A DNA stretch of 64,000 bases, taken from positions 496,001 through 560,000 of the forward strand of contig JANXOF010000037.1 of NCBI GenBank assembly GCA_025353725.1, given 5' to 3'. The notes under the pieces are model-generated. The model was given only the letters and a program-made list of their open reading frames with translations. It ran no database searches and was not told the DNA's origin. Below are positions 1-64,000 of this stretch, piece after piece. Both the position numbers and the translations under genes were made by a program. Positions within the stretch are counted from its first letter, which is position 1, and each line of letters starts with the position of its first letter. The DNA comes from Polyangiaceae bacterium (GTDB lineage: Bacteria; Myxococcota_A; Polyangia; Polyangiales; Polyangiaceae).

Positions 1-114
1 AATGCCGGCGCCCGTGATGCCGCCGCCAATGATGAGCAAGTCCCAAGGCGCCTCGCCGCCTCCGGTTGCCGCGAGCCGACTCCAGATCTGGTCCCGATAG
101 CCGCATGTCCACAT
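1..114 (-). CDS. FAD-dependent glycerol-3-phosphate dehydrogenase-like protein, 5' end only
   Basis: Only the first 38 codons lie in the window; the gene continues off the left edge. Reading the minus strand from the ATG at 114, a short leader containing RDQIWSRL is followed by DLLIIGGGITGAGI. This is the Rossmann dinucleotide-binding motif (GxGxxG with a hydrophobic beta strand) that opens FAD oxidoreductases of the GlpD type. A short Arg/Leu-rich leader just before xDLLIIGGGITGAG is usual for aerobic glycerol-3-phosphate dehydrogenase, which oxidises glycerol-3-phosphate to dihydroxyacetone phosphate at the membrane. Other FAD oxidases share the motif, so the exact substrate is inferred. 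Confidence 0.6.
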   Translation of the reverse strand, partial: MWTCGYRDQIWSRLAATGGGEAPWDLLIIGGGITGAGI

Positions 115-220
115 GAGAACTCGAGGCTAGCAGGCGTGCGGTTACCGGCGTGGTTTGGTATGCTGTCCAGCTCGTGCCGAAACGCACGGAACGCCACGAC
201 TCGGGGAGAGAACGAAAGCC

Positions 221-1723
221 ATGTCGCTGATGGAAAACGTCGCGCAAAACGCGCCGGTGGGTCGTGGTTCGAATCCGCGGCTTTCGCGCGAGTTCGACGT
301 ACTAAGTGGGGACGGCGCGGTTGAACAGCTGAGCTCCTTGCTGGCGACCATGAAGGCCGCTCAGCGGAAGTCGGGGTCACCGGACTACGACACCCGCATG
401 GTGCATCTCGGAAAGCTCGAACGCGCGGTCATCGCGCGGAAGCACGACATCGCCAAAGCCGTTGGGATGGACTTCGGAGGGCGCTCGAAACACGAGAGCC
501 TTGTCGCTGAGGTCATGATTGTGGTGAACGCGATCAAGTACGCCCGCGAGCACCTTCACGAGTGGATGGAGACGGAGCCGCGCGAAGTGTCGTGGATGTT
601 CATGCCCGGCCGAGCCGAGGTGATCATGCAGCCGCTCGGTGTCGTTGGCATTATTTCGCCGTGGAACTACCCCGTGCAGCTCGCGCTCGGTCCGCTCGTC
701 GGCGCGCTCGCCGCGGGTAATCGCGCCATACTAAAGCCCTCCGAGCTCGTGCCCGACACGGCCGATTTGCTCAAAAAAATGCTGAGCGAGACGTTCGCGC
801 CCGACCACGTCTTCGTCGTCACGGGCGGAGTCGATGTATCCGAAGCCCTCTCGCAACTCCCGCTTGATCACCTGGTTTTTACGGGTTCCACGCGTGTAGG
901 TAAGATCATCATGAGGGCCGCGGCCGAGCACCTCACGCCCGTGACGCTTGAACTTGGCGGGAAATCGCCGGCTATCGTTGGCGAAGGCTTCTCCATCGCC
1001 CAAGCCGCCCAGAAGATCATGATGGGTAAGTGCTTCAACGCAGGCCAAACGTGCATCGCGCCTGATTACGTGATGGTGCCCAAGGGCCGCGCCGATGCGT
1101 TTGTCGAGGAGTGCCGCGCGGCGTTTGCCACGATGTATCCGCGTATCGAGACGAACCCCGATTACACCGCGATTATCAATGATCGCCAGTACGCGCGACT
1201 CCAGCAGGCGCTCGACGACGCGCGCCAACGCGGAGCCAAAATTATCGAGCTAAACCCCTTGAAAGAGCACCTCGACCCGAACGCGCGGAAGCTTGCGCCG
1301 CAGCTTGTCTTGCACGCCAAAGACGACTCCGTGCTCATGCAGGAGGAGATTTTCGGCCCGATTCTCCCGATTCGCACCTACGAAACGCTCGACGAGGCGA
1401 TAGCCTACGTGAACGATCATCCGCGTCCGCTCGCCTTATACTTTTTCGAGCACGACCAAAAACGAATTGACCAAGTTCTCCGCGAAACGGTCTCGGGCGG
1501 CGTGTCCATCAATGAAACGATGATGCACATCGCGCAGGACGATTTGCCTTTCGGAGGCGTCGGCGCCAGCGGAATGGGCGCTTACCATGCGCGCGAGGGG
1601 TTCGAGACCTTCACGAAGAAGAAACCCGTCTTTTATCAGAGCCGCATCAACGGCTCGTCGCTTCTCAAGCCGCCGTATGGCGCGAAGATTGACTTCGCGT
1701 TAAAGCTGCTTCTCGGCAAATAG
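221..1723 (+). CDS. Aldehyde dehydrogenase, coniferyl-aldehyde-dehydrogenase-like
   Basis: NAD(P)-dependent aldehyde dehydrogenase of 500 residues, oxidising an aldehyde to its acid. The cofactor-binding segment PWNYPVQLALGP, the general-base Glu244 in ELGGKSP and the nucleophile Cys278 in FNAGQTC are all present, followed by the EEIFGPILPI signature. The compact N-terminus with a GRSKHES motif and the C-terminal tail ending in KPPYGAK resemble the CalB branch. The ATG at 221 is chosen because a GGGAGAG ribosome site sits about 10 bases upstream; a longer reading from 155 has no such site. It stands alone, divergent from the GlpD-like gene and convergent with the TM2 gene. Substrate is not shown by the sequence. 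Confidence 0.88.
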   Translation: MSLMENVAQNAPVGRGSNPRLSREFDVLSGDGAVEQLSSLLATMKAAQRKSGSPDYDTRMVHLGKLERAVIARKHDIAKAVGMDFGGRSKHESLVAEVMIVVNAIKYAREHLHEWMETEPREVSWMFMPGRAEVIMQPLGVVGIISPWNYPVQLALGPLVGALAAGNRAILKPSELVPDTADLLKKMLSETFAPDHVFVVTGGVDVSEALSQLPLDHLVFTGSTRVGKIIMRAAAEHLTPVTLELGGKSPAIVGEGFSIAQAAQKIMMGKCFNAGQTCIAPDYVMVPKGRADAFVEECRAAFATMYPRIETNPDYTAIINDRQYARLQQALDDARQRGAKIIELNPLKEHLDPNARKLAPQLVLHAKDDSVLMQEEIFGPILPIRTYETLDEAIAYVNDHPRPLALYFFEHDQKRIDQVLRETVSGGVSINETMMHIAQDDLPFGGVGASGMGAYHAREGFETFTKKKPVFYQSRINGSSLLKPPYGAKIDFALKLLLGK

Positions 1724-1778
1724 TCTCAGCAACAAACCTTCACAGGGATGCAGGCAGGCCGAGCCGATGCATCCGCCC

Positions 1779-1800
1779 ACCGGTTGCACTTGCAACCGGT
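1779..1800. terminator. Candidate bidirectional terminator hairpin
   Basis: A perfect 9-bp inverted repeat (ACCGGTTGC / GCAACCGGT) with a 4-base loop ACTT lies between the convergent aldehyde dehydrogenase and TM2 genes. Only two T residues follow on the plus strand, so intrinsic termination would rely mainly on the stem. Position and symmetry support a shared terminator. Confidence 0.55.
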
Positions 1801-1825
1801 TTCGACCAGTCGAGCGGCGCAAACG

Positions 1826-2335
1826 CTAGTCGCGCAGGGGGCGACCCTGGGCGTCGGGGACTTTGCCCGTGAGCATCATGATGCCGTCGATGAGCGGCCA
1901 GAGCGCGCCGGCGCCGCACGTGAGCCAGGTGACCGCGATTTGCGCGATCGCGAGGCCCATATGGCCCGTATAAAACCGACCTGCACCGAAGCCCCCGAGG
2001 AAGATTTGGAGGAGCCCCGCGACGAGCTTCGACTTGTCGGAAAAGGGCATTCCCGTCATCGGGTCGACGCCGTACGGAGCGTGCGGTTGCATCATGCCCA
2101 TGCCGCCCATCATCGGGCCGCCCATTCCCGGTACCTGAGGGGGAGCGCCGTAGCCAACGGGAGGCGGACCATAACCTCCGGGAGGCGGGGCGCCATAACC
2201 TCCGGGAGGCGGGCCGCCGTAACCACCGGGAGGCGGGCCGCCGTAACCACCGGGCGGAGGACCGCCGTAGCCACCGGGGGGACCACCGCCGCCGGGGGGA
2301 CCGCCGCCACCGGGCGGGGGAGGGGGATAGTTCAT
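1826..2335 (-). CDS. TM2-domain membrane protein with Pro/Gly/Tyr-rich N-terminus
   Basis: A protein of 169 residues in two parts. Residues 1 to about 90 are low-complexity repeats of PPPGGYGG type. The C-terminal part has the TM2 pattern: a charged KSKLVAGLLQ lead-in, a first hydrophobic helix with GGFGAGRFYTGH, and a second helix ending in WPLIDGIMMLTG. TM2 proteins are small two-helix membrane proteins, often with disordered Pro/Gly-rich cytoplasmic tails; their biochemical role is unsettled. The start ATG at 2335 has a GAGGAG ribosome site. The repeated GGCGGGCCGCCGTAACC-type DNA units at about 2170-2290 could vary in copy number between strains. Confidence 0.85.
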   Translation of the reverse strand: MNYPPPPPGGGGPPGGGGPPGGYGGPPPGGYGGPPPGGYGGPPPGGYGAPPPGGYGPPPVGYGAPPQVPGMGGPMMGGMGMMQPHAPYGVDPMTGMPFSDKSKLVAGLLQIFLGGFGAGRFYTGHMGLAIAQIAVTWLTCGAGALWPLIDGIMMLTGKVPDAQGRPLRD

Positions 2336-2501
2336 AGTCAGCTCCTCAGGGTTTCATAGGGCGGTAGGGTTACGAGCTTCGATGTCACGAACGTCGTGCG
2401 CACGGCGCGGAACAGAGCGTAAAGCTTTTCTCACTGGGCGCAAGCGACTCCGGCGGGGCTGCGGGCGCGCGGTAGCACGTGACCACTTTCCATATCCACA
2501 C

Positions 2502-3698
2502 TTACGCGTCGCCCTCTGAAGCGATTCGCCGCGCGACCCGAAAAATTCCTTCGGCGAGCACGTGTTCGGGCGTGAGCAGACTTACGACGAGGTGCGCGCC
2601 GTGGCTCATATCGAACAGGTAACCCGGTTGAAGGATAGCGTCGTCTTCGTCGGCGAACCGAACGGCCCAGGCCTCGTCGGTCCGCACTTCCGGTAGGCGA
2701 AGGGTTGCGTACCACCCGCCTTCCACATCGAGCACGGTCGCCGCGGGCGCGCGTTTGATAATGTCGCGGATGACGGCTAAGTTTCCGCGCGTTCGCTCGC
2801 GAACGGCTTGCTCTGTCGTGCTTCGAGCCGCGAGGAGCGCGGGTAAAGCCAGTTGAACGGGCGTCGCGACGGAAAGGTAGGTGTCGAGGACGAGCTCGAG
2901 CCGCGTCATGGCGTCGGCGACGAAAGCCGGTGCGCCGGAGACGCCTATCCAGCCGAGCTTTAGTTGCGGAAGTGCCGCGAGCTTCGAGAGGCCCGAGAGG
3001 GCGAAAACCAATCCGCGCCGCGCGCCAGCCACACTCGCAAGGCGCCCCTCCGGGACCGACGCGTTCGATGTGAGCGGATAGGTGGCGAACACTTCGTCGC
3101 TCACGATCGGAACGCCCAGGTCCAACATGGCTTCGAGCTCGTCTGCGCCAAGGTAAGAACCGGTCGGGTTGTTCGGGCTTACGACCACGATGGCCTTGGT
3201 GCGAGGCGTTACGGCCGCGCGTAGCGACTGCGTGTCAACGTTCCAGCGTCCGGCGTAGACCAGCGGGTATGCTTTCACCCTTATGCCTTCGAAGGCCGCC
3301 AAGAATGCGAGCAGCGGGTAGCTCGGCGCGGGGACGAGGATCTCATCCAACGGATCGCAAAGGATCTTGAACAACACCGCGAAAGCCTCACTCGTGCTCG
3401 CCGTGAGCGCGATGTTCGACGCGTCGATGGGCGTGCCGCGCGACGTCCAATCAAGCGCGACAGCCTCTCTTGCCTCGCCAAGGCCGAGCGGAGATGGCGC
3501 ATATTCGAGCGCTCGTGGGTCCGAAAGTGCGCGGAGAATCGCTTGCGACTCGTAGCGGAGGCCGACGGTCGTAGGGTTCCCTCCGGTCAGATCGAGAACG
3601 CTTTGGCCGCCGTTTCGCGCGCGAGCACGCGCACGCGCGACGGCCAACGTGAAAGCGTTTGGCGCGTAGGACTGTGCGGTTCGAGCGGAAAAAAGCAT
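2502..3698 (-). CDS. PLP-dependent aminotransferase, class I/II
   Basis: A fold-type I pyridoxal-phosphate enzyme of 398 residues. The N-terminal LTGGNPTTVGL segment, VSPNNPTGSYL, SDEVFATYPL and the cofactor lysine in ALSGLSKLAALPQLKLGWIG match the aspartate/alanine aminotransferase superfamily. It should move an amino group between an amino acid and a 2-oxo acid in the cytoplasm; the donor cannot be read from the sequence. The ATG at 3698 (MLFSART) is preferred to a GTG 21 bases further upstream because homologous proteins begin close to the first helix. It is divergent from the lipoprotein gene at 3888. Confidence 0.9.
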   Translation of the reverse strand: MLFSARTAQSYAPNAFTLAVARARARARNGGQSVLDLTGGNPTTVGLRYESQAILRALSDPRALEYAPSPLGLGEAREAVALDWTSRGTPIDASNIALTASTSEAFAVLFKILCDPLDEILVPAPSYPLLAFLAAFEGIRVKAYPLVYAGRWNVDTQSLRAAVTPRTKAIVVVSPNNPTGSYLGADELEAMLDLGVPIVSDEVFATYPLTSNASVPEGRLASVAGARRGLVFALSGLSKLAALPQLKLGWIGVSGAPAFVADAMTRLELVLDTYLSVATPVQLALPALLAARSTTEQAVRERTRGNLAVIRDIIKRAPAATVLDVEGGWYATLRLPEVRTDEAWAVRFADEDDAILQPGYLFDMSHGAHLVVSLLTPEHVLAEGIFRVARRIASEGDA

Positions 3699-3887
3699 GG
3701 GGCGACTACGGTAGTACACCTGCCCGCACGGTGATCGTGGCGGCCGTCGCTCGCACCCACGGGTTGTGTCCGAGGCCTACGTCGTCGCTGCTGGCGCGAC
3801 AGCTTCTTACGTTTGTCCTTGTTTTTCGTCGTCGCGTTCGCGCCTCCGCGTTGGCGTAAGGCGCGTCGCGCACGTAGCATTAGGCGG

Positions 3888-4475
3888 GTGGTGCCGCGCA
3901 ACCTCGTTCGATTCGCGCCGCTCGTGCTTACGGGCTGCACACTGCTGAGTGGTGCCGCGTCCCTTAGCGTTGGCTCCGAGGCTGGCTCATCGGATGTCGC
4001 AGCGCGAGTGAACGCCGACGGCGACACCGGCGGAGGCTCGAGACTCGACGCGAGCACGGCCAAAGACGCGTACGCAAAAACTAAGGTTCCGGAGGACGCG
4101 AGCGACGCTGTCGAGCCACCGATGGATGCGGCGGTTGATTCAGGCGCTGGCACCGAAGCTTCTGCGCCCGTCACGACGACGTTTCCCGTGACGCTTGCCG
4201 AAGATGCGCAGCAAGCGTTCGGTCCGTTCAAGGCGCCGGCAGGCACCTCGTTCGAGGCGCGAATGACGGGTTCTGGTGATCCGGACCTCTTCTTGCGCTT
4301 CGGCAGCCCTCCGACCGTGAGGCCCACGGCGTACGACTGCTTGTCGGACGGTCCAGCGGCCGAGGAGCGTTGCAGGCGACGCGTGCCCGGAGGAGGTGAG
4401 AGCGTCTACCTGCTTGTCTACGCTTACGCCGCGTGCGACGCGACGCTCACGGTCACGTATACGCCCGCGCCCTGA
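3888..4475 (+). CDS. Small secreted lipoprotein with PPC-like beta domain
   Basis: A protein of about 195 residues. From a GTG at 3888 (a second GTG follows at 3891), a short basic start and hydrophobic stretch lead to the lipobox LTGC, so it should be a lipid-anchored exported protein. An Asp/Ser/Ala-rich linker of about 80 residues follows. The C-terminal 100 residues have the pattern F.ar..gsGDPDLFLRFG...T...YDC, then YLLVYAYAACDATLTVTY. This resembles bacterial pre-peptidase C-terminal (PPC) beta-sandwich domains, here without a peptidase. The longer reading from 3813 adds a basic N-terminus that would spoil the signal peptide. Function unknown. Confidence 0.65.
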   Translation: MVPRNLVRFAPLVLTGCTLLSGAASLSVGSEAGSSDVAARVNADGDTGGGSRLDASTAKDAYAKTKVPEDASDAVEPPMDAAVDSGAGTEASAPVTTTFPVTLAEDAQQAFGPFKAPAGTSFEARMTGSGDPDLFLRFGSPPTVRPTAYDCLSDGPAAEERCRRRVPGGGESVYLLVYAYAACDATLTVTYTPAP

Positions 4476-4499
4476 AGTCGACGGACGACCGCGTCTCGG

Positions 4500-5180
4500 C
4501 TACTTGCCGCGGAACGAACTCACAAACTTGTCGAAGTCCTTTTTCGCTGCCGTGACTGTCTTTTCGCCGCCGACCATTTTGAAGAAGTGTTGCCGATCCC
4601 CGGCGTCGACCACGGCGCCGAGAAGCATTTGGTTGTCCTTCGCGGCGGTCGCGGGCATACCCATCATGCCGCCGCCCGCGACCTTTCCCTTGATTTCGAC
4701 GACGGTGACCTTGAGACCGTGAACGGTCCGCGCCTCCGTTTTTGCTTTCGCCTCGGGGCCGAACTGGCCCTCCCAGCGCTTGATGTTTGCCTCGACGCCG
4801 CCAGCTGCGGACGAAATCGCGAGCTCGGCGTCGTCCGCGTCGCCGCCGGATTTCGCAATCTTGAAGGTCGCCTTTCGCATAGGGCTTGGGTTGGGCGCGC
4901 TGGTCCACGCTGCGGGTGCGTCGTATGCGATGTCGTCAGAGCCGGCCGTAGCACTCGCGCTGGCGGCACTTTGCGCGGCCGCGCTGCCAATCGGAGGATG
5001 CCCCGGCGGCATCGCGGGCAACTCGGACGAGCTAGTCGGTATTGCAGGCGTGGAGGGCGACGCCTTGTCTGCGGTCTTCTCCGGCGGCGGAAGGGGCTCT
5101 GGCGGCTTGTTGCATGCCCCTGCGCTCACTACGGTTCCGAGCACGACAGCCGTGAGCGACGCCCATGCGGAGATCTTCAT
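4500..5180 (-). CDS. Hypothetical lipoprotein
   Basis: A protein of 226 residues with a clear lipoprotein signal peptide: MKISAW start, hydrophobic core and a Cys at the AGAC lipobox. A Pro-rich linker follows, then a globular region that opens with YDAPAAW and includes RKATFKIA, DDAELAISSA and EANIKRWEGQFG. This layout is common in myxobacterial lipoproteins of unknown function. It converges with the plus-strand lipoprotein gene (24 bases between the stops). No catalytic motif was seen. Confidence 0.75.
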   Translation of the reverse strand: MKISAWASLTAVVLGTVVSAGACNKPPEPLPPPEKTADKASPSTPAIPTSSSELPAMPPGHPPIGSAAAQSAASASATAGSDDIAYDAPAAWTSAPNPSPMRKATFKIAKSGGDADDAELAISSAAGGVEANIKRWEGQFGPEAKAKTEARTVHGLKVTVVEIKGKVAGGGMMGMPATAAKDNQMLLGAVVDAGDRQHFFKMVGGEKTVTAAKKDFDKFVSSFRGK

Positions 5181-5255
5181 GCGCTCGTCTCTACCACGAC
5201 GTTCGTGAGCCTGGAATCGGTGAGCCTAAGGCTGCGTTCGCGCTAGAATCGGCCC

Positions 5256-5848
5256 ATGACCATGAAGCGTTGGCCTGTCGATCCGACCGATCCGCGCGCG
5301 CCTCCCGTCGACGTGTGGGAGACGCTCTCCGAACAAGAGCGCGCGTCGGTTTATGCGTCGCTCCCCTCCGAGTTTCCACGCACGTCGCCGCCCGAGGGCG
5401 ACCCGCACCGCATCCCGAAAACCCGCGCACTTGAGGCTCTCGGCGAATACTTTCGGCGGATCGGACGCAGGTGGCACTCGGGGTCAGAGCTCCCCGTCTA
5501 CTAACCAGGAGAGCGGATTTTCGCGCCTGACTTAAGCAAGGGGGCCGATGGGCCTCGCGCGTTTTGAGCTTGGACTTAGCGCTCGAAAACAGGCGCGTTC
5601 GGTTCTTCCACGGCTGGGCCTCACTCCCCGAGGCGTCCGAGCTGATTCAGCGACTCGAAGGAAGGATGGATGACCTCTCAGCACGCAAAGAAGAGGCCGA
5701 GCGCGCGCGCAAAGCCGGCGACCAAGCCCGCGAAGCGAGCGAACACGCCCTCGCGGTGAGCGATAGAGCGCGCGAACTGAGCGATCAGCGCGTGCTGCGT
5801 CTTGCGGCTCGGCTCCGTGAGCTTGGCGTCGACCCCGACGACGTCTAG
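5256..5848 (+). pseudogene. Decayed Uma2-family (DUF820) endonuclease-like gene
   Basis: Two reading frames carry the two ends of one known protein type. Positions 5256-5504 encode a start typical of polyangial Uma2 proteins (WPVDPTDPRAPP, LSEQERASVYASLPSE, EGDPHRIPKTRALEAL, SSELPVY-like end). Reading on through the TAA at 5502-5504 gives PGERIFAPDL, so the stop probably replaced a Tyr codon. The catalytic middle, about 100 residues with the E-x-K part of the PD-(D/E)xK site, is missing. At about 5560 the usual C-terminus resumes in another frame (LDLALENRRVRFFHG, LPEASELIQRLE, then a Glu/Ala/Arg coiled coil). At least three lesions are visible: nonsense, internal deletion and frame change. 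Confidence 0.75.
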
Positions 5849-5901
5849 CCTTAACAGGCGACTCGCGCGGCGAGCCGGAGTGCGATAAACCGTTAGCTAT
5901 C

Positions 5902-6195
5902 GTGACACCTACTGAAACCGACTCCTCACTCCGTACGCACCTCGAGACGTTCTCCGACCTGGGAGAACGTCATGCGTTTCGCTTCCGGGACGGCCGCTGT
6001 TTCGAGGGTTGGGTCGTCGAGGTCGGCGAGTGCGAAGCTCTTGTGATGTCGGCGGGTCCTGACGCGTCCGACGAAGCTTTCGCCGTGCCCTTTGGCGACA
6101 TCGACGCCGCTACGCTCGAATTCATCGACGCGGCCGGCCGGCGGTTTCCGTTCGCGGCGCCCGTCACGGCCGTGGCGCTCGGCATGCTCAACTGA
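5902..6195 (+). CDS. Hypothetical small protein
   Basis: A possible 97-residue protein from a GTG at 5902. It is acidic, with a pattern of short beta strands (HAFRFRDGRCFEGWVVEVGECEALVM) that resembles a small barrel, then AVPFGDIDAATLEFID. No family was recognised. The ribosome site is poor (GGAG about 22 bases upstream). Its last 226 bases lie antisense to the C-terminal codons of the PLD-like gene, so one of the two readings is probably too long. Confidence 0.42.
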   Translation: MTPTETDSSLRTHLETFSDLGERHAFRFRDGRCFEGWVVEVGECEALVMSAGPDASDEAFAVPFGDIDAATLEFIDAAGRRFPFAAPVTAVALGMLN

Positions 6196-6830
6196 TGCGG
6201 CGGACGCGGCAAGCGCGGCACGCGGGATAAAACGGGCAAACGGGTACGCGGTCGGGCGACGACCCTGACGATCGTGTCCAGCGGCTTATCGCAAAGTGCA
6301 CGCATCGTGCAGGCGCCGCATTCTCGGCCTCGCCAGATTTTATCAAAGCGGCCTTGTGCGGCATCGAGCATGAATTCGCTGTCGGTCACGATACCGAGCT
6401 CGAAGTTACGTCGGCCCGCTCCTTTCGCGCCTAACCCGGCACCCGTGAGGTTGGCGCTTCCGAGGTAAAGCAACTTGCCGTCCACCACGATAATCTTGAG
6501 GTGCACGCGCGGACAGCGGCGCATGTTCACGCCGGACGCACGTTTGGCAAGCCTGCCGAGCTCACGCTGGAGTGGGCCCGAAGGAGGCGAAGCGTGTAAA
6601 ATGCATACGTCGACGCCCCGAGCGGCAAGATCGCTGAGGGTTTCGAAAAACGAAAGGTAGCGACCTCTCGCGCGTGCACGGCTGCCAATTGGTGCCTCCA
6701 CCATCATCGTTTTTAGGTTCGCTGTCGCGATCCAAACGCTCACTTCGGCGCGCGCGATGGCGCCCGTCATCGCGATGAGCTCATCGTGGTGGTCGGCATC
6801 GAGCAGGAGCTTCGCGCGGATAGTCCTCAC
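5970..6830 (-). CDS. Phospholipase D-like (single HKD motif) protein
   Basis: A reading of 286 residues from a GTG 13 bases after the tRNA-dihydrouridine synthase stop, so probably in one operon with it. Residues 1-110 give an alpha/beta fold (AKLLLDADHHDELI, VSVWIATANLK, GVDVCILHA). The single HKD motif is His110, Lys112, Asp117 (HLKIIVVDG) followed by LLYLGSANLTGAG. PLD-superfamily enzymes need two HKD motifs, so it would work as a dimer or as a nuclease-like member. A Cys pair (CGACTMRALC) lies near residue 190. The last 75 codons overlap the small plus-strand gene and look unstructured; the real end may be near 6200. Confidence 0.7.
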   Translation of the reverse strand: MRTIRAKLLLDADHHDELIAMTGAIARAEVSVWIATANLKTMMVEAPIGSRARARGRYLSFFETLSDLAARGVDVCILHASPPSGPLQRELGRLAKRASGVNMRRCPRVHLKIIVVDGKLLYLGSANLTGAGLGAKGAGRRNFELGIVTDSEFMLDAAQGRFDKIWRGRECGACTMRALCDKPLDTIVRVVARPRTRLPVLSRVPRLPRPPHQLSMPSATAVTGAANGNRRPAASMNSSVAASMSPKGTAKASSDASGPADITRASHSPTSTTQPSKQRPSRKRNA

Positions 6831-6843
6831 GAGCGTTACGCTG

Positions 6844-7830
6844 TCACGCCGCGATGCGGGTCGTCGCCGTATCGAGGATGCCGAGGCAGCCTTCGAGAGT
6901 GTCGCACTTGTTGAGTTGTTGGCGGAGTTGCGACGCGCCTCGCAGTCCTGCGAGGTAGCCGCTCAGGTGCCTTCGCGTGACGCGCACCCCGTAAGGCTCC
7001 GTGCGCTCCTCGACGTTCAAGCGGAGGTGCGAGCGACAGAGCTCCAGGCGCTCCTCGTCGGTCGGTGGCGCGAGCGTCTTGCCCTCACGAAGGAGCGCGT
7101 TTGCCTCGCGGAAAATCCACGGGTGTTCGATCGCCCGCCGACCCACCATGACGCCCGCGCAGCCGGTTTCGTCGAGCGCGCGCTTCGCGTCATCCGCGGA
7201 TTTCACGTCGCCGTTGACGATGACCGGAATCGAGACGACCTCGCGAGCTTTCGCGGCCCATGTCCAATCGGCCGCGCCGCTGTGACCCATACTGGCCGTG
7301 CGGCAGTGGATCGTGAGCGCCGCGGCGCCCGCGTCTTCGAGGCGACGCGCTAAGTCCACAATGGGCATATGCGACTCGGGACCGAGGCCAATTCGCGTTT
7401 TCACGGTGACGGGAACAGCGACACTCGAAACGACCATTTTGACCATCGCGACCATCGCTTCGGGTTCGCGGAGCCAGCCTGCGCCTGCCCCGCGCCCGCA
7501 GATCTTCGGAACCCAACACCCGCAATTGATGTCGAGAAAAAGAGGCTCGGCCTCTTCGGCGAAGCGCGCCGCCTCGGCGAGGCGCTCGGGGTCGGCTCCG
7601 TAGATTTGGATCGCCGTCAGTTGGTCGTCCTCCGCGAGCCGAATTTTGCGCTTTGCGTTGCGGCAGCCCCGAAGGAGCCCCTCGACGTTGACGAATTCGG
7701 TCATGCCAACCTCGCTGCCGACCGTGCGACAAAGCCGGCGAAAAACCATGTCCGTCACGTCCTCCATCGGGGCGAGGATCACGGGCTTGGTGCTGTAGAG
7801 CTCACGAAGGCGGGCGAGGTTCGGGTGCAA
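6844..7830 (-). CDS. dus: tRNA-dihydrouridine synthase
   Basis: A flavoenzyme of 328 residues that reduces uridine to dihydrouridine in tRNA. The FMN-barrel start is ILAPMEDVTDMVFRRL; the catalytic cysteine is Cys105 in INCGCWVPKICGRGAGA, where most relatives have GCPVKK; VTVKTRIG and ALTIHCRTASMGHSG carry further active-site residues, and NGDV and GVMVGRRAIEHPWIF the phosphate-binding end. The start is a TTG at 7830, chosen because AAGGAGG lies eight bases before it and the next residues HPNLARLRELY fit. It precedes the PLD-like gene with only 13 bases between them. The Pro-to-Trp change after the catalytic Cys is unusual. Confidence 0.9.
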   Translation of the reverse strand: MHPNLARLRELYSTKPVILAPMEDVTDMVFRRLCRTVGSEVGMTEFVNVEGLLRGCRNAKRKIRLAEDDQLTAIQIYGADPERLAEAARFAEEAEPLFLDINCGCWVPKICGRGAGAGWLREPEAMVAMVKMVVSSVAVPVTVKTRIGLGPESHMPIVDLARRLEDAGAAALTIHCRTASMGHSGAADWTWAAKAREVVSIPVIVNGDVKSADDAKRALDETGCAGVMVGRRAIEHPWIFREANALLREGKTLAPPTDEERLELCRSHLRLNVEERTEPYGVRVTRRHLSGYLAGLRGASQLRQQLNKCDTLEGCLGILDTATTRIAA

Positions 7831-7913
7831 GACGCCGCCTCCTTAGCTCATTTTTGAGCTCGGTGCATGCCGTGCCTACGCGCGACGGTGCGTGCAGCTT
7901 TCGTGGTGCTCTT

Positions 7914-8831
7914 CTACTGCTGCTCGCGTTGAGGCTCGCGCGCAAAGGCGACGAGTAACTCGTTCACGCGCTCCGGCGCTGAGTTTTGGACCCAGTGTGT
8001 AGCTTCGGGGATGTGCTCGACGCGCGCGTGGGGAACGAAGCGCGCGGGCGGCGTCGCTAACTCCTTGCCGAGGTGCCGGTCTTGGTCTCCCCAAATCACG
8101 AGGACTGGGCAGTCGATTCGCTTGGTCCTTGGCGACCGACCAAGAGCGCCACGCCGGAGCGCCGCGCGGTAGTAGTTCATGGCGCCGGTGACAGCGCCCG
8201 GTTGCCTCATGGCGTCGACATAAGGCTCTATCTCCGACGTTGGAAAGCCGTCGGCCGCGAAAGCCCAGCGAAGCGCCGCGTAGTTTGCGGCTTCGAGCGC
8301 GCGCTCTGGAAGGCCGAACGGAAGCTGAAAAAAGAACATGTACCAGCTCTTTTTGAGCTGCTTTATCGTCTTTAGACCTCGAATCATTTGGAGCGGATGA
8401 GGCACGTTGAGAATGGCAAGGCGACTCACGACTTCGGGCGAGTTCTGCGCGAGTGTCCACGCGACGACAGCGCCCCAATCGTGGCCGACCACGATGGCGG
8501 TCGTTCGGCCGAGCGCGCGAATCAATCCGGCGACATCGTCGGCGAGCCTCTCGACGTGATAGGCCTCCACCCCGTCGGGCTTGTCGGATTCGTTGTAGCC
8601 GCGCATATCCGGTGCAATGGCCCAAAATCCCGCGCCCGCGAAGGCTCGTAGTTGATGACGCCACGACCACCAAAATTCAGGAAACCCGTGGATGAAGATC
8701 ACGAGTGGCACGGCGTCGTTCATGACCGCGGGTCGAGCCTCGACGACGTGAAGTGTGACGTCGCCATTGACCGCGACCCTTCGATGCAGAAAGCCGTCGG
8801 CACGCTGTTCAGGAGTTTTCGATTCGTTCAT
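7914..8831 (-). CDS. Alpha/beta hydrolase, epoxide-hydrolase-like
   Basis: A protein of 305 residues with the epoxide hydrolase/haloalkane dehalogenase pattern: HGFPEFWWSWRHQL (oxyanion loop HGFPE), DMRGYNESDKP, the nucleophile elbow VVGHDWGAVVAW with Asp118, and a late His279 in PEATHWVQNSAPERV. An Asp rather than Ser nucleophile with HGFPE favours an epoxide hydrolase; the natural substrate is unknown. Its ATG overlaps the stop of the upstream K+ channel gene by four bases (ATGA), so the two should be translated together. No signal peptide, so cytoplasmic. Confidence 0.88.
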   Translation of the reverse strand: MNESKTPEQRADGFLHRRVAVNGDVTLHVVEARPAVMNDAVPLVIFIHGFPEFWWSWRHQLRAFAGAGFWAIAPDMRGYNESDKPDGVEAYHVERLADDVAGLIRALGRTTAIVVGHDWGAVVAWTLAQNSPEVVSRLAILNVPHPLQMIRGLKTIKQLKKSWYMFFFQLPFGLPERALEAANYAALRWAFAADGFPTSEIEPYVDAMRQPGAVTGAMNYYRAALRRGALGRSPRTKRIDCPVLVIWGDQDRHLGKELATPPARFVPHARVEHIPEATHWVQNSAPERVNELLVAFAREPQREQQ

Positions 8832-9736
8832 TGCGCGGTGCCTTCTACCTTCTCAAGGTCGTGGAATTTATCGAAGTCGATGGTCCGAACGCCATCTTCG
8901 CTCGTCCGCAAAATGTCTGCGAAGCGTGCATTATGCACAATTTCGTCGAGGTGATAGCGGTAGCGCGTGTGAATCGTCTGGCCGAACGTTTCATCGATGC
9001 CCGTCAGGGTCAAAAAGAGCTCGGCTTTCATCGCGCCGAGCGTCTCGAAAGCGTCGGGCCCGAAGAAAGGACTGTCCGATTCGATGGCGTGCATTGCCGT
9101 CCAAGTAAGCATAAACATTGGGTTTTTGTCGCGCAGGAGCCGAAGCGGAACGGGCCGTCGAAGCGTCTCGCCCTCGCGGGTCGTTTCGACCACGAGAACC
9201 ATCACATTGAGCTGCGCCTCCGCGATTCGATTGCGTCTCCAGTTGGCCATTCGAAACTGAAGATGCGGCACGCCGTTGCGGTTCGACATCACGGCCTTGC
9301 TCGAGAAGATAACCCTCGCCGTGGGACGCGCGAGCCGCGCAAAGGTGATGCCCGTGATCGTGGCCGTGGCAAGAATGCTCACCAGCGCCTCGAGTGACAC
9401 GAGCATGTGCGCATACCGACTCTGCGGAGCCATCACGCCGTAGCCGATCGTGGCAAACGTCTCGACGCTAAAAAAGAAGCTTTCGACGAAACCACTCGCG
9501 TTCGCGACCGACCCGGGCACGGCCACGTACGCGCACGCGAAGAGCGCATTCGTCGCGCCGTAAGCGACCGTGACCCAGCCGAAGAACGCGAGCCAGGTTT
9601 GCGTGAGAATCCAGTGATAAAAATCCTCGTACGGCGCCAGCGTATGACCGTTGACTTTGACCTGCGGCATCGACGCCAGCGCGCCGTCGAACTTAGGTCG
9701 AGGCCGCCGCGGTTGGCTCTGGTGTCGTTTGGTCAT
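8828..9736 (-). CDS. Inward-rectifier (KirBac-type) potassium channel
   Basis: A protein of 302 residues. After a basic N-terminus come a slide-helix region (YEDFYHWILTQTW), the first membrane helix (LAFFGWVTVAYGATNALFACAYVAV), a pore helix with selectivity filter TIGYG at 96-100, and the second helix (HMLVSLEALVSILATATITGITFARLARP). The remaining 160 residues are the Kir cytoplasmic beta domain (VMSNRNGVPHLQFRMANWRRN, PMFMLTWTAMHAIESDSPFFG, GIDETFGQTIHTRYRY). It would pass K+ across the inner membrane under control of the cytoplasmic domain. It is first in a pair coupled to the hydrolase gene by a 4-base overlap. Confidence 0.93.
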   Translation of the reverse strand: MTKRHQSQPRRPRPKFDGALASMPQVKVNGHTLAPYEDFYHWILTQTWLAFFGWVTVAYGATNALFACAYVAVPGSVANASGFVESFFFSVETFATIGYGVMAPQSRYAHMLVSLEALVSILATATITGITFARLARPTARVIFSSKAVMSNRNGVPHLQFRMANWRRNRIAEAQLNVMVLVVETTREGETLRRPVPLRLLRDKNPMFMLTWTAMHAIESDSPFFGPDAFETLGAMKAELFLTLTGIDETFGQTIHTRYRYHLDEIVHNARFADILRTSEDGVRTIDFDKFHDLEKVEGTAQ

Positions 9737-9773
9737 GGCCGCCGCAGCCTACACGACGAGACCAAAGGTACGC

Positions 9774-12344
9774 TTAGGCACCTTGATGAAACGGCACGCC
9801 GAGTAACGCAAGTGACCGCTCGGCTCGGGAGCGCAAGAAGCTCCGCGGGTCGCCGAGCATCAGCGTGAGCTCGGGGACGAAGCGGGGATCATCGGGCGCG
9901 TTCTCGGCGACGACGGCACGGACCTGATGATGGCCGCCTCGGAGGCCGTCGATGAGAACGTCATTGCTCTCACGCTGATTGAGCTTCGCGACCGCCCTCA
10001 CGAACGCGACGAGGTGACGTGGGGCGTCGTCGTATTCGTAGGTCGACGTCGGAGGCTCTGTGAATAGCTTCGCCGTCGCTTCTGCGAGCGGCCGCACGGA
10101 CGAGGGGTGCGCGCGGTCGGCCAGGCGTGTGGCTACGTTGTGCCGAAAGATGCCGAGAGAATCACGCAGCGCATCATGAAGCGCGTCGAGCCCACCACGT
10201 GTTTCGAGGTCGTCAATCACCGGCAGGTAGTAGCGGCGCGTCGCGGGGACTGGAACGCCCCAAGCTGTGAAAGCCGCGATGGCCGCTTGGCGCACGCGAT
10301 GATCGTCGCGCGTCACGAAGAAGCGCACGGTCTCGTGGCTGAGGAACGTCGCGTAGCTTGCCGCGGAGCGCGCGCTGGCGAGCTCTTCGAGCGAGCGAAG
10401 CGCCCACGTCAAGCGGCGCGAGCTCTCTTCTTGGCGAAACGCGGGCTCTCGAATCGCCCGATCGAGCGCGTGACGAAGCTCCGCAGGGCGCGGTCCTCGG
10501 CCTGGCGTCGGGCGGACTTTTCCGAGCGCCGTAAGACGTACGAGCTCAGCATCGGGCTCGAGACGCGACTGATCGTCGAGTCGATCGAGGATTTCACCCG
10601 CTTCCGCCCGGGCGCACGGGTGTGTGCCTGCGATTTCACCGACGGCCCAAACCGCCTCGCACGTCGCCTGGTCTTTGTGCGAAGCGAGGATTCGCGCCAA
10701 CGTCGTGAGCGCCGGAAGATAGCGAATCCGTCCGAGCGCCCAGGCGGCTACCGGCAGAATGGCGCGGTACTCCTGGCTTGTCGACTCCAACACTTCAAGC
10801 AGGCCTGGCCCAGCGCTCTCGTCACGGAGGACACCCAGCGCCGCCACGAGCTCCCTCACGAGCACGCCGCGCTCAATCCCCTCACGCCAGGTAGGCATAG
10901 GGTTGTCTTTGAGAAGCTCGCGGAGTGTAGCCGAGGCGCATCGGGCATCGAGCCCCGCGAGCGCGCGCACGACCCCAGCTTCGAGGAGTCGATAGCGCTG
11001 CGGTTCACGACGCAAGAGGTCGGTGAGCGGCGCGATGGCGTCGGGGTCACCTATCGCCGCGAGCATGTCGACCGCTGCGAGATCTCCTTTCGATGCGCGC
11101 GTGAGCAAGCCTGGTAACGCGCTGCGCGAGCCCAACTCTCCGAGTGCGCGTAGGGCTTCTTCGCGAACCTCCGTGGTCGCGAGTGGCTCGGTCGTGAGCG
11201 TCGACGCGTCGACGATTTCCACGAGCCGTTGCGTGAGAGCTTCGCTCGCGCCGGTTGAAGTTTCCAGCGTCGCAGTCGAGCCCATCGCCGCGCGTTGTGC
11301 GATCCCACGGCGCCTCAAAAGCTCCTGCGCAAGCTTCGTACGCGGTTGCGTATCCGTGCGCGTTGCCTCGGAAAAGACTACGGCTGCGTCACGGACGAGA
11401 GCGTCTTGCGACGTGAGCTGCGCGGCGAGGATGCCGTTGAGATCATCGTTGCTTTCGCGGAAAAAAGCTTCGACGAGCGGTCCGAGCGCAAGAGGCGTCG
11501 TTCGGTCGCGTTTTGAGCTCGCGGGCCGCCGGCCGCTTCGATCGGTAGAAGGCGGATGGGGTGGCTCGAACGGGCGCGAGACGAGCTTTTTTGCAGATCT
11601 CCTCACCAACGGATCGCTCGCCTCAAGAAGATCGAGGAGCATGCGCGCGCGCTCGAAAGCGGCGCGAACGCCCTCTTGTTCGGCGACCGTCGGAGCTGGC
11701 AGATGCTCTTTGAGAGAAGCGGCGACGTCGTCAAGCGCGTCGTCTCCAGACACTCGGCTTTCGTCGAGCGCGCATGCAAAAGCGAAGGTCGAAGCACCCC
11801 GGAATATGACGCGCGCCGCGTTCACGCTCGCGGGTTCGAGTCTTACGATCACACCCCGTGCCGGGCTCATCTCTTCGCCGAGGACGTACAGCCAAAGCGC
11901 GCCACTCCGCGAGAGTCCGAACGGCAGAGCGCCCGCGAGGTAGGCACAGAGGCGCGCGCGCCCGAGGGCCGTTTGTCTTGCGGCTGCTTCCAACTTCGTG
12001 AAGGTGTCCGCCCGCTGCGGACCTTTCGTGATGCGCGCGTGTGGCGACGCCCGCACGACGCTAGGCGCGTAGTCGCCGAGTGGCTGGCCGCCGCTAACCT
12101 CGAAAAACCGAACGAGATCGAGCGGTAGTTCGACCGAGAAGCTGTCGCGAGGTGCGCGCGAAAAAGCGCTTGCGGAATCGCTCTTTGGTGGCGGTCGCAA
12201 CGCCCGCGCGCTCATGAATCGCGCGAGTCCGCGTGTCAGAAACAATTCGGGCTTCGCGGCCGCATGAAGCATCCATTTCACGCCCACGATAGTCGGCTGA
12301 GAATCGACGGAATGAGGAGCTAGGTCAAGGTGTGCGCGTACCAT
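9774..12344 (-). CDS. Large HEAT-repeat protein
   Basis: A protein of about 856 residues. Residues 50-250 form an N-terminal region without a recognised family (FFEVSGGQPLGDYAPS, ALPFGLSRSGALWLYVLGEE). From about residue 250 to the end there are repeated helix pairs of HEAT type, such as VREEALRALGELGSRSALPGLL, VDMLAAIGDPDAIAPLTDLL, ALGRIRYLPALTTLARILAS and AVVAENAPDDPRFVPELTLML. Such repeats form protein-binding solenoids; there is no catalytic motif or signal peptide. The ATG at 12344 is used instead of the TTG two codons earlier; a later Met in MLHAAAK is also possible. Its partner is unknown. Confidence 0.8.
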   Translation of the reverse strand: MVRAHLDLAPHSVDSQPTIVGVKWMLHAAAKPELFLTRGLARFMSARALRPPPKSDSASAFSRAPRDSFSVELPLDLVRFFEVSGGQPLGDYAPSVVRASPHARITKGPQRADTFTKLEAAARQTALGRARLCAYLAGALPFGLSRSGALWLYVLGEEMSPARGVIVRLEPASVNAARVIFRGASTFAFACALDESRVSGDDALDDVAASLKEHLPAPTVAEQEGVRAAFERARMLLDLLEASDPLVRRSAKKLVSRPFEPPHPPSTDRSGRRPASSKRDRTTPLALGPLVEAFFRESNDDLNGILAAQLTSQDALVRDAAVVFSEATRTDTQPRTKLAQELLRRRGIAQRAAMGSTATLETSTGASEALTQRLVEIVDASTLTTEPLATTEVREEALRALGELGSRSALPGLLTRASKGDLAAVDMLAAIGDPDAIAPLTDLLRREPQRYRLLEAGVVRALAGLDARCASATLRELLKDNPMPTWREGIERGVLVRELVAALGVLRDESAGPGLLEVLESTSQEYRAILPVAAWALGRIRYLPALTTLARILASHKDQATCEAVWAVGEIAGTHPCARAEAGEILDRLDDQSRLEPDAELVRLTALGKVRPTPGRGPRPAELRHALDRAIREPAFRQEESSRRLTWALRSLEELASARSAASYATFLSHETVRFFVTRDDHRVRQAAIAAFTAWGVPVPATRRYYLPVIDDLETRGGLDALHDALRDSLGIFRHNVATRLADRAHPSSVRPLAEATAKLFTEPPTSTYEYDDAPRHLVAFVRAVAKLNQRESNDVLIDGLRGGHHQVRAVVAENAPDDPRFVPELTLMLGDPRSFLRSRAERSLALLGVPFHQGA

Positions 12345-12377
12345 CTTCAAGCGTCCGTCGGATGCTCGCTGAGACGT

Positions 12378-14075
12378 CTAGGCCGCGCGCACGTCGATAA
12401 GCTTGAACGCATCGACGTCCATCAGTCCGCGATCGGTGAGCTTTAGACTCGGGATCACAGGTAGGCTGAGGAAGGCGAGTTGAAGAAAAGGCTCGGGTAG
12501 TTCGCAGCCGATCGAAGCGCTCGCCGCGTGCAGCGTCTCGAGCACCCTCGCTATCGCGTGCGGTTCCTCGAGCGACATCAGCCCGCCGAGCGGCAGCGGA
12601 AGGTGTGCCATCACGGTGCCCCCACGCACGACGCAGAATCCTCCCCCCGACGCCGCGAGCGCTGCGAGCGCCGCACGCATGTCACGGGGTTCCTTTCCGA
12701 CCACGCAGAGATTGTGGCTGTCGTGACCCACGCTTGAAGCGATGGCGCCTTCGAGGTGGCCGAACCCGAGTGCGTACCCGTTGGCCGGCTTGCTCCCGCG
12801 CCCGTGTCGCTCGAGGACGGAAAGGCGCCTTACCCCTGGTGCGGTGCTGTCCAGCACGTGGCGATCGGTCAAGATGCGCCCTGCGCGTACCCCGATGACG
12901 TGTACGCGGCCCGCGGGGCCCACGAGATCGACCTCCTCGGGAATCGCTGCCCGCACAGTGTTTGCGGGCTTGGCGCGGTGCGTTCGCGGGAGCTCTAATT
13001 CACGGACGAACTCTCCCGCCACGAGGACATCGCGAATGGCGCATGTCGCGGCGTCGTCGAGAATCAGCAGATCGGCGCGATACCCCGGCGCAATGGCCCC
13101 GACTCGTGAGAGCGCGCGTGCGGGACCCGCAAGTCCGTAATGACGCGCCACGGACCACGAAGACGCGCGGTAGGCAACTTCGACAGGTACGCCTTTCGCG
13201 ATGGCCATGCGGACGAGGTAGTCGACATGACCTTCGCGCTCGATGTCGAGCGGATTCCGATCATCTGTGCAAAAGCCAATGGAGGTCGACGTGGCCAGTG
13301 TCAATAAAGGCGCGAGCGCATCGAGATCTTTAGCGACGCTCCCTTCGCGGATCCAAACGGCAATACCGTTGCGCAGCTTCTCTTTCGCCTCTTCGAGTTC
13401 GGAGCTCTCGTGACACGACGTTATCCCGGCACTTGCGTAAGCGGACAGCGCCCTTCCCGTCACTTGCGGGGCATGACCGTCGATCGGTCGACCGTCGAAA
13501 GCCATAAGCTTGTCGAGGACGAGGGCGTCGCCATCGAGCACGCCTGGAACATTCATGACCTCGGCCAAACCGAGGGTCTTTTGGTGGGAAAGAAGCGGCG
13601 CGAGCATGGCGGCGTCGAGGGTTCCTCCGCCGTTCGTCTCGAACTCTGTCGCCGGCACGCACGAGCTCACCATGACCCGTAAATCGAGCTTGAGATGTTG
13701 AGACGCATCGAGGAAGTACTGGATTCCAGGCACTCCGAGCACATTGGCCAGTTCGTGCGGGTCGCAGATCGCCGTGGTCGTGCCCTTGGGAAGTACGGCG
13801 CGCTGGAAACCCTCCGGCTCGAGAAGTGAGCTCTCCAAGTGCACGTGTGCGTCGATAAGGCCCGGCACGAGATGCGCGCCCTTGGTATCGATTTCTCGGT
13901 CTCCGCGAAGTCCGGCTTCCAGCCCCACGACGTATCCGTCTTTGATCGCGACGTCGCCGGCGACGAACGTGCAGCTGAATACGTCGAGGTAGCGGACGTT
14001 GCGAAGGACGAGGTCGCACGTGTCGAGACCGCGTGCCGCGCGGAGCCTTCGGCGAAGGACATCAGAGGAAGTCAT
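12378..14075 (-). CDS. ade: Adenine deaminase
   Basis: An amidohydrolase of 565 residues that converts adenine to hypoxanthine in purine salvage. Near residue 70 the metal site reads GLIDAHVHLESSLLEPEGF, followed by LPKGTTTAICDPHELANVLG, both hallmarks of the AdeC family; ITSCHESSELEEAKEKL, IGFCTDDRN and YALGFGHLEGAIASSVGHDSHN follow in order. Its length matches the family. The start ATG at 14075 leads into the family-typical CDLVLRNVRYLDVF. The gene is 33 bases beyond the HEAT gene's start, on the same strand, and 49 bases after the histidine kinase stop, so they may share a transcript without an obvious functional link. Confidence 0.95.
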   Translation of the reverse strand: MTSSDVLRRRLRAARGLDTCDLVLRNVRYLDVFSCTFVAGDVAIKDGYVVGLEAGLRGDREIDTKGAHLVPGLIDAHVHLESSLLEPEGFQRAVLPKGTTTAICDPHELANVLGVPGIQYFLDASQHLKLDLRVMVSSCVPATEFETNGGGTLDAAMLAPLLSHQKTLGLAEVMNVPGVLDGDALVLDKLMAFDGRPIDGHAPQVTGRALSAYASAGITSCHESSELEEAKEKLRNGIAVWIREGSVAKDLDALAPLLTLATSTSIGFCTDDRNPLDIEREGHVDYLVRMAIAKGVPVEVAYRASSWSVARHYGLAGPARALSRVGAIAPGYRADLLILDDAATCAIRDVLVAGEFVRELELPRTHRAKPANTVRAAIPEEVDLVGPAGRVHVIGVRAGRILTDRHVLDSTAPGVRRLSVLERHGRGSKPANGYALGFGHLEGAIASSVGHDSHNLCVVGKEPRDMRAALAALAASGGGFCVVRGGTVMAHLPLPLGGLMSLEEPHAIARVLETLHAASASIGCELPEPFLQLAFLSLPVIPSLKLTDRGLMDVDAFKLIDVRAA

Positions 14076-14124
14076 CGAGCGAGACTACCACGCATAAAGG
14101 ACGGCGTTTTGGGCGGAGCGTGTT

Positions 14125-15807
14125 TCAAGGAGCGGGAAGCGGAAAGGTGAGCGCTATCGGCAGTCTCACCTCGAAGCGGGCGCCTAACGCTGTCGCTACG
14201 TGTTCGATTCGCCCGCCGTGCGCTTCAATGACGGTGCGGGCTGTAATGAGCCCTAGCCCAATACCCATCGGTTTTGTACTGCGCAGCGGTTCAAAGAGGT
14301 GGCCGCGTACCTCCTCCGAAAGGCCCTCTCCCGTATCGGTAAACGCGATGAGAACCGTGTGACTCGCGTTCGTGCTTTCAATGCGCGTCTCGATGCAGAG
14401 CTTCCCGCCATACGGCATTGCGTCAATGGCATTGCGAATGATATTGAAAAACGCACCGTGGATTTGGTCACTATCGATAGAGAGTCGCGGGACCTCGTCG
14501 TAGTTGCGTTGAACGGTGACCTCAGCGGGTATCAAATCCGACGAGAGCACTTCTTCAAGAATGTCGAGCACGCTCGCTAATTGCCGCGTAGGGCTGCGCA
14601 TTCGCGCGTAGTCGAGGAGTCCCGTGATGATGACGTTCGCGTGCCTTACTTCATCGTGGATAATTCGTATCGCATCAACGACGTTCGCGTGGGGATCTTC
14701 ACGGAGGTGAAGCCTGAGGACATACGCAGCGTTCATGATTGCGGCGAGGGGGTTTCGAATCTGGTGAGCGACTCCGCCTGCGAGGTGTCCGAGGACGGCG
14801 AGTCGCTCCTTTCGAACGAGCGCTTCTTGAGCCGCTTTGAGTTCTGAAGTCCGCTGTGAGACGCGGCTTTCGAGCTCATCGTTCGCCTTGCGCAGCAGCT
14901 GTTCGACGCGCTTCCAGGCCGTAACGTCACGCCCGATTCCGGTCGTGCCAATGACATCACCCGTCTCGCTTAGAATGGGTGACTTGAACGTCTCGAGCCA
15001 ACGCGTGACGCCGTTCGTGCCGACGATAGGCTCTTCCACCCGCTTCTGAACTCCCGTTTGCATGACTTCGTCATCGTCAGCGCGGTAGCCGAGCGCGAGC
15101 TGAAGTGGCCAAAGCTCGAGGTCGGTGAGCCCGATAAGCTCGTCGGGCTTGGACCTGCCTGCCGCAATAGCCAGAGGCATGTTGGCGGCGATGAAGTGAC
15201 CGTCACGATCTTTCAGCCACGCGATGTCGGGAATGTTATCGAGGATCGTTCGCGTCTGCCGTCCGCCCTCGAGCAGTTTTAGCTGCCGAGCGCGTTGCAT
15301 TGTGATGTCTCGGAATGTCGTGGCGGCGCCGCAAATCGCGCCCGCGGCGTCGCGAAGTGGCCACCCCATGCAAACGACGTAGAGCCCGTCCGGTGAAGTC
15401 GCGTTTAGAACGAATATTTCGACGTCGCTCGTCGGATGTCCCGCGAGTGCCCGCGCGAGGGGGAGCTCCCGCACGTCGAAGGCGGTGCGCCCATCGGTGC
15501 AAAAAAGTCCCGGAGCTTCACGCGGGCTTTGGCTCTCGGGCAGTCGCGGGGCGAGCGTTTCCGCGCCTACGAGTCGAATGGCTGAAGGATTCGCGTAGAC
15601 GAGTGCGCCACGTTCGTCCGCGATGAGCATTCCCTCGGCCATTCCTGCGAGAGCCTCGAACGCCCACCGTTCGCGTGCCCAGCCTACGGGCGGAGCCTCG
15701 CCCAGCGACCCAAGCGAATCGAGGGAATTCAAATCGAGAGACCTCTCGAGTGGTTCGAGTGATGAGTCGATCGCTCCCCCGGGACCTACAACATGCGGCG
15801 CCGCCAC
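14125..15807 (-). CDS. PAS-domain sensor histidine kinase
   Basis: A cytoplasmic kinase of 560 residues from a GTG at 15807. Two PAS domains lie at about 60-160 (MLIADERGALVYANPSAIRL) and 165-290 (ILDNIPDIAWLKDRDGHFIAAN, ending in GTTGIGRDVTAWKR). A coiled coil leads to the phosphoacceptor helix AGGVAHQIRNPLAAIMNAAY, where Gln replaces the usual Glu after His. The ATPase domain has the N box FNIIRNAIDAMPYGGKL and G boxes DTGEGL and GIGLGL. No membrane helix or receiver domain is present and no response regulator is adjacent, so the signal is presumably sensed in the cytoplasm and the partner is encoded elsewhere. Confidence 0.92.
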   Translation of the reverse strand: MAAPHVVGPGGAIDSSLEPLERSLDLNSLDSLGSLGEAPPVGWARERWAFEALAGMAEGMLIADERGALVYANPSAIRLVGAETLAPRLPESQSPREAPGLFCTDGRTAFDVRELPLARALAGHPTSDVEIFVLNATSPDGLYVVCMGWPLRDAAGAICGAATTFRDITMQRARQLKLLEGGRQTRTILDNIPDIAWLKDRDGHFIAANMPLAIAAGRSKPDELIGLTDLELWPLQLALGYRADDDEVMQTGVQKRVEEPIVGTNGVTRWLETFKSPILSETGDVIGTTGIGRDVTAWKRVEQLLRKANDELESRVSQRTSELKAAQEALVRKERLAVLGHLAGGVAHQIRNPLAAIMNAAYVLRLHLREDPHANVVDAIRIIHDEVRHANVIITGLLDYARMRSPTRQLASVLDILEEVLSSDLIPAEVTVQRNYDEVPRLSIDSDQIHGAFFNIIRNAIDAMPYGGKLCIETRIESTNASHTVLIAFTDTGEGLSEEVRGHLFEPLRSTKPMGIGLGLITARTVIEAHGGRIEHVATALGARFEVRLPIALTFPLPAP

Positions 15808-15835
15808 ATGGCAATCGTACCATCTCCGGACGCGA

Positions 15836-16930
15836 TTAGGCGCGCCGCCTTCGGCCCTTGAGAGCCAACGCGGCGGCGAGGCTCAGCCCGAGTGCGTGGG
15901 GAGCATCGCTTGGTGAGCGCTCTCGCGTGGGAGCTCCTGAAAAGGCGAGCGCGCAACCCGTGGCTTGCGAGCTCGCGCTGGCGGACTCGATTGCCACGCC
16001 TCGGCCGGGTGGCGGTTGAGTCACTTGGGCCTCATTTTTCGGCTCACTGAGGTCAGACGGGACTGGGCCTCCCGGGACGGTACTCGAGGGAGTGGCGCTG
16101 GGCGTTGGCTTTGCTGGAGGAGGTCCGCCCGTGGGACCTGTCTCCGTGGATGTGTTGCAAATTGCACCTTTCGCGAAGCCCCCGATGGGCGATTGTTCGA
16201 GCCGCGTGGCCGTACTCGGCCCGTACGTACCATCCTCCTCGATGGGGTCGTTCGGCCTGTTGCGGTTCCAAAGGCGCTGAAACGCTCGCACCGATAGGCC
16301 ACGAAGGTCGACGTTGCCGCCTCCCACGAAGTCGTAGTGAACGGCGTCATTGTCGCCGAGCCAGCGGAACCCGCTGTTTTGCATGGCCGCGCGCCATGCC
16401 GAAGTGTCGTTGACATCAACGGCGATAGCGCCCTCGTGGTTGCTCGTGCCCGGCGACGCCGCAAGGCCGATGCCGCAGCGACCGGTTTGATACCAACCAT
16501 AAAGCAGGAACTGCTGCGGGAGAGTCCGAAGTGCAGAGTTGATCACCATCGGAACTCCGCGCGTCTTCTGTGCGCGCGCCAGCGCCTGAGCCGCTGCCGT
16601 TTGCATGTAGGGAACCACCGACGAGCCGAGGGAAAAGCCTAACAGCTTGTCGATTTTCGTGAACGTCGCAGGGCGGAGACACTGAATCTCCTCGACGAGC
16701 TGTACGGAAAGGCCTCTCACTACACTCGTCGCGCAGGCCTCGGACGCGATGGCCGCGGCCACGGTGTCGTTTGGCAACAGCGTTGAGGTCACTTTGCCCA
16801 CGTCGCCGTCGCCGTCGCTCTCGCCGTGGGAGGCGAGCACGTCGGCGTCCTCGCGCTCACCGCCGCACGCGAGAGGCGACATCGTGACGGCGAAAAGAAG
16901 AGCAGAGAGCGCAACGCGATGGGCGGCCAT
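15836..16930 (-). CDS. Secreted M15 (VanY-type) peptidase with peptidoglycan-binding-like domain and MYXO-CTERM-like tail
   Basis: From the ATG at 16930 this is a 364-residue exported lipoprotein (hydrophobic stretch ending in PLAC). The central domain has the metal site SNHEGAIAVDVND and the later DNDAVHYDF, giving the His, Asp and His ligands of D-Ala-D-Ala or L-Ala-D-Glu peptidases. It is followed by a peptidoglycan-binding-like segment (VRAFQRLWNRNRPNDPIEEDGTYGPSTATRL), a Pro/Thr linker and a C-terminal Cys, hydrophobic helix and Arg cluster (GCALAF ... GRRRRA), which resembles a MYXO-CTERM sorting tail. It should trim cell-wall peptides at the surface. It diverges from the thermolysin-like protease gene. 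Confidence 0.82.
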   Translation of the reverse strand: MAAHRVALSALLFAVTMSPLACGGEREDADVLASHGESDGDGDVGKVTSTLLPNDTVAAAIASEACATSVVRGLSVQLVEEIQCLRPATFTKIDKLLGFSLGSSVVPYMQTAAAQALARAQKTRGVPMVINSALRTLPQQFLLYGWYQTGRCGIGLAASPGTSNHEGAIAVDVNDTSAWRAAMQNSGFRWLGDNDAVHYDFVGGGNVDLRGLSVRAFQRLWNRNRPNDPIEEDGTYGPSTATRLEQSPIGGFAKGAICNTSTETGPTGGPPPAKPTPSATPSSTVPGGPVPSDLSEPKNEAQVTQPPPGRGVAIESASASSQATGCALAFSGAPTRERSPSDAPHALGLSLAAALALKGRRRRA

Positions 16931-17278
16931 GCCGCTACGTCGTGCACCGCACGGGCCATTCTTCCGCGACGTCGCGGGCCCACGTTTTGACGACCGCGGC
17001 GTCGGTGAAAACCGAAGATTTTGAGTGTATCGGCGCCCGTTGAGGGTCGCCCAGGCCGACGGTGCTCGCGGCACGGCGGGCGGGCTCGCGGGCCTACGCG
17101 ACGGCTCGCGAGGGGGCGCGACTTCGCTTGCCTTGGCGCGTGGGAAGCGGCGCCTGCTGCCTACGATGTAGGCCATCTGTCCTATGAGACTGTTATTTTC
17201 CTCCCTCTAGCCGTCGCCGAAGCGTCTCGATGTGGGAGAGATCTTGCGAATCTGGAGATGCTCGCGTACCCCGGTCGG

Positions 17279-19357
17279 ATGAAAAGACTCGGGCTTTTTG
17301 GCCTCGTGGCGCTGACCGTCGGATGCAGCGCGGAGGCCGAGCACGCGGCACGCGTTGCGGAAGGGCCCGTCGATGAAGCCAACCCGACCCTCCTAACGGA
17401 GGGAGTGACACCTTCGCAGGTGCGTGCCTTTGCGTACCTCGAGGCCTGCACCGCGACGTCGTGGACGTGGAGGTTGCACGAGGCGCAAGCGACGCCCATG
17501 CACCTGCACGCGTCACGAAACGGCATGCCTCTGCTTACCGGACGTCTGGGCGCGGAGGCGGCGACGCGCGCCGTGCTCGTTCAGGTCCGCGATCTTTTCA
17601 AAATGCGTGATCCGAACCTTGAACTGGCGCTCAAAGCGTCGGAGGTCGATTCCGAGGCTATGGCGCACGTTCGCTTCGGGCAGGTTACCCACGGCATCCC
17701 AGTGGTCGGAGCGGAGCTGGCGGCGCACTACGACGCGGAAGGACGGCTCACGTCTATCGATGCAAACTACATCCCGGGCATCACGGATGTGGCTCTCGAG
17801 CCAACGTTGTCTGAGACGGCGGGACGCGCGCTGGCGCTCGCTGATGTCGTGGCGCGGACCGACGCGTCGGCCTACCCGACGCCTCAGGTCGCCGAAGGCA
17901 AGCTCGTCGTGTTCGCGTTGGGGCACATCCCGGCGACGCTCGCCTACGAATACACCGTGCGGGCGATCGCGGGTACCGAGCCCGCGATTTGGGTCCTTAC
18001 GGTCGATGCGACGACCGGGGTGGTGATTCATCGCTATAATAGCCTTCAAACTCTCGTAGCCAGCGGTAAAGGTGTCCTCGGGAACGCGCAAACGTTCGAG
18101 GTATCGGCGAAGGGCACGGGGTATCAGATGAGCGAGGACTCGCGCGCGGTGCAAGTTCGTACCTATACGGCGGGTGCGAAAAAGATAGGTCCCGCGGAAG
18201 GTGCGAAGCTCGTGACGTCGACGTCGTTAACAAGCTGGGATACCGACGCCTTCGCGGGGGCGGCCGTCGACGCTCACACGTACGCGGGCGTGGTGTTTGA
18301 CTACTACAAGAAGGTGCACGGACGGAACGCGATTGATGGCGTCGGTGGGGCGATGCTCTCGACGGTTCATTTCGATGTGGCGTTCGAAAATGCGTTTTGG
18401 GACGGAACGGGGATGACCTACGGCGACGGCGGCGAGCTTTTGCGCCCGCTTTCAGCCGCACTTGACGTCGTGGGGCACGAGTTCACACACGGCGTCACGG
18501 AGCGGACGTCGGGGCTTCGTTACGAGAACCAATCCGGCGCGCTCAACGAGGCGATAAGCGATATTTTTGGTGTCTTTATCGAGCATTCGGTCGCGCCTGA
18601 CCCAAAAAAGAATTGGGTTATGGGGGAGAATATCGCGAAGGGCGCGTTCGTACTCCGCGACTTCAAGGCTCCCGAGGTCGGTCAACAGCCCTCGAACATG
18701 AAAAACTTTGTCAATTGGCCGCTGAGCAAAGACGCCGGCGGGGTACATATCAACAGCGGGATTATTAACAACGCAGCGTTCCTCATGACGGTCGGCGGCA
18801 TCAATCCTGTGTCAAAGATCGAGCTAAAGTTCGGTATTGGCTGGGAGAAAAGTGAAAAAGTCTGGTATCGCGCGAATACGAAATACTTCCTGGAGATGAC
18901 CAACTTCGCGCAGGCCGCGCAGGGTGTCATGCAGTCGGCCAAAGACCTTTCGTTCACGACGAACGAGCAGAACATCGTCGATTGCGCGTGGAAGGCCACG
19001 GGCGTCGTGAAGGGGACGTGCGCAGAGCTTGTCGACCCGAATCCACCGGCTGTCCCGGCCACGTCTGTGACGCCCGTGGACGCCGGCCGAACGGCAAGCC
19101 CTCGCGCGGCAGCAGAGGCGGGCGTGGCGACGCCTCGTTCGACAGAGGAAGACGCCGGGCTTGCGGTCTCCAAGCCGAGCGAAACGCCCTCCACGTTGAC
19201 CCAAGCCGACGCGGCCACCGCGACCTTTGAAGCACCTAGTCCCGCTTCCTCCGAGGGGTGCGGAATGGCCGTGTCGAGACGCACGGCGGCCCGCCCGTTC
19301 GCGTGGCTCGTCGCCGCAGCGCTCGGTGTTGTCCTGCGGAGACGCCGGCGAGTGTGA
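17279..19357 (+). CDS. Thermolysin-like (M4) metalloprotease with MYXO-CTERM-like tail
   Basis: A secreted zinc protease of 692 residues. A lipoprotein-type signal (LVALTVGC) precedes an FTP/PepSY propeptide at about 70-260 (GIPVVGAELAAHYDAEGRLTSI, GVVIHRYNSL). The catalytic domain has HEFTH at 400-404, the third zinc ligand Glu424 in LNEAISDIFG, and the transition-state His in DAGGVHINSGIINNAAF. A Pro/Thr/Ser linker follows, and the chain ends with GCGMAV, a hydrophobic helix and RRRRRV, a MYXO-CTERM-like cell-surface sorting signal. The start at 17279 is chosen because it begins the signal peptide. Divergent from the M15 peptidase. A role in prey or protein degradation is inferred. Confidence 0.92.
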   Translation: MKRLGLFGLVALTVGCSAEAEHAARVAEGPVDEANPTLLTEGVTPSQVRAFAYLEACTATSWTWRLHEAQATPMHLHASRNGMPLLTGRLGAEAATRAVLVQVRDLFKMRDPNLELALKASEVDSEAMAHVRFGQVTHGIPVVGAELAAHYDAEGRLTSIDANYIPGITDVALEPTLSETAGRALALADVVARTDASAYPTPQVAEGKLVVFALGHIPATLAYEYTVRAIAGTEPAIWVLTVDATTGVVIHRYNSLQTLVASGKGVLGNAQTFEVSAKGTGYQMSEDSRAVQVRTYTAGAKKIGPAEGAKLVTSTSLTSWDTDAFAGAAVDAHTYAGVVFDYYKKVHGRNAIDGVGGAMLSTVHFDVAFENAFWDGTGMTYGDGGELLRPLSAALDVVGHEFTHGVTERTSGLRYENQSGALNEAISDIFGVFIEHSVAPDPKKNWVMGENIAKGAFVLRDFKAPEVGQQPSNMKNFVNWPLSKDAGGVHINSGIINNAAFLMTVGGINPVSKIELKFGIGWEKSEKVWYRANTKYFLEMTNFAQAAQGVMQSAKDLSFTTNEQNIVDCAWKATGVVKGTCAELVDPNPPAVPATSVTPVDAGRTASPRAAAEAGVATPRSTEEDAGLAVSKPSETPSTLTQADAATATFEAPSPASSEGCGMAVSRRTAARPFAWLVAAALGVVLRRRRRV

Positions 19358-19433
19358 CCCACCGGCGGCGAGCGCAAGCGCCCTCCAACGTTTGGCGTGA
19401 TGCTTGCTGTGCGGACCTCCTGTGGAGCACCCC

Positions 19434-20093
19434 ATGACCCTCGAAGCCTCGACCGCAAGCAAGCCGAACCCGTCCACCACGTACCTGGTCGCGATTGACG
19501 GAACTCCCTCCGACGCTTTCGTGCTTCACATGGCCGGCGGCCTCGTAACGGCGCTCGCGCCTTCGGGCATGGCGGAGTTGAACGTCGTTCATGTCTTGAG
19601 CTTGGCGCCCTCCGTCGCGACCATGGGCATGGACCCTCAAATCACCTCTCTCGAATCGCTCGAGGCCGGGCGCGACGTGCTCAATCAAGCGTGCGCCCTG
19701 GCGATGACAGATTTCAAGGGTGCCGTGAAGGGACACCTTGCGGCCGGCGAGCCGTGGCGCGAAGTTACGCAACTTGCGTTAAACCTGTCCGCGGATCTGC
19801 TGATCGTCGGTTCGTCTGGCAAAACCGGGCTCGCTCGCTTCGCGCTCGGTTCGGTGGCGGAAAAGGTCGTCCGGCACGCGAACTGTCCGGTCCTCGTGGC
19901 ACGTCCGAAGAACATGTCGGGAGAAGCCGTTCCTGAAATCGAGGCACCGTGTCCAGATTGCGCTCTGGTGCAGAAAGACACGGAGCGCGCGACGCTTTGG
20001 TGCGACCGGCACGCCATGCACCACGCCCGCGGTCGGTTGCATTACGAGTTTCCACCGACGTTCGGTGTGGGGTCAATCTTTCTTCGGCCGTAA
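19434..20093 (+). CDS. Universal stress protein (UspA family) with Cys/His-rich C-terminal extension
   Basis: A protein of 219 residues. The UspA fold is visible from YLVAIDGTPSD near the N-terminus to the nucleotide-binding motif GSSGKTGLARFALGSVAEKVV, ending with CPVLVARPK. About 55 extra residues follow, with CPDC, then WCDRHAMHH, giving a Cys-x2-Cys ... Cys-x2-His arrangement that could hold a metal ion. Usp proteins are cytoplasmic ATP-binding stress proteins. The ATG at 19434 is the best start; there is no strong ribosome site (GGAG at 19424-19427). It lies 76 bases after the M4 protease. Confidence 0.88.
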   Translation: MTLEASTASKPNPSTTYLVAIDGTPSDAFVLHMAGGLVTALAPSGMAELNVVHVLSLAPSVATMGMDPQITSLESLEAGRDVLNQACALAMTDFKGAVKGHLAAGEPWREVTQLALNLSADLLIVGSSGKTGLARFALGSVAEKVVRHANCPVLVARPKNMSGEAVPEIEAPCPDCALVQKDTERATLWCDRHAMHHARGRLHYEFPPTFGVGSIFLRP

Positions 20094-20162
20094 CGCGCGT
20101 CATCGACGAATCGTTCGGCGAATGGTTTATGGGGGTTGACGAACATCACGAAAGTTTCGCAT

Positions 20163-20176
20163 AGATACACGTATCT
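20163..20176. promoter_or_regulatory. Perfect palindrome abutting the recombinase start codon
   Basis: AGATAC-AC-GTATCT is a 14-base perfect inverted repeat with a 2-base spacer. It ends two bases before the recombinase ATG, where a ribosome-binding site would be expected and none is visible. It could be a self-repression operator or a recombination half-site pair, or a leaderless transcript start region. Confidence 0.4.
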
Positions 20177-20178
20177 TC

Positions 20179-20961
20179 ATGCCTTCCGTCCAGACGTGCG
20201 TAGCCGTCGCCTACATGCGAGTCTCGCGCGGTGACGAACACGGGCACGATCACGGACTTGGGCACGGGCACGATACGGATACGAGTCTGCAGAGTCAACG
20301 CGCAGCCATCGAGGCCTGGGGGGTACGCCGAGGCGTTGCGCTCGCGTCTTGGAAAAGCGATGAGGGGATAAGCGGCTCTACTCCGATTGCCGAGCGACCC
20401 GGTCTCGTTGCGGCCTATCTTGCTTTGCGTGAGGTGGGCGCGGGCGTGCTCGTCGCGGCCCATCGCCATACGTTTGCGTCTGACGCTTTTGTGGCAGGAC
20501 TCGTGGAGCAGGCCGCGCGCGCGAGAGGAGCGATGCTCGTTACCGCGGATGCTGATTCAGGTGATGAGTACGTTTCGGCCGAGGCGGAACTCCAGGAGTC
20601 ATGGCCGGTAGCGTCCGAGGGTGGTGAGCAGGCCTGGACCCGCGGGGCGATTGACCTGTTCGTGGCCTATCAGCGCGCGGTGATCCGCGCGCGCACGCGT
20701 GAAGCGCTTTCGATGAAGCGCGCTCGGGGCGAGCGCCTCGGAGCGGTGCCGTACGGGTACTCCTTGGCGACGGACGGCTTGCATCTCGAGGCCGATGCGG
20801 CGGAGCAGGCTGTGCTCCTTCGCGTGCGTGAGCTCTCGTCGGCAGGGCTGTCGCAAAGGGAGATTGTTGAACGTCTCGGCGCGCAAGGGATTGTGGGTCG
20901 GACGGGCGCGCCTCTGCAAAAAACGCAGGTTGCGCGCATCCTTCTTCGCGTCGCCGCCTAG
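20179..20961 (+). CDS. Serine recombinase (resolvase family) with His-rich insert
   Basis: A protein of 260 residues. The N-terminal resolvase fold starts AVAYMRVSRGDE with the likely nucleophile Ser16, then SLQSQRAAIEAWG, DEGISGSTPIAERPGL and an Arg-containing AAHRHTFASDAFVAGLVEQ helix. The C-terminal part has KRARGERLGAVPYGYSLA and a helix-turn-helix-like ending (LSQREIVERLGAQGIVGRTG, then KTQVARILL), typical of the Recombinase domain of large serine recombinases but cut short. Between beta 1 and the first helix is an unusual insert, residues 18-34, rich in His, Gly and Asp (HGHDHGLGHGHD). It stands alone with no transposon or inverted-repeat ends seen, so DNA substrate and partner are unknown. 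Confidence 0.85.
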   Translation: MPSVQTCVAVAYMRVSRGDEHGHDHGLGHGHDTDTSLQSQRAAIEAWGVRRGVALASWKSDEGISGSTPIAERPGLVAAYLALREVGAGVLVAAHRHTFASDAFVAGLVEQAARARGAMLVTADADSGDEYVSAEAELQESWPVASEGGEQAWTRGAIDLFVAYQRAVIRARTREALSMKRARGERLGAVPYGYSLATDGLHLEADAAEQAVLLRVRELSSAGLSQREIVERLGAQGIVGRTGAPLQKTQVARILLRVAA

Positions 20962-21107
20962 CTTTGACCGTGATGCTTTGGTCCCGTCGGGAGAGACGGT
21001 CACAGCGAAGTCGCGTTCGCAGCAAACAAAACGTTCCGCAAAGATAGCCAACCCACGAACGCTCAGACTAGCGTCCACCGGTCGTGCTTTCCGGAAGGGG
21101 ATACGTT

Positions 21108-24107
21108 GTGAACAAAGTCTTTCCGATCCTTGCCTTGGTCGCTCTTCATGTGCCCGCCGTCTCCGTGCTTGCATCATGCACGCCGGATATCGCGGAAGAC
21201 GCCGCGCCCGACGTTATCGTCGTCGAGTTCGCGCCGGGGGCTGCGGTGCCTGTGGTGCCCTTGCCCAACGACCTCGCTAAGGACCCCGTAACCGGGAAGA
21301 TCAAGGTGCCGTCGTCCCCGACGGACTCTCCTGCTCAAAAGCAATTCAACGAGGAATACCTCGGAGCGCTCGATGGGTTTCCGTTTGAAAGCACGGCCTC
21401 TGTTTTGGTTTCCGGCGAGTTGCTCGCGGACACTGTGAACGCAAAAAACGTACTCGCGATAGACATCACGGCCGAGCCGAAACCCGTCGCCATTGCGCCG
21501 ACGTATGCCAATAAAAAAGTGACGATACCGCCTCCCGTGGGCAATTGGCTACGCGGGCATCGGTATGCCATCGCGATGGTGGGCGGGGCGAATGGATTGC
21601 GCGGCGCGCAGAATCAGGACGTGATTGGGTCGTCGACGTGGTCGCTCGTCTCGGGGCGAAATTCGCTCGTGACGTGCACGGACCTGAAGGCGGCCGACTG
21701 TCGCCCGACCGTCGATATCATCCCGTCGAACAAGGCGGACCCCGCCGAAAAGCTGCAGGACCAAACCGCGAGCGCGCTCCGGCTCGAGCAGCTTCGTCGT
21801 GGTTACGCGCCACTTATCGACGCGCTCGCGGCGCCGCCCCTTTCGGTAGAGCGCACGAGCATTCCCATTCTCTGGACGTTTTCGATTGTCGATTCAGGCG
21901 AGATGACATTCGACCCTGCCGGCAATGTCATTCCGTTTCCGAACGATGTCGTTCGCACGGGGCCGAACGGGACTGTCGCGCTCCCCAACCCGAAGACGGG
22001 AAAGCCGCTCACCGCGGAGGACTGTGCTTCGACCGATTCGAGTGTGCTGCTCGTCTGCGGTCTCAATACGCTCGACGGGTTTTCTACGACGGTCGCGCCC
22101 GTGAGCGAAAACTCCGACAAAGAGGGAGCCCTCGGGCAGGGGACGATCGACGCGAAAACGCTCGACGCAAAATCGGTTGGACTTATCCCGCTCAAGTCGG
22201 ATGCGCCTACGGCCGAGCGCACCGCGCCTCGTTACACGCCGTGCCTCAATTGCGTTTCGAGCAAAGATGCCGACGGGAAAGACGCCGTCGCGCCGCAGCA
22301 GCTTCAGTGGAAGCTCGAGGCCCCGCTCGACGAGAAAACGACCTACTTCGGGTTCGTCACGACGAGCGTGAAGGACGACAAGGGAAAGGGGGTCGTGGCG
22401 AGCCCTACGTTCGCTCTCCTTCGCTCGAGTTCGCCGCTCGTCGAGAATGGTAAAGCAACCGTGAGCGTCTTGAGTGACGAGCAAGCTTTACGCCTCGAAC
22501 CGCTTCGCGCGGCCTTGGCGCCCGCGTTTGACGGCCTCGAGAAAGCCGGCCTCAAGCGCGCGGATCTCGCGCTTGCCTTTCCTTTCACAACGCAGTCGGA
22601 GGCGACAATCCTCGACAAGCTTTACCAGATACCCGCGCAAGCGAAGGCGAGCGGTTTTCCCGACTACCCACTCGGGGTTCAGGACGCTACGGCCTTCTAT
22701 CAGGGAGTGACACAGGCGGCGGGAATTCCTAGGGATAAGATTGGTAAGTTCTTTACCGGCATGTGGCTTACGCCGGTTGCCGTGACGGGGCCGGGCGGAA
22801 CGCTTAACCCGGACCCGAAAGGGATAAAGGCGCAGCCGGTGCAGTTTGTACTCTCGGTGCCTGCCGGTGTGGCGCCCGCAGGGGGCTGGCCTGTAACCGT
22901 TTTCGGTCACGGGTTTACTCGTTCTCGGAATGACTTTCTCGCCCTTGCGAATTCGCTCGCAGCGGCCGGTCAAGCCGTAATCGCGACGGACGTGTTGTTC
23001 CACGGTGATCGTACGTCGTGCACGGGCACCAAGGCTATCGCGCGCATTCCGCCAAAGCCCCCCAGTGATGACAACGCTTGTTCCAATGCGGCGACGATGG
23101 CGTGCGATGAAGGGGCGCTACAGGGTTTGTGCGTCATGCGAGCCGGGCCCCGCAACGCATGTGCCCCGAGCGCCGCAGACCCACTCGGTGACGGCGTTTG
23201 CGCGCTTGCCGGGCAGGGAAGGTGCGCGGCGGACTCGAAGTGTCAAGGAACGGGCGCTGGCCTTGTCCTCGATGCTACGGGTCTACCTGTCGACAGCGGC
23301 TGGAACATCTTTAGCCTCACGAACTTTTTTGCCACACGCGACAATTTTCGTCAGCAGGTCATTGACCTGTCGCAGCTCGTCGCTGTTTTGAAAAGCACGG
23401 ACTCGAAGAATATTGGCAATCAAATAGCCGTCGCGAATGGCGTTCCGGGCACACCATCATCGATTCTGTTCGACACCACAAAGCTTGGCTATGTGGGCCA
23501 GAGCCTCGGTGGGATCATGGGTACGCTCTTCAATAGCGTGTCGCCTGACACCACGAACGTCGTACTCAATGTTCCTGGCGGTCGACTCGTCTCGATCATT
23601 CTCACGGCACCGGCGTTCGTCGGACAAAAGGCCGCGCTGCTCGGCACGCTCGCGCAGCAAGGGTTGAAGCCGGGGACTCCGGCGTTCGACCAGTTCCTCG
23701 GAATCGCGCAGTGGATTCTCGACCCCGCGGACCCCACGAACATGGGATATCGCCTCACCCATCCGGTGGACGTCGTAGGAGGGAAAACCGCGCCCCCCGC
23801 CAATCGAAAAGCGTTTATTCAGTTCATCGAAGGCGACGAGGTTGTCCCGAACAACGCGAACTTCGCGCTGGTTGCCGGCGCGAATCGGACCTTCGTGCCA
23901 ACTCCTCCGCGCTTCGGCTGCGTGTCACCGCTCTTCTGTTACGAATTTACGGAAGCCGGAGATGGACTCAACGCCACGAACGCGCCTCTTCCGAACCGGC
24001 ACGGCTTCCTGCTCGCTTTTCCAAGTGGGACGCAGGCCGGTATAGACATTACGATCAAAGCTCAAAATCAGGTGGCGACCTTTCTCGCTACCGGCGCACT
24101 TCCGTGA
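21108..24107 (+). CDS. Large secreted lipoprotein, bacterial virulence-factor-lipase/Pla-1-cef-like hydrolase
   Basis: A protein of 999 residues with a lipoprotein signal peptide (GTG start at 21108 behind GGAAGGGG; Cys in LASC). The N-terminal half has the PLPNDL segment and repeated beta domains (FESTASVLVSG, RGHRYAIAMVGGANGL) seen in extracellular lipases of the Pla-1/cef type. The C-terminal half is an alpha/beta hydrolase: VTVFGHGFTRSRNDFLALA near residue 600 and the nucleophile elbow GYVGQSLGGI with Ser799. A Cys-rich insert separates the two. It should hydrolyse lipids or esters outside the cell or on the outer membrane. The FadL gene starts 14 bases after its stop. Confidence 0.82.
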   Translation: MNKVFPILALVALHVPAVSVLASCTPDIAEDAAPDVIVVEFAPGAAVPVVPLPNDLAKDPVTGKIKVPSSPTDSPAQKQFNEEYLGALDGFPFESTASVLVSGELLADTVNAKNVLAIDITAEPKPVAIAPTYANKKVTIPPPVGNWLRGHRYAIAMVGGANGLRGAQNQDVIGSSTWSLVSGRNSLVTCTDLKAADCRPTVDIIPSNKADPAEKLQDQTASALRLEQLRRGYAPLIDALAAPPLSVERTSIPILWTFSIVDSGEMTFDPAGNVIPFPNDVVRTGPNGTVALPNPKTGKPLTAEDCASTDSSVLLVCGLNTLDGFSTTVAPVSENSDKEGALGQGTIDAKTLDAKSVGLIPLKSDAPTAERTAPRYTPCLNCVSSKDADGKDAVAPQQLQWKLEAPLDEKTTYFGFVTTSVKDDKGKGVVASPTFALLRSSSPLVENGKATVSVLSDEQALRLEPLRAALAPAFDGLEKAGLKRADLALAFPFTTQSEATILDKLYQIPAQAKASGFPDYPLGVQDATAFYQGVTQAAGIPRDKIGKFFTGMWLTPVAVTGPGGTLNPDPKGIKAQPVQFVLSVPAGVAPAGGWPVTVFGHGFTRSRNDFLALANSLAAAGQAVIATDVLFHGDRTSCTGTKAIARIPPKPPSDDNACSNAATMACDEGALQGLCVMRAGPRNACAPSAADPLGDGVCALAGQGRCAADSKCQGTGAGLVLDATGLPVDSGWNIFSLTNFFATRDNFRQQVIDLSQLVAVLKSTDSKNIGNQIAVANGVPGTPSSILFDTTKLGYVGQSLGGIMGTLFNSVSPDTTNVVLNVPGGRLVSIILTAPAFVGQKAALLGTLAQQGLKPGTPAFDQFLGIAQWILDPADPTNMGYRLTHPVDVVGGKTAPPANRKAFIQFIEGDEVVPNNANFALVAGANRTFVPTPPRFGCVSPLFCYEFTEAGDGLNATNAPLPNRHGFLLAFPSGTQAGIDITIKAQNQVATFLATGALP

Positions 24108-24121
24108 ACGAGGAAACGACC

Positions 24122-25447
24122 ATGAAAACGAAGTTCCTCGGCCTCACGGGCGCCGCGACTCTCGGCGCCCTAGCTACGCTCTATGCGAGCGACGCCTCCG
24201 CCGCCGGCACGGCTCTCGACGTGCAATCGGGGCGCGCGACGGGCATGGCGGCCGCCACGACCGCGATGATCGACGATGCCTCGGCGATCTTCTACAACCC
24301 TGCTGGAATCGCGCAGGGAAAGATCCTCGCGGCTGAAATTGGCGTGAATCTTGTCGCGCCGTCGTTCAGCTATACGGCCAAGTCCGGCGAGAAGACGACG
24401 ATGCCTTTTCGTATTATCACGCCCTTTCAGGCCTACGTCGCGGGCGGAATTACCGACGATCTCTCCCTGGGTTTAGGCGTTTTTACTCCGTATGGGCTCA
24501 CTGTTAAGTGGCCGGATAAGTGGGCGGGCCGAAGCCAAAGTACGGAGTCCTCACTCCGTACGTTCTACATCAATCCTACAGCCGCCTACAAAGTCGGCCC
24601 GGTGCGATTCGGTGCGGGTCTCCAGTTCGTTCGCGCGACACTCGAGTTGAAAAAAGATATCAACTTTGGTGATCAGTACGGCGCTGCCGACCTCGGCGGG
24701 AGCACCTGGGGCGTGGGTGCGAACCTTGGCGTTCAGGTCGAAGCCGTCAAACGATACTTGTCGTTCGGCGTCCACTACCGAAGCGCGGTCGGGCTCACCT
24801 TCGATAACGCGAAAGTACACTTTAGCGGCGTCCCGCGCGGGTTCGCTGACACGTTGCGCGACCAGGCCGTGACGGGCTCCGTAACGCAGCCAGATTCACT
24901 CGCGTTCGGCGTTGCGAGCCATCCGATCAAAAACCTCGTCATCGACCTCGACGCGGTCTGGGTCGGCTGGGGCAAATTCCGGTCGATCGACCTTCACTAT
25001 CCAAACGACGCCACCGGTTCGCTCGATAGCTCAGAGGCGAAAAACTGGCACAACACCGTCAACGTCCACCTCGGTGCGGAGGGAGTCGTGAACGATCACT
25101 GGATGCTCCGCGGCGGAATCCTCGTCGACCCAAGTCCGTCGCCTGGGAGCACGCTTACGCCCGACCTGCCAGACGCGACGCGCGTGAACCTCGCGGTCGG
25201 CGGCACGTACAAGACGGAGAGTGGCTTTCACTTCGACGCGGGCTATCAGTGCGTCATCGTCACGTCGAAAACCAGTACGGCGCCTCAGTTTCCGGGTGAG
25301 TACGGCGGCCTCGTGAATATCCTCGGTCTGACTATCGGGTATACGACGCCTGCCGAAAAGCGCGCGAGCACCAACGCCGTGCCTACGCCTGATTCTGCGA
25401 CACCCTATGTGACCTCGCCGCCAGAGGAGCCCCAGGCGGGGCTTTAG
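24122..25447 (+). CDS. FadL/TodX-family outer-membrane long-chain fatty acid or hydrophobic-compound channel
   Basis: A protein of 441 residues. A signal peptide (MKTKFLGLTG ... SDASAAG) precedes the plug region with the family hallmark DASAIFYNPAGIAQ. Alternating beta strands of a 14-stranded barrel follow (FQAYVAGGITDDLSLGLGVFTPYGL, RTFYINPTAAYKVGPVRFGAGLQF, LSFGVHYRSAVGL) and it ends near a Pro-rich tail. FadL channels move fatty acids and other hydrophobic molecules across the outer membrane. Being immediately downstream of the lipase-like lipoprotein, it plausibly imports the released fatty acids. Confidence 0.93.
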   Translation: MKTKFLGLTGAATLGALATLYASDASAAGTALDVQSGRATGMAAATTAMIDDASAIFYNPAGIAQGKILAAEIGVNLVAPSFSYTAKSGEKTTMPFRIITPFQAYVAGGITDDLSLGLGVFTPYGLTVKWPDKWAGRSQSTESSLRTFYINPTAAYKVGPVRFGAGLQFVRATLELKKDINFGDQYGAADLGGSTWGVGANLGVQVEAVKRYLSFGVHYRSAVGLTFDNAKVHFSGVPRGFADTLRDQAVTGSVTQPDSLAFGVASHPIKNLVIDLDAVWVGWGKFRSIDLHYPNDATGSLDSSEAKNWHNTVNVHLGAEGVVNDHWMLRGGILVDPSPSPGSTLTPDLPDATRVNLAVGGTYKTESGFHFDAGYQCVIVTSKTSTAPQFPGEYGGLVNILGLTIGYTTPAEKRASTNAVPTPDSATPYVTSPPEEPQAGL

Positions 25448-25500
25448 ACGTACGAAAGCGCGAGCGCTCAGACACGAGATTGCGCGCCCAAACGGGTATG

Positions 25501-25524
25501 CGCTGGGTCGCTTCCGGCCCAGCG
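25501..25524. terminator. Candidate terminator hairpin
   Basis: A 7-bp inverted repeat (CGCTGGG / CCCAGCG) with a 10-base loop sits between the convergent FadL and FHA-protein genes. A T6 run (in GATTTTTTCG) lies about 30 bases further on, too far for a classical intrinsic terminator, so this is tentative. Confidence 0.35.
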
Positions 25525-25612
25525 GCCTGCTCGATTCAGCGATAGTGCTGCGTGATTTTTTCGTGAGACGCTCGCGCTGAGGGCGCTTCCTAGCGGAAGA
25601 GCCGCGTAGCTT

Positions 25613-26452
25613 TCAGTCCGCAGCGACCGGCAATGTGCACGCGTCCCTTGCAGGGGAATCGCTTCGAGCTGTCAAGTCGACTGAGCACTTCGCGACGAGT
25701 GCGCAGACCGACGAAGGCATCGGAAGGGATAGTCGACAATACACGAGCGTTAGCCAAAGGCTCCATCGCGCGTCGGCCAGGGCGAGGCTTGTGTGCGCGG
25801 CGCAGTCCGCGAGTCGGGAAAGAAGCGCGGGGTCGGTCCGCTCACCCTTTCCGACGGATTCGTCGACTTTACGCGCTAAATGTTTGAGCAGCTGGTCTGC
25901 GTCGTCAAACCTGTGCTGTGCGACCGCCGCCTCAAGTACGCTCAGGAAGGGCTCGAGCTCAGTGGACCCCTGAGCCTCCGTGCAGAATTGGTCCGGACTC
26001 GTTTCCTCATCACGCCCTCCGGCGTCACCACACTTTGGGCAAGCCGCGGCTTCCCTCGGATAGGGCACTTCGCAAAGTCCGCAGTGCCGTAAGAAACCTG
26101 TCGTCCGCGCGGCCGGCGGCCGAGTCGCCGAGACGTTGCAGAAAACAAGCTCTTGGAGTCCAAGGCGGAGTCTGTCGCGGTCCCGAAGTCCTGTCGGCTG
26201 CCTTATTGTGCGACCATTGACCTTCACGCCATTTCGACTACCCAAATCGTAGAGTACGGCGAGCTCGCCGATGACATCGATCCGCGCATGACATCGAGAT
26301 ACGAGCGCGTCGGTGAGCGTTACATGACATTCTGCGCCTCGGCCGACGGTTGTCGAGCCTTGGCAAAGGTCGAACTCCTGAAGGAGAAAGCGGAGTCGGT
26401 AGCGCGCCGGGATAGGTGGCGTGAACGGTGCGACGCCGGGTTCGACCATCAT
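25613..26452 (-). CDS. FHA-domain protein with zinc-ribbon-like segment
   Basis: A protein of 279 residues from the ATG at 26452. The FHA domain (about 25-110) includes VGRGAECHVTLTDALVSRCHARI and DLGSRNGVKVNGR, the residues that bind phosphothreonine. A four-Cys segment CGLC ... CPKCGD follows, probably a zinc ribbon, and then a helical C-terminus of about 130 residues. It diverges from a serine/threonine kinase gene, which could phosphorylate its binding partners; that link is inferred. Upstream in-frame codons to 26581 are not used because they lack similarity and a ribosome site. Confidence 0.83.
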   Translation of the reverse strand: MMVEPGVAPFTPPIPARYRLRFLLQEFDLCQGSTTVGRGAECHVTLTDALVSRCHARIDVIGELAVLYDLGSRNGVKVNGRTIRQPTGLRDRDRLRLGLQELVFCNVSATRPPAARTTGFLRHCGLCEVPYPREAAACPKCGDAGGRDEETSPDQFCTEAQGSTELEPFLSVLEAAVAQHRFDDADQLLKHLARKVDESVGKGERTDPALLSRLADCAAHTSLALADARWSLWLTLVYCRLSLPMPSSVCALVAKCSVDLTARSDSPARDACTLPVAAD

Positions 26453-26874
26453 GGGCTCGCGCAGCGCAAAGCGCTGCCTCCTTTGCCCAAGCCCGCGCGT
26501 ATGCGGCAGGGGGTAAGAGCAGGTCCTGAAAGCCTCTTCATTTGGGTGGACTCGTGGTGAGGGTTGACGATGAACGTTCACGAAGTCTGATGGAAGATCC
26601 GTGCCTCGGACCAGCTCTTCCAGAAGAAGGCCTGCGAGTAGGGCTTTTCGCTCGTTCGTCGTCGCTCGAACCGAAGGTCACTTAGTGCACGTGCGCTTGA
26701 CGTGCTGTGCACTTGCACATCCTGCCGCTCCTCGGTCTTACGCTTCGGTCGGGGCCAGTGTGCAGGGGCGTCCAGCCGTTGCAGGTAAACCCACATGCGC
26801 TGCCGAACCACGTCGTCGGCTCGCGGCTATCAAGTGCACAACGATCACGTGGACGACCTGGGGGCTCGCCCCGT
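26453..26874. promoter_or_regulatory. Divergent intergenic region with repeated GTGCAC motifs
   Basis: This 422-base gap separates the FHA gene (minus) and the kinase gene (plus) and must hold promoters for both. GTGCAC occurs at about 26685, 26707 and 26834, and the segment at 26685-26718 is rich in GTGC/GCAC half-sites. No gene or RNA was recognised. Confidence 0.4.
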
Positions 26875-28560
26875 ATGCTGAACGCTCACCCGATGATGGC
26901 TTCAAAATCCCCGCCGCTTCAGATTGGCAAGTATATGCCGATCGCAGAGTTGGGTCGCGGCGGCATGGCGGATGTCTATCTCTCGGCCACCCATGGGCCT
27001 GCCGGCTTTCGTAAGCTCCTTGTTGTCAAGAAGTTACGTGCAACGCTCGCGGACGACCCCGAGTTTGTCTCCATGCTTTTGGACGAGGCCCGCATCGCGG
27101 CCCGCTTGAATCATCCGAACGTGGTTCAGACGTACGAGGTAGGAAGCGTCGACGGCGAATACTTTATCGCGATGGAGTACCTGGAAGGGCAGCCCTTGCA
27201 TCGGCTAATTCGGCGTTCGATTGAGAAAGCTTCTTATGATTCGCAGATGCAGTACGGTATTATTGCCGACGTTCTTGCAGGGCTTCATCATGCTCACGAG
27301 CTAGCCGATTATGATGGTGCGCCACTTGCCATTGTCCATCGTGACATATCCCCTCACAATATTTTTGTGACCTATGACGGGCAGGTCAAGGTTGTAGACT
27401 TCGGTATTGCAAAAGCAGCGGGGCGAATAAGCGCGGCAACGCGAGAGGGGGTCGTCAAAGGGAAGATGCGCTACATGGCGCCCGAACAAGCACTCGGGCA
27501 CGATGTTGACAGGCGGGCTGACATTTTTTCGGTTGGCGTCTTGCTTTGGACGGCTGCGACGGGCGAGCGCTTCTGGAATGGACTCGACGAAATAGCTATT
27601 ATTACGCGCCTCATTGGGCGCGATATACCCGGTTCCCCGCGCGCGGTTCGGCCGGAAGTTCCCGAGGAAGTTGATAGAATTTGCAAGCGAGCCTTGTGTG
27701 GCGACCCGTTGGGTCGCTATGCAACAGCGTTTGAGATGCAATCGGAAATCGAATCTTATCTTGCGGCGTCGGGTGGTAAGCCTGCGGCTCGTAACGTCGG
27801 GTCGCTTGTAAGTACTCTCTTTGCGAAAGAGCGCGCTGATGTTCGCGATATTGTCGAACATAAGCTGACAGAGCTTGCGTCTCCGGACTCGAACTACAAG
27901 CTCGCGTCGATTACCTCGGTGGTCGAATCGTCGGAATCTGGTTCTTCGCAAAATATGTCGAAGGCCCGATTTGTCCGCGAGCGTGCTATCGCCCTAGCGG
28001 CGCGTGAGGAAAGCGTCGGACAGCGAGAAGCGGCGGCTTCGGCCGCGGGGGGAAGGGAACTGCGGTCGTCTGAACCGACACGCACGCTGGAGGCTTCGGA
28101 GATCACGTTTGACCCCACGTCTCCTGGCGCGCGCGCTCGTACGAAGTCGAGAGTTCCGGTGGCGGTCTTCGCAGGCGGCTTTCTTGCGATCCTCGCGGTA
28201 GCGATCTTCTTCGCGATCCGGCGGATGCCTGCCCGCTCGGAGTCGTACTTACCCTCGGCCCCCGCCTCGACTGTTCCCAACGTCGTACCGGCGGCTACCG
28301 CAGAGGGCGCTACGGGGAGCGTCGAGGCGTTGACGCGCGGAACCCCAAGCGCCTTGACACTTGCTCCACCGACGTCGAGCCCGCTCAACGTTCCCGTCAA
28401 AGTCGTTCGGGGAGCGCAAAGCGCAGCGTCGCCTCGAAATGCCGTCCAGCCGCTCGTTGTGCCGAATCCCGGCGCGACGGTCAGCGCCTCGTCAGGGACT
28501 CCGAAACCACCCGCGCTGCCACCCCACGAGACAGATGATGGCCTCTCGACCCGTAAATAA
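26875..28560 (+). CDS. Serine/threonine protein kinase, transmembrane
   Basis: A protein of about 561 residues. The kinase domain (about 15-280) has the P-loop ELGRGGMADVY, the ATP lysine in LLVVKKL, the catalytic loop IVHRDISPHNIF, DFGIAKAAG and a GKMRYMAPEQ activation segment. In the catalytic loop Ser replaces the Lys of HRDxKPxN. One membrane helix (VAVFAGGFLAILAVAIFFAI) near residue 430 is followed by an Ala/Pro/Ser-rich extracytoplasmic tail. Its stop lies 26 bases inside the following PEGA/TPR-like gene, so the two are coupled. The start could also be the ATG at 26893. Confidence 0.92.
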   Translation: MLNAHPMMASKSPPLQIGKYMPIAELGRGGMADVYLSATHGPAGFRKLLVVKKLRATLADDPEFVSMLLDEARIAARLNHPNVVQTYEVGSVDGEYFIAMEYLEGQPLHRLIRRSIEKASYDSQMQYGIIADVLAGLHHAHELADYDGAPLAIVHRDISPHNIFVTYDGQVKVVDFGIAKAAGRISAATREGVVKGKMRYMAPEQALGHDVDRRADIFSVGVLLWTAATGERFWNGLDEIAIITRLIGRDIPGSPRAVRPEVPEEVDRICKRALCGDPLGRYATAFEMQSEIESYLAASGGKPAARNVGSLVSTLFAKERADVRDIVEHKLTELASPDSNYKLASITSVVESSESGSSQNMSKARFVRERAIALAAREESVGQREAAASAAGGRELRSSEPTRTLEASEITFDPTSPGARARTKSRVPVAVFAGGFLAILAVAIFFAIRRMPARSESYLPSAPASTVPNVVPAATAEGATGSVEALTRGTPSALTLAPPTSSPLNVPVKVVRGAQSAASPRNAVQPLVVPNPGATVSASSGTPKPPALPPHETDDGLSTRK

Positions 28561-29551
28561 ACGACGTTTTTGCTTTCGGTCGACGGCGGTCGTCGTCGCG
28601 ATTGCGGCGCTTATGCTCCCTGCGGAAATAGCCTTCGGACAGACTGCGACTGCAGAATCGCTTTTTGATGAAGGACGTCGCTTGATGAACGAAGGCGATT
28701 TCGCTGCGGCCTGTCCAAAACTCGAGGAGAGTCAGCGGCTTGACCCGGGCGGAGGGACGCTCATGAACTTGGCTCTCTGCCACGAAAAGCTGGGCCGTAC
28801 GGCGACCGCTTGGGCTGAATTTAAAGAGAGCTATTCGCTCGGCGTCCGCGATGGCCGCGAAGCGCGCATAAAACTCGCGAGAGCGCATATCGCAGACCTC
28901 GAGCCTCGATTGAGCCGCGTAAAGCTCGAACCCACGACTCCGACCACGCCTGGATTGAAGATTTTTGTGGACGAGGTGTTAGTTGGAAGTCCTACGTGGG
29001 GCTTTCCAACTCCGATGGATCCGGGCACGCATGTCGTTCGTGCGACTGCGATGGGGTACCTCGATTGGACAGAGAATGTCGTGCTCGGCGTAAACGATGC
29101 TTCGATCTCCGTTCGTATTCCCGCTTTGGATAAAGTGCCCGTCCTCGTGGAGCTCCCGCCACGGCGCGGGGAGAACGCTACCCCCACGCGCAAACTGGTT
29201 GGAGTTTCCCTGATGGGGGTTGGCTTGGCAGGCCTCGGCATAGGGACTGGCTTTGGTATACTCGCCATATCGAAGCGCGGTGAGAGCGATAAGTTCTGTT
29301 CCGGAGCTTCTGGATGTGTGCCTGGAAGCGCTGGGGTACGCCTCAACGATAGTGCAATAACTTATTCGTGGGTCTCTACGGCCGCGTTCGCAGGCGCTCT
29401 TGTCGCGGGCGGGGTCGGCGCTTATCTCGCATTGACGTCGCGCGTGCCCACGATGGCAAGCACGCCTCGGCGAGCGACGGCTATGAGTGCCATGATTTTG
29501 CCGGTCATCGACCGAACCTCGCGAGGAGCCGTCGTTCAAACTTCTTGGTGA
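28535..29551 (+). CDS. Exported TPR/PEGA-like protein, kinase partner
   Basis: A protein of 338 residues beginning within the end of the kinase gene. A signal peptide (AALMLPAEIAFG) precedes a TPR-like segment (AESLFDEGRRLMNEGDFAAACPKLEESQRLDPG ... CHEKLGRTATAWAEFKES), a PEGA-like beta domain (GLKIFVDEVLVGSPTWGFPTPMDPGTHVVRATAMGY) and two C-terminal membrane helices. This domain order is common directly after kinases in Polyangia. It probably acts in the envelope as a sensory or scaffolding partner of the kinase. The 3' end overlaps the convergent protease gene by 16 bases. Confidence 0.82.
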   Translation: MMASRPVNKRRFCFRSTAVVVAIAALMLPAEIAFGQTATAESLFDEGRRLMNEGDFAAACPKLEESQRLDPGGGTLMNLALCHEKLGRTATAWAEFKESYSLGVRDGREARIKLARAHIADLEPRLSRVKLEPTTPTTPGLKIFVDEVLVGSPTWGFPTPMDPGTHVVRATAMGYLDWTENVVLGVNDASISVRIPALDKVPVLVELPPRRGENATPTRKLVGVSLMGVGLAGLGIGTGFGILAISKRGESDKFCSGASGCVPGSAGVRLNDSAITYSWVSTAAFAGALVAGGVGAYLALTSRVPTMASTPRRATAMSAMILPVIDRTSRGAVVQTSW

Positions 29552-30666
29552 AGGGAGTCGCGAGAGCGTCGACGTCCGAACGCGATGACTAGCAGACACA
29601 GCCCGAGCGTTCGACTCGCGCTGCCCTTCCACGATAGCGTCGCTGCGGCCGAACAGCCCGACGGAGAGAGACTTTCGGCGCAGGTCGGTCCGGTCGAGCC
29701 TGCCGGGCACGCGCTAGCGTCAGTGGGCGCGGTCGCCCACGTGGCGAGCTCGGATTGATTGTATGTTGCAGCCTCGCGTGCGCCTTCTCTAAGAAACGCA
29801 GCCCATGAGTCTGTCCTACTGAATACGGAGCCCGTACAGCGGTCTCCCTCAACGCCCGCGCGCGAGGCCACTCCTAGAACGATGGAATTGCCGTGTTCAT
29901 CGATAATCGTAGCCGGCCCTCCAGAGTCGCCGTCGCACACGCCGTCGCCGGCAGACACGAACTCCCGAGTATCTACGGTAGCGCCAAAAATAAACCGAGA
30001 GCACTCACTTCCGCCGCCAAAGCACGAAAGCGGTAGTGCGCTTCGCCGTCGCCTAATACCCCATTCGGTTCCAGCCGGGCTCGTCGAGCCGAATCCGACG
30101 ACAGTAAAGGATTCCACTTTGCTGAACTTCGCGGCATCCAGCTGAGGTGCGGCGGGCCGCGCATCCGACGCGGCAATCGGTTGTGCTAAAATGATGAGCG
30201 CTATGTCGGAGCCGCAAAACGCGCTGTCCGGCGGCCGAAGGACTTTCGCACCGCGATGCCAAACGCATGAAGCGGCACCGCCGAGCTGCCTCACGTCTAA
30301 ACAGGTGGAGAGGATCATCTCCTCCGCACGGACTTGGGGAGCTAGATGACTATCGCAAGCAATGCGAGCTGCAGAATCGAGGTCCAGGCAGTGACGGGTC
30401 GTGAGCACCAGGTTCGGGGCGAGGAGTGCGCCCGAGCACACCGACCGAAAGTGTTCGTTGACGATCCCCACGACCCACGGCGCTTGGTCATCGAGCGAGG
30501 CTCCTTCGAGTCGTTGGGAGACTGAACGTAGGTTTGGGGGAGGCGCGCCGTCGGGGGCAAGCGTGCACGCGAGAGGGGCGCTAAAGGCCGCAACGGCCGC
30601 GAAAGAGGCGACTGCGCCTACGGCTCGCGCGGTTCGCGCGAGGTGACCTGTCAGTCCCGCGCGCAT
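29536..30666 (-). CDS. Trypsin-like (S1) serine protease with MYXO-CTERM-like tail
   Basis: A secreted protein of 376 residues. A signal peptide (FSAPLAC) precedes the S1 fold with the triad His in LVLTTRHCLDL, Asp in CGSDIALIILAQPI and Ser in VCDGDSGGPATI. The C-terminus has Cys (GCSAAA), a hydrophobic stretch and RRRSR, a MYXO-CTERM-like surface signal. His in TTRHC instead of TAAHC is a mild variant. Its start overlaps the end of the upstream FGE-fold lipoprotein gene by 16 bases, so it is the last gene of that cluster and may process or act with those lipoproteins. Confidence 0.9.
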   Translation of the reverse strand: MRAGLTGHLARTARAVGAVASFAAVAAFSAPLACTLAPDGAPPPNLRSVSQRLEGASLDDQAPWVVGIVNEHFRSVCSGALLAPNLVLTTRHCLDLDSAARIACDSHLAPQVRAEEMILSTCLDVRQLGGAASCVWHRGAKVLRPPDSAFCGSDIALIILAQPIAASDARPAAPQLDAAKFSKVESFTVVGFGSTSPAGTEWGIRRRRSALPLSCFGGGSECSRFIFGATVDTREFVSAGDGVCDGDSGGPATIIDEHGNSIVLGVASRAGVEGDRCTGSVFSRTDSWAAFLREGAREAATYNQSELATWATAPTDASACPAGSTGPTCAESLSPSGCSAAATLSWKGSASRTLGLCLLVIAFGRRRSRDSLHQEV

Positions 30667-31817
30667 CGAATTCCCGTAGAATCTTGCTTCTCCCCAGGCC
30701 TGAAGTGGTCTCGCGTCTGATTGAGCAGGTGGTACTCAGAAAAACGGAAACTTCCGCCGTGAAGCACGCGGTCGGTGGCCGAGCCTTGCACGACTTGGGC
30801 GCATTCTCCAGCGCACGCGGGCGGTCGCGGCTCAACGAACCAGTCGAGTACTTGCTCGAAGGCGTTTCCGCCGAGGTTGAAGTGGCCGAAAGGCCCAGGG
30901 GGACCTACCTGTCCGACGGGCGCTATGGTCGAGGTGTCGGTGCAGAGAAGATTCGTTATCGTGGGCGGGGCGGCGTCGGACTTCGTTCGCCAGGAGGTGC
31001 AGTAGTTTGCAAGCGCGGAAGCATCGGTGGCCGTTCCGAAGCCTCCGTCGAGCTCCTCTTTCGAGAATGGGTACTTCCAGTTCTCAGCTCCGCCCGAGGC
31101 GGCGTACACCCACTCTGCCTCCGTGGGCAAACGGCCGCCGTCCCAGATACAAAAGGCAAACGCCTCGTACCATGTCGCGCATGTCATCGGACTTCGCTGA
31201 TCTTCTGCGTTCCACGTTCCGTACTTTTGAGCGCAACTTCCATAAGAGCTATTGAGGTCGTTGGTCGAGACTTGAAGCTGCCCGTTCCACTTGCTGTCCC
31301 AACCCGTGAACGGGATTCGTGGATGATTCCCAGTCCCGTCGGACGGGGGACTGCGCTGCGTTCCAGCCCCGGACTCTACGAACGCGCGCATTCGGCCGAC
31401 CGTGACTTCGAACTTGTCCAGCCGAAATGCCCCAACGGGCGTAGGCGAGGTAGTCGGTCCGTGCAGACGCACGGCGCCGCCGTCCTCGGCGACAGCAATG
31501 CTCTCACAGCAATCTTCATTGCCTTGTCGCCCACACGTTTGGCCCGTTCCGGCGCCTGCGTCCCCGCGTGCGCAGCTCGTCGCGAGGCAGCCCGGCCCGA
31601 AGCACCGAACCTGAGAACCCGCTTCGGCGTCCGGCGTAAGGCCGCTCGCATCTGTCGGGGCTAGTTCGAGGGTGCTTTCGGAACGGTCCGTCAGGCCGAT
31701 AATGTAGCGGCAGCCTGCGGTTGACACGACCAAACAAGCCGCGAGCACCAGCGACGCCTGAGCGCAGGACGGCCTGCGTCCCGGCGTGCGCAGGCGTTTT
31801 CGACGATCGCTTTCCAT
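30651..31817 (-). CDS. Formylglycine-generating-enzyme-fold (SUMF1 domain) lipoprotein, probably non-catalytic
   Basis: A protein of 388 residues with a lipoprotein signal near the Cys of VVSTAGC. A Cys-rich lead (TCGRQGNEDCC) precedes the FGE-sulfatase fold: GAFRLDKFEVTVGRMRAF, PMTCATWYEAFAFCIWDGGRLPTEAEW, GHFNLGGNAFEQVLDW and VLHGGSFRFSEYHLLN. True FGE enzymes carry a Cys pair around the GGSF segment (GGSF.C....C); here those positions are not Cys, so a binding or structural role is likelier than sulfatase activation. It lies between a similar lipoprotein and the trypsin-like protease. Confidence 0.85.
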   Translation of the reverse strand: MESDRRKRLRTPGRRPSCAQASLVLAACLVVSTAGCRYIIGLTDRSESTLELAPTDASGLTPDAEAGSQVRCFGPGCLATSCARGDAGAGTGQTCGRQGNEDCCESIAVAEDGGAVRLHGPTTSPTPVGAFRLDKFEVTVGRMRAFVESGAGTQRSPPSDGTGNHPRIPFTGWDSKWNGQLQVSTNDLNSSYGSCAQKYGTWNAEDQRSPMTCATWYEAFAFCIWDGGRLPTEAEWVYAASGGAENWKYPFSKEELDGGFGTATDASALANYCTSWRTKSDAAPPTITNLLCTDTSTIAPVGQVGPPGPFGHFNLGGNAFEQVLDWFVEPRPPACAGECAQVVQGSATDRVLHGGSFRFSEYHLLNQTRDHFRPGEKQDSTGIRCARD

Positions 31818-31851
31818 GCGCGATGGTTTCAGATCTCCGCCGCGCCCGCCA

Positions 31852-33060
31852 CTACTTCGTGGGCCAAGAATTCGGATACGCGCAACGGAAACCGAAGGCT
31901 GCGCCGTTGAAGTTTTTCCTGACCGTAATGTTCCGGCTCGTCATGAGATTACTGTACTTCGCGGGCGCGAGGTTCTCCGGATAAACGAACGAGGTTCCTC
32001 GCGCGACGGCCCGGTTCGGCGTTGGCGTTACACGACTCACGCAGTCGTTCGTGCATGAAGTGGGTGGGCTGATATCGTTTTGGTCGTCAACCGTCATGTT
32101 GAGCAGATTGCCCATAAGGTCGTGCGTGCCCCATTTTCCTTGGCCCTTGCTCGCGCGGCCGACGTCCAGAGGAACCGGATTCACGGGATTATTGCACCAG
32201 AGGTCGACGTTCCACTCTCCGCCTCCGTTGAGGCAGTAGACTGAGCGGTCAAGCGAGTTCGGTGGCTCGGCACCCCAGGCGTAAGTCCGTTGCTCGGAGC
32301 CCCCGCGAGCCGCGTACTCCCACATCGCTTCCGTGATCGCGTAGCCGCCGTCCCAGGCGCAGTACGACTGCATGAGGTAGTAATCGATGCAGTTTACAGG
32401 ATACCGAGGACTCTGTGGATAGTAGTCCAACGTACATCCCCACCCTTCGGACGCCGGATCTTTGTAAACCTTGACGGCTAATTCGTCATTCGTCTTGGCG
32501 AGGAGCTTGTTCCATTCAGGGTTCCAGCCCGTGGCCGGATACGGCAGCGTTGGGTGTGCGCCGGCCCCCTCTGCAGGTGCTTTCGCCAAAAGACCGCCGC
32601 CTTCTTCCATCCACACCTTGAAGCGCGCCGTGGTGATTAGGTAACGACCAAGCTTGAACCCAGGCATTGTAGCGGGCAATCCGGCATTATTCATCCGGTT
32701 GAACGAGCCACCAGGAATGTCGTCGTACTTGCAGCAGTCCTCGTCGCCGTTCACGCCGCACGTCTTGTCGGCTCCGGCTCTCCCTCCGTACCGCTTCGCA
32801 GCCAAGCAGCACGACGTCGGTTCACCCGGCTCGCAGGTTACGTCCGTGAGTGACTGAGCAACGGGACTGACGGCGCCGATCTCACCAGTCGAGGGAACAC
32901 TCGCGTCCGCGCCATTGGTTGACGCCGAGGCGCCGGGGCCGGCCGACCCGGGAAGAAGGACGGCGCTGTCGCTGCACGCCACTAAGCCGATGGTGAGTGC
33001 ACCCATCAGCGCGGCGACACTGCTGTAAGTATTTCGAATCGTATAATTTTTTGAACTCAT
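31852..33060 (-). CDS. Second FGE-fold (SUMF1 domain) lipoprotein
   Basis: A protein of 402 residues with a lipoprotein signal (GLVACSDS). It shares the layout of its downstream neighbour: a Cys-rich lead (CCLAAKRYGG ... KTCGVNGDEDCC), then the FGE fold with DIPGGSFNRMNN, PVNCIDYYLMQSYCAWDGGYAITEAMWEYAARGG, GTHDLMGNLLNMTVD and VARGTSFVYPENLAPAK. The catalytic Cys pair is again absent. The two genes look like a diverged tandem duplication with a 34-base gap. Exact role unknown; related lipoproteins are numerous in Polyangia. Confidence 0.85.
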   Translation of the reverse strand: MSSKNYTIRNTYSSVAALMGALTIGLVACSDSAVLLPGSAGPGASASTNGADASVPSTGEIGAVSPVAQSLTDVTCEPGEPTSCCLAAKRYGGRAGADKTCGVNGDEDCCKYDDIPGGSFNRMNNAGLPATMPGFKLGRYLITTARFKVWMEEGGGLLAKAPAEGAGAHPTLPYPATGWNPEWNKLLAKTNDELAVKVYKDPASEGWGCTLDYYPQSPRYPVNCIDYYLMQSYCAWDGGYAITEAMWEYAARGGSEQRTYAWGAEPPNSLDRSVYCLNGGGEWNVDLWCNNPVNPVPLDVGRASKGQGKWGTHDLMGNLLNMTVDDQNDISPPTSCTNDCVSRVTPTPNRAVARGTSFVYPENLAPAKYSNLMTSRNITVRKNFNGAAFGFRCAYPNSWPTK

Positions 33061-33100
33061 TGTAGGCCTACTAAAGTTGAGATGACGGCGCGCGAGGACA

Positions 33101-34609
33101 TCATTCCGGCCTCGCCCCTAGGACGTAGCTCGTAAGGTCCTCCGTATCGGTTCCCGCTACGCGCACATACCATGTGCTGGCCGTGCTCCCCGTCGTGGCT
33201 TGGGCGTTCCAGGTTGCGCCTGTCGAAGGCAATCGCGTGAAGGTAGCAAAGGACGAGTCAGCGGAAACGTCGACCGCGCCAAGAAAATTCCGTCGCGTGA
33301 TCGAGGTCGTGAGCCGACCGACCGCGGGAAGCTTGATCTCATAAACATCGACCTCAGCGGCGCTCGCAATCTTGCCCGAAATGACCACCGCCGAACCGGG
33401 CGCCGCCGTGATGCTTTGTGCTGCACCCGTCGCGTGATCTGTTGCCTGCTCCGTGATGGTTTGGGTCGTGATGGCTTCCGCGGTAACGCTCCAACCCAGA
33501 TCGGGCGCCTTGCCGCCGCGCGCGTCCGCGTCGCCGACAATCATGTAGAGATCGCCGGTCAAGCCGTCGAATGGGATCAGCATAGCGGGGGGTGGCGCGT
33601 ATACACCCGTGACCCCCGCGACTCGCAGAAGATCGCGGGCACGGCCCGACCGTGCCGTGAGCCAAAGAGCGGGTTTCGCTGCCGTTCCGGTCGGGGCGAC
33701 TTTAACATTCCAAAGTTTACCTGCTTCCGGCGTCGCTCCCGAGGCGAGCTTGTAGACGACCGTACCGAGCGCTGTCGCGACGTCGGCATCGACCGTGGCG
33801 AGGACACTGCCCGGCGAGATAGCTCGAAGGTTCGCCGCAGCGACGGGCATCGCCAGCGGATCGGAGAAATATACGGTGTCAGCCTTTGCCGGGTTCAGGC
33901 TGAAGTTGCCCAGGCCAAATTGCATGCCGCCGACAGGCGCGAGTGCGTCAACGAGTGCGGTGAACTGGACGACTCCGGGGCCCTTTCCCGATAGCCCACT
34001 TGGCGTTGCGCTAAGGCTGACGAATGCCGGCTCGGGAGTTGGTAGGAGTCGGACCGTGTCGCGGTCGAAGGGGAGCGAGTCGGCGTTCTTCAGCGTCACC
34101 TGTACGCGGCCGCCTTGCGTCGGCGTTCCGGTTGCTGCGACGGCAATCGGCGAACGTACGGCGAAGCTGTTCGGCGCAGTAAAGGCGCCTGCGTCCGTGA
34201 TCACCGCCACTGCGCGGCTTCCGGTCGCGGCGTTCTTTGTCGGTGAGACGGTGACGGAGATCGATTTGGCGTTCAATACGGTTACGTTCGTCACCGTAAT
34301 TTCGTTGCCGAAGCTCACGAATTTTGGCGGTGAGACGGTGAAATTGACTGAATCGTCGATGGCGGTGAGTACAATGGGGGCGCTGGTTCTTTCGAGATAA
34401 GACCAGTTCGGGGCGAGTAGGAAGGCAGGGGCTGAACCGGAGTCGGACGCTACTCCGGCGTCTTGTTTCCTATCGTCTTGTGTAGAAAAGCCGGCAGCGC
34501 CGGTACCTCCGGTGGCGCCGGCTGGGCCTGGGTCACCCGTACACGCACCAACCGACGATGCGAGACCCGCGATGCCAAGAGCGCAGATCGAAGAGTATCG
34601 AATTACCAT
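33101..34609 (-). CDS. Cell-surface lipoprotein with short collagen-like stretch
   Basis: From the ATG at 34609 this is a 502-residue lipoprotein (Cys in SVGAC) whose mature N-terminus has GPAGATGGTGAAG, a short Gly-x-x collagen-like run. The rest is rich in predicted beta strands with IPT-like repeats (FVSFGNEITVTNVTVLNAKSI, RVQVTLKNADSLPFDRD) and a C-terminal PPC-like region (ATGAAQSITAAPGSAVVISGKIASAAEVDVYEI). The extended reading upstream to 34999 is basic, lacks family features and runs over the regulator gene, so it is not used. It starts the lipoprotein/protease series, 53 bases after the sigma54-activator stop. Confidence 0.8.
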   Translation of the reverse strand: MVIRYSSICALGIAGLASSVGACTGDPGPAGATGGTGAAGFSTQDDRKQDAGVASDSGSAPAFLLAPNWSYLERTSAPIVLTAIDDSVNFTVSPPKFVSFGNEITVTNVTVLNAKSISVTVSPTKNAATGSRAVAVITDAGAFTAPNSFAVRSPIAVAATGTPTQGGRVQVTLKNADSLPFDRDTVRLLPTPEPAFVSLSATPSGLSGKGPGVVQFTALVDALAPVGGMQFGLGNFSLNPAKADTVYFSDPLAMPVAAANLRAISPGSVLATVDADVATALGTVVYKLASGATPEAGKLWNVKVAPTGTAAKPALWLTARSGRARDLLRVAGVTGVYAPPPAMLIPFDGLTGDLYMIVGDADARGGKAPDLGWSVTAEAITTQTITEQATDHATGAAQSITAAPGSAVVISGKIASAAEVDVYEIKLPAVGRLTTSITRRNFLGAVDVSADSSFATFTRLPSTGATWNAQATTGSTASTWYVRVAGTDTEDLTSYVLGARPE

Positions 34610-34662
34610 CTTTGCCTTCTTCCGTTCATTCAAGTGCTGAATTCGTGAGCGACGAGCGTGGT

Positions 34663-36033
34663 TCAGTCGCTGCTTGATCTTCGTTTCCGTGGGCGCGGCA
34701 GTTCGTGCGCATCGAGCCAATTGATAAGCGTCCTTCGTGACACGCCTAGGCGCTTCGCGGCGTCGGCCTGGTTGCCTCCTGAGGCTGCGAGGGCTGTCAC
34801 GATTTCTTCGCGGCGAACTTCGTTTGGAGGGCCCGACCGCAGGCTCTTTACTTCCGGCCGAAAGTCGCTGGTTGTCGAGTCGAACACAGGTCGCATGGAG
34901 GTCGTCTCGAGGGGAAGCGCCTCCGCGGAGATCACGCCCGCTCCGAGTAGAAGAGCGCCCTCGATCACGTTTTTTAGCTCTCGTACGTTGCCCGACCACT
35001 CGTGCGCGAGGAGTCGATTCGACGTAGGTTCGTCGAATCGCGGGGGCTCGTCGCTCCCGTTGAGGGCGGCCGCGAACTTCCGGGCAAACATCTCGGCGAG
35101 AGGAAGAATGTCGGCGGAGCGCTCCCGAAGCGGCGGTATCCGGAGTGACACTCCATTGAGCCGATGGTAGACGTCTTCACGAAATCGTCCTTGGCTAACC
35201 GCTTGTCGTAAGTCTCGATTCGTTGCGGCTATGAACCGCACGTCAATCTTCCGCGGCCTCGAGGCTCCGACCGCTAGGATTTCACCGCCCTCGACCGCGC
35301 GCAACAGTTTTGCCTGCATGGTGAGGGGCAGCTCTCCAATCTCGTCGAGAAAAAGTGAACCCCCGCTCGCGGCTTGAAGGAGACCGGCTTTTGCCCTGTC
35401 GGCACCGGTAAACGCACCTCGCTCGTGACCGAAGAGCTCGCTCTCGAGAAGCGCCTCTGGAATCGCCGCACAATTGAGTACGACGAACGGCCCATTACGC
35501 CGAGCTGAAGCTTGATGGATACGCGTGGCCATCAACTCCTTTCCGACGCCCGTTTCTCCTGTAATCAAAATGCTTAAGTCACTTTTTGCGACGCGGTCTG
35601 CGGTCTCGTAAAGAGCGACCATCTTCGGGTCACGCGTAACGACACTGCTTGTCGAACGAACGGATTTCGTTGGCTGTACGAGGGTGAGCGTCTCTTCCGC
35701 CCATGCCTTTTGGGAAGGCTCATCAAGGTAGGCCTCGGGTGCAGTGCTCTCGGAGCGGACAAAGAAAGTAATTCCGCCCAGTTCGATAACCGTCCCGTTT
35801 TCAATCGGCACAAATACATGGGGCGAGACAGGCCTTCCGTTCAGTCGGGTGCCGTTTTGACTGCCTAAGTCTTGGATGCGGACCGACTGGTCGTCCACGA
35901 CGATCATCGCGTGCTCGCGAGAGATTCGCGGATTCGAGACGACAAGCTCGCAGGTGCTCTGCCGGCCGATACGATGTTCGCCCGTCCGGAGCGCGTGACG
36001 CCGAACCGTATCGTCGAAGAAGAGTAACACCAT
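34663..36033 (-). CDS. FHA-domain sigma54-dependent transcriptional activator (Fis family)
   Basis: A protein of 456 residues. Residues 1-100 form an FHA domain (HRIGRQSTCELVVSNPRISREHAMI, DLGSQNGTRLNGRPV) in place of a response-regulator receiver. The AAA+ domain follows with Walker A GETGVGKE, the sigma54-contact loop GAFTGA (complete), Walker B GGSLFLDEIGEL, FIAATNRDLR and PPLRERSADI. A Fis-type helix-turn-helix ends the chain (NQADAAKRLGVSRRTLINWL). FHA-NtrC proteins in myxobacteria are controlled by phosphothreonine signalling. Next to the lipoprotein/protease series, it may regulate it, though no clear -24/-12 promoter was seen. The ATG at 36033 opens the FHA fold; a TTG at 36090 is an alternative. 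Confidence 0.9.
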   Translation of the reverse strand: MVLLFFDDTVRRHALRTGEHRIGRQSTCELVVSNPRISREHAMIVVDDQSVRIQDLGSQNGTRLNGRPVSPHVFVPIENGTVIELGGITFFVRSESTAPEAYLDEPSQKAWAEETLTLVQPTKSVRSTSSVVTRDPKMVALYETADRVAKSDLSILITGETGVGKELMATRIHQASARRNGPFVVLNCAAIPEALLESELFGHERGAFTGADRAKAGLLQAASGGSLFLDEIGELPLTMQAKLLRAVEGGEILAVGASRPRKIDVRFIAATNRDLRQAVSQGRFREDVYHRLNGVSLRIPPLRERSADILPLAEMFARKFAAALNGSDEPPRFDEPTSNRLLAHEWSGNVRELKNVIEGALLLGAGVISAEALPLETTSMRPVFDSTTSDFRPEVKSLRSGPPNEVRREEIVTALAASGGNQADAAKRLGVSRRTLINWLDAHELPRPRKRRSSSD

Positions 36034-36536
36034 CGACCCAGCGGTCGCGGTGAATGGCGGGCAGGGAATTGTGGCGGAGTTTCGTTGCAAGTACAGGTTC
36101 CCTCCCGCGATGCGTCGCGAAGCGCGCTTGAATCGTCTTGGTTTGCTTGCATTTAGTCAATCGCGCTTTTTATGCTGTTAAGCTTTTACATGTCGTGAAG
36201 CCTCGCAAGTGTGGCTGACTAGAGGAATGTTCAGTTATGTGTGTCCGCGCGCCGCTGGTGCTTATGTCGGTAAAAAGGGCTAGACGAAACATCGAAAGAG
36301 TTGAAACGCTCAGAGCAGGAACGCACGCGAATCCGGCTTCGCCGCGGGTAACGACCTTCGTGAGAGCACGAGCGATGCCAGGCTTCGCCTTCCTCGAATT
36401 CGATGCGCGCAGGCTTTGAACGTCATGTCGTTGCGCTTCGTGTGCAACCTTCGTGTGCAAGGGTTGCGTTCAAGTGCAATGCGCATGAGGTGTAGCGTTT
36501 TCCCCCCCTTATGATAACCTCGTGCACCCGAAAAAA
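36034..36536. promoter_or_regulatory. Divergent intergenic region containing a 12-base tandem direct repeat
   Basis: This 503-base gap lies between the sigma54 activator (minus) and the TrhO-GST gene (plus). CTTCGTGTGCAA occurs twice, at 36436-36447 and 36449-36460, separated by one base, about 80 bases before the plus-strand gene. Part of the region near 36160-36190 is more A+T-rich and may hold the minus-strand promoter. Small open frames here have no family features. Confidence 0.4.
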
Positions 36537-38171
36537 ATGACAGAGTGCCTTTCAAAAAGCGCAAATAGCGCAAAAAGCGCCGACGAAGTCAAGGCCGTTG
36601 GGTTTGTCTTTGCCGTCGCCGCGCTCTATCACTTTGTGGAGTTCGCAGACCCGTCGGCGTTGCGTGGCCCACTTTTGGAGGTGTGCAGGGCGGCCGGCGT
36701 CCGAGGCACACTTCTGCTGGCAAGCGAGGGGATCAACGGCACAATTTCCGGCACGCCATCGGCTATCGATTCCGTCGTAGCTCATGTGCGCCGTCTGCCT
36801 AGCTGTGGACATCTTGATGTGAAGCTTTCGAGCGCCCGCAGCTTGCCCTTCACGCGGCTCAAGGTCCGAGTGAGGGCAGAAATCGTATCGATGGGCGTGC
36901 CAGGTATCCATGGCGCGCGTGACGCTGGCGTGCGTGTCGACGCGCACGAGTGGAACGCGCTCGTCGCCGACCCCAATACGCTCGTCATTGACACCCGTAA
37001 TCATTACGAAGTAGCGCTAGGTAGCTTTCCTGGCGCTGTCGACCCGCAGACCAAAACATTTCGGGACTTTCCTGACTGGTTTCGTACGTTCGCGGCCTCC
37101 CTTGACCGTGTACGGAGCCAGAAAATCGCGATGTTTTGTACGGGCGGCATTCGCTGCGAGAAGGCGACAGCGTTCGTTAAGTCACTCGGGTTTGATGACG
37201 TCGTTCACCTTCGTGGCGGTATCCTCAAGTACATCGAGGACGTGCCTCCTGACGACAACCAATTTGGCGGAGAATGCTTCCTCTTCGACAAGCGGGTAGC
37301 GGTGGGTCACGGACTGTTCGAGGGAGACTACGAAACGTGTGAACCGTGTGGCATCCCGCTAAGTCTGAACGAGCGTCAATCTCCGTATTACGCTCGGGGC
37401 CTCCACTGCCCGCGGTGTTTCGGCCATCAGACGGATGCCCAGCGAAACCGTTTTGCCGAACGGACTCGCCAGCGAGCCCTCGCGGGCGAACGCCCGAGCG
37501 CGGCCCGCGTAGCAGGAGGCTGTGAAGCCACGGACTCTTCGCCATCAGCACCCGCGAGACGACTCGCCTTGCCGAAGCTCTTCAGCTTTCGTCGGTGTCC
37601 CTATGCCATCCGTGCGCGCATCGCGCTTGCGCTAAGCGGTATTGCGTACGAAGTCTGCGAAGTATCGTTGCGCGCCAAGCCCAAGGCCCTTTTTGACGTT
37701 TCTCCAAAGGGAACTGTACCGGTTCTCGTTCTCGCAGACGGCACGGTGCTCGAAGAAAGCCTTGCGATCATGCAGTGGTCACTGGCAGAGGGAGGATGTG
37801 AGAGCCGCGCATCCCTCTCCTCTGAGGCAATCGCGTTAGTGGCCGAGAACGACGGGCCGTTTAAGTGGAACCTCGATCGCTATAAGTATGCCCATAGGTT
37901 CCAGGGGTCGAACGCGGAAGTTCACCGTGCAGCTTGCTTGGGTTTCCTCGAGCGGTTGGAGCTGCAGCTTCGCCGTCATGCTCACCTCGTCGGCCCTTTG
38001 CCATCGCTCGCAGACTTCGCGATCTATCCATTTGTTAGGCAGTTCGCGGCGCACGACACGGCTTGGTTCCGCTCAGTTCCCCTGCCGGACGTGCACCGTT
38101 GGATAGACGTTCACCAGCGGTCCGTTCTGTTTCAAGAAGTGATGCGCCCGAAGGAAAGCGCACCACGTTGA
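36537..38171 (+). CDS. tRNA uridine-34 hydroxylase (TrhO/YceA) fused to a glutathione-S-transferase-like domain
   Basis: A protein of about 544 residues. The first 320 are a complete TrhO: the UPF0176 start (LYHFVEFAD, LLLASEGINGTISG), KVRVRAEIVSMG, and a rhodanese domain with the active loop MFCTGGIRCEKA (Cys201), then a Cys cluster (CEPCGIPL, HCPRCFG). TrhO makes 5-hydroxyuridine at tRNA position 34. A 20-residue linker leads to a thioredoxin-fold GST domain (KLFSFRRCPYAIRARIALALSG, PKGTVPVLVLADGTVLEESLAIMQW) and a helical GST C-domain (LVGPLPSLADFAIYPFVRQF). The two parts are in one frame with no stop. A GTG at 36522 is an alternative start; neither has a ribosome site. Confidence 0.88.
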   Translation: MTECLSKSANSAKSADEVKAVGFVFAVAALYHFVEFADPSALRGPLLEVCRAAGVRGTLLLASEGINGTISGTPSAIDSVVAHVRRLPSCGHLDVKLSSARSLPFTRLKVRVRAEIVSMGVPGIHGARDAGVRVDAHEWNALVADPNTLVIDTRNHYEVALGSFPGAVDPQTKTFRDFPDWFRTFAASLDRVRSQKIAMFCTGGIRCEKATAFVKSLGFDDVVHLRGGILKYIEDVPPDDNQFGGECFLFDKRVAVGHGLFEGDYETCEPCGIPLSLNERQSPYYARGLHCPRCFGHQTDAQRNRFAERTRQRALAGERPSAARVAGGCEATDSSPSAPARRLALPKLFSFRRCPYAIRARIALALSGIAYEVCEVSLRAKPKALFDVSPKGTVPVLVLADGTVLEESLAIMQWSLAEGGCESRASLSSEAIALVAENDGPFKWNLDRYKYAHRFQGSNAEVHRAACLGFLERLELQLRRHAHLVGPLPSLADFAIYPFVRQFAAHDTAWFRSVPLPDVHRWIDVHQRSVLFQEVMRPKESAPR

Positions 38172-38213
38172 CTCTGCTCGATGCTCCGCGAGTCGCCGTG
38201 GTGCGCGCGCGAT

Positions 38214-38711
38214 TCATGCTTTCTTTGCTTCGGGGGTCGCCGTCCCTATCGTGATTTTCTTTGGCACGGACTCAGCCTTCTTGGGCACGAGCACGGTGAG
38301 AACCCCGTCGCGGAGGTCGGCATGAATTTGAGACGCTTCGATGCCGTCAGGCATCGTGAACGCTCGGGTAAAACTACCGTAGCTTCGCTCGTAAGTATAA
38401 AAGCTATCGCCCCTGTCTTCTTTCTCGGCTTCGCGATGTCCGCTGAGTTGAATCCGGTTATCGGTGACCGAGACCTCAATGTCTGACAGCTTCACGCCCG
38501 GTAAGTCTGCGCGAAAAAGATAGCCGTCTTTCGTCTCCTTCACCTCGAAATCGGGGTCAAACGCGGCGCGGCTTTCGCCGACGAGTGGCATCATCTCGCG
38601 GAATGGGTCAAAGCCCATGACGCGTGAAAGCCATTGCGATGGGTCGAGCGCGCGCGACTGCGTGAGCTGCGACGTCAACGGACCGTTCCTCTTCACTTGA
38701 ATGTCTGCCAT
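38214..38711 (-). CDS. Small heat shock protein (Hsp20/alpha-crystallin)
   Basis: A protein of 165 residues with a GGAGG ribosome site before the ATG. The N-terminal arm has SRVMGFDPFREM, and the alpha-crystallin domain runs from FDPDFEVKETKDGYLFRADLPGV to ADLRDGVLTVLVPK with the family GVLTV motif; a short tail (KKITIGTA) supplies the oligomer contact. These ATP-independent chaperones hold unfolded proteins in the cytoplasm. The gene is monocistronic and convergent with the TrhO-GST gene, 42 bases apart. No CIRCE or ROSE-like element was recognised upstream. Confidence 0.95.
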   Translation of the reverse strand: MADIQVKRNGPLTSQLTQSRALDPSQWLSRVMGFDPFREMMPLVGESRAAFDPDFEVKETKDGYLFRADLPGVKLSDIEVSVTDNRIQLSGHREAEKEDRGDSFYTYERSYGSFTRAFTMPDGIEASQIHADLRDGVLTVLVPKKAESVPKKITIGTATPEAKKA

Positions 38712-39060
38712 GGCGTTGTCCTCCCTCGTGGCACCGATGGGTGCTCGGCGCCCGCAGGTGCACGCGTTGAGCCAGGGGCTCGTCGAACGTCAACGCCGCG
38801 CCAAGAGTCGACGAAGCGTTGATGGTTCGCCGCGGGTCGACGTTCGTGGCCTCAAGGATGCGTTTCCACGTCGGTCTAAGGCCGTCGTCTGCGGCGCTAC
38901 GCCGTGGTGGCCAGATGCAAATGCGCCCTGCTGTGTCGAACGCGTGGGTCACGAGCACCGCACGAGCGATGACGCCTACGGGTACGTGCCCGTGTGAAAC
39001 TCGCACTTCCCTCCATGTTCAAGTCGCATCTCGGTGCGACTTGAGCGATAGTGACGCGGC
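38712..39060. other. Intergenic region between hsp20 and tRNA-Leu, with hairpin
   Basis: This 349-base gap holds no convincing gene. A 10-bp perfect hairpin (TCAAGTCGCA / TGCGACTTGA, loop TCTCGG) lies at 39019-39044, ending 16 bases before the tRNA-Leu gene. No T run follows it. It could be an attenuator, a processing signal or a terminator for an unrecognised upstream transcript. Confidence 0.4.
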
Positions 39061-39145
39061 GCGGGCGTGGCGGAACTGGCAGACGCACCAGATTTAGGTT
39101 CTGGCATCGCAAGGTGTGGGGGTTCAAGTCCCTCCGCCCGCACCA
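39061..39145 (+). tRNA. tRNA-Leu (anticodon UAG)
   Basis: An 85-base cloverleaf with an encoded CCA end. The acceptor stem GCGGGCG pairs with CGCCCGC, the discriminator is A, and the T-arm GGGTTCAAGTCCC type sequence is intact. The anticodon stem-loop reads CCAGA-TTTAGGT-TCTGG with anticodon TAG, which reads CUA and related Leu codons. The long variable arm (GCATCGCAAGGTGTG region) marks it as class II, as expected for Leu. Confidence 0.96.
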
Positions 39146-39278
39146 ACGGATAAGAGTTCGACCTGGTCCTTGATCGAGGGGCTTTGGCTCGTGTCCTCAT
39201 GAGCGGCTCTCGGTGAGAATTGAGCGCGACACGAGTGCCGCGGTTGACGTGATCCGGGTTTCACGAGACGTTTGCCGT

Positions 39279-40550
39279 ATGCTCACCCCTCGATTCCCAC
39301 GCGCTCTGCCGCTCGCGCTGCTTAGCTTCGCGATGTCACCCCTCGTGGCATGCGGGGGCGACGAACCCGCGCCCGTTTCCCCTCAAGCTACCGCGATGGC
39401 GCCTCTACCGCGGCCGTCGGTCCAGCCAACGACGCAGCCACCCGCGCCTACGAAATCGCTTATGGAAATGCAGAAATCCGGTGTCGAAACGGCGCTCGTT
39501 GGCCTGAACGGGCACGACCCGACGACCTTCGCGAGTGTCTACGCCGAGGACGCGGTGATTACGATGGCTGGTCTCAACGAGGTGAAGGGCCGTGACGCTA
39601 TCACCCGCAACATGGGCGAATGGTTTGAGGTCTTTGCCAAGGCGAAGCTCGGTTTCTCACGCGTTTGGGTGAAGGGCGACACGATGGTCCTCGAATGGGT
39701 CATCAACGGAACGCATCATGGTGAGCTGTTTGGCGTGAAGGGTACAGAGCAGTCTATCGGTCACTCGGGACTCAGCGTTGTGCAGTTTGCACCCGATGGG
39801 AAAGTCGTTCACGAAAACCGATATGGTGAGCTCGGTACTGTGATGGCTCAACTTGGAGCCATGGGCGGGAAGGCGAAAGCGCGTCCCGTTCCTGAAATTC
39901 CGTCGGCTCCCGAGACGTTCGCGACGAGGGGCGATGAGGGCAAGAACGTGGACGTGGCTACGGCGGCCCTGCTCGCGCTTCAAAATAAGAAAGAGGCTGA
40001 ATTCGCCGCTGTGCTTACGGATGATGTCGAGCAAGATGGGCTCTTCCATATCGAAACCTCGAAAGGAAGGGAGGGGGCTACACGCTTCTTTAGGAGTTTC
40101 ACCTCGGCTTTCCCCGACGCAACGTTCGAGATTACAAATTCGCTCGCGATTGGCGAATACGCGATCATCGAGAGCACGCTTCGAGGAACTCAAAAGGGCG
40201 CACTCGGCGCGATACGCCCGACCAACAAGAAGATTGAGGTACACCTGGTCGATGTATTCAAACTCCGAGAAGGTAGGATCGCGCGCGCCTGGACGTACCA
40301 AAATAGTCTCGAGATGCAGCAGCAGCTTGGACTTTTCAATGTACCTGCAGTTGGCAACATCCCGCGTTCGCAGGCCGCTCCAGCCGGCGTCATGTCGGCA
40401 AAGCCGACCACGACCTCTGCAGTTGTTGGTACACCTGCCAAAGCGGTCAACGGTGGTGGGGCGAACACCGGCGGCGGCGGCGGGAAGGGGACCGGCGGTG
40501 GCGGTGGCGGTGGCGGTGGCGGTGGCGGTGGCGGTGGCGGGAAAAAATGA
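39279..40550 (+). CDS. Lipoprotein with two NTF2/SnoaL-like domains and a polyglycine tail
   Basis: A protein of 423 residues from the ATG at 39279, which opens a lipoprotein signal (PLVACGG). Two tandem NTF2-like/SnoaL-type domains can be seen: residues about 60-190 (ALVGLNGHDPTTFASVYAEDAVITMAG, GLSVVQFAPDGKVVHENRYGE) and 225-350 (LLALQNKKEAEFAAVLTDDVEQDGLF, FRSFTSAFPDATFEITNS, VHLVDVFKLREGRIARAWTY). These cone-shaped domains bind small molecules or catalyse isomerisation; no catalytic residue can be assigned. The tail ends in a long Gly run encoded by a hexanucleotide repeat. Confidence 0.78.
   Translation: MLTPRFPRALPLALLSFAMSPLVACGGDEPAPVSPQATAMAPLPRPSVQPTTQPPAPTKSLMEMQKSGVETALVGLNGHDPTTFASVYAEDAVITMAGLNEVKGRDAITRNMGEWFEVFAKAKLGFSRVWVKGDTMVLEWVINGTHHGELFGVKGTEQSIGHSGLSVVQFAPDGKVVHENRYGELGTVMAQLGAMGGKAKARPVPEIPSAPETFATRGDEGKNVDVATAALLALQNKKEAEFAAVLTDDVEQDGLFHIETSKGREGATRFFRSFTSAFPDATFEITNSLAIGEYAIIESTLRGTQKGALGAIRPTNKKIEVHLVDVFKLREGRIARAWTYQNSLEMQQQLGLFNVPAVGNIPRSQAAPAGVMSAKPTTTSAVVGTPAKAVNGGGANTGGGGGKGTGGGGGGGGGGGGGGGGKK
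40494..40541 (+). repeat. GGCGGT hexanucleotide tandem repeat
   Basis: Seven complete GGCGGT copies (40494-40535) followed by GGCGGG encode the C-terminal glycine run of the NTF2-like lipoprotein. Copies come in units of two codons, so changes in copy number keep the frame and only alter the length of the tail. Confidence 0.9.
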
Positions 40551-40615
40551 CCGCTTTGCGCGATCGGATAGGCTCGTAGTAGAGAGAGATGGGGCCCTGC
40601 CCCGGAGGCACGGCC

Positions 40616-41833
40616 ATGCAAAAACTCAGAAGTTTCGCTCGCGTTTTCACACCTGCGCAGGCGCTTGTTCTCGCGTTCGTGGCGGGAACGGCCGCGTGTG
40701 GTGAGGATGAAAACGTGGTGCGAACTCGTCCTGACGCAGGTGCCGCGGCCACGCTAGAGGCGGGTGGCGGAACGGGACCAGGTACGCTCGGTTGCGGCGT
40801 GAGCGTCCCGCCTGTCTACGAAAGTCCTAACTTCGCAGCCAACGCGAAAGACGAACTCGATCTCAAGCGCCACGTGATCGAGCTCGATTTGAAGATGAGG
40901 ACGGCGGAGGCGGACGCTGCCGGCGAGGTATCGGCCGCCGAACTTCAGGCTCTTTTCAAGGCGGGTGCCCCGAACCTTCGGAGCATTGCCACGGCAGCTA
41001 CGCAGGCGAAAGTGGATGAATACATCACGCAGTTCGGTGAACTGGCGGTCGTCGGCGGGAAGACCTGGACACCCGGGTCCGCCGAGGTAGAGGGCGGAGC
41101 ACCGTCGGGCGGTCGCTATAACAACGCGGACATCGTGAGTGCGGTGGGCTTGTCGTTGCGAGAGGTCATCGCGAAGACGCTTCTTGGTGGCTCGCTGTAC
41201 AATCACGCACTCGCTCTTTCGACAGGTGCAGTCACCGAGGCCACCGTCGACCGCTTGCTCGCCGTGTATGGCGCGACCACCAAGCTCGCGAATCGAAGTG
41301 AGGCAGACACCTCCCCAAACGCCGGCGACAAGGACGACCTCCTTGCCGCTTACGCTGCCCGTCGCGATACAAAAACCGGCACGCCGCTTGGTCCGTATCG
41401 CAAGATAAAGGGAGCGCTGCTTGTCGCGAAAGCGGCGGCTGCGGGCGGTGAGAAGTGTCGCGCCGACCTCGATGCCGCGCTTGGCGTTTACTTTCGCGAG
41501 TGGGAGAGAGCATCGTATCTCACTGCCCTCTTTTCTCTGAACGCCGCCGCGACGAGTGCGAGTGCAAACCCCGTGAAAGGCGCCGATGCGCTACGCGCGT
41601 TTGGTGAAGCATTGGGCTTTCTGCAAAGCTTCAAGGGTATTCCTCAAGATCGCAGACTCATCACAGACGCACAAATAGACAAGCTCCTTCAAGTGGTAGG
41701 CTTCGCGACTCCCTATCAGCTTTTGACGCGCACGTCAGCGCGCATGGTCGCATTCAACAGTGGCTACCAAGAAATCGGCGCGGTCTACGGCCTTACGCAG
41801 ACCGAAATCGAAGACGCGAAGAAAGCCTATTAG
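40616..41833 (+). CDS. Hypothetical helical lipoprotein, DUF4856-like
   Basis: A protein of 405 residues with a GGAGG ribosome site and a lipoprotein signal (VAGTAACGED). After a short linker the chain is mostly helical: NAKDELDLKRHVIELDLKMRTAEADAAG, GRYNNADIVSAVGLSLREVIAKTLLG, SLYNHAL and KGADALRAFGEALGFLQSFKGIPQDRRLI. The pattern resembles the DUF4856/imelysin-like group of bacterial surface lipoproteins, but the assignment is tentative. It follows the NTF2-like lipoprotein by 65 bases and may be cotranscribed with the NUDIX gene just after it. Confidence 0.6.
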   Translation: MQKLRSFARVFTPAQALVLAFVAGTAACGEDENVVRTRPDAGAAATLEAGGGTGPGTLGCGVSVPPVYESPNFAANAKDELDLKRHVIELDLKMRTAEADAAGEVSAAELQALFKAGAPNLRSIATAATQAKVDEYITQFGELAVVGGKTWTPGSAEVEGGAPSGGRYNNADIVSAVGLSLREVIAKTLLGGSLYNHALALSTGAVTEATVDRLLAVYGATTKLANRSEADTSPNAGDKDDLLAAYAARRDTKTGTPLGPYRKIKGALLVAKAAAAGGEKCRADLDAALGVYFREWERASYLTALFSLNAAATSASANPVKGADALRAFGEALGFLQSFKGIPQDRRLITDAQIDKLLQVVGFATPYQLLTRTSARMVAFNSGYQEIGAVYGLTQTEIEDAKKAY

Positions 41834-41843
41834 AGTCGCCCGC

Positions 41844-42431
41844 GTGTACGCGCTCGAGGCTGTTGCGGCGAAGCTCACGCGATTCTTCGTTTGCGATAAG
41901 TTCGTGGCTCACGGCGAGGCTTTCTCACACGCAGCCGTGGCTGCGATTTTGCGTGACGGCCGCTTTGGGGCCGAGCTCTTTTTCATCGTGCGAGCGCAGG
42001 CGCAAGGCGATCCGTGGTCGGGCCACGTCGCGTTTCCTGGCGGGAGAAGAGAGTTAGGCGACGCTTCCCTGCTAACGACCGCTGTGCGCGAAACGCGCGA
42101 GGAGGTAGGCGTCGACCTCGCGCGCGCCGAACTTCTCGCGCGCTTGCCTGGCGTCACCCCGTTGACGGGGACGAGGCGCCGAAACCTGGTGGTCACGCCG
42201 TACGTGTTTGCTTTACGTGAAAACGTTGAAGTTATCACGAACTATGAAGTCGCGGAGACGCTTTGGGTTCCCGTCGAAACGCTTCTGGGCGGCGCGGGCA
42301 AGGGAACTTACGCGTTCGAACGGGGAGGTCAAACTCACCGCGTCCCTTGCCTACGCCTCGACCCCGGCCAGCACGTGCTTTGGGGCATGACACATGGGAT
42401 GGTCGAAACCCTCCTTCACGCGCTCCGCTGA
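41844..42431 (+). CDS. NUDIX hydrolase, CoA-pyrophosphatase-like
   Basis: A cytoplasmic protein of about 195 residues. The NUDIX region reads HVAFPGGRRELGDASLLTTAVRETREEVGV, with the metal-binding REXXEE core, followed by LPGVTPLTG and NLVVTPYVFAL as in NudL-type enzymes, which cleave coenzyme A to 4'-phosphopantetheine and 3',5'-ADP. A GTG at 41844 is chosen, 10 bases after the previous stop; a GTG at 41760 would add a basic segment overlapping the preceding gene by 74 bases. Confidence 0.85.
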   Translation: MYALEAVAAKLTRFFVCDKFVAHGEAFSHAAVAAILRDGRFGAELFFIVRAQAQGDPWSGHVAFPGGRRELGDASLLTTAVRETREEVGVDLARAELLARLPGVTPLTGTRRRNLVVTPYVFALRENVEVITNYEVAETLWVPVETLLGGAGKGTYAFERGGQTHRVPCLRLDPGQHVLWGMTHGMVETLLHALR

Positions 42432-42482
42432 ATCTCGTGACACGAGCTAAAAATGAGTGCCTCTCGCGCGCAAAGTGCAAGC

Positions 42483-43172
42483 TCAATTCTGCGGAATCTC
42501 CTGGCCTGCAACGTCGGGCAGCGCCCTAACCTTCGCGGAGCTTGCGACGCTCGCGGATGTCTTGTCGGAGTCCACCGCGCCGCCTGTGCCCCACTGAGCC
42601 TTGATGCAGGCAGGTTTGCCGTTGAGACCTCTAAGCGTGTTTAGTGAACTCCCGTCTTGCGCACTCAGGTCGTGACCGAGACCGTCGTGGACATAAAGAA
42701 TGATTGATTCGTCTTGCGAGTCGCTTTGAACGCGCACGACGCCGCATTTCTCGTACTCGGTATCGGGGCCGGGATGGGTTACGGCACGAACGTACATCGT
42801 GTCGTCACCGAGGGCTCCCGTGACGCACGCCACGGACCCTGAGGCGAGTGAGGCAGCTCCCGTCACAAGCGGACTCATGAAAAGCTTCAGCGATTTTCGC
42901 TGTCCGTCTGAGGCGTTACTGCTTTGCCCATCTTCGGGATCGCGCAGGCCGTCGACGGAGAGTGAGCGCTCCGTCGCGCGGGTTACGTTCGCACTAAGCT
43001 GCCCTCCGGACTTCGAGACCGTGCCGCAGATCGTGGTGTCCGGATATGCCGGGTAACGCTCGCGGCTCGCCTGACTCGTGCCGTCAGCGGACTCGCTGCT
43101 CGGAGCGGCGCAACCGAATGCGGACGCTAGGCCAACGGCGATGAGACACGCGGAGACGGAGAGGGTTTTCAT
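42483..43172 (-). CDS. Hypothetical lipoprotein
   Basis: A protein of 229 residues starting MKTLSVSACLIAVGLASAFGC, a lipoprotein signal. The mature part has three short Cys-containing beta segments (TTICGTVSKSGG, SVACVTGALG, KCGVVRVQSD) and no recognised family. The frame continues upstream to 43595, but that part lacks features and overlaps the divergent CorC gene. It converges with the NUDIX gene. Confidence 0.7.
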   Translation of the reverse strand: MKTLSVSACLIAVGLASAFGCAAPSSESADGTSQASRERYPAYPDTTICGTVSKSGGQLSANVTRATERSLSVDGLRDPEDGQSSNASDGQRKSLKLFMSPLVTGAASLASGSVACVTGALGDDTMYVRAVTHPGPDTEYEKCGVVRVQSDSQDESIILYVHDGLGHDLSAQDGSSLNTLRGLNGKPACIKAQWGTGGAVDSDKTSASVASSAKVRALPDVAGQEIPQN

Positions 43173-43500
43173 TGGATTCGGCTTTCTTCCTGCCGGCGCT
43201 GTCATTTGCGCTGGTATACCGACTCGGTGCACGGTGTGTGCCGTTTGCCTACGGTCGCTCCGTCGTCTGCCTCGAGCGCAAAATTCGCATGAATCGTTTG
43301 CCAACGTGCTGCACCTGGTGGATCGACCGAGCTTCAACACTGGATCGTCGACTAGGCGAGCGTTCGACCGGGCGGAGATGCAACCGTTTGCCGCACTGCT
43401 ATGAGGCCGCAGTGCAGACGGACGATGTCCGTCGCGTACGCCGCGGCCCCGCACGACCAAAATGCGATGAGTCGAGCCACACTCTGATAATCCGCGGGGT
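43173..43500. other. Divergent intergenic region, nothing recognised
   Basis: This 328-base gap separates the lipoprotein gene (minus) and the CorC/HlyC gene (plus). It must hold both promoters, but no repeat, hairpin or small gene stood out. Confidence 0.4.
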
Positions 43501-44813
43501 ATGTCCATCTTGAAAGAGGTGCTCGTTATCGTGCTGCTCACCCTGGCTAATGGCCTCTTCGCGGGTGCCGAAATCGCGATCCTCTCCGTACGCAAGACTC
43601 GCCTCCGAGCACTGGCGGAAGAAGGTAATTCTTCAGCACAAGCGCTTATGAAGATGCGCTGTCAGCCTGAGAGACTACTCGCTACGGTACAGATTGGCAT
43701 TACCGTGATCGGCGCAACAGCCGCCGCTTTCGGGGGAGTGACGCTCGGCCGCATGGTCTCCTCTGCATTCGTACGCTTCGGTCTGCGCGCCGAGCTGGCC
43801 GACGACCTTGGACTCGCGCTCGTCATCGGCCTCATCTCTTATCTCTCCCTTGTTCTGGGCGAGCTCGTGCCGAAGTCGCTCGCGTTGAGGAGCGCGGAGC
43901 GGTACGCGCTTCTCGTCGGGCGCCCGCTTCATGGACTGGCGTGGGTCGCGCGACCTGTCGTGTGGCTTCTGACGGCTAGCTCGAACGCGCTACTTCGGTT
44001 TTTCAATGACCAAACGACGTTTACGGAAGCTCGCCTCTCGAAGGAAGAACTCCAGCAGCTTGTCGATAAAGCCGCGACCGTGGGGTTTTGGATCCGCGAG
44101 CGGGCGACATCGCCTATCGCGCCCTCGAATTTGGCGACGTGACGGCTGCTGCGTTGATGGTTTCACGGCCTGATATGGTATCGATAGCGCACGACGCGTC
44201 GAGAGGCGATGTGCGCAAACTGCTCATTAAACACGAACATGCGCGCGTTCCGGTGCACGACGGCTCGCCCGAAAATATAGTGGGTTACGTGACGATGCGA
44301 GACCTTATTGTCCTGCTCGCGGTCGACGACGGGGGGTCGGTTCGCGATCACATTCTGCCCGCGTTGTTCGTGCCTGAGATGAGTAGGGCCGCGGACGTGC
44401 TCACGGAGATGCAGCTAAAACACCAACATCTAGCGCTTGTCGTAGATGAACAAGGCGCCGTCGCAGGGCTTGTAACGCTCGAAGACTTGCTCGAAGAGTT
44501 GGTGGGCGAAATTTTCTCCGATTACGAGATGCCGGTCGAGCGTTTTCGTAGACTCACTGACGGGAGCGTTATCATTCGGGGGGGCGTTTCCGTTCACGAG
44601 GCAAACCGCGAACTGGGTATTCGTCTTCCTGAAAGACCGACGTGGCTAACTGTCGCGGGTCTTGCGCTGTCACTCGCGGGCACTTTTCCCCGCGCGGGTC
44701 TGCGGTTGCCAGTGGGAGCCGGCCTCATTCTGGAAGTCGTCGAAGCGTCGGCGCGCCGTGTCGTCGCGGTGCGCGTCGAGTTCTCTCGGGCGAGCACCCA
44801 TCCTGCTACGTAA
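43501..44813 (+). pseudogene. CorC/HlyC-type membrane protein (DUF21-CBS-CorC), frameshifted
   Basis: Two frames encode one protein. The first (to about 44087) gives the DUF21 membrane region: ANGLFAGAEIAILSVRKTRLRAL, four hydrophobic stretches and LGELVPKSLALRSAERYA, up to KEELQQLVDKAATVG. The second resumes in the next frame with LDPRAGDIAYRALEFGDVTAAALMVSR, two CBS domains (LLIKHEHARVPVHDG; HLALVVDEQGAVAGLVTLEDLLEELVGEI) and a CorC_HlyC domain to the end. One missing T in GGGGTTTT at 44082-44089 would restore the frame. CorC proteins act in Mg2+ or other ion export. It is a real mutation, a homopolymer sequencing error, or (least likely) recoding. Confidence 0.8.
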
Positions 44814-44833
44814 ATCGTTCGACGACGAAGCGG

Positions 44834-45451
44834 TTACGCGAGCTTCTGCCCAGTGGCATCGAAGGCTGCGAACGGGAGCCGCCTCGCGGCGCTCGTCTCG
44901 TAGTCGCGCGCCAGCAATGTGAACACGAGCGCGTCGTCAACGGCTCCGTTCGAGAGCACAAGTCGTTCTCTTAACGTGGCTTCGTGGGTGAAGCCGAGCT
45001 TCGGTGGTACTCCCGCGCTGCTGACGTTGCTGGTCGCACATCGGATCTCTACCCAGCGCAGGTGACTTACCTCGAAAGCGGCGCGCGTAAGCCCGCCCGT
45101 GACCTCGGTGGCGACGCCTTGGCGTAGGTGGTTTGCGTGGGTCCAATAGCCGATCTCGATTCCGCCCTTACCGACGCGTGCGTGGAGACTCGCGCCGCCG
45201 AGGCAGCTGCCGTCGCCCTTTGCGAAGACTCCGAACATGCAATCGCCGCCGGCGTCAAACCACGAACGAAAGAGCCGGAGCTTGTCGACAGTCTCCGCGA
45301 AGCTTTCGGGGTGTCGGTCCGCCCAAAGCATGAAAGGGCGGAGATGCTCTCGGCTTTCGTCTTCCGCGCGCTTTGCGACGGCGGCATCCTCCGGGTTCCA
45401 ACACCGAAGGATGAGGCGCGGCGTTTCGATGCGATAGACTGTCGGCCGCAT
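44834..45451 (-). CDS. GNAT-family N-acetyltransferase (RimJ/RimL type)
   Basis: A protein of 205 residues from the ATG at 45451. The fold begins YRIETPRLILRCWNPEDAA, typical of RimJ/RimL acetyltransferases, followed by MFGVFAKGDGSCLGGASLH, the acetyl-CoA site region GYWTHANHLRQGVATEVTGGLTRAAF and VSSAGVPPKLGFTHEATLRERLV. It should transfer acetyl from acetyl-CoA to an amine; the target is unknown. It is 17 bases after the MsrA stop and on the same strand. Confidence 0.88.
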   Translation of the reverse strand: MRPTVYRIETPRLILRCWNPEDAAVAKRAEDESREHLRPFMLWADRHPESFAETVDKLRLFRSWFDAGGDCMFGVFAKGDGSCLGGASLHARVGKGGIEIGYWTHANHLRQGVATEVTGGLTRAAFEVSHLRWVEIRCATSNVSSAGVPPKLGFTHEATLRERLVLSNGAVDDALVFTLLARDYETSAARRLPFAAFDATGQKLA

Positions 45452-45468
45452 TTCAAACACACGGCCCC

Positions 45469-46122
45469 TTAGCGGGTTGTCAAGCCAACGGGACATGAAA
45501 TCCCGAGTCCGCCGAGTCCGCAATAGCCTTCCGGGTTTTTTGCGAGGTACTGCTGGTGGTACTCTTCAGCGTAGTAAAACGGGCCGACGTCGATGATCTC
45601 GGTCGTGATCGCCTCATATCCCTCCGCAGTCAACACGGTTTGATACGCGCTACGAGAGTCCTCGGCCGCGGCACGTTGCTCGGTATCATACACGTACACG
45701 CCGGAGCGGTACTGCGTGCCTGCATCGTTGCCCTGACGCATTCCTTGCGTCGGATTGTGGTTTTCCCAAAACGCCTTCAACAGCGCTTCGTAAGAGGTTA
45801 CGGCGGGATCGTAAACGACACGAACGACCTCGTTGTGTCCGGTGCGGCCTGAGCACACTTCGCGGTACGACGCGTTCGGTGTCTGGCCACCCGAATAGCC
45901 GACCTGCGTGCTGTAAACGCCCGGGAGCTGCCAAAACACTTTTTCGGCGCCCCAAAAACACCCCAATCCGAACATCGCCAGTTTCATCCCCTCGGGGAAC
46001 GGCTCGCGCATCCGCGCGTTCGGTCCGAGTACGATATGTTTTTCGGCGACCACGATGGGGTCGCTCCGCCCAGGAAGAGCGCTACCGTTACCGCTATTCT
46101 TGAAGTCACCTAAGAAACCCAT
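45469..46122 (-). CDS. msrA: Peptide methionine-S-sulfoxide reductase MsrA
   Basis: A protein of 217 residues that reduces methionine-S-sulfoxide in proteins, repairing oxidative damage. The catalytic Cys55 lies in [20 protein letters not shown], followed by [54 protein letters not shown] and the C-terminal [29 protein letters not shown] with resolving cysteines. A GAGGAGG ribosome site sets the ATG at 46122. A longer in-frame reading to 46296 lacks family similarity. No signal peptide is evident. Confidence 0.96.
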
Positions 46123-46162
46123 GATGTCCTCCTCAAGTCTGTGAAACGTGTAGAGACTTTTA

Positions 46163-47008
46163 CTACTCGCCAATACGAAACTGGACGCCAAACCCGCCGC
46201 CGAAGACGAATGACTCGTTGCTGTTGACGTTGACGCGAGGCGCGAGAAGCATCCACTTGAGGTCGACCGACGACGCGACTTGCCAGCCCAGTCCAAAACC
46301 GAGGAGAAGGTCGTCGCGCGAGGAGACAGGTCCGCCAGGGTCGACGTGACGGAGGCCTACCATCGGACCGAGCCATACCTTGTTCGACGCCTGAAACCAG
46401 AAGTAGGCGGGCACGCTAATGACGGTCGAGGCGGGCGACGTAAAGATCACGGGAAGGTAAAGTCCAGTGTCGATGCGGAGAAAGTCTGCCACGTGGAACG
46501 CGAGCGGCACGCCAAAAAGAATCCCGGCCCGCGTCGCCGTCTCGATGGGAAGGTAGAGCCGCCCGTCAAGCCCGACCTCGACGACACGGCCTCGGTACGC
46601 TCCCCATCGCACGCGTAACTCGGGGTTGGCGACGGTCTCAAAACCCGTACCGTATGTCTCCGTTGCAAGCGTCCGCCCGACCTGGTCCGCCTTGAGGAAC
46701 CTCGCGTCGTCGCCGAGGCGGATGCCCGTGCGGAGCCCCAACTCGACGGAAGATGTAATCCCCAACGCGCCTTCGAGGTTCAGGCCCGCGCCCGTCAGGT
46801 TGAGGCCGCCTGCGCGCGAGTGAGCCACTCCGATGCCGACGTCCCCTCCGAACACGAGACGCGGAAGCGTGAGCGGACGGTCGACGTAACGGGGCGCCGC
46901 AGAAGCTGAGCTCGCCCACGTGAAAACGAAAAGCAGAACGGGCAACGCGTTCGCCCGAGCGACGACGGCGGCGCGGACCGAGTGAATTAAGCGAACGAGG
47001 CTTGCCAT
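46163..47008 (-). CDS. Hypothetical outer-membrane beta-barrel-like protein
   Basis: A protein of 281 residues from the ATG at 47008. The signal peptide ends SSASAAP. Alternating hydrophobic strands run through the mature chain ([74 protein letters not shown]) and it ends with an aromatic-free strand FGVQFRIGE. The pattern fits an outer-membrane barrel of unknown function. It lies between the MsrA gene and the kinase gene on the same strand. Confidence 0.72.
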
Positions 47009-47041
47009 GGGCGCATCTTCGCATGATCTACGCAACCGGTA

Positions 47042-48907
47042 TCACTTCGCGGCGGCTCGAGTCTCCACCGCCGCGATGCTTTCGTCGAGGATGCTGTCTT
47101 TGCGTAGACATGCCCAGCAATCGCGCCGCGTCCAACCGCCGCATCCGGTCGTTTGTTTCAAAAGCTTGAGCTGTGTCAACACGCGCGCGTCCCCGCTCTC
47201 TCGGGCTCGCGCGAGTAAATCCCGTTTACCGGAGCACAAAGAAGCCGCCTTCATGTCGAGCGCGATCAACGCCGCTGGCGAAGCATGTTCGCGGACGTCG
47301 ACCTTCGCGAGGGCTTTCGACGCGCGCGCGCGCAGCTCCCGCCCGCCCGAAACACTCGTCTTGGCGGAGAGTTCGATGAGGACGTCGACGCCTTTCTCTC
47401 CTAGCGGTCCTTCGAGGAGCGCGAACGCGTCGTTGTCGGCGCCGCCCTGGCCGGCCGCCGCGGCGACGACGACGACCTGCAGAACGTCGTCGCGCAACAT
47501 GGCGCCCGGGCTCGCAGCAAGGACCGCGCGAACCGCGCGCAGCGCGTCGGCGCTTTTTCCGGCGGCGGCGTAGGCTACGGCAAGCGTAGAGAGAAGAGAT
47601 GCGTCGCGCGGGAAGCTGTTCGACAGGTCCTCGAGCGCTTCCGGACCGAGCGCAGCCGCGGCGCTCACCAGTTCGGGCGACGCGACGGTGTGCACGCTCT
47701 GCGTGCCACTCTCCAGTTCGTCAGTGACAGCGCCCGCACCAGAACCGCCGCGCGAACGCAGACCTGAAACCACCATCACGAGGACGAATCCGAGCGGTGC
47801 AGCCGCGGCCATTCCGACGAGCGCCGGGCGTGGAAGTCGTAGAACCTTTTCAACGAACCTGCGAAGGGGTGAATCGATGTGTAAGAACCTCGGCGCGTTC
47901 GGGAGCTGCCCGCCGCTCGGGACTGGCTGAGAAGGAATCGCGCTGGGCGAAGCGCCTACGTCGATGGCGTGGGCCGTAGCCGCGACGTCGATAGCTTCGA
48001 TGAGCGCGCGCGAGGTTGGGTAACGCTTCTTTGAGTCCTTTTCGAGCAAGCACCGTGCGATCGCCTCGACTTGCGCGGGGATATCGCGGTTCGGCGCGCG
48101 CTCTCTCATCGTCGGGACAGGGGCGACGACATGATACGAAATCATGGCCATTCGATCGGGGGTCTCGAACGGGTGTTTGCCCGTAAGCATCTCGTAGAAC
48201 ATCACGCCGAGGCCATAGAGATCGGTTGCTGGTGTGATGGCCTCTCCCAGCGCTTGTTCGGGCGCCATGTATTCCGGAGTTCCGAGAATCGTACCGATTC
48301 GCGTAAGCTGCTGAGGGGCACCCCCGTTGCGTTTGGCGATGGCTTCGGCAGCTTGTTGGGCGGCGCCTTCGAGGACCTTGGCGATCCCAAAGTCGAGTAC
48401 TTTGACAAAGTCTGGCTCGTCGGCCTTCTTCACGAGCATGACGTTCTCGGGTTTGAGATCGCGGTGCACGATACCGGCTTCGTGCGCGCATTCGATGGCT
48501 CGCGCTACTTGCCTTGTAATTCGCAGACTGCGTGCGACCGAAAGAGGCGCGTCTTTTTCGAGAAGTACGTCGCGCAGGCTGGTGCCCTCGACGTACTCGA
48601 GGACGAGAAACAGAACTCCGTCGTCGGTCTTTCCGAAGTCCGTCGCGCCCGCGACATTCGGGTGGACAATGTGGGCGGCGGCCATCGCCTCGCGCTCGAA
48701 CCGCGCGGCCACCTCGGCATCTTCGCTCAGTTCTTGGTGTAGGAGCTTGAGCGCCACGAGCTTGTTCATTTGCGTGTGCTCGGCGAGATACACCGCACCC
48801 ATGCCTCCTTCGCCGAGGAGCCGCTGAATCAGATAGCGACCGGCGATCACCTGGCCGAGGCGATTCACCGGTTCCGCCGCGGGCTCTGCCGTTTCGGTTG
48901 GGTTCAC
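47042..48907 (-). CDS. Serine/threonine protein kinase, transmembrane, with C-terminal helical repeat region
   Basis: A protein of 621 residues from a GTG at 48907. The kinase domain (about 20-285) has LLGEGGMGAVYLAEH, the ATP lysine in LVALKLLH, the canonical loop IVHRDLKPENVML, DFGIAKVLEG and LGTPEYMAPEQALG. After a Pro/Ser linker a membrane helix (LVGMAAAAPLGFVLVMVVSGL) near residue 375 leads to an extracytoplasmic region of helical repeats (DALRAVRAVLAASPGAML) and a late Cys-containing segment (TTGCGGWTRRDCWACLRKD). Unlike the other two kinases in the window, it retains Lys in the catalytic loop. Confidence 0.92.
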   Translation of the reverse strand: MNPTETAEPAAEPVNRLGQVIAGRYLIQRLLGEGGMGAVYLAEHTQMNKLVALKLLHQELSEDAEVAARFEREAMAAAHIVHPNVAGATDFGKTDDGVLFLVLEYVEGTSLRDVLLEKDAPLSVARSLRITRQVARAIECAHEAGIVHRDLKPENVMLVKKADEPDFVKVLDFGIAKVLEGAAQQAAEAIAKRNGGAPQQLTRIGTILGTPEYMAPEQALGEAITPATDLYGLGVMFYEMLTGKHPFETPDRMAMISYHVVAPVPTMRERAPNRDIPAQVEAIARCLLEKDSKKRYPTSRALIEAIDVAATAHAIDVGASPSAIPSQPVPSGGQLPNAPRFLHIDSPLRRFVEKVLRLPRPALVGMAAAAPLGFVLVMVVSGLRSRGGSGAGAVTDELESGTQSVHTVASPELVSAAAALGPEALEDLSNSFPRDASLLSTLAVAYAAAGKSADALRAVRAVLAASPGAMLRDDVLQVVVVAAAAGQGGADNDAFALLEGPLGEKGVDVLIELSAKTSVSGGRELRARASKALAKVDVREHASPAALIALDMKAASLCSGKRDLLARARESGDARVLTQLKLLKQTTGCGGWTRRDCWACLRKDSILDESIAAVETRAAAK

Positions 48908-49481
48908 GCCTCTCGCAGACTACGCGTACGAATCACGCCGGGCAACGCTCAGGTGAAACGCGCATCGGCGCGCGGGCGCGCGGGTCATAGAGGCGACTTG
49001 GCGCGGTCTACGTTCCTAGTGCGAAAACTTCGAGGGAATCGAAGACGCCCTCTATCGTACTCGCGGTCGACGTAGGGTTCTAGTTCTCCTGGCCATACCC
49101 CGCCCTAACGAGTACCCAACTGGAAGGGTTGTCCCACTTCGCTCCAAAAACGTCAGTCGGCGAGCCCCGCGTAGCGCCTCGCAGAACGCTGAGAAAATGG
49201 GTCCAGCTAGTCTCTATTTGAAACTTCGTTGACGAGAAGGTTGTGGACGGCGTTCGGGCGGCCCAAGAGGTCCAAGCGCTTCCCGTCATTCCCTGCGAAG
49301 AGAAAGTAGTGGTGTTGCCGAGTTTATTAATTGGACCCACGACAGTTCTTAAGGTGCCTTGACCTGGGTTGGACAAACTTGCGCGCTGTCCCTGGGGCGC
49401 GCCGCAGATACACCTGATACGTGCGTCTTTGCGTCGAACTCCCCCCGACAATACGAACGCGATGTCGCGATGTTGCCATCC
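48908..49481. other. Region without a supported gene, between the kinase and the rhodopsin remnant
   Basis: Nothing recognised. A minus-strand open frame (49080-49451, 123 residues) ends with FGAKWDNPSSWVLVRAGYGQEN and is not similar to any family I know. It starts right after the rhodopsin remnant, on the same strand, where helices D-G would be expected, so it may be replacement or decayed DNA. Confidence 0.35.
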
Positions 49482-49907
49482 TCAGGCGTCGTCAAAGGAT
49501 GCAGAGAAGCGTATCCCGAAGTCTGCGACGCGCAAGGACCCGCAAGACATCGGGCCGCGGACGCCCCTTTTCAGATTCAGCACTGCGACGAGCTCTGCAC
49601 AAAGAAGAGGTACGGTGAGCAGCCAGTCCACGTAGCGGTAAGCGTCGTTAAAAGGCACGCCTGTGGGCTTGTACAGATTTCCTTCCGCGTGGAACGACGC
49701 GCCCCATCCATTGAAGATTCGAAAGTAGTGGTATCCTGCAATCAAGACCACCAAGCTCGACATGATCATCGCCGGCCGGTAGGAGAGCGCAAGCTGTCGT
49801 CGCGCGAGTACAAAAAACACGAAAGACGCCAACATCGCAGCGATCGCGAGCGACAATATATTGTAGACCGAGTGATATTAGCCTTCGGTTAGGTCCACGA
49901 GATACAT
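49482..49907 (-). pseudogene. Truncated microbial rhodopsin gene (proteorhodopsin/xanthorhodopsin-like)
   Basis: Behind an AAGGAG ribosome site the ATG at 49907 opens MYLVDLTEG, then a TAA at 49880-49878 where related proteins have Gln. Reading through gives helix A (SLAIAAMLASFVFFVLARR), helix B (MIMSSLVVLIAGYHYFRIFNGW) and helix C, FNDAYRYVDWLLTVPLLCAELVAVLNL. Numbering from the ATG, Asp94 (proton acceptor) and Glu105 (donor) and the helix-B His are intact; Leu at the tuning position suggests green absorption. After helix C the similarity stops; helices D-G, with the Lys that binds retinal, are absent. It diverges from the carotenoid oxygenase gene at 50096. A light-driven proton pump is inferred for the ancestor. 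Confidence 0.85.
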
Positions 49908-50095
49908 GGTTGGCTCCTTCGGCTGTTATGCGCTGTCGAGACTCGTGTAAGAAGTTTTTAGGGCACGTCAACGAGTGCGCCCCCGACACTCGTCCGATAT
50001 CTACCTGATCAACCGCCCGATAGTCGCCCGAACAAACGTGGGGTCGCAGCTCGCGACTCTTGCCACGCCGCCCGGATGCCCCATAGGTTGCGCTC

Positions 50096-51550
50096 ATGCC
50101 GGAAGCCTCGAACCGTATGGGGAGCTACCTGCGCTCGAATGACTCGGTCCGGGATGAGCTGGATACCGTACTTCGCGTCGGTGAAGGCGCGCTGCCAGAT
50201 CGGCTACGCGGCGTGCTCTATCGAAACGGACCGGGTAAGGTGGAGGTTTTTGGCACGAAATATTCGCATCCGTTCGACGGAGACGGGATGGTTGCTCGGT
50301 TCGCTTTCGACGGTCACGCCGTCCGTTATCGCAATCGGTTCGTGCGCACGGACGAGTACGTCGCCGAGGAGAGGGCGCGGCGTATGCTCTACCGCAGCTT
50401 CGGCACGAACCTGCCCGGCGGGGTGATTCGCAACTTTCTGCGACTCCGCTTCAAGAATGCAGCGAATACGAGCGTCATTCTTCACGGGGGGAAGCTCCTC
50501 GCGCTCTGGGAGGGAGGTCTACCCCATCGGTTGGACCCGGTTACGCTCGACACTCTTGGTCGCTACGACTTCGACGGGGCACTCGCGAATCGAACAGGGC
50601 GGTTAAGTCGATGGATGTCGCCGGACCTTCCTTTCTCAGCGCATCCGAAGCTCGACCTTGATTCTGGTGAGCTCGTAAACTTTGGTACTTTGATGGGAGC
50701 TAAAAATCGCCTCGTATCGTACCGAGTGCGAAGGGACGGCGTGATGAGCGCGCCGTCTTTCACCAACCTCGAGAGTCTCTGCTTCGTGCACGACTTTGTG
50801 CTTACTAAGCACTATTGCGTTTATTTTCTCTCTGCGGTTTCATTTCGCGTTGGAGCCACGCTCGCCGGTCTCGCGACTCCGGTAGGCTCACTTTCTGGCG
50901 CGAGCGACGCGGCGGCTTCGATTCTCGTCGTGCCGAGAGACGGGCGCTCTTCGTTCGCAGTCCCGGCCGCGCCGGGTTTCGTCTTCCATTTTGCCAATGG
51001 CTACGAAGACGCGCGCGGGTTCGTGGTTCTCGACGGAATGCGTATGCCGTCACTCCCATCGGCGTCCGACGTTCAAAAACTCCTCGACGGAGAGGACGTC
51101 AATATTCCTTCCGCGACGCCAACACGGTACCTCGTTGATCCCGTCGGTCGAACCGTGTCCGAGACGGCGCTTACCTCTACTCCAGCTGACTTGCCAACGA
51201 TCGATCCGCGCTTTGTAGGTCGCCAAAATCGGCATTTCTGGGCTGTAGCGGGTGAAGCCGGCAACGCATCACCGCTCGCACATCGTATCCTTCACTTCGA
51301 TCACGAGGGGCCGCACGCCGAGCGCGATTTTGGCGTCGATTTTCCAGGCGAGCCTCTTTTCGTGCCCACATCGCCCGATGCGAAGGAAGGAGAAGGCTGG
51401 ATTCTCTCTCTCGTGTACCGCGTCGAGGCCCACCGCTCGGACCTTTACATCCTTCGGGCAAGTGACCTCGCCACCGAATGCCGCGTCGAGCTCCCGCACC
51501 ACAACCCCCCTGGCTTTCATGGCGTCTGGTGCCCTTCGCTCGCGAGCTGA
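50096..51550 (+). CDS. Carotenoid oxygenase (RPE65/CCD family), probable retinal-forming enzyme
   Basis: A cytoplasmic non-haem iron dioxygenase of 484 residues. The family start GVLYRNGPGKVEVFGTKYSHPFDGDGMV is present, and all four iron-binding histidines can be placed: His183 (FSAHPKLD), His232 (FVHDFVLT), His298 (FVFHFANGYE) and His475 (GFHGVW). The family cleaves carotenoids or apocarotenoids; bacterial members beside rhodopsin genes make retinal. The broken rhodopsin is 188 bases away and divergent, so the pair probably once formed a retinal-rhodopsin unit. No lycopene cyclase or other carotenoid gene is in the window, so the substrate must come from elsewhere. Confidence 0.92.
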   Translation: MPEASNRMGSYLRSNDSVRDELDTVLRVGEGALPDRLRGVLYRNGPGKVEVFGTKYSHPFDGDGMVARFAFDGHAVRYRNRFVRTDEYVAEERARRMLYRSFGTNLPGGVIRNFLRLRFKNAANTSVILHGGKLLALWEGGLPHRLDPVTLDTLGRYDFDGALANRTGRLSRWMSPDLPFSAHPKLDLDSGELVNFGTLMGAKNRLVSYRVRRDGVMSAPSFTNLESLCFVHDFVLTKHYCVYFLSAVSFRVGATLAGLATPVGSLSGASDAAASILVVPRDGRSSFAVPAAPGFVFHFANGYEDARGFVVLDGMRMPSLPSASDVQKLLDGEDVNIPSATPTRYLVDPVGRTVSETALTSTPADLPTIDPRFVGRQNRHFWAVAGEAGNASPLAHRILHFDHEGPHAERDFGVDFPGEPLFVPTSPDAKEGEGWILSLVYRVEAHRSDLYILRASDLATECRVELPHHNPPGFHGVWCPSLAS

Positions 51551-51654
51551 GGACAGATTGTTCAACGAGGCTCTCGAGCTGCGCGCCGTCTAAGCCTGAG
51601 TCGAAGTTGTCGCACCTATTCTATGGCTGTCGACCACGGTTATCGAGTTCGGGT

Positions 51655-53094
51655 TTAGCGCTTCGTCACACGTCCAGGTTGACCCGCTGCCGCCCCCCAC
51701 GCGTCGTTTGCTCGACCGGTAGTCTTCAGCACCCCGCTCGCTCCTCCTTTCGCCGCGTACGTGCCCACACTTCGCGCCGCCGAATCGATCCAGATCACTC
51801 CACCTCCGCCACCTCCGCCCGGACCGTTGCTTTCCGTAGTGCTCAGGGAGTCGCCTCCGTTACCTCCGTTCGCTTTTGCGTCGCCGAGTGCGACGGTCGT
51901 TGCGCGCAGGACGATGAGCCCACCAGCTCCGCCGCCGCCGCCGGCTGACGCCGAGTTCGAGAACCCCGGGCCTCCGCTGACGTCGATGGAGAGCGACTCT
52001 TCAATTTGCGAAGCTCGCACGAACACGACGCCTCCTCCGGCGCCTCCGCTTGGTAGGGGGTCTCCGTCGTCTGCTTCTCCTGCCCCTCCGCCTCCGCCCA
52101 TCAAAAGCCTCAACGCCGGGCCGTAGTCATCCAACGCGGCACCGCCTCTTCCGGAGGGCTCGGCCCGGCCCATTTTCTTGTCAACGCTATCCTTGCTCCA
52201 CGTTCGGCCACCTAAGCCCCCGGCGCCCCCGTGTCCGCCTCCGCCGCCCCCTGCGTTGATACAGGCGCCGCCCCCTCCGCCGCTTCCGAAGCACGGAGCC
52301 CCCAGGCTCCCTGACTCGCCGAAGATGCCTTCGCCTTTCTGCGTGTACCCTACGACGGTGGCGATTTGATTCTCTCCACCACAATTCGAAGTATCCTTAG
52401 CGAGTCGCAGCGTTCCGGCGCCTCCGGCGAATCCGGCTTGGTCGGCGACAAAAGCGCCGTTCCCTCGCACGGCTCCCGTAGCCAACAAGGCGACAATACC
52501 GCCTTTTCTACCGTCCCAAGGGTCGGCTTCGACGTCGCCTTCGATTGATACATTCGTGTATTCGGGTACCCTCACGAGTTGGGTTCGACCCGAGTACGCG
52601 CTGGAGAGCGCGGCGCCGACGACAACCACTTTTCCATCAATGCTCGACACGCGCGCGAGTTCGTAGCGTCCGGCTCCAGCGAATGCGGCGAGCCCCATGG
52701 AAGGAACGCACGCCGCCCTCGGTGAGTTTCCCGCAGCCTGCCAAATCATCACGAGATCGCCTGCGCCCAAGCCTGAGACGCCGGGAGCCGTCTCCAAAGT
52801 AATGCGCAACGCGCCTCGTTCGAGCGGCGCACTGACGGCGAAGTACGTATTAATACGACCTTTCGCGCCTTGAGCGCGCACGAACGGTCCGTCATGGCCG
52901 TTCCCATTGCCGAACGCATCCGCAGGCGCCGGGGAGGGGACGTTGGGGGCTGCGTCAAAGTCATCGCCCGCATCGGTGTTTAAAGGGCGAACTGCATTCA
53001 CGTCTGCGTTGGAGGCGCCAAACGGCGTACACATCGTCACGCTGCAGAGCGCCACGGCGGTCGCAACCCACGCGGCGCAAAAGGGCAACCTCAC
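51655..53094 (-). CDS. Glycine-rich exported surface protein
   Basis: A protein of 479 residues with an exported start (LCSVTMCTPFG; a Cys could be lipidated). Beta-strand-rich sequence fills the first 220 residues (YFAVSAPLERGALRITLETAP, GKVVVVGAALSS). The second half has Gly-rich loops (GSGGGGGACINAGGGGGGHGGAGG, MGGGGGAGEAD) between strands (GGVVFVRASQIEESLSIDVSGG). The arrangement resembles Gly-rich myxobacterial cell-surface proteins such as AgmC-type, but the link is tentative. It is the only gene between the carotenoid oxygenase and the possible remnant at 53102. Confidence 0.7.
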   Translation of the reverse strand: MRLPFCAAWVATAVALCSVTMCTPFGASNADVNAVRPLNTDAGDDFDAAPNVPSPAPADAFGNGNGHDGPFVRAQGAKGRINTYFAVSAPLERGALRITLETAPGVSGLGAGDLVMIWQAAGNSPRAACVPSMGLAAFAGAGRYELARVSSIDGKVVVVGAALSSAYSGRTQLVRVPEYTNVSIEGDVEADPWDGRKGGIVALLATGAVRGNGAFVADQAGFAGGAGTLRLAKDTSNCGGENQIATVVGYTQKGEGIFGESGSLGAPCFGSGGGGGACINAGGGGGGHGGAGGLGGRTWSKDSVDKKMGRAEPSGRGGAALDDYGPALRLLMGGGGGAGEADDGDPLPSGGAGGGVVFVRASQIEESLSIDVSGGPGFSNSASAGGGGGAGGLIVLRATTVALGDAKANGGNGGDSLSTTESNGPGGGGGGGVIWIDSAARSVGTYAAKGGASGVLKTTGRANDAWGAAAGQPGRVTKR

Positions 53095-53101
53095 TCTAGT
53101 A

Positions 53102-53400
53102 GACTAGGCAATACTTTTCATGTCGGGAAGCCCTATCCAGTTCGAACTCCCTGAGGGTCAACGGCACGACTATCTCCGCGCCAAAAACGCTGACGAACGG
53201 CGTGACGTAAGAGGAGCCAATGTGTTCGCCGGTCGTCGCTACGACGGTGACAGCCTGCTTGAGAGCCTCGCCGCTCAGGATCGCGTCGCGACGTTACTGC
53301 GTAGTCGTAGAAACGGAGTGAGACAAAGGACCAGGCCGTGTTGACCGCCCACGGCTTCCCGTCGCCGGCCAAGCACCAGGTTTTTTTGCAGATGGGCGCG
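53102..53400 (-). pseudogene. Possible frameshifted gene remnant, unrecognised
   Basis: On the minus strand one frame reads CLAGDGKPWAVNTAWSF and LRFYDYAVTSRRD, then stops making sense; a frame one base over continues RRDAILSGEALKQAVTVV and PFVSVFGAEIVVPLTL, ending at a stop near 53102. A single-base indel near 53290 would join them. It is not similar to any family I know and could be chance coding-like sequence in G+C-rich DNA. Confidence 0.28.
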
Positions 53401-53461
53401 GGATTAGCGATGTTTCGAACGTCGTACCTTGTGGCATGTCCGCTGCATCCTACCGCCTTTC

Positions 53462-54805
53462 ATGAAGTCGCATCGCGTGCCCGGACTTGTCGGCGCCTTA
53501 GTGTTGGGCACCGCCTTGGCCACCCTTGCAGTCGGGTGTGCGCAGGGCGACCTCGACTCTACGGCGAACGCAGACGTCGCACAGAATCTGGATTTCGCTA
53601 GAAACAGCCTGCTGGCAGGCAGCATCGACTACGGCCAAAGCGACCGGACTGTGGCGTACGCAAAGACGCCGCTTTACCGCACGCTTCGCTTTCAAGGTGG
53701 ACCTGGCGATCAGGTGACGGCCACGGTGCAAGGCCCGCCGGGTACAACGCCGCTCGTTTGGTTTCTGGACGAGGCGATGCAACCGCTTTCCGGGGCCGCT
53801 GCGACGGCGCCACCTGCGGGTGATCGCAGCGCCACGCTCACTCTGACGTTGCCTCCTCGCGGTACGACATTTTTTCTCGCGCTGAGCACGCTGCAGGAGG
53901 CACCGGTGGCACTCAACGTTGCGTTGACGGGGGCGCTTCCGGCCGCGACCTGTGACGAAGATAACCCCTTGCAGCGCGAGGTGCTCGCCGCGGACCGGGC
54001 GATGCCGCATGCCATGTTGTCGTTCATTCGCGCGAGCGGCTGGAATTGCATGCATCGAGAATGGCACGATGTGCGTCAGCTCTCGTTTTTGGTTGGGCTC
54101 GAAAACATGTACATTGCAAAGTACCATCCGAGCTGGACAATCGTTCGGCCGCAGGAGGGTGAGGCTGGCAACGGGATTGCCTTCTTGGCCATGCACCGAG
54201 CCATGCTCGCGATCTTGCGAGCGCGTTTCGCAGCGCAGTTGAACGACGCGGTTTACGCCCCGCTAAAGGGTTTCACATGGGGCAATGTCCCGAAAGACGT
54301 AGATGACCCGATAGCGCCCGTACCTGGGCTCAGCCGGCGGCCGTTCGACGAACGTTACCTCAAGACGATAGCAACGGTTGAATCCAGTATGGCCTCATTC
54401 ACTTCTGATGGCGCACTCGTCGGAACGGATGATGCGTTTGGCCTCTACATCCAAACCAAGCATCGACCGATTCCGGGTACAGACTGGAATCTATCTCATG
54501 ATCTTTCGTCGGGGTTGCACAACTACTTGCATGGGCGATTCAATGATCCGCAGAGTGTGGTCCGCACCGGAAACTTCGCGCGTAACCTTGAATCACAGTA
54601 TTTCTGGCAGCTGCACGGGTGGCTCGACGAGGCCTGGTCGCGATTTCGAAAAGCTCACGGCCCGGCGGACGCTAGTGACCCTGTATACATGCAGGCCATG
54701 AATTTGGCCTGTATGGATATGATTCATAATCATCCTGGCTCGCACGACGGTCATACCGAAGCCAAGTGGGACGTTGCCGCCGGAACCTGCATTCGAGTGG
54801 AGTAG
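53462..54805 (+). CDS. Tyrosinase/hemocyanin-like lipoprotein with an incomplete copper-A site
   Basis: A protein of 447 residues with a lipoprotein signal (ATLAVGCAQG). Residues 25-175 are beta-rich, PPC-like. The C-terminal domain has CMHREWHDV (His198, His202), FLAMHRAML (His245), a CuB-type pair His353-x3-His357 in LHNYLHGRF, and FWQLHGWLDEAW with His385. The CuB triad and the F-x-x-H-R and FW-x-LH-x-x-x-D framework match type-3 copper proteins, but the His usually found nine residues before His245 is absent. It could be a diverged tyrosinase-like enzyme or non-enzymatic. The Usp gene follows 37 bases later. Confidence 0.6.
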   Translation: MKSHRVPGLVGALVLGTALATLAVGCAQGDLDSTANADVAQNLDFARNSLLAGSIDYGQSDRTVAYAKTPLYRTLRFQGGPGDQVTATVQGPPGTTPLVWFLDEAMQPLSGAAATAPPAGDRSATLTLTLPPRGTTFFLALSTLQEAPVALNVALTGALPAATCDEDNPLQREVLAADRAMPHAMLSFIRASGWNCMHREWHDVRQLSFLVGLENMYIAKYHPSWTIVRPQEGEAGNGIAFLAMHRAMLAILRARFAAQLNDAVYAPLKGFTWGNVPKDVDDPIAPVPGLSRRPFDERYLKTIATVESSMASFTSDGALVGTDDAFGLYIQTKHRPIPGTDWNLSHDLSSGLHNYLHGRFNDPQSVVRTGNFARNLESQYFWQLHGWLDEAWSRFRKAHGPADASDPVYMQAMNLACMDMIHNHPGSHDGHTEAKWDVAAGTCIRVE

Positions 54806-54842
54806 CCGCTCGCATGGCCCCGAAATTGCATGAGGGGAGTGA

Positions 54843-55289
54843 ATGGCACTTCCTAAAAAAGTCCTTGTTCCCACCGATTTCGGCCCCGGCTCGGATCGAG
54901 CGATGGCCTATGCGGCCGAGCTGGCGAAGTCGTTCGGCGCTGAAATTGTTCTTATGCACGCCTACGAAATTCCGATGGTCGGGTTCCCTGACGGCTCACT
55001 CGTCGCGACTGCCGAAATCGCTTCGCGCGTTTCAGAAGGAGCCCAGGTGGGCCTTGACCGGGCAGCCGCTGCCCTCTCCATGTCGGGCGTTCGCATCACG
55101 AAGCTGCTCAAGCAAGGTCCGACCTGGCGCACGATCGTCGACACTGCGACTGAGAGTGGGGCGGAAATGATCGTCATGGGGACACACGGGCGACATGGCC
55201 TGCCGCGCGCGCTCCTCGGCAGCGTCGCTGAAAAGGTGGTTCGCATGTCGCCGTGTCCGGTTCTTACCGTTCACGCGAACGATGTCTGA
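54843..55289 (+). CDS. Universal stress protein (UspA family)
   Basis: A protein of 148 residues, the usual length of a single-domain Usp, with a GAGGGGAG ribosome site. It starts KVLVPTDFGPGSDRAMAYAAELAK and ends with the ATP-binding motif MGTHGRHGLPRALLGSVAEKVVRMSPCPVLTVHAND (G-x2-G-x9-G-S). It is cytoplasmic and probably binds ATP. It is adjacent to and codirectional with the tyrosinase-like lipoprotein and a caspase-like protein, forming a possible stress group with the GlsB gene further downstream. Confidence 0.92.
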   Translation: MALPKKVLVPTDFGPGSDRAMAYAAELAKSFGAEIVLMHAYEIPMVGFPDGSLVATAEIASRVSEGAQVGLDRAAAALSMSGVRITKLLKQGPTWRTIVDTATESGAEMIVMGTHGRHGLPRALLGSVAEKVVRMSPCPVLTVHANDV

Positions 55290-55297
55290 TTCAGCTG

Positions 55298-55309
55298 GCG
55301 CTATAGCGC
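55298..55309. promoter_or_regulatory. Short palindrome GCGCTATAGCGC
   Basis: A 12-base perfect palindrome nine bases after the Usp stop and 48 bases before the next gene. It may be an operator or short stem; nothing else supports it. Confidence 0.25.
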
Positions 55310-55356
55310 GTTGAGACAACACCCGGGATTGACCAACGAGCCGTTCACAGACGAGC

Positions 55357-56013
55357 ATGGGTCTCATGGTTGCCACACCCCGGGCGCGAGGATTGAGCCT
55401 CATGGTTTACGATCGGACGTGCACTTCAAACCGCGCCCGCGTCGGTCTGTCGACGGCATGGAGTGTTGGGTCGGTCCTTTATCGAGCGCTTGGGCGTTTT
55501 GACGCATCGTACGGCGCTATGAGCTGGGACGACGCACTTGCATGGTTAGCGACGATAGAGAGGGACCGACGCATTGCTGAAATCCAATACTGGGGACATG
55601 GTCAGTGGGGCCGCGTGCTCATCGGCGGTGACCCGTTCGATGCCGGAAAGCTTGCGTCCAGTCATCCACTTGCCTCGCGCGTGGCCGCGGTGCGTGAGCG
55701 TTTGATTCCTGACGGCGAAGCGCAGATTTGGTTGCGCACGTGCGAGGCGTTTGGCGCGTGCGCGGGCCTCGAGTTTGCGGCGCGCCTTGCGGATGGGTTC
55801 GGCGCTCGCGTGGCTGGACACACGTTCGTCATTGGCGCCCTTCAAAGTGGTTTGCGCGCCCTTCGCCCCGGGCACACTCCGGATTGGAGCCCGGAAGAGG
55901 GAATTGTCGCGGGTACTCCGCAAAATCCGCTTCGGGCGCATGCTTCAGGCGTGGGAAGACCGCGCACGGTAACGTGCCTGACGGGCGAAGTTCCGTCCGA
56001 TTGGTTTACGTAA
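55357..56013 (+). CDS. Caspase-like (DUF4347/clan CD) small protein, unknown function
   Basis: A protein of 218 residues. The first 60 show no clear signal peptide. The core has a beta strand ending in a His (IQYWGHGQWGRVLIGG, His81), an amphipathic helix, then a strand ending in a Cys (AQIWLRTCEAFG, Cys129) and EFAARLADGFGARVAGHTF. This His-Gly and later Cys-x-x-Gly layout with a following LA-G-A-VA helix resembles DUF4347 and other caspase-fold families, which use a His-Cys dyad. The link is pattern-based. Alternative starts are at 55366 and 55402. Confidence 0.55.
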   Translation: MGLMVATPRARGLSLMVYDRTCTSNRARVGLSTAWSVGSVLYRALGRFDASYGAMSWDDALAWLATIERDRRIAEIQYWGHGQWGRVLIGGDPFDAGKLASSHPLASRVAAVRERLIPDGEAQIWLRTCEAFGACAGLEFAARLADGFGARVAGHTFVIGALQSGLRALRPGHTPDWSPEEGIVAGTPQNPLRAHASGVGRPRTVTCLTGEVPSDWFT

Positions 56014-56192
56014 AGACGACCTGAGGCAATCCGCCACGCGCGTGACGGTCACGTACGTCTGGGCACCGCGCTAGACATCCTTTAGCCCTATAAATAAGAC
56101 AAGAACGACACTCCGCCAACGTTGGCTCGCCTCGTGCTCCGTGGCGTTCAACACTACGCGGCTCCGCGCCGCTCACAAGGAGACGTTCGGCC

Positions 56193-56456
56193 ATGGGAAT
56201 CCTCGCATTCATCCTCTTCGGTTTGGTCATCGGTCTCGTCGCCCGGGCGGTCATGCCTGGCCGGCAGAGTATGGGCCTCTTCGCTACCGCTCTTCTGGGA
56301 ATGGCAGGCTCCTTTGTCGGCGGGCTCGTCGGTAGTCTCATTTACGGTGGGCGCGTGTTCGAGCTCCACTCGGCTGGTATCTTGGGAAGTCTGCTAGGTG
56401 CGCTCCTCGTGATGTTTCTCGTCAGTATGGGCAACCGAAACCGCGCGGTTATCTAA
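56193..56456 (+). CDS. GlsB/YeaQ/YmgE-family stress-response membrane protein
   Basis: A protein of 87 residues with an AAGGAGA ribosome site. Three short hydrophobic helices (ILAFILFGLVIGLVARAVMPG, GLFATALLGMAGSFVGGLVGSLI, GILGSLLGALLVMFLVSMG) carry the Gly-rich family pattern, including the RAVMPGRQSMG loop. These inner-membrane proteins respond to general stress. It follows the caspase-like gene by 179 bases and ends at a bidirectional terminator-like hairpin. Confidence 0.9.
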   Translation: MGILAFILFGLVIGLVARAVMPGRQSMGLFATALLGMAGSFVGGLVGSLIYGGRVFELHSAGILGSLLGALLVMFLVSMGNRNRAVI

Positions 56457-56474
56457 CACCACGCGGCGTGGTGT
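56456..56474. terminator. Candidate bidirectional terminator hairpin
   Basis: A perfect 8-bp inverted repeat (ACACCACG / CGTGGTGT, loop CGG) starts at the last base of the GlsB stop codon and lies 11 bases before the end of the convergent lipoprotein gene. No T run follows, but the position between convergent genes supports a terminator. Confidence 0.55.
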
Positions 56475-56484
56475 CTGCCTCGCG

Positions 56485-57711
56485 CTAGAAGTCAGCGACG
56501 TACCCGGCGGGGGCAGCAAGCTGGAAGGGGGGCCTGCCTACGAACGTCACGCTTCCTCGTCGCAGAGTGACGCCTGGGACGACCTCACCGTACGTCCAAA
56601 CGTTCATGGGCTTCGTGATTTTGGCTCCTTCGACCCCGCCTGTCTTCTCTTGATAAGACACTGTCATAGCGTCGAGGTCGACCGCGACGCCAAGAGTCGT
56701 TGCCGTCACATTCCAGAGAAAGCTGCTGTCGGATTGGCCTCCGCCAAGCTGTGGGCTTTCAACTGTTCCGCGACGAACCATGTCCATATCGGCGGCATGG
56801 CCTTCACCCGAGAACTCGAGCTCGAAATAGTGCTTCCCGCACGCCGCGCCATGGGCTCCCTCGACGATGGACCAATCGCTCTTGTACGTTGCCTTTGTTC
56901 CCGCGATAGCCGCAGCAAAAGACGGTGCAATGCTGCTCCAGGTAGCGCTGCCCGCGGGAACAATGCACGCGTTTGAGCATGCCTCCGAACTCTCGTAGTG
57001 CGAAGTGGGCGCTTCTGCGTGCGGAATCGTGAACGACGTTGCCGCGTATTCGCCTTGAAACGATGCCTCGAGGTTTTGTTCTCGCGCTCGAACCTGGCTT
57101 ATCACTTTGGAGAAGGTGCAGCCGCCCGAATTGTGTTTCGGTTCCCAACCGTAGCTGCATCCGCCTGCCTCCTCAAAGGTTCGGTTGACCACAGGGGCCG
57201 CCGTGCCCGAAACCGTAGTTTCATCAGGAAAAAAAGAGGATGTGACCACCTTTGCGATGGTTGCGCCGACCGCGGGAACGAGCTTCCACGCCACAGGATG
57301 GTAAGAGCTGAGATAGAGAGTCACGGGTTCCGGACCGGCGGCTACGTTTACTGTAATGCTACCTTTTCCGTGTCCTTTGACATCCGGCGTATCAATGGTT
57401 GCAGGAGTATACACGCTCACTACGTGTAGTCCCTTGGCTACTGTGAGATTAGGCGCACGCAAACACGCCTGACTGAATCCTCGCGAGCTCGGAGCGACGC
57501 TGCTGTCTGGAGAGGTGCTCGCGTCCTCGCGGTCAACGCTCGTGTTCGCGTCCGGGCCTTCGAGGGAGCGCGGATCTAGGGGAAGCCCGGAGTCGAGTTC
57601 CGTGCGTCCGTCGAGCGCCGCGTTTACCTCGCTCGTGTCGTAGGGTCGAATCAGGCCGCATCCCACAGTCGTTACCACGCACAGAGTCAAAGCGGGAATG
57701 GCAATGCGCAT
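56485..57711 (-). CDS. Hypothetical lipoprotein with SPRY-like segment
   Basis: A protein of 408 residues from the ATG at 57711, with a lipoprotein signal (VVTTVGCG). Beta-rich middle parts have GKGSITVNVAAGPEPVTLYLSSYHPV and a Cys-containing GGCSYGWEPKHNSGGCTF. The region KSDWSIVEGAHGAACGKHYFELEF ... LWNVTATTLGVAVDLDAMTVSYQ resembles a SPRY-type beta sandwich, a protein-binding fold. It is the last of three same-strand genes after the kinase at 58769; the longer frame to 57861 would overlap the preceding gene. Confidence 0.68.
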   Translation of the reverse strand: MRIAIPALTLCVVTTVGCGLIRPYDTSEVNAALDGRTELDSGLPLDPRSLEGPDANTSVDREDASTSPDSSVAPSSRGFSQACLRAPNLTVAKGLHVVSVYTPATIDTPDVKGHGKGSITVNVAAGPEPVTLYLSSYHPVAWKLVPAVGATIAKVVTSSFFPDETTVSGTAAPVVNRTFEEAGGCSYGWEPKHNSGGCTFSKVISQVRAREQNLEASFQGEYAATSFTIPHAEAPTSHYESSEACSNACIVPAGSATWSSIAPSFAAAIAGTKATYKSDWSIVEGAHGAACGKHYFELEFSGEGHAADMDMVRRGTVESPQLGGGQSDSSFLWNVTATTLGVAVDLDAMTVSYQEKTGGVEGAKITKPMNVWTYGEVVPGVTLRRGSVTFVGRPPFQLAAPAGYVADF

Positions 57712-57809
57712 ATACCTAAGGCGTATCGTGCCGCGAACGAGACGCAAGTGCCTATTGCACAGTAGACCGAAACGCTTTCGCTTCCGATGTAGTCCCGAAC
57801 GTATTGGGC

Positions 57810-58754
57810 TCAGAATGAGGTGTCGAGCGTGGCACCGGCCTTGCCCGGCCCAGCCCACCAAGGTGTAAGATGCAAGCTTGTGCGTTGAGTACTCGCCCTT
57901 GTGGGGGAGCTGGGCTCGAGAAAATGCCAGAGGAGCCCGCCCGTAAGCGCGCCAACTCCGATAGCCCCCACCACGATTCCGAGGGTGGGCTGCGCGTCGG
58001 ACGTGCCCGCATCGGCCTGCCGCTTCGCGAGATCCGCCGCCGATTCACCTGGAATGGCCGCGCACACTTTTCGCGTCTCGTCGCAGCCCTCGGGCCGAGT
58101 GGGAGCCGTCAATACGAGGGCGAGTCCGGTAGCCACGGCTGCGAGACCTACGCCTGCGACGACCCACGGGAGCGCGGTGTGTCCAGTTGACTGAGCCGAC
58201 TCACTGCCTTCGGGACTCGTAGAAACGGCGCGCCGAGTGAGCGAATCCGGGGGGTGCGTTGCACTCGTCGGACGTGCGCCTAGGTCACTATCGTCAAAAA
58301 TCACGCTGATCGGCCGTGCTTTTTCGCCTTGTTTCACCAGCACGCGAACGACGACGCTAGAAGCGCCTTTCGTTGCGAACGTAAACGTGTGAGGGCCCGG
58401 GTTGACCGCGACCGCACGACCGTCGAGTCGCTCGAGCAAGGGCGCCTCGTCGACCATCACCGTGACGTCGAACAAGTCAAGCCCGGCTTTGCCCCGGGCC
58501 CCGAAAACGACGCTTGGAAATTCGAGTGCGACCTCGCCGTACCATTGCGCGCAGTCCCGCTGTACGAGCGCGGGACATTTGTCGGTGCGGCAGAAAAGAA
58601 AGTACTCCTGTGCTTCTCGGAAGTTCCCCGTCGCCCTCGCTCGCTGACCGCTTTCGGAAGCGTCGAGGCATTCCTGCACGTTCGCACTTGCTATGGCTGT
58701 ACTCGATATTCCCACTGCGCCGAGAGAAAGTGCGAACCAAAGACGCCCGTACAT
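57810..58754 (-). CDS. Exported kinase-associated protein (PEGA/TPR-like type)
   Basis: A protein of 314 residues starting with a signal peptide (MYGRLWFALS ... AIASANV). A short TPR-like region (CLDASESGQRARATGNFREAQEYFLFC) is followed by a PEGA-like beta domain (DLFDVTVMVDEAPLLERLDGRAVAVNPGPHTFTFATKG), a linker and a membrane helix region near LPWVVAGVGLAAVATGLALVL. It lies 14 bases after the kinase gene on the same strand, repeating the arrangement at 26875-29551. Confidence 0.78.
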   Translation of the reverse strand: MYGRLWFALSLGAVGISSTAIASANVQECLDASESGQRARATGNFREAQEYFLFCRTDKCPALVQRDCAQWYGEVALEFPSVVFGARGKAGLDLFDVTVMVDEAPLLERLDGRAVAVNPGPHTFTFATKGASSVVVRVLVKQGEKARPISVIFDDSDLGARPTSATHPPDSLTRRAVSTSPEGSESAQSTGHTALPWVVAGVGLAAVATGLALVLTAPTRPEGCDETRKVCAAIPGESAADLAKRQADAGTSDAQPTLGIVVGAIGVGALTGGLLWHFLEPSSPTRASTQRTSLHLTPWWAGPGKAGATLDTSF

Positions 58755-58768
58755 GACCGAAGCCTAAA

Positions 58769-60346
58769 CTACTTGTTGAGACATTGCGGTTTGTAGTGTT
58801 TCACACCTTGAGCGTCGAACCACGTCGGAGTCATACAGTCAGCTACGCTCGTGCGGGCTGGCTTGGGCTCCGCAAGAGGGGAGATTGCCGTCGTTCGTCT
58901 CTCGATCGGTCTCAGCGGGGCGATCGGAGTGAGCGCAGTCGCATCTTTCGAGCTGTTCGGCGGCCCCTTACTCGGCCCTTCCCCCGCCACGCTTCCCGAC
59001 GCTTGCACGACGGGAGCCGCGCCAACGTTTGCGAAAGTGTCGACGTTCGCGCTTACCGACGGTGCAACGGACGCACGAGGTGCAACGCTGGGCTCTCCTT
59101 GGTTGCGGAGGGAGTTCGCCGCCGCGAAAACTCCGATGACAAAGCAGCCAATCACCACGCACCCAAACGCCGCGACACTGATTTTTCGACGACGTCGCCG
59201 TTCGGGGTCGTCAGAAGGCGCTGAGGGCGTGGAGGGCGTGGAGGGCGTGGGGGGATAGCCTGATGCCACGTGCGTTTCGAGTGCGGCGAGAGGTGCGCCT
59301 TGGGGCATCATTTCACGAGGGGAAGTGGCGACCCTTGCGCTATGACTTTCGATTTCCGACACCATCGCCGCGCGGGCTTTGAGAACATCGTGCGCGAGGA
59401 AATCGAGCCATTCAGAGACCTCCGAGGCATTGGCGGCTTGGAACTTTCGTTCGACCTCTGCGGCCATTTGCCGTGCTGTCGCGAAGCGGTCTTTAGGATC
59501 CATCGCGAGGGCGCGAAGAATCGTCTGATCAAGGTCCTCGAACGCGCGCATCATCCCGTCATCGACGTGGTGGCGGCGTGGTCCTGCCATCAGGACTTTG
59601 CTCGGAGGCGCAACATGACCCCCGAGGACTTTCGCGACGACGGCGCCCTCATTGTCACCCGCGAAAAGCCGCTCGCCGGTCACGAGCTCCCAGAGCATAA
59701 TTCCCGCCGAGTAGATATCTGATTGGCGATTGACGGCTCCGCCGCGTAGCTGTTCGGGGGGCATGTACGAGAGCTTGCCTTTGATGTCTCCGTCGCGCGT
59801 CGTGTGCGTGCGCCCAGCCGCTTTAGCGACTCCGAAATCGAGAATGCGAGCCACGCCATCTGCGCCAACGAGTACGTTTTGAGGGGATACGTCACGATGA
59901 ACGATGTTCAGCGGTTGACCATGCTCATCTGTCGCCTCGTGTGCCGCATGCAGGCCGTGCAGTACGCCCGCCATTACGCTGCAGAGTACACGTGTCGAAA
60001 TGGGACGTTGATGGGCTCCTAGAACCCTTGACAATCGGGCTATCGATTCGCCGGCTACGTACTCCATGACGAGAAACAACTCGTTGTCTGTCGCGATGAC
60101 GTCCAGTGTGGGAATGACATTGGGATGCCTTACCCGCGCGGCGATACGTGCCTCGTCGAGGAACATCGCGACAAACTCTGCGTCGGCAGCGTATTGAGCG
60201 TGCAGTTTCTTGATGGCAACGGTACGAGAAAACCCGACCGGCCCAACCAAGCGACCAAGATGCACTGTCGCCATTCCGCCCGCCGCGATGGCACCGTGGA
60301 GCGCATAACGCCCGACGATCCGCGCTGATGGACTCGCCTTAAACAT
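58769..60346 (-). CDS. Serine/threonine protein kinase, transmembrane
   Basis: A protein of 525 residues from the ATG at 60346. The kinase domain (about 10-275) has AIAAGGMATVHLG, the ATP lysine in TVAIKKLHA, the catalytic loop IVHRDVSPQNVLV, DFGVAKAAGR and GKLSYMPPEQLRG. As in the kinase at 26875, Ser replaces the catalytic-loop Lys. One membrane helix (ISVAAFGCVVIGCFVIGVFAAA) follows and the C-terminal part is Ala/Ser/Pro-rich, ending with a short Cys-containing tail. A short Ser-Pro-Thr repeat (TPSTPSTPSAPSD) lies before the helix. It starts a three-gene series with the PEGA/TPR-like protein and the SPRY-like lipoprotein. Confidence 0.92.
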   Translation of the reverse strand: MFKASPSARIVGRYALHGAIAAGGMATVHLGRLVGPVGFSRTVAIKKLHAQYAADAEFVAMFLDEARIAARVRHPNVIPTLDVIATDNELFLVMEYVAGESIARLSRVLGAHQRPISTRVLCSVMAGVLHGLHAAHEATDEHGQPLNIVHRDVSPQNVLVGADGVARILDFGVAKAAGRTHTTRDGDIKGKLSYMPPEQLRGGAVNRQSDIYSAGIMLWELVTGERLFAGDNEGAVVAKVLGGHVAPPSKVLMAGPRRHHVDDGMMRAFEDLDQTILRALAMDPKDRFATARQMAAEVERKFQAANASEVSEWLDFLAHDVLKARAAMVSEIESHSARVATSPREMMPQGAPLAALETHVASGYPPTPSTPSTPSAPSDDPERRRRRKISVAAFGCVVIGCFVIGVFAAANSLRNQGEPSVAPRASVAPSVSANVDTFANVGAAPVVQASGSVAGEGPSKGPPNSSKDATALTPIAPLRPIERRTTAISPLAEPKPARTSVADCMTPTWFDAQGVKHYKPQCLNK

Positions 60347-60562
60347 CCTCCGGTAAGCTAGCTGGTCGCGTGCTGTCGGTGCAGCGAAAGATCCTTGCCC
60401 ACATGTACGACGCTTCGGTTGCTCATGGGTGACGGCTCGGCGAGCGAACCGCGTTGTACCGGTCATCCCAGCGGTGGCGTTGCACGCGTGCCGTGACGCA
60501 CCGGAACGCAGGAGCTGACGCCAGGTGTAGCAGGCGGTCGCTCGAACGGAGTTGAGCGCCGT

Positions 60563-62152
60563 TTACCGTGGGGTAGTGGCTTTCAGCCTTGTGGCAGCAT
60601 TGCGGTTGCTCGTGCCCTCGAGAACTAAGTTCCCATACGCGTCCCGCTCCTCGAAGGCCCCCATACCTAGCGAGTCGAGCTCCTTGGCAAGTGCGGATTT
60701 GTCGCCGACGACCACGAGTTTCATGGTTTCGGCGCCCAGGTATTCGCCTGCCGCACGCTTCACGTCAGCGGCGGTGACGGCCTCAATGCGAGCAAGTCGC
60801 TTGTCGAAGTCGTCGAGCGGCAAATCGTACACGACGAGGTCGGCTATCGCCGAAGCCACGTCTCCTGCCGTCTCGAAGCGACCGGGCATCGCAAGGCGGA
60901 TACTCTCCTTCGCGAGGTCGAGCTCCTCGCTCGTTGGGCCGTCTCGACGAAGTCCCTCGAGCTCGACGAACACCTCTTTGACTGCCGGTATCGTTTTCGC
61001 GGCCAAAACTGACGCGCCGATCCCGAACGGGCCTGCCCCGTGCCGCATCGCGAAACCCGATCGCGCGCCGTACGTATACGCGTTCTTCTCGCGAAGATTG
61101 ATGTTGATGCGACTTGAAAACATACCTCCGAGAATGGCATTCATCACCGCAAGGGTCTCACGACCCTGTATCGCGTAGGGTACTCCGGGCCGCACGATCT
61201 GTATTTGCGACTGCGCCCCGGGGCGGTCGACGACGACGATGCGCTTTCCTAGGGTGGTCGTCGACGGAGCCGCAGGTCCCTTGTGCGAAACCGCGAGGGG
61301 GGAGCCTTTCCAGCCTCCGAACGCGGCTTCGAGCTTCGGTACGATAGCGTCACGCGTGACGTCGCCCGACACGACAATGGCCGCGTTGGCGGGAACGAAA
61401 AGACGTTCGTAAGCGCGTGTGAGCTCGGCGCGAGTGAGCTTTTTCGCGTCCAGTTCTTCGCCCCCGAGGCTGTGGCCATACGGGTGAGCACGCCCGAATA
61501 ACGAGGCGGCCAGTGCGTTTTGTGCCATCGTGGCGGGGCTGCTTTTTTGCGACGCGATGTCCGCGATTCGGCGCGCGCGTAGACGTTCGACTTCGGCGTC
61601 GGGAAACGTAGGGTGGAGCGCGACGTCGCTTAGCAACTCGAGCGCCGCGTCGAGTTTGTCTGCGATAACTTTTACGCTCACGCCGCCCGAATCCCAATCC
61701 AACCACGCACCGTGTTGCGCTCCGAGCGCCTCGAAGTCGTCGCTGACTTGAAGTGCGTTACGCTTTTTCGTGCCTTGCTCGAGCATCCCACCGAGGAACG
61801 AGAGAGAGCCTGGGCGAGCGCCTTCGAGATCCCCGGCGCCCGCGCGAACCACGAGGCGTAATCCGACAATCGGAAGCTCGTGCCGCTCAACGATAAGCAC
61901 TCGCAGCCCGTTCTTCAGCGTGGCTTCGACCACCTTTGGCGCGACGAACGCGAGCTTCCCGTTCGGTGCCGGGGCTTGCTGACGGAAGGGGGCGTCGGGG
62001 GTTTCACTGTGAGGCACGACGGCCGCTTCGTGCGGGACGGTCGTGACGCTGGGCTTCGTGGGTACGGAGGGGGCTGGCGCCTCTGCGCATCCGGCGATTC
62101 CAAAGCCGAGACCCAAAAGCAACGAGGTAAGAAGCCGTGCCGAGCGGTTCAC
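60563..62152 (-). CDS. M16-family peptidase subunit lacking the zinc-binding motif
   Basis: A protein of 529 residues with a lipoprotein-like start (GFGIAGCAEA). It has the M16 fold: NGLRVLIVERHELPIVGLRLVVRAGAG, YGHSLGGEELDAKKLTRAELTRAYERLF and FSSRININLREKNAYTYGARSGFAM. Where active members have HxxEH, it has SLSFLGGMLEQG, so it cannot bind zinc there. Such inactive subunits pair with an active one to make a working peptidase. Its ATG overlaps the stop of the upstream active M16 gene by four bases. Confidence 0.9.
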   Translation of the reverse strand: MNRSARLLTSLLLGLGFGIAGCAEAPAPSVPTKPSVTTVPHEAAVVPHSETPDAPFRQQAPAPNGKLAFVAPKVVEATLKNGLRVLIVERHELPIVGLRLVVRAGAGDLEGARPGSLSFLGGMLEQGTKKRNALQVSDDFEALGAQHGAWLDWDSGGVSVKVIADKLDAALELLSDVALHPTFPDAEVERLRARRIADIASQKSSPATMAQNALAASLFGRAHPYGHSLGGEELDAKKLTRAELTRAYERLFVPANAAIVVSGDVTRDAIVPKLEAAFGGWKGSPLAVSHKGPAAPSTTTLGKRIVVVDRPGAQSQIQIVRPGVPYAIQGRETLAVMNAILGGMFSSRININLREKNAYTYGARSGFAMRHGAGPFGIGASVLAAKTIPAVKEVFVELEGLRRDGPTSEELDLAKESIRLAMPGRFETAGDVASAIADLVVYDLPLDDFDKRLARIEAVTAADVKRAAGEYLGAETMKLVVVGDKSALAKELDSLGMGAFEERDAYGNLVLEGTSNRNAATRLKATTPR

Positions 62153-63570
62153 TTACCACCTCGCGTGGTCTTCGTAATGCGGCCGGCGAGGGGGGCTTCC
62201 GTTTTGGGAGTAACCAAAGTGACCACGCGTTCTTTCTCCTTTAGCCATGTGCGTGCAGCCGTCCCGAGCGTGACGACGTTTGCGTTCGTGGTCCGAGCTA
62301 GGTCTCTCGAAAGGTAATTGGCATCATGCACGTAGTGAGCATACGTATTGAGCCTGTTCGCTCGCGACGAGCTACGCTCTAGGTCAAAGAGCGTGCTGGT
62401 CACGTTCGCGGTGCGCGCCCGTGTAAGTTCGGCTTCCGTGACACCCTCGGTGCGCAGCTTCGCGAGCTCCTCGTCAATGACCTTGAGCAGCTCGTCACCC
62501 GAATGTCCGGGCTTTGCCGTCGCGGTCACCTCGAACTCTCCCGCAAGTTCGCTCCCGTCCTGCGAGGCGGTGACGTTCTGGGCGATCTGCAGGTCGTAGA
62601 CGAGTCGCTTGTAGAGGCGACTCGTTTTGCCCCCCGTCAGGACGTGGGCGACAAGGTCCAGGTCGGCGTCGCCCGGCGCAAACAGCTCGGGTGTTGGCCA
62701 CGTCACAATCACGCGCGCGAGCTCCACACCTGCCTCGACCTCGATACGCGTTTCACCGCTGAGAACAGCTCGCTGTGGCATTTTTCGAAGAACGTCGGCT
62801 CCTCGTGTCACCGGGCCAAACCACTTCTCAACCAGGGCTAGTGCCTTCGTGCTCTCGAAATCACCCGAAATAACCAACGTCGCATTGTTGGGTACGTAGT
62901 TCGTTTTGAAAAACTGCGTGACGTCGTCGAACGTCGCGGCGTCGAGGTCCTCGGGGGTGCCAATCGTGAGGAGTCGATAAGGGTGATTCGGCGGGTAGAG
63001 CTCGGCACTCACGAACGCCGGGAGCATGCCGTAGGCTTGGTTCTCATAGTTCTGCCGGCGCTCGTTTTTAACGACTTCGCGCTGACTTTTAAACGTCTTT
63101 TCATCGGCGTGGGCGAGAAGAAACCCCATACGGTCGCTTTCGAGCCAGAGCGCGAGTTCGAGTCGATTCTTGGGGACGGTTTCGAAGTAGTTGGTCCGGT
63201 CGGTGTTCGTCGTTCCGTTGATCGACGTCGCGCCGGCTTGCTCGAGAAAACGAAAGTAGGTGTCTTCGGGAACGTGTTTGCTCCCTTGGAACATGACGTG
63301 CTCGAACAGGTGCGCGAACCCGTTTCTGTGAGGCGCCTCGTCCTTCGAGCCGACGTGGTACCAAACGTTGGCCGTCACGATCGGCGTTCGATGGTCTTCA
63401 TCGAAAATCACTTCGAGCCCGTTGGCGAGCTTCGTGGTGGTCGCTTTCAGCGAAAGCGGAAGCGGGCTCGCTTGGCTCTGTGCCGCGGCCCCGCGCGGCG
63501 ACAGCGTCAGGGCGATGGCAAGAAAAGATGAGGTGGCGAGCAGCGGGAGGAGTTCGAGCGATCGGCGCAT
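62149..63570 (-). CDS. M16-family zinc peptidase, active subunit
   Basis: A periplasmic or secreted peptidase of 473 residues with a signal peptide (MRRSLELLPLLA ... GAAAQ). The zinc site is HLFEH in NGFAHLFEHVMFQGSKHVPED, with the usual downstream Glu in the TNYFETVPKNRLELALWLESDRMG region. The substrate-binding C-half follows (NATLVISGDFE, YDLQIAQNVTASQDGSELAGEF, NRLNTYAHYV). It is the catalytic partner of the downstream inactive subunit, a two-gene arrangement common in Gram-negative bacteria. The cellular substrate is unknown. Confidence 0.94.
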   Translation of the reverse strand: MRRSLELLPLLATSSFLAIALTLSPRGAAAQSQASPLPLSLKATTTKLANGLEVIFDEDHRTPIVTANVWYHVGSKDEAPHRNGFAHLFEHVMFQGSKHVPEDTYFRFLEQAGATSINGTTNTDRTNYFETVPKNRLELALWLESDRMGFLLAHADEKTFKSQREVVKNERRQNYENQAYGMLPAFVSAELYPPNHPYRLLTIGTPEDLDAATFDDVTQFFKTNYVPNNATLVISGDFESTKALALVEKWFGPVTRGADVLRKMPQRAVLSGETRIEVEAGVELARVIVTWPTPELFAPGDADLDLVAHVLTGGKTSRLYKRLVYDLQIAQNVTASQDGSELAGEFEVTATAKPGHSGDELLKVIDEELAKLRTEGVTEAELTRARTANVTSTLFDLERSSSRANRLNTYAHYVHDANYLSRDLARTTNANVVTLGTAARTWLKEKERVVTLVTPKTEAPLAGRITKTTRGGK

Positions 63571-63823
63571 GCGCGGCGGAGTATCCCGCCAGTTGGTGAT
63601 TTATCCCACCTTTTTCGCCATCCGAAGAGCCTTACGCACCCCGGCGCTGAAAGAGATTTACCCCACCTGGATCGCGGCCGACCCCTCCAGGCTGGCTTGC
63701 CCAGCGATGGCGAGCCCTTTGGTTCAGCCCTAGCGTCAAGGCTTCGTTCCTTGGAACTTCGATGGCCCGCTGGAACGCCGGATGCATCCTTCCGTTCGTC
63801 CGAAAGCGGACGGAGGCGAAACC

Positions 63824-64000
63824 GTGGCGGACGAGGGAAACATCGCACTCGTAGTGGGACTTCTGAATACACTCGAGCGCGAGCTTCTGCCGGCGATCGA
63901 GCGAGGCGACCCGCAGGCGTGGGGGCGCGCCAATCGCATCGCCGATGCGGTGCTCGCTCTCGTTCCAGATGACGACCGCGAGGGATCTGACTTGCCGCCG
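63824..64000 (+). CDS. Unknown protein, 5' end only
   Basis: A GTG at 63824 behind a GGAGG ribosome site opens an acidic, helical N-terminus (ADEGNIALVVGLLNTLERELLPAIERGDPQAWGRANRI, then a PDDDREGSDLPP segment) that runs off the right edge. It is not similar to any family I recognise. Confidence 0.5.
   Translation, partial: MADEGNIALVVGLLNTLERELLPAIERGDPQAWGRANRIADAVLALVPDDDREGSDLPP

What the first reader, a model, noticed from the sequence alone, without database searches (positions are those of the whole stretch)
49482..51550. Microbial rhodopsin gene broken while its retinal-forming neighbour is intact
The rhodopsin keeps helices A-C with proton acceptor Asp94 and donor Glu105, but has an early TAA (codon 10, one base from Gln CAA) and lacks helices D-G with the retinal Lys. 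The divergent carotenoid oxygenase keeps all four iron-ligand histidines. This looks like recent loss of light-driven proton pumping in a Myxococcota lineage, with retinal production kept, perhaps for another rhodopsin or a retinal signal.
Basis: partly seen in the sequence, partly recalled or inferred. Interest (0 to 1): 0.85.

Follow-up and report, generated by a model that had tools for sequence, protein, structure and literature searches.

The report
Broken xanthorhodopsin beside intact carotenoid oxygenase
This bacterium carries a light-driven pump gene that has recently been broken, next to an intact enzyme gene that probably makes the pump's pigment (retinal); keeping such an enzyme without a working pump turns out to be common in its relatives, so the loss itself is ordinary.

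Summary
Window 49907-49548 (minus) encodes residues 1-120 of a xanthorhodopsin-type proton pump (helices A-C; Asp94, Thr98, Glu105, His60). It has a TAA at codon 10 and homology stops at the start of helix D. Profiles of helices D-G find nothing downstream or elsewhere in the 97.6%-complete genome, while the same profile hits all five control genomes. The divergent gene 50096-51550 is an intact oxygenase of the Synechocystis ACO (Diox1) type with all four iron histidines. One second-shell Glu (Glu370) is Asp, shared with its nearest relative, so this is not decay. Two separate lesions and normal constraint on the remnant point to a real, recent pseudogene. No other rhodopsin or Blh was found. 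The implied oddity (oxygenase kept, pump lost) is weaker than it looks: 16 Myxococcota genomes with the same oxygenase clade, two of them assembled in one or two contigs, have no detectable rhodopsin, as many cyanobacteria do with diox1. In two other genomes an oxygenase of this clade sits beside an intact rhodopsin, so supplying retinal is a plausible role. Neither gene was found in the other 11 genomes of the genus, which suggests acquisition followed by loss.

The parts
49548..49907 (-). Remnant of a xanthorhodopsin-type proton-pump gene: residues 1-120, helices A-C (His60, Asp94, Thr98, Glu105)
   Evidence: up to 69% amino-acid identity to intact XR-type rhodopsins of other Myxococcota
49878..49880 (-). 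In-frame TAA at codon 10 (first lesion)
49482..49547 (-). Non-homologous tail after the truncation point, ending in a stop (second lesion: helices D-G and the retinal lysine missing)
48908..49547 (.). Unmatched stretch where helices D-G would lie; no gene recognised, no rhodopsin trace, not repeated in the genome
49908..50095 (.). Shared intergenic region between the divergent rhodopsin and oxygenase starts
   Evidence: no sigma-70-like promoter match
50096..51550 (+). Intact ACO/Diox1-type carotenoid (apocarotenoid) oxygenase, 484 aa, four iron His; second-shell Glu150 and Glu426 kept, Glu370 is Asp (Synechocystis ACO numbering)

Best explanation
The lineage once had a xanthorhodopsin-type light-driven proton pump, divergently arranged with an ACO-type oxygenase that cleaves (apo)carotenoids to retinal. 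The pump gene has recently been inactivated twice, by a nonsense codon near the start and by a deletion or rearrangement that removed helices D-G with the retinal-binding lysine. No functional rhodopsin can be made from it. The oxygenase is still intact, either because the loss is recent or because this oxygenase clade has a use that does not need rhodopsin, as its distribution suggests. Shown: the lesions, the missing half, the intact oxygenase, no other rhodopsin found. Inferred: former pumping, retinal as the oxygenase product, order and timing of events.
For: Sequence, profile and genome searches. There are two independent lesions about 330 bp apart inside a 592-kb contig. The remnant keeps 41 of 45 family-invariant sites, within the range of intact relatives. 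dN to relatives is 0.24-0.31, against 0.19-0.23 between intact relatives of similar distance, and omega=1 is rejected. The oxygenase keeps 55 of 56 invariant sites, has an ordinary branch length, and rejects omega=1 against four relatives. Oxygenases of its clade sit next to intact rhodopsins in G045 (same strand, adjacent) and G304 (divergent).
Against: One metagenome-type assembly in 98 contigs; read coverage could not be checked. Synonymous sites are saturated, so 'recent' rests on protein-level constraint and not on a dated rate. XR-type rhodopsins elsewhere in the phylum are not linked to ACO in the stretches examined, so the pairing here is a single case for that rhodopsin type.
Confidence: 0.87

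Rival explanations
1. Assembly or consensus error: the organism has an intact rhodopsin and the break is an artefact of the metagenome assembly.
For: The assembly is fragmented (98 contigs, 3.4% contamination) and read data are not available.
Against: Two separate lesions of different kinds in one gene; the locus lies inside a 592-kb contig; no loose helix D-G piece on any other contig.
Confidence: 0.07
2. The remnant is still used as a short three-helix membrane protein, made by re-initiation after the stop (for example at TTG 49856).
For: An open frame of 124 codons remains from TTG 49856, and the remnant sites look constrained.
Against: Recent loss explains the same constraint; no similar truncated rhodopsin with helices A-C only was seen among the 28 phylum genomes with hits; no retinal lysine.
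Confidence: 0.04
3. The oxygenase is kept because it has a role independent of rhodopsin (retinal or another apocarotenoid as signal, antioxidant or breakdown product), so the pseudogene beside it is incidental. This is compatible with the best explanation and concerns only why the oxygenase stays.
For: The same clade is found in 16 Myxococcota genomes without detectable rhodopsin, including G270 (1 contig) and G434 (2 contigs); apart from rhodopsins it has no conserved neighbours. In cyanobacteria diox1 is near-universal even without rhodopsin (PMC7541481).
Against: In two genomes an oxygenase of this clade is next to an intact rhodopsin, and clade and rhodopsin co-occur somewhat more than by chance (Fisher p=0.02 with the window, 0.08 without), so supply of retinal is a likely function of at least some members.
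Confidence: 0.45

Closest known systems
Xanthorhodopsin (Salinibacter ruber, PDB 3ddl) and XR-type rhodopsins of other Myxococcota
   Same: Helices A-C align over their whole length, with the Asp/Thr/Glu proton-pump motif and His60
   Different: Nonsense codon 10 and no helices D-G, so no retinal lysine and no carotenoid-antenna glycine
Apocarotenoid-15,15'-oxygenase ACO/Diox1 of Synechocystis (PDB 2biw)
   Same: Whole-length homology (1.9e-82), four iron histidines, two of three second-shell glutamates; its clade joins the cyanobacterial ACOs in the tree
   Different: Glu370 is Asp (also in nearest relative G107); belongs to a separate Myxococcota clade (100/99 support); activity not tested
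diox1 in rhodopsin-less cyanobacteria (PMC7541481)
   Same: Retinal-forming oxygenase present without a rhodopsin
   Different: Here a rhodopsin remnant is still visible beside it
Patchy proteorhodopsin gain and loss in marine Flavobacteriia (PMC5932025, abstract only)
   Same: Gain, retention and loss of proton-pumping rhodopsins among relatives
   Different: Different phylum; there the retinal enzyme is usually Blh (own knowledge)

Membership tests
Xanthorhodopsin / microbial rhodopsin (PF01036), functional | Sequence homology to the family | tested here: met
Xanthorhodopsin / microbial rhodopsin (PF01036), functional | Asp-Thr-Glu proton-pump motif in helix C | tested here: met
   Asp94, Thr98, Glu105
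Xanthorhodopsin / microbial rhodopsin (PF01036), functional | Seven helices with retinal-binding lysine in helix G | tested here: not met
   No D-G downstream or in the genome
Xanthorhodopsin / microbial rhodopsin (PF01036), functional | Uninterrupted reading frame | tested here: not met
   TAA at codon 10
ACO/Diox1-type carotenoid oxygenase (PF03055) | Full-length match to the RPE65 family | tested here: met
   Profile positions 3-469 of 469
ACO/Diox1-type carotenoid oxygenase (PF03055) | Four iron-ligand histidines | tested here: met
ACO/Diox1-type carotenoid oxygenase (PF03055) | Three second-shell glutamates | tested here: inconclusive
   Two kept; Glu370 is Asp in the window and in 6 of 128 compared relatives, among them nearest relative G107
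ACO/Diox1-type carotenoid oxygenase (PF03055) | Clusters with ACOs rather than other RPE65-family groups | tested here: met
   Myxococcota clade 100/99; joined to cyanobacterial ACOs at 85/82
ACO/Diox1-type carotenoid oxygenase (PF03055) | Forms retinal from apocarotenoids | not testable with these tools
   needs an enzyme assay
Blh/Brp retinal-forming oxygenase (PF15461) | PF15461 match in the genome | tested here: not met
   No match in this genome; 11 of 379 phylum genomes match and all 11 have a rhodopsin

The most novel reading that the evidence does not exclude
A Myxococcota clade of ACO-type oxygenases makes retinal or another apocarotenoid for a purpose that needs no known rhodopsin (a signal or an unrecognised retinal protein), and this locus catches one genome after it lost the pump but kept that use.
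Probability: 0.25. Interest if true: 0.65.

Novelty: new member of a known kind. Interest (0 to 1): 0.33.

Why it matters
A rhodopsin caught just after inactivation shows that light-driven pumping is gained and lost sporadically in Myxococcota. The more useful lead is the contrast between retinal enzymes: in this phylum Blh was found only with rhodopsin (11 of 11 genomes), whereas the ACO clade occurs mostly without it. This makes the question of what bacterial retinal-forming ACOs do without rhodopsin, raised for cyanobacteria, testable in cultured relatives.

Tried and rejected
(1) Decayed or frameshifted helices D-G downstream of 49548: rejected with nucleotide and six-frame profiles and a positive control. 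(2) D-G moved elsewhere in the genome: rejected. (3) Glu370Asp as a first sign of oxygenase decay: the first alignment made it look unique, but wider sampling showed it in nearest relative G107 and five others, so dropped. (4) Conserved partner genes next to the oxygenase: none apart from rhodopsins, allowing for pairs of closely related genomes. (5) Orthologous locus in the genus for an empty-site comparison: the flanking gene tested is not conserved there as a clear ortholog. (6) dN/dS: synonymous changes saturated (fitted dS mostly far above 2), so only omega=1 could be rejected. (7) Mobile-element or repeat origin of the 48908-49547 stretch: no repeat in the genome and only short, weak matches in relatives. 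(8) Viral contigs gave no relative, and plasmids gave only two distant rhodopsins at 49% identity. (9) The heliorhodopsin search was empty but had no positive control.

Full report
Check of the observation. On the minus strand the frame that starts with ATG at 49907 reads MYLVDLTEG*YHSVYNILSLAIAAMLASFVFFVLARR...YRYVDWLLTVPLLCAELVAVLNLKRGVRGPM and then runs into unrelated residues. The TAA is codon 10 (49880-49878); nearly all intact XR-type relatives have Q or E at that column. The fragment matches Salinibacter xanthorhodopsin at 2.5e-36 over 104 residues and Pfam Bac_rhodopsin at 7.9e-14 over profile positions 9-96 of 224, so it is far beyond chance. Nucleotide and protein comparisons with intact relatives agree that homology ends at about 49548-49579, at the start of helix D.

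Is the second half anywhere? A D-G profile built from 12 intact Myxococcota rhodopsins finds nothing convincing between 48901 and 49560 in DNA or in six frames, while it finds two held-out relatives at 1.7e-54 and 1.6e-35. Across the whole genome (6.6 Mb, 97.6% complete) the rhodopsin family gives only this fragment, and a D-G profile of 14 relatives gives no match even at E=10, though it hits all five control genomes at about 1e-60 or better. No heliorhodopsin was found, but that search lacked a positive control.

The neighbour. The divergent gene 50096-51550 is a complete RPE65-family enzyme (2e-119), closest among solved structures to the retinal-forming ACO of Synechocystis (1.9e-82). All four iron histidines are kept, as are second-shell Glu150 and Glu426. 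The position of Glu370 is Asp; this first looked unique but is shared with the nearest relative found (G107, 63% identical over 175 residues) and five others of 128 compared, so it is not a sign of decay. In a tree of 47 family members the enzyme falls in a Myxococcota clade (100/99) that joins the cyanobacterial ACOs (85/82), with an ordinary branch length.

Timing. The rhodopsin fragment keeps 41 of 45 sites that are invariant in 16 intact relatives, a fraction matched by an intact member (38 of 42). Its dN to relatives is 0.24-0.31, against 0.19-0.23 among intact ones of similar distance, and omega=1 is strongly rejected, but dS is saturated. The gene therefore spent nearly all of its divergence under constraint and was broken late; this is an inference. 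The oxygenase also rejects omega=1 against four relatives and keeps 55 of 56 invariant sites; selection after the rhodopsin was lost cannot be measured with the relatives at hand.

Distribution. Rhodopsins occur in 3 of 108 family genomes, and this is the only one of the 12 genus genomes with one; this oxygenase clade is likewise absent from the other genus members. In a sample of 379 Myxococcota genomes 28 have a rhodopsin match. Blh, the other retinal enzyme, is in 11, all of which have a rhodopsin (Fisher p=4e-14). The ACO clade behaves differently: G341, G430, G422, G353, G405, G270, G434, G253, G326, G408, G296 and G451, and in the family G043, G069, G011 and G107, have it without a detectable rhodopsin. 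G270 is a single contig and G434 has two. Clade members with a rhodopsin are G311, G412, G045, G304 and the window's genome. In G045 the oxygenase directly follows a rhodopsin on the same strand, and in G304 the two are divergent about 1.6 kb apart; both rhodopsins are of a type far from xanthorhodopsin. Apart from these, and allowing for pairs of closely related genomes, the oxygenases share no neighbours.

Reading. A functional link between this oxygenase clade and rhodopsin is likely in some genomes, which makes retinal a likely product; but possession of the oxygenase without rhodopsin is the commoner state. The same is published for cyanobacteria, where diox1 was found in 152 of 154 genomes, including strains lacking rhodopsin, and any other role of retinal is described as unclear (PMC7541481). 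Bacteria can also have functional rhodopsins without known retinal genes (PMC7734400), so presence or absence of either gene is a weak guide to the other.

Carotenoid supply. The genome has a carotenoid cluster at the end of contig C27 with phytoene synthase, a CrtD-type desaturase over its cut-off, a CrtC-like hydratase, a fatty-acid-hydroxylase-family protein and a weak lycopene-cyclase-like FAD protein. Carotenoids are therefore likely; production of beta-ring carotenoids, needed for retinal, is plausible but not shown. A second, distant RPE65-family enzyme lies on C46.

Limits. Read coverage was not available. The other genomes are mostly metagenome-type assemblies of 67-100% completeness, so single absences are weak, although the two highly contiguous genomes are less open to that doubt. 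No enzyme activity was tested.

Noticed in passing
L116 (G000 contig C27, 14000-33421): Carotenoid gene cluster with crtB, CrtD-type desaturase, CrtC-like hydratase, fatty-acid-hydroxylase-family protein and a weak lycopene-cyclase-like protein, running to the contig end.
   Followed up: partly
L111:7636-9024 (-) (G000 contig C46): Second, distant RPE65-family oxygenase in the same genome, outside the ACO clade; could cleave carotenoids to apocarotenoids upstream of the ACO.
   Followed up: partly
L109/L002:2126-3109 (-): In G094 an intact xanthorhodopsin lies just downstream of a MerR-type regulator with weak similarity to CarH, the light-dependent repressor of carotenoid genes.
   Followed up: no
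L105:6126-8281 and 8430-9983 (-): In G069 the rhodopsin-less ACO sits near a DASH-family cryptochrome and a gene that by eye resembles the Fpg/Nei DNA glycosylases.
   Followed up: no
phylum sample: Many XR-bearing Myxococcota genomes have neither Blh nor a close ACO, so their retinal source is unknown.
   Followed up: no
L142 (G365:C290:5384-5662): Another possibly damaged rhodopsin in the phylum: only the C-terminal half is matched, with a TGA inside.
   Followed up: no
window 51655-53094 (-): Very glycine-rich 479-aa open frame beside the oxygenase with no Pfam match.
   Followed up: no
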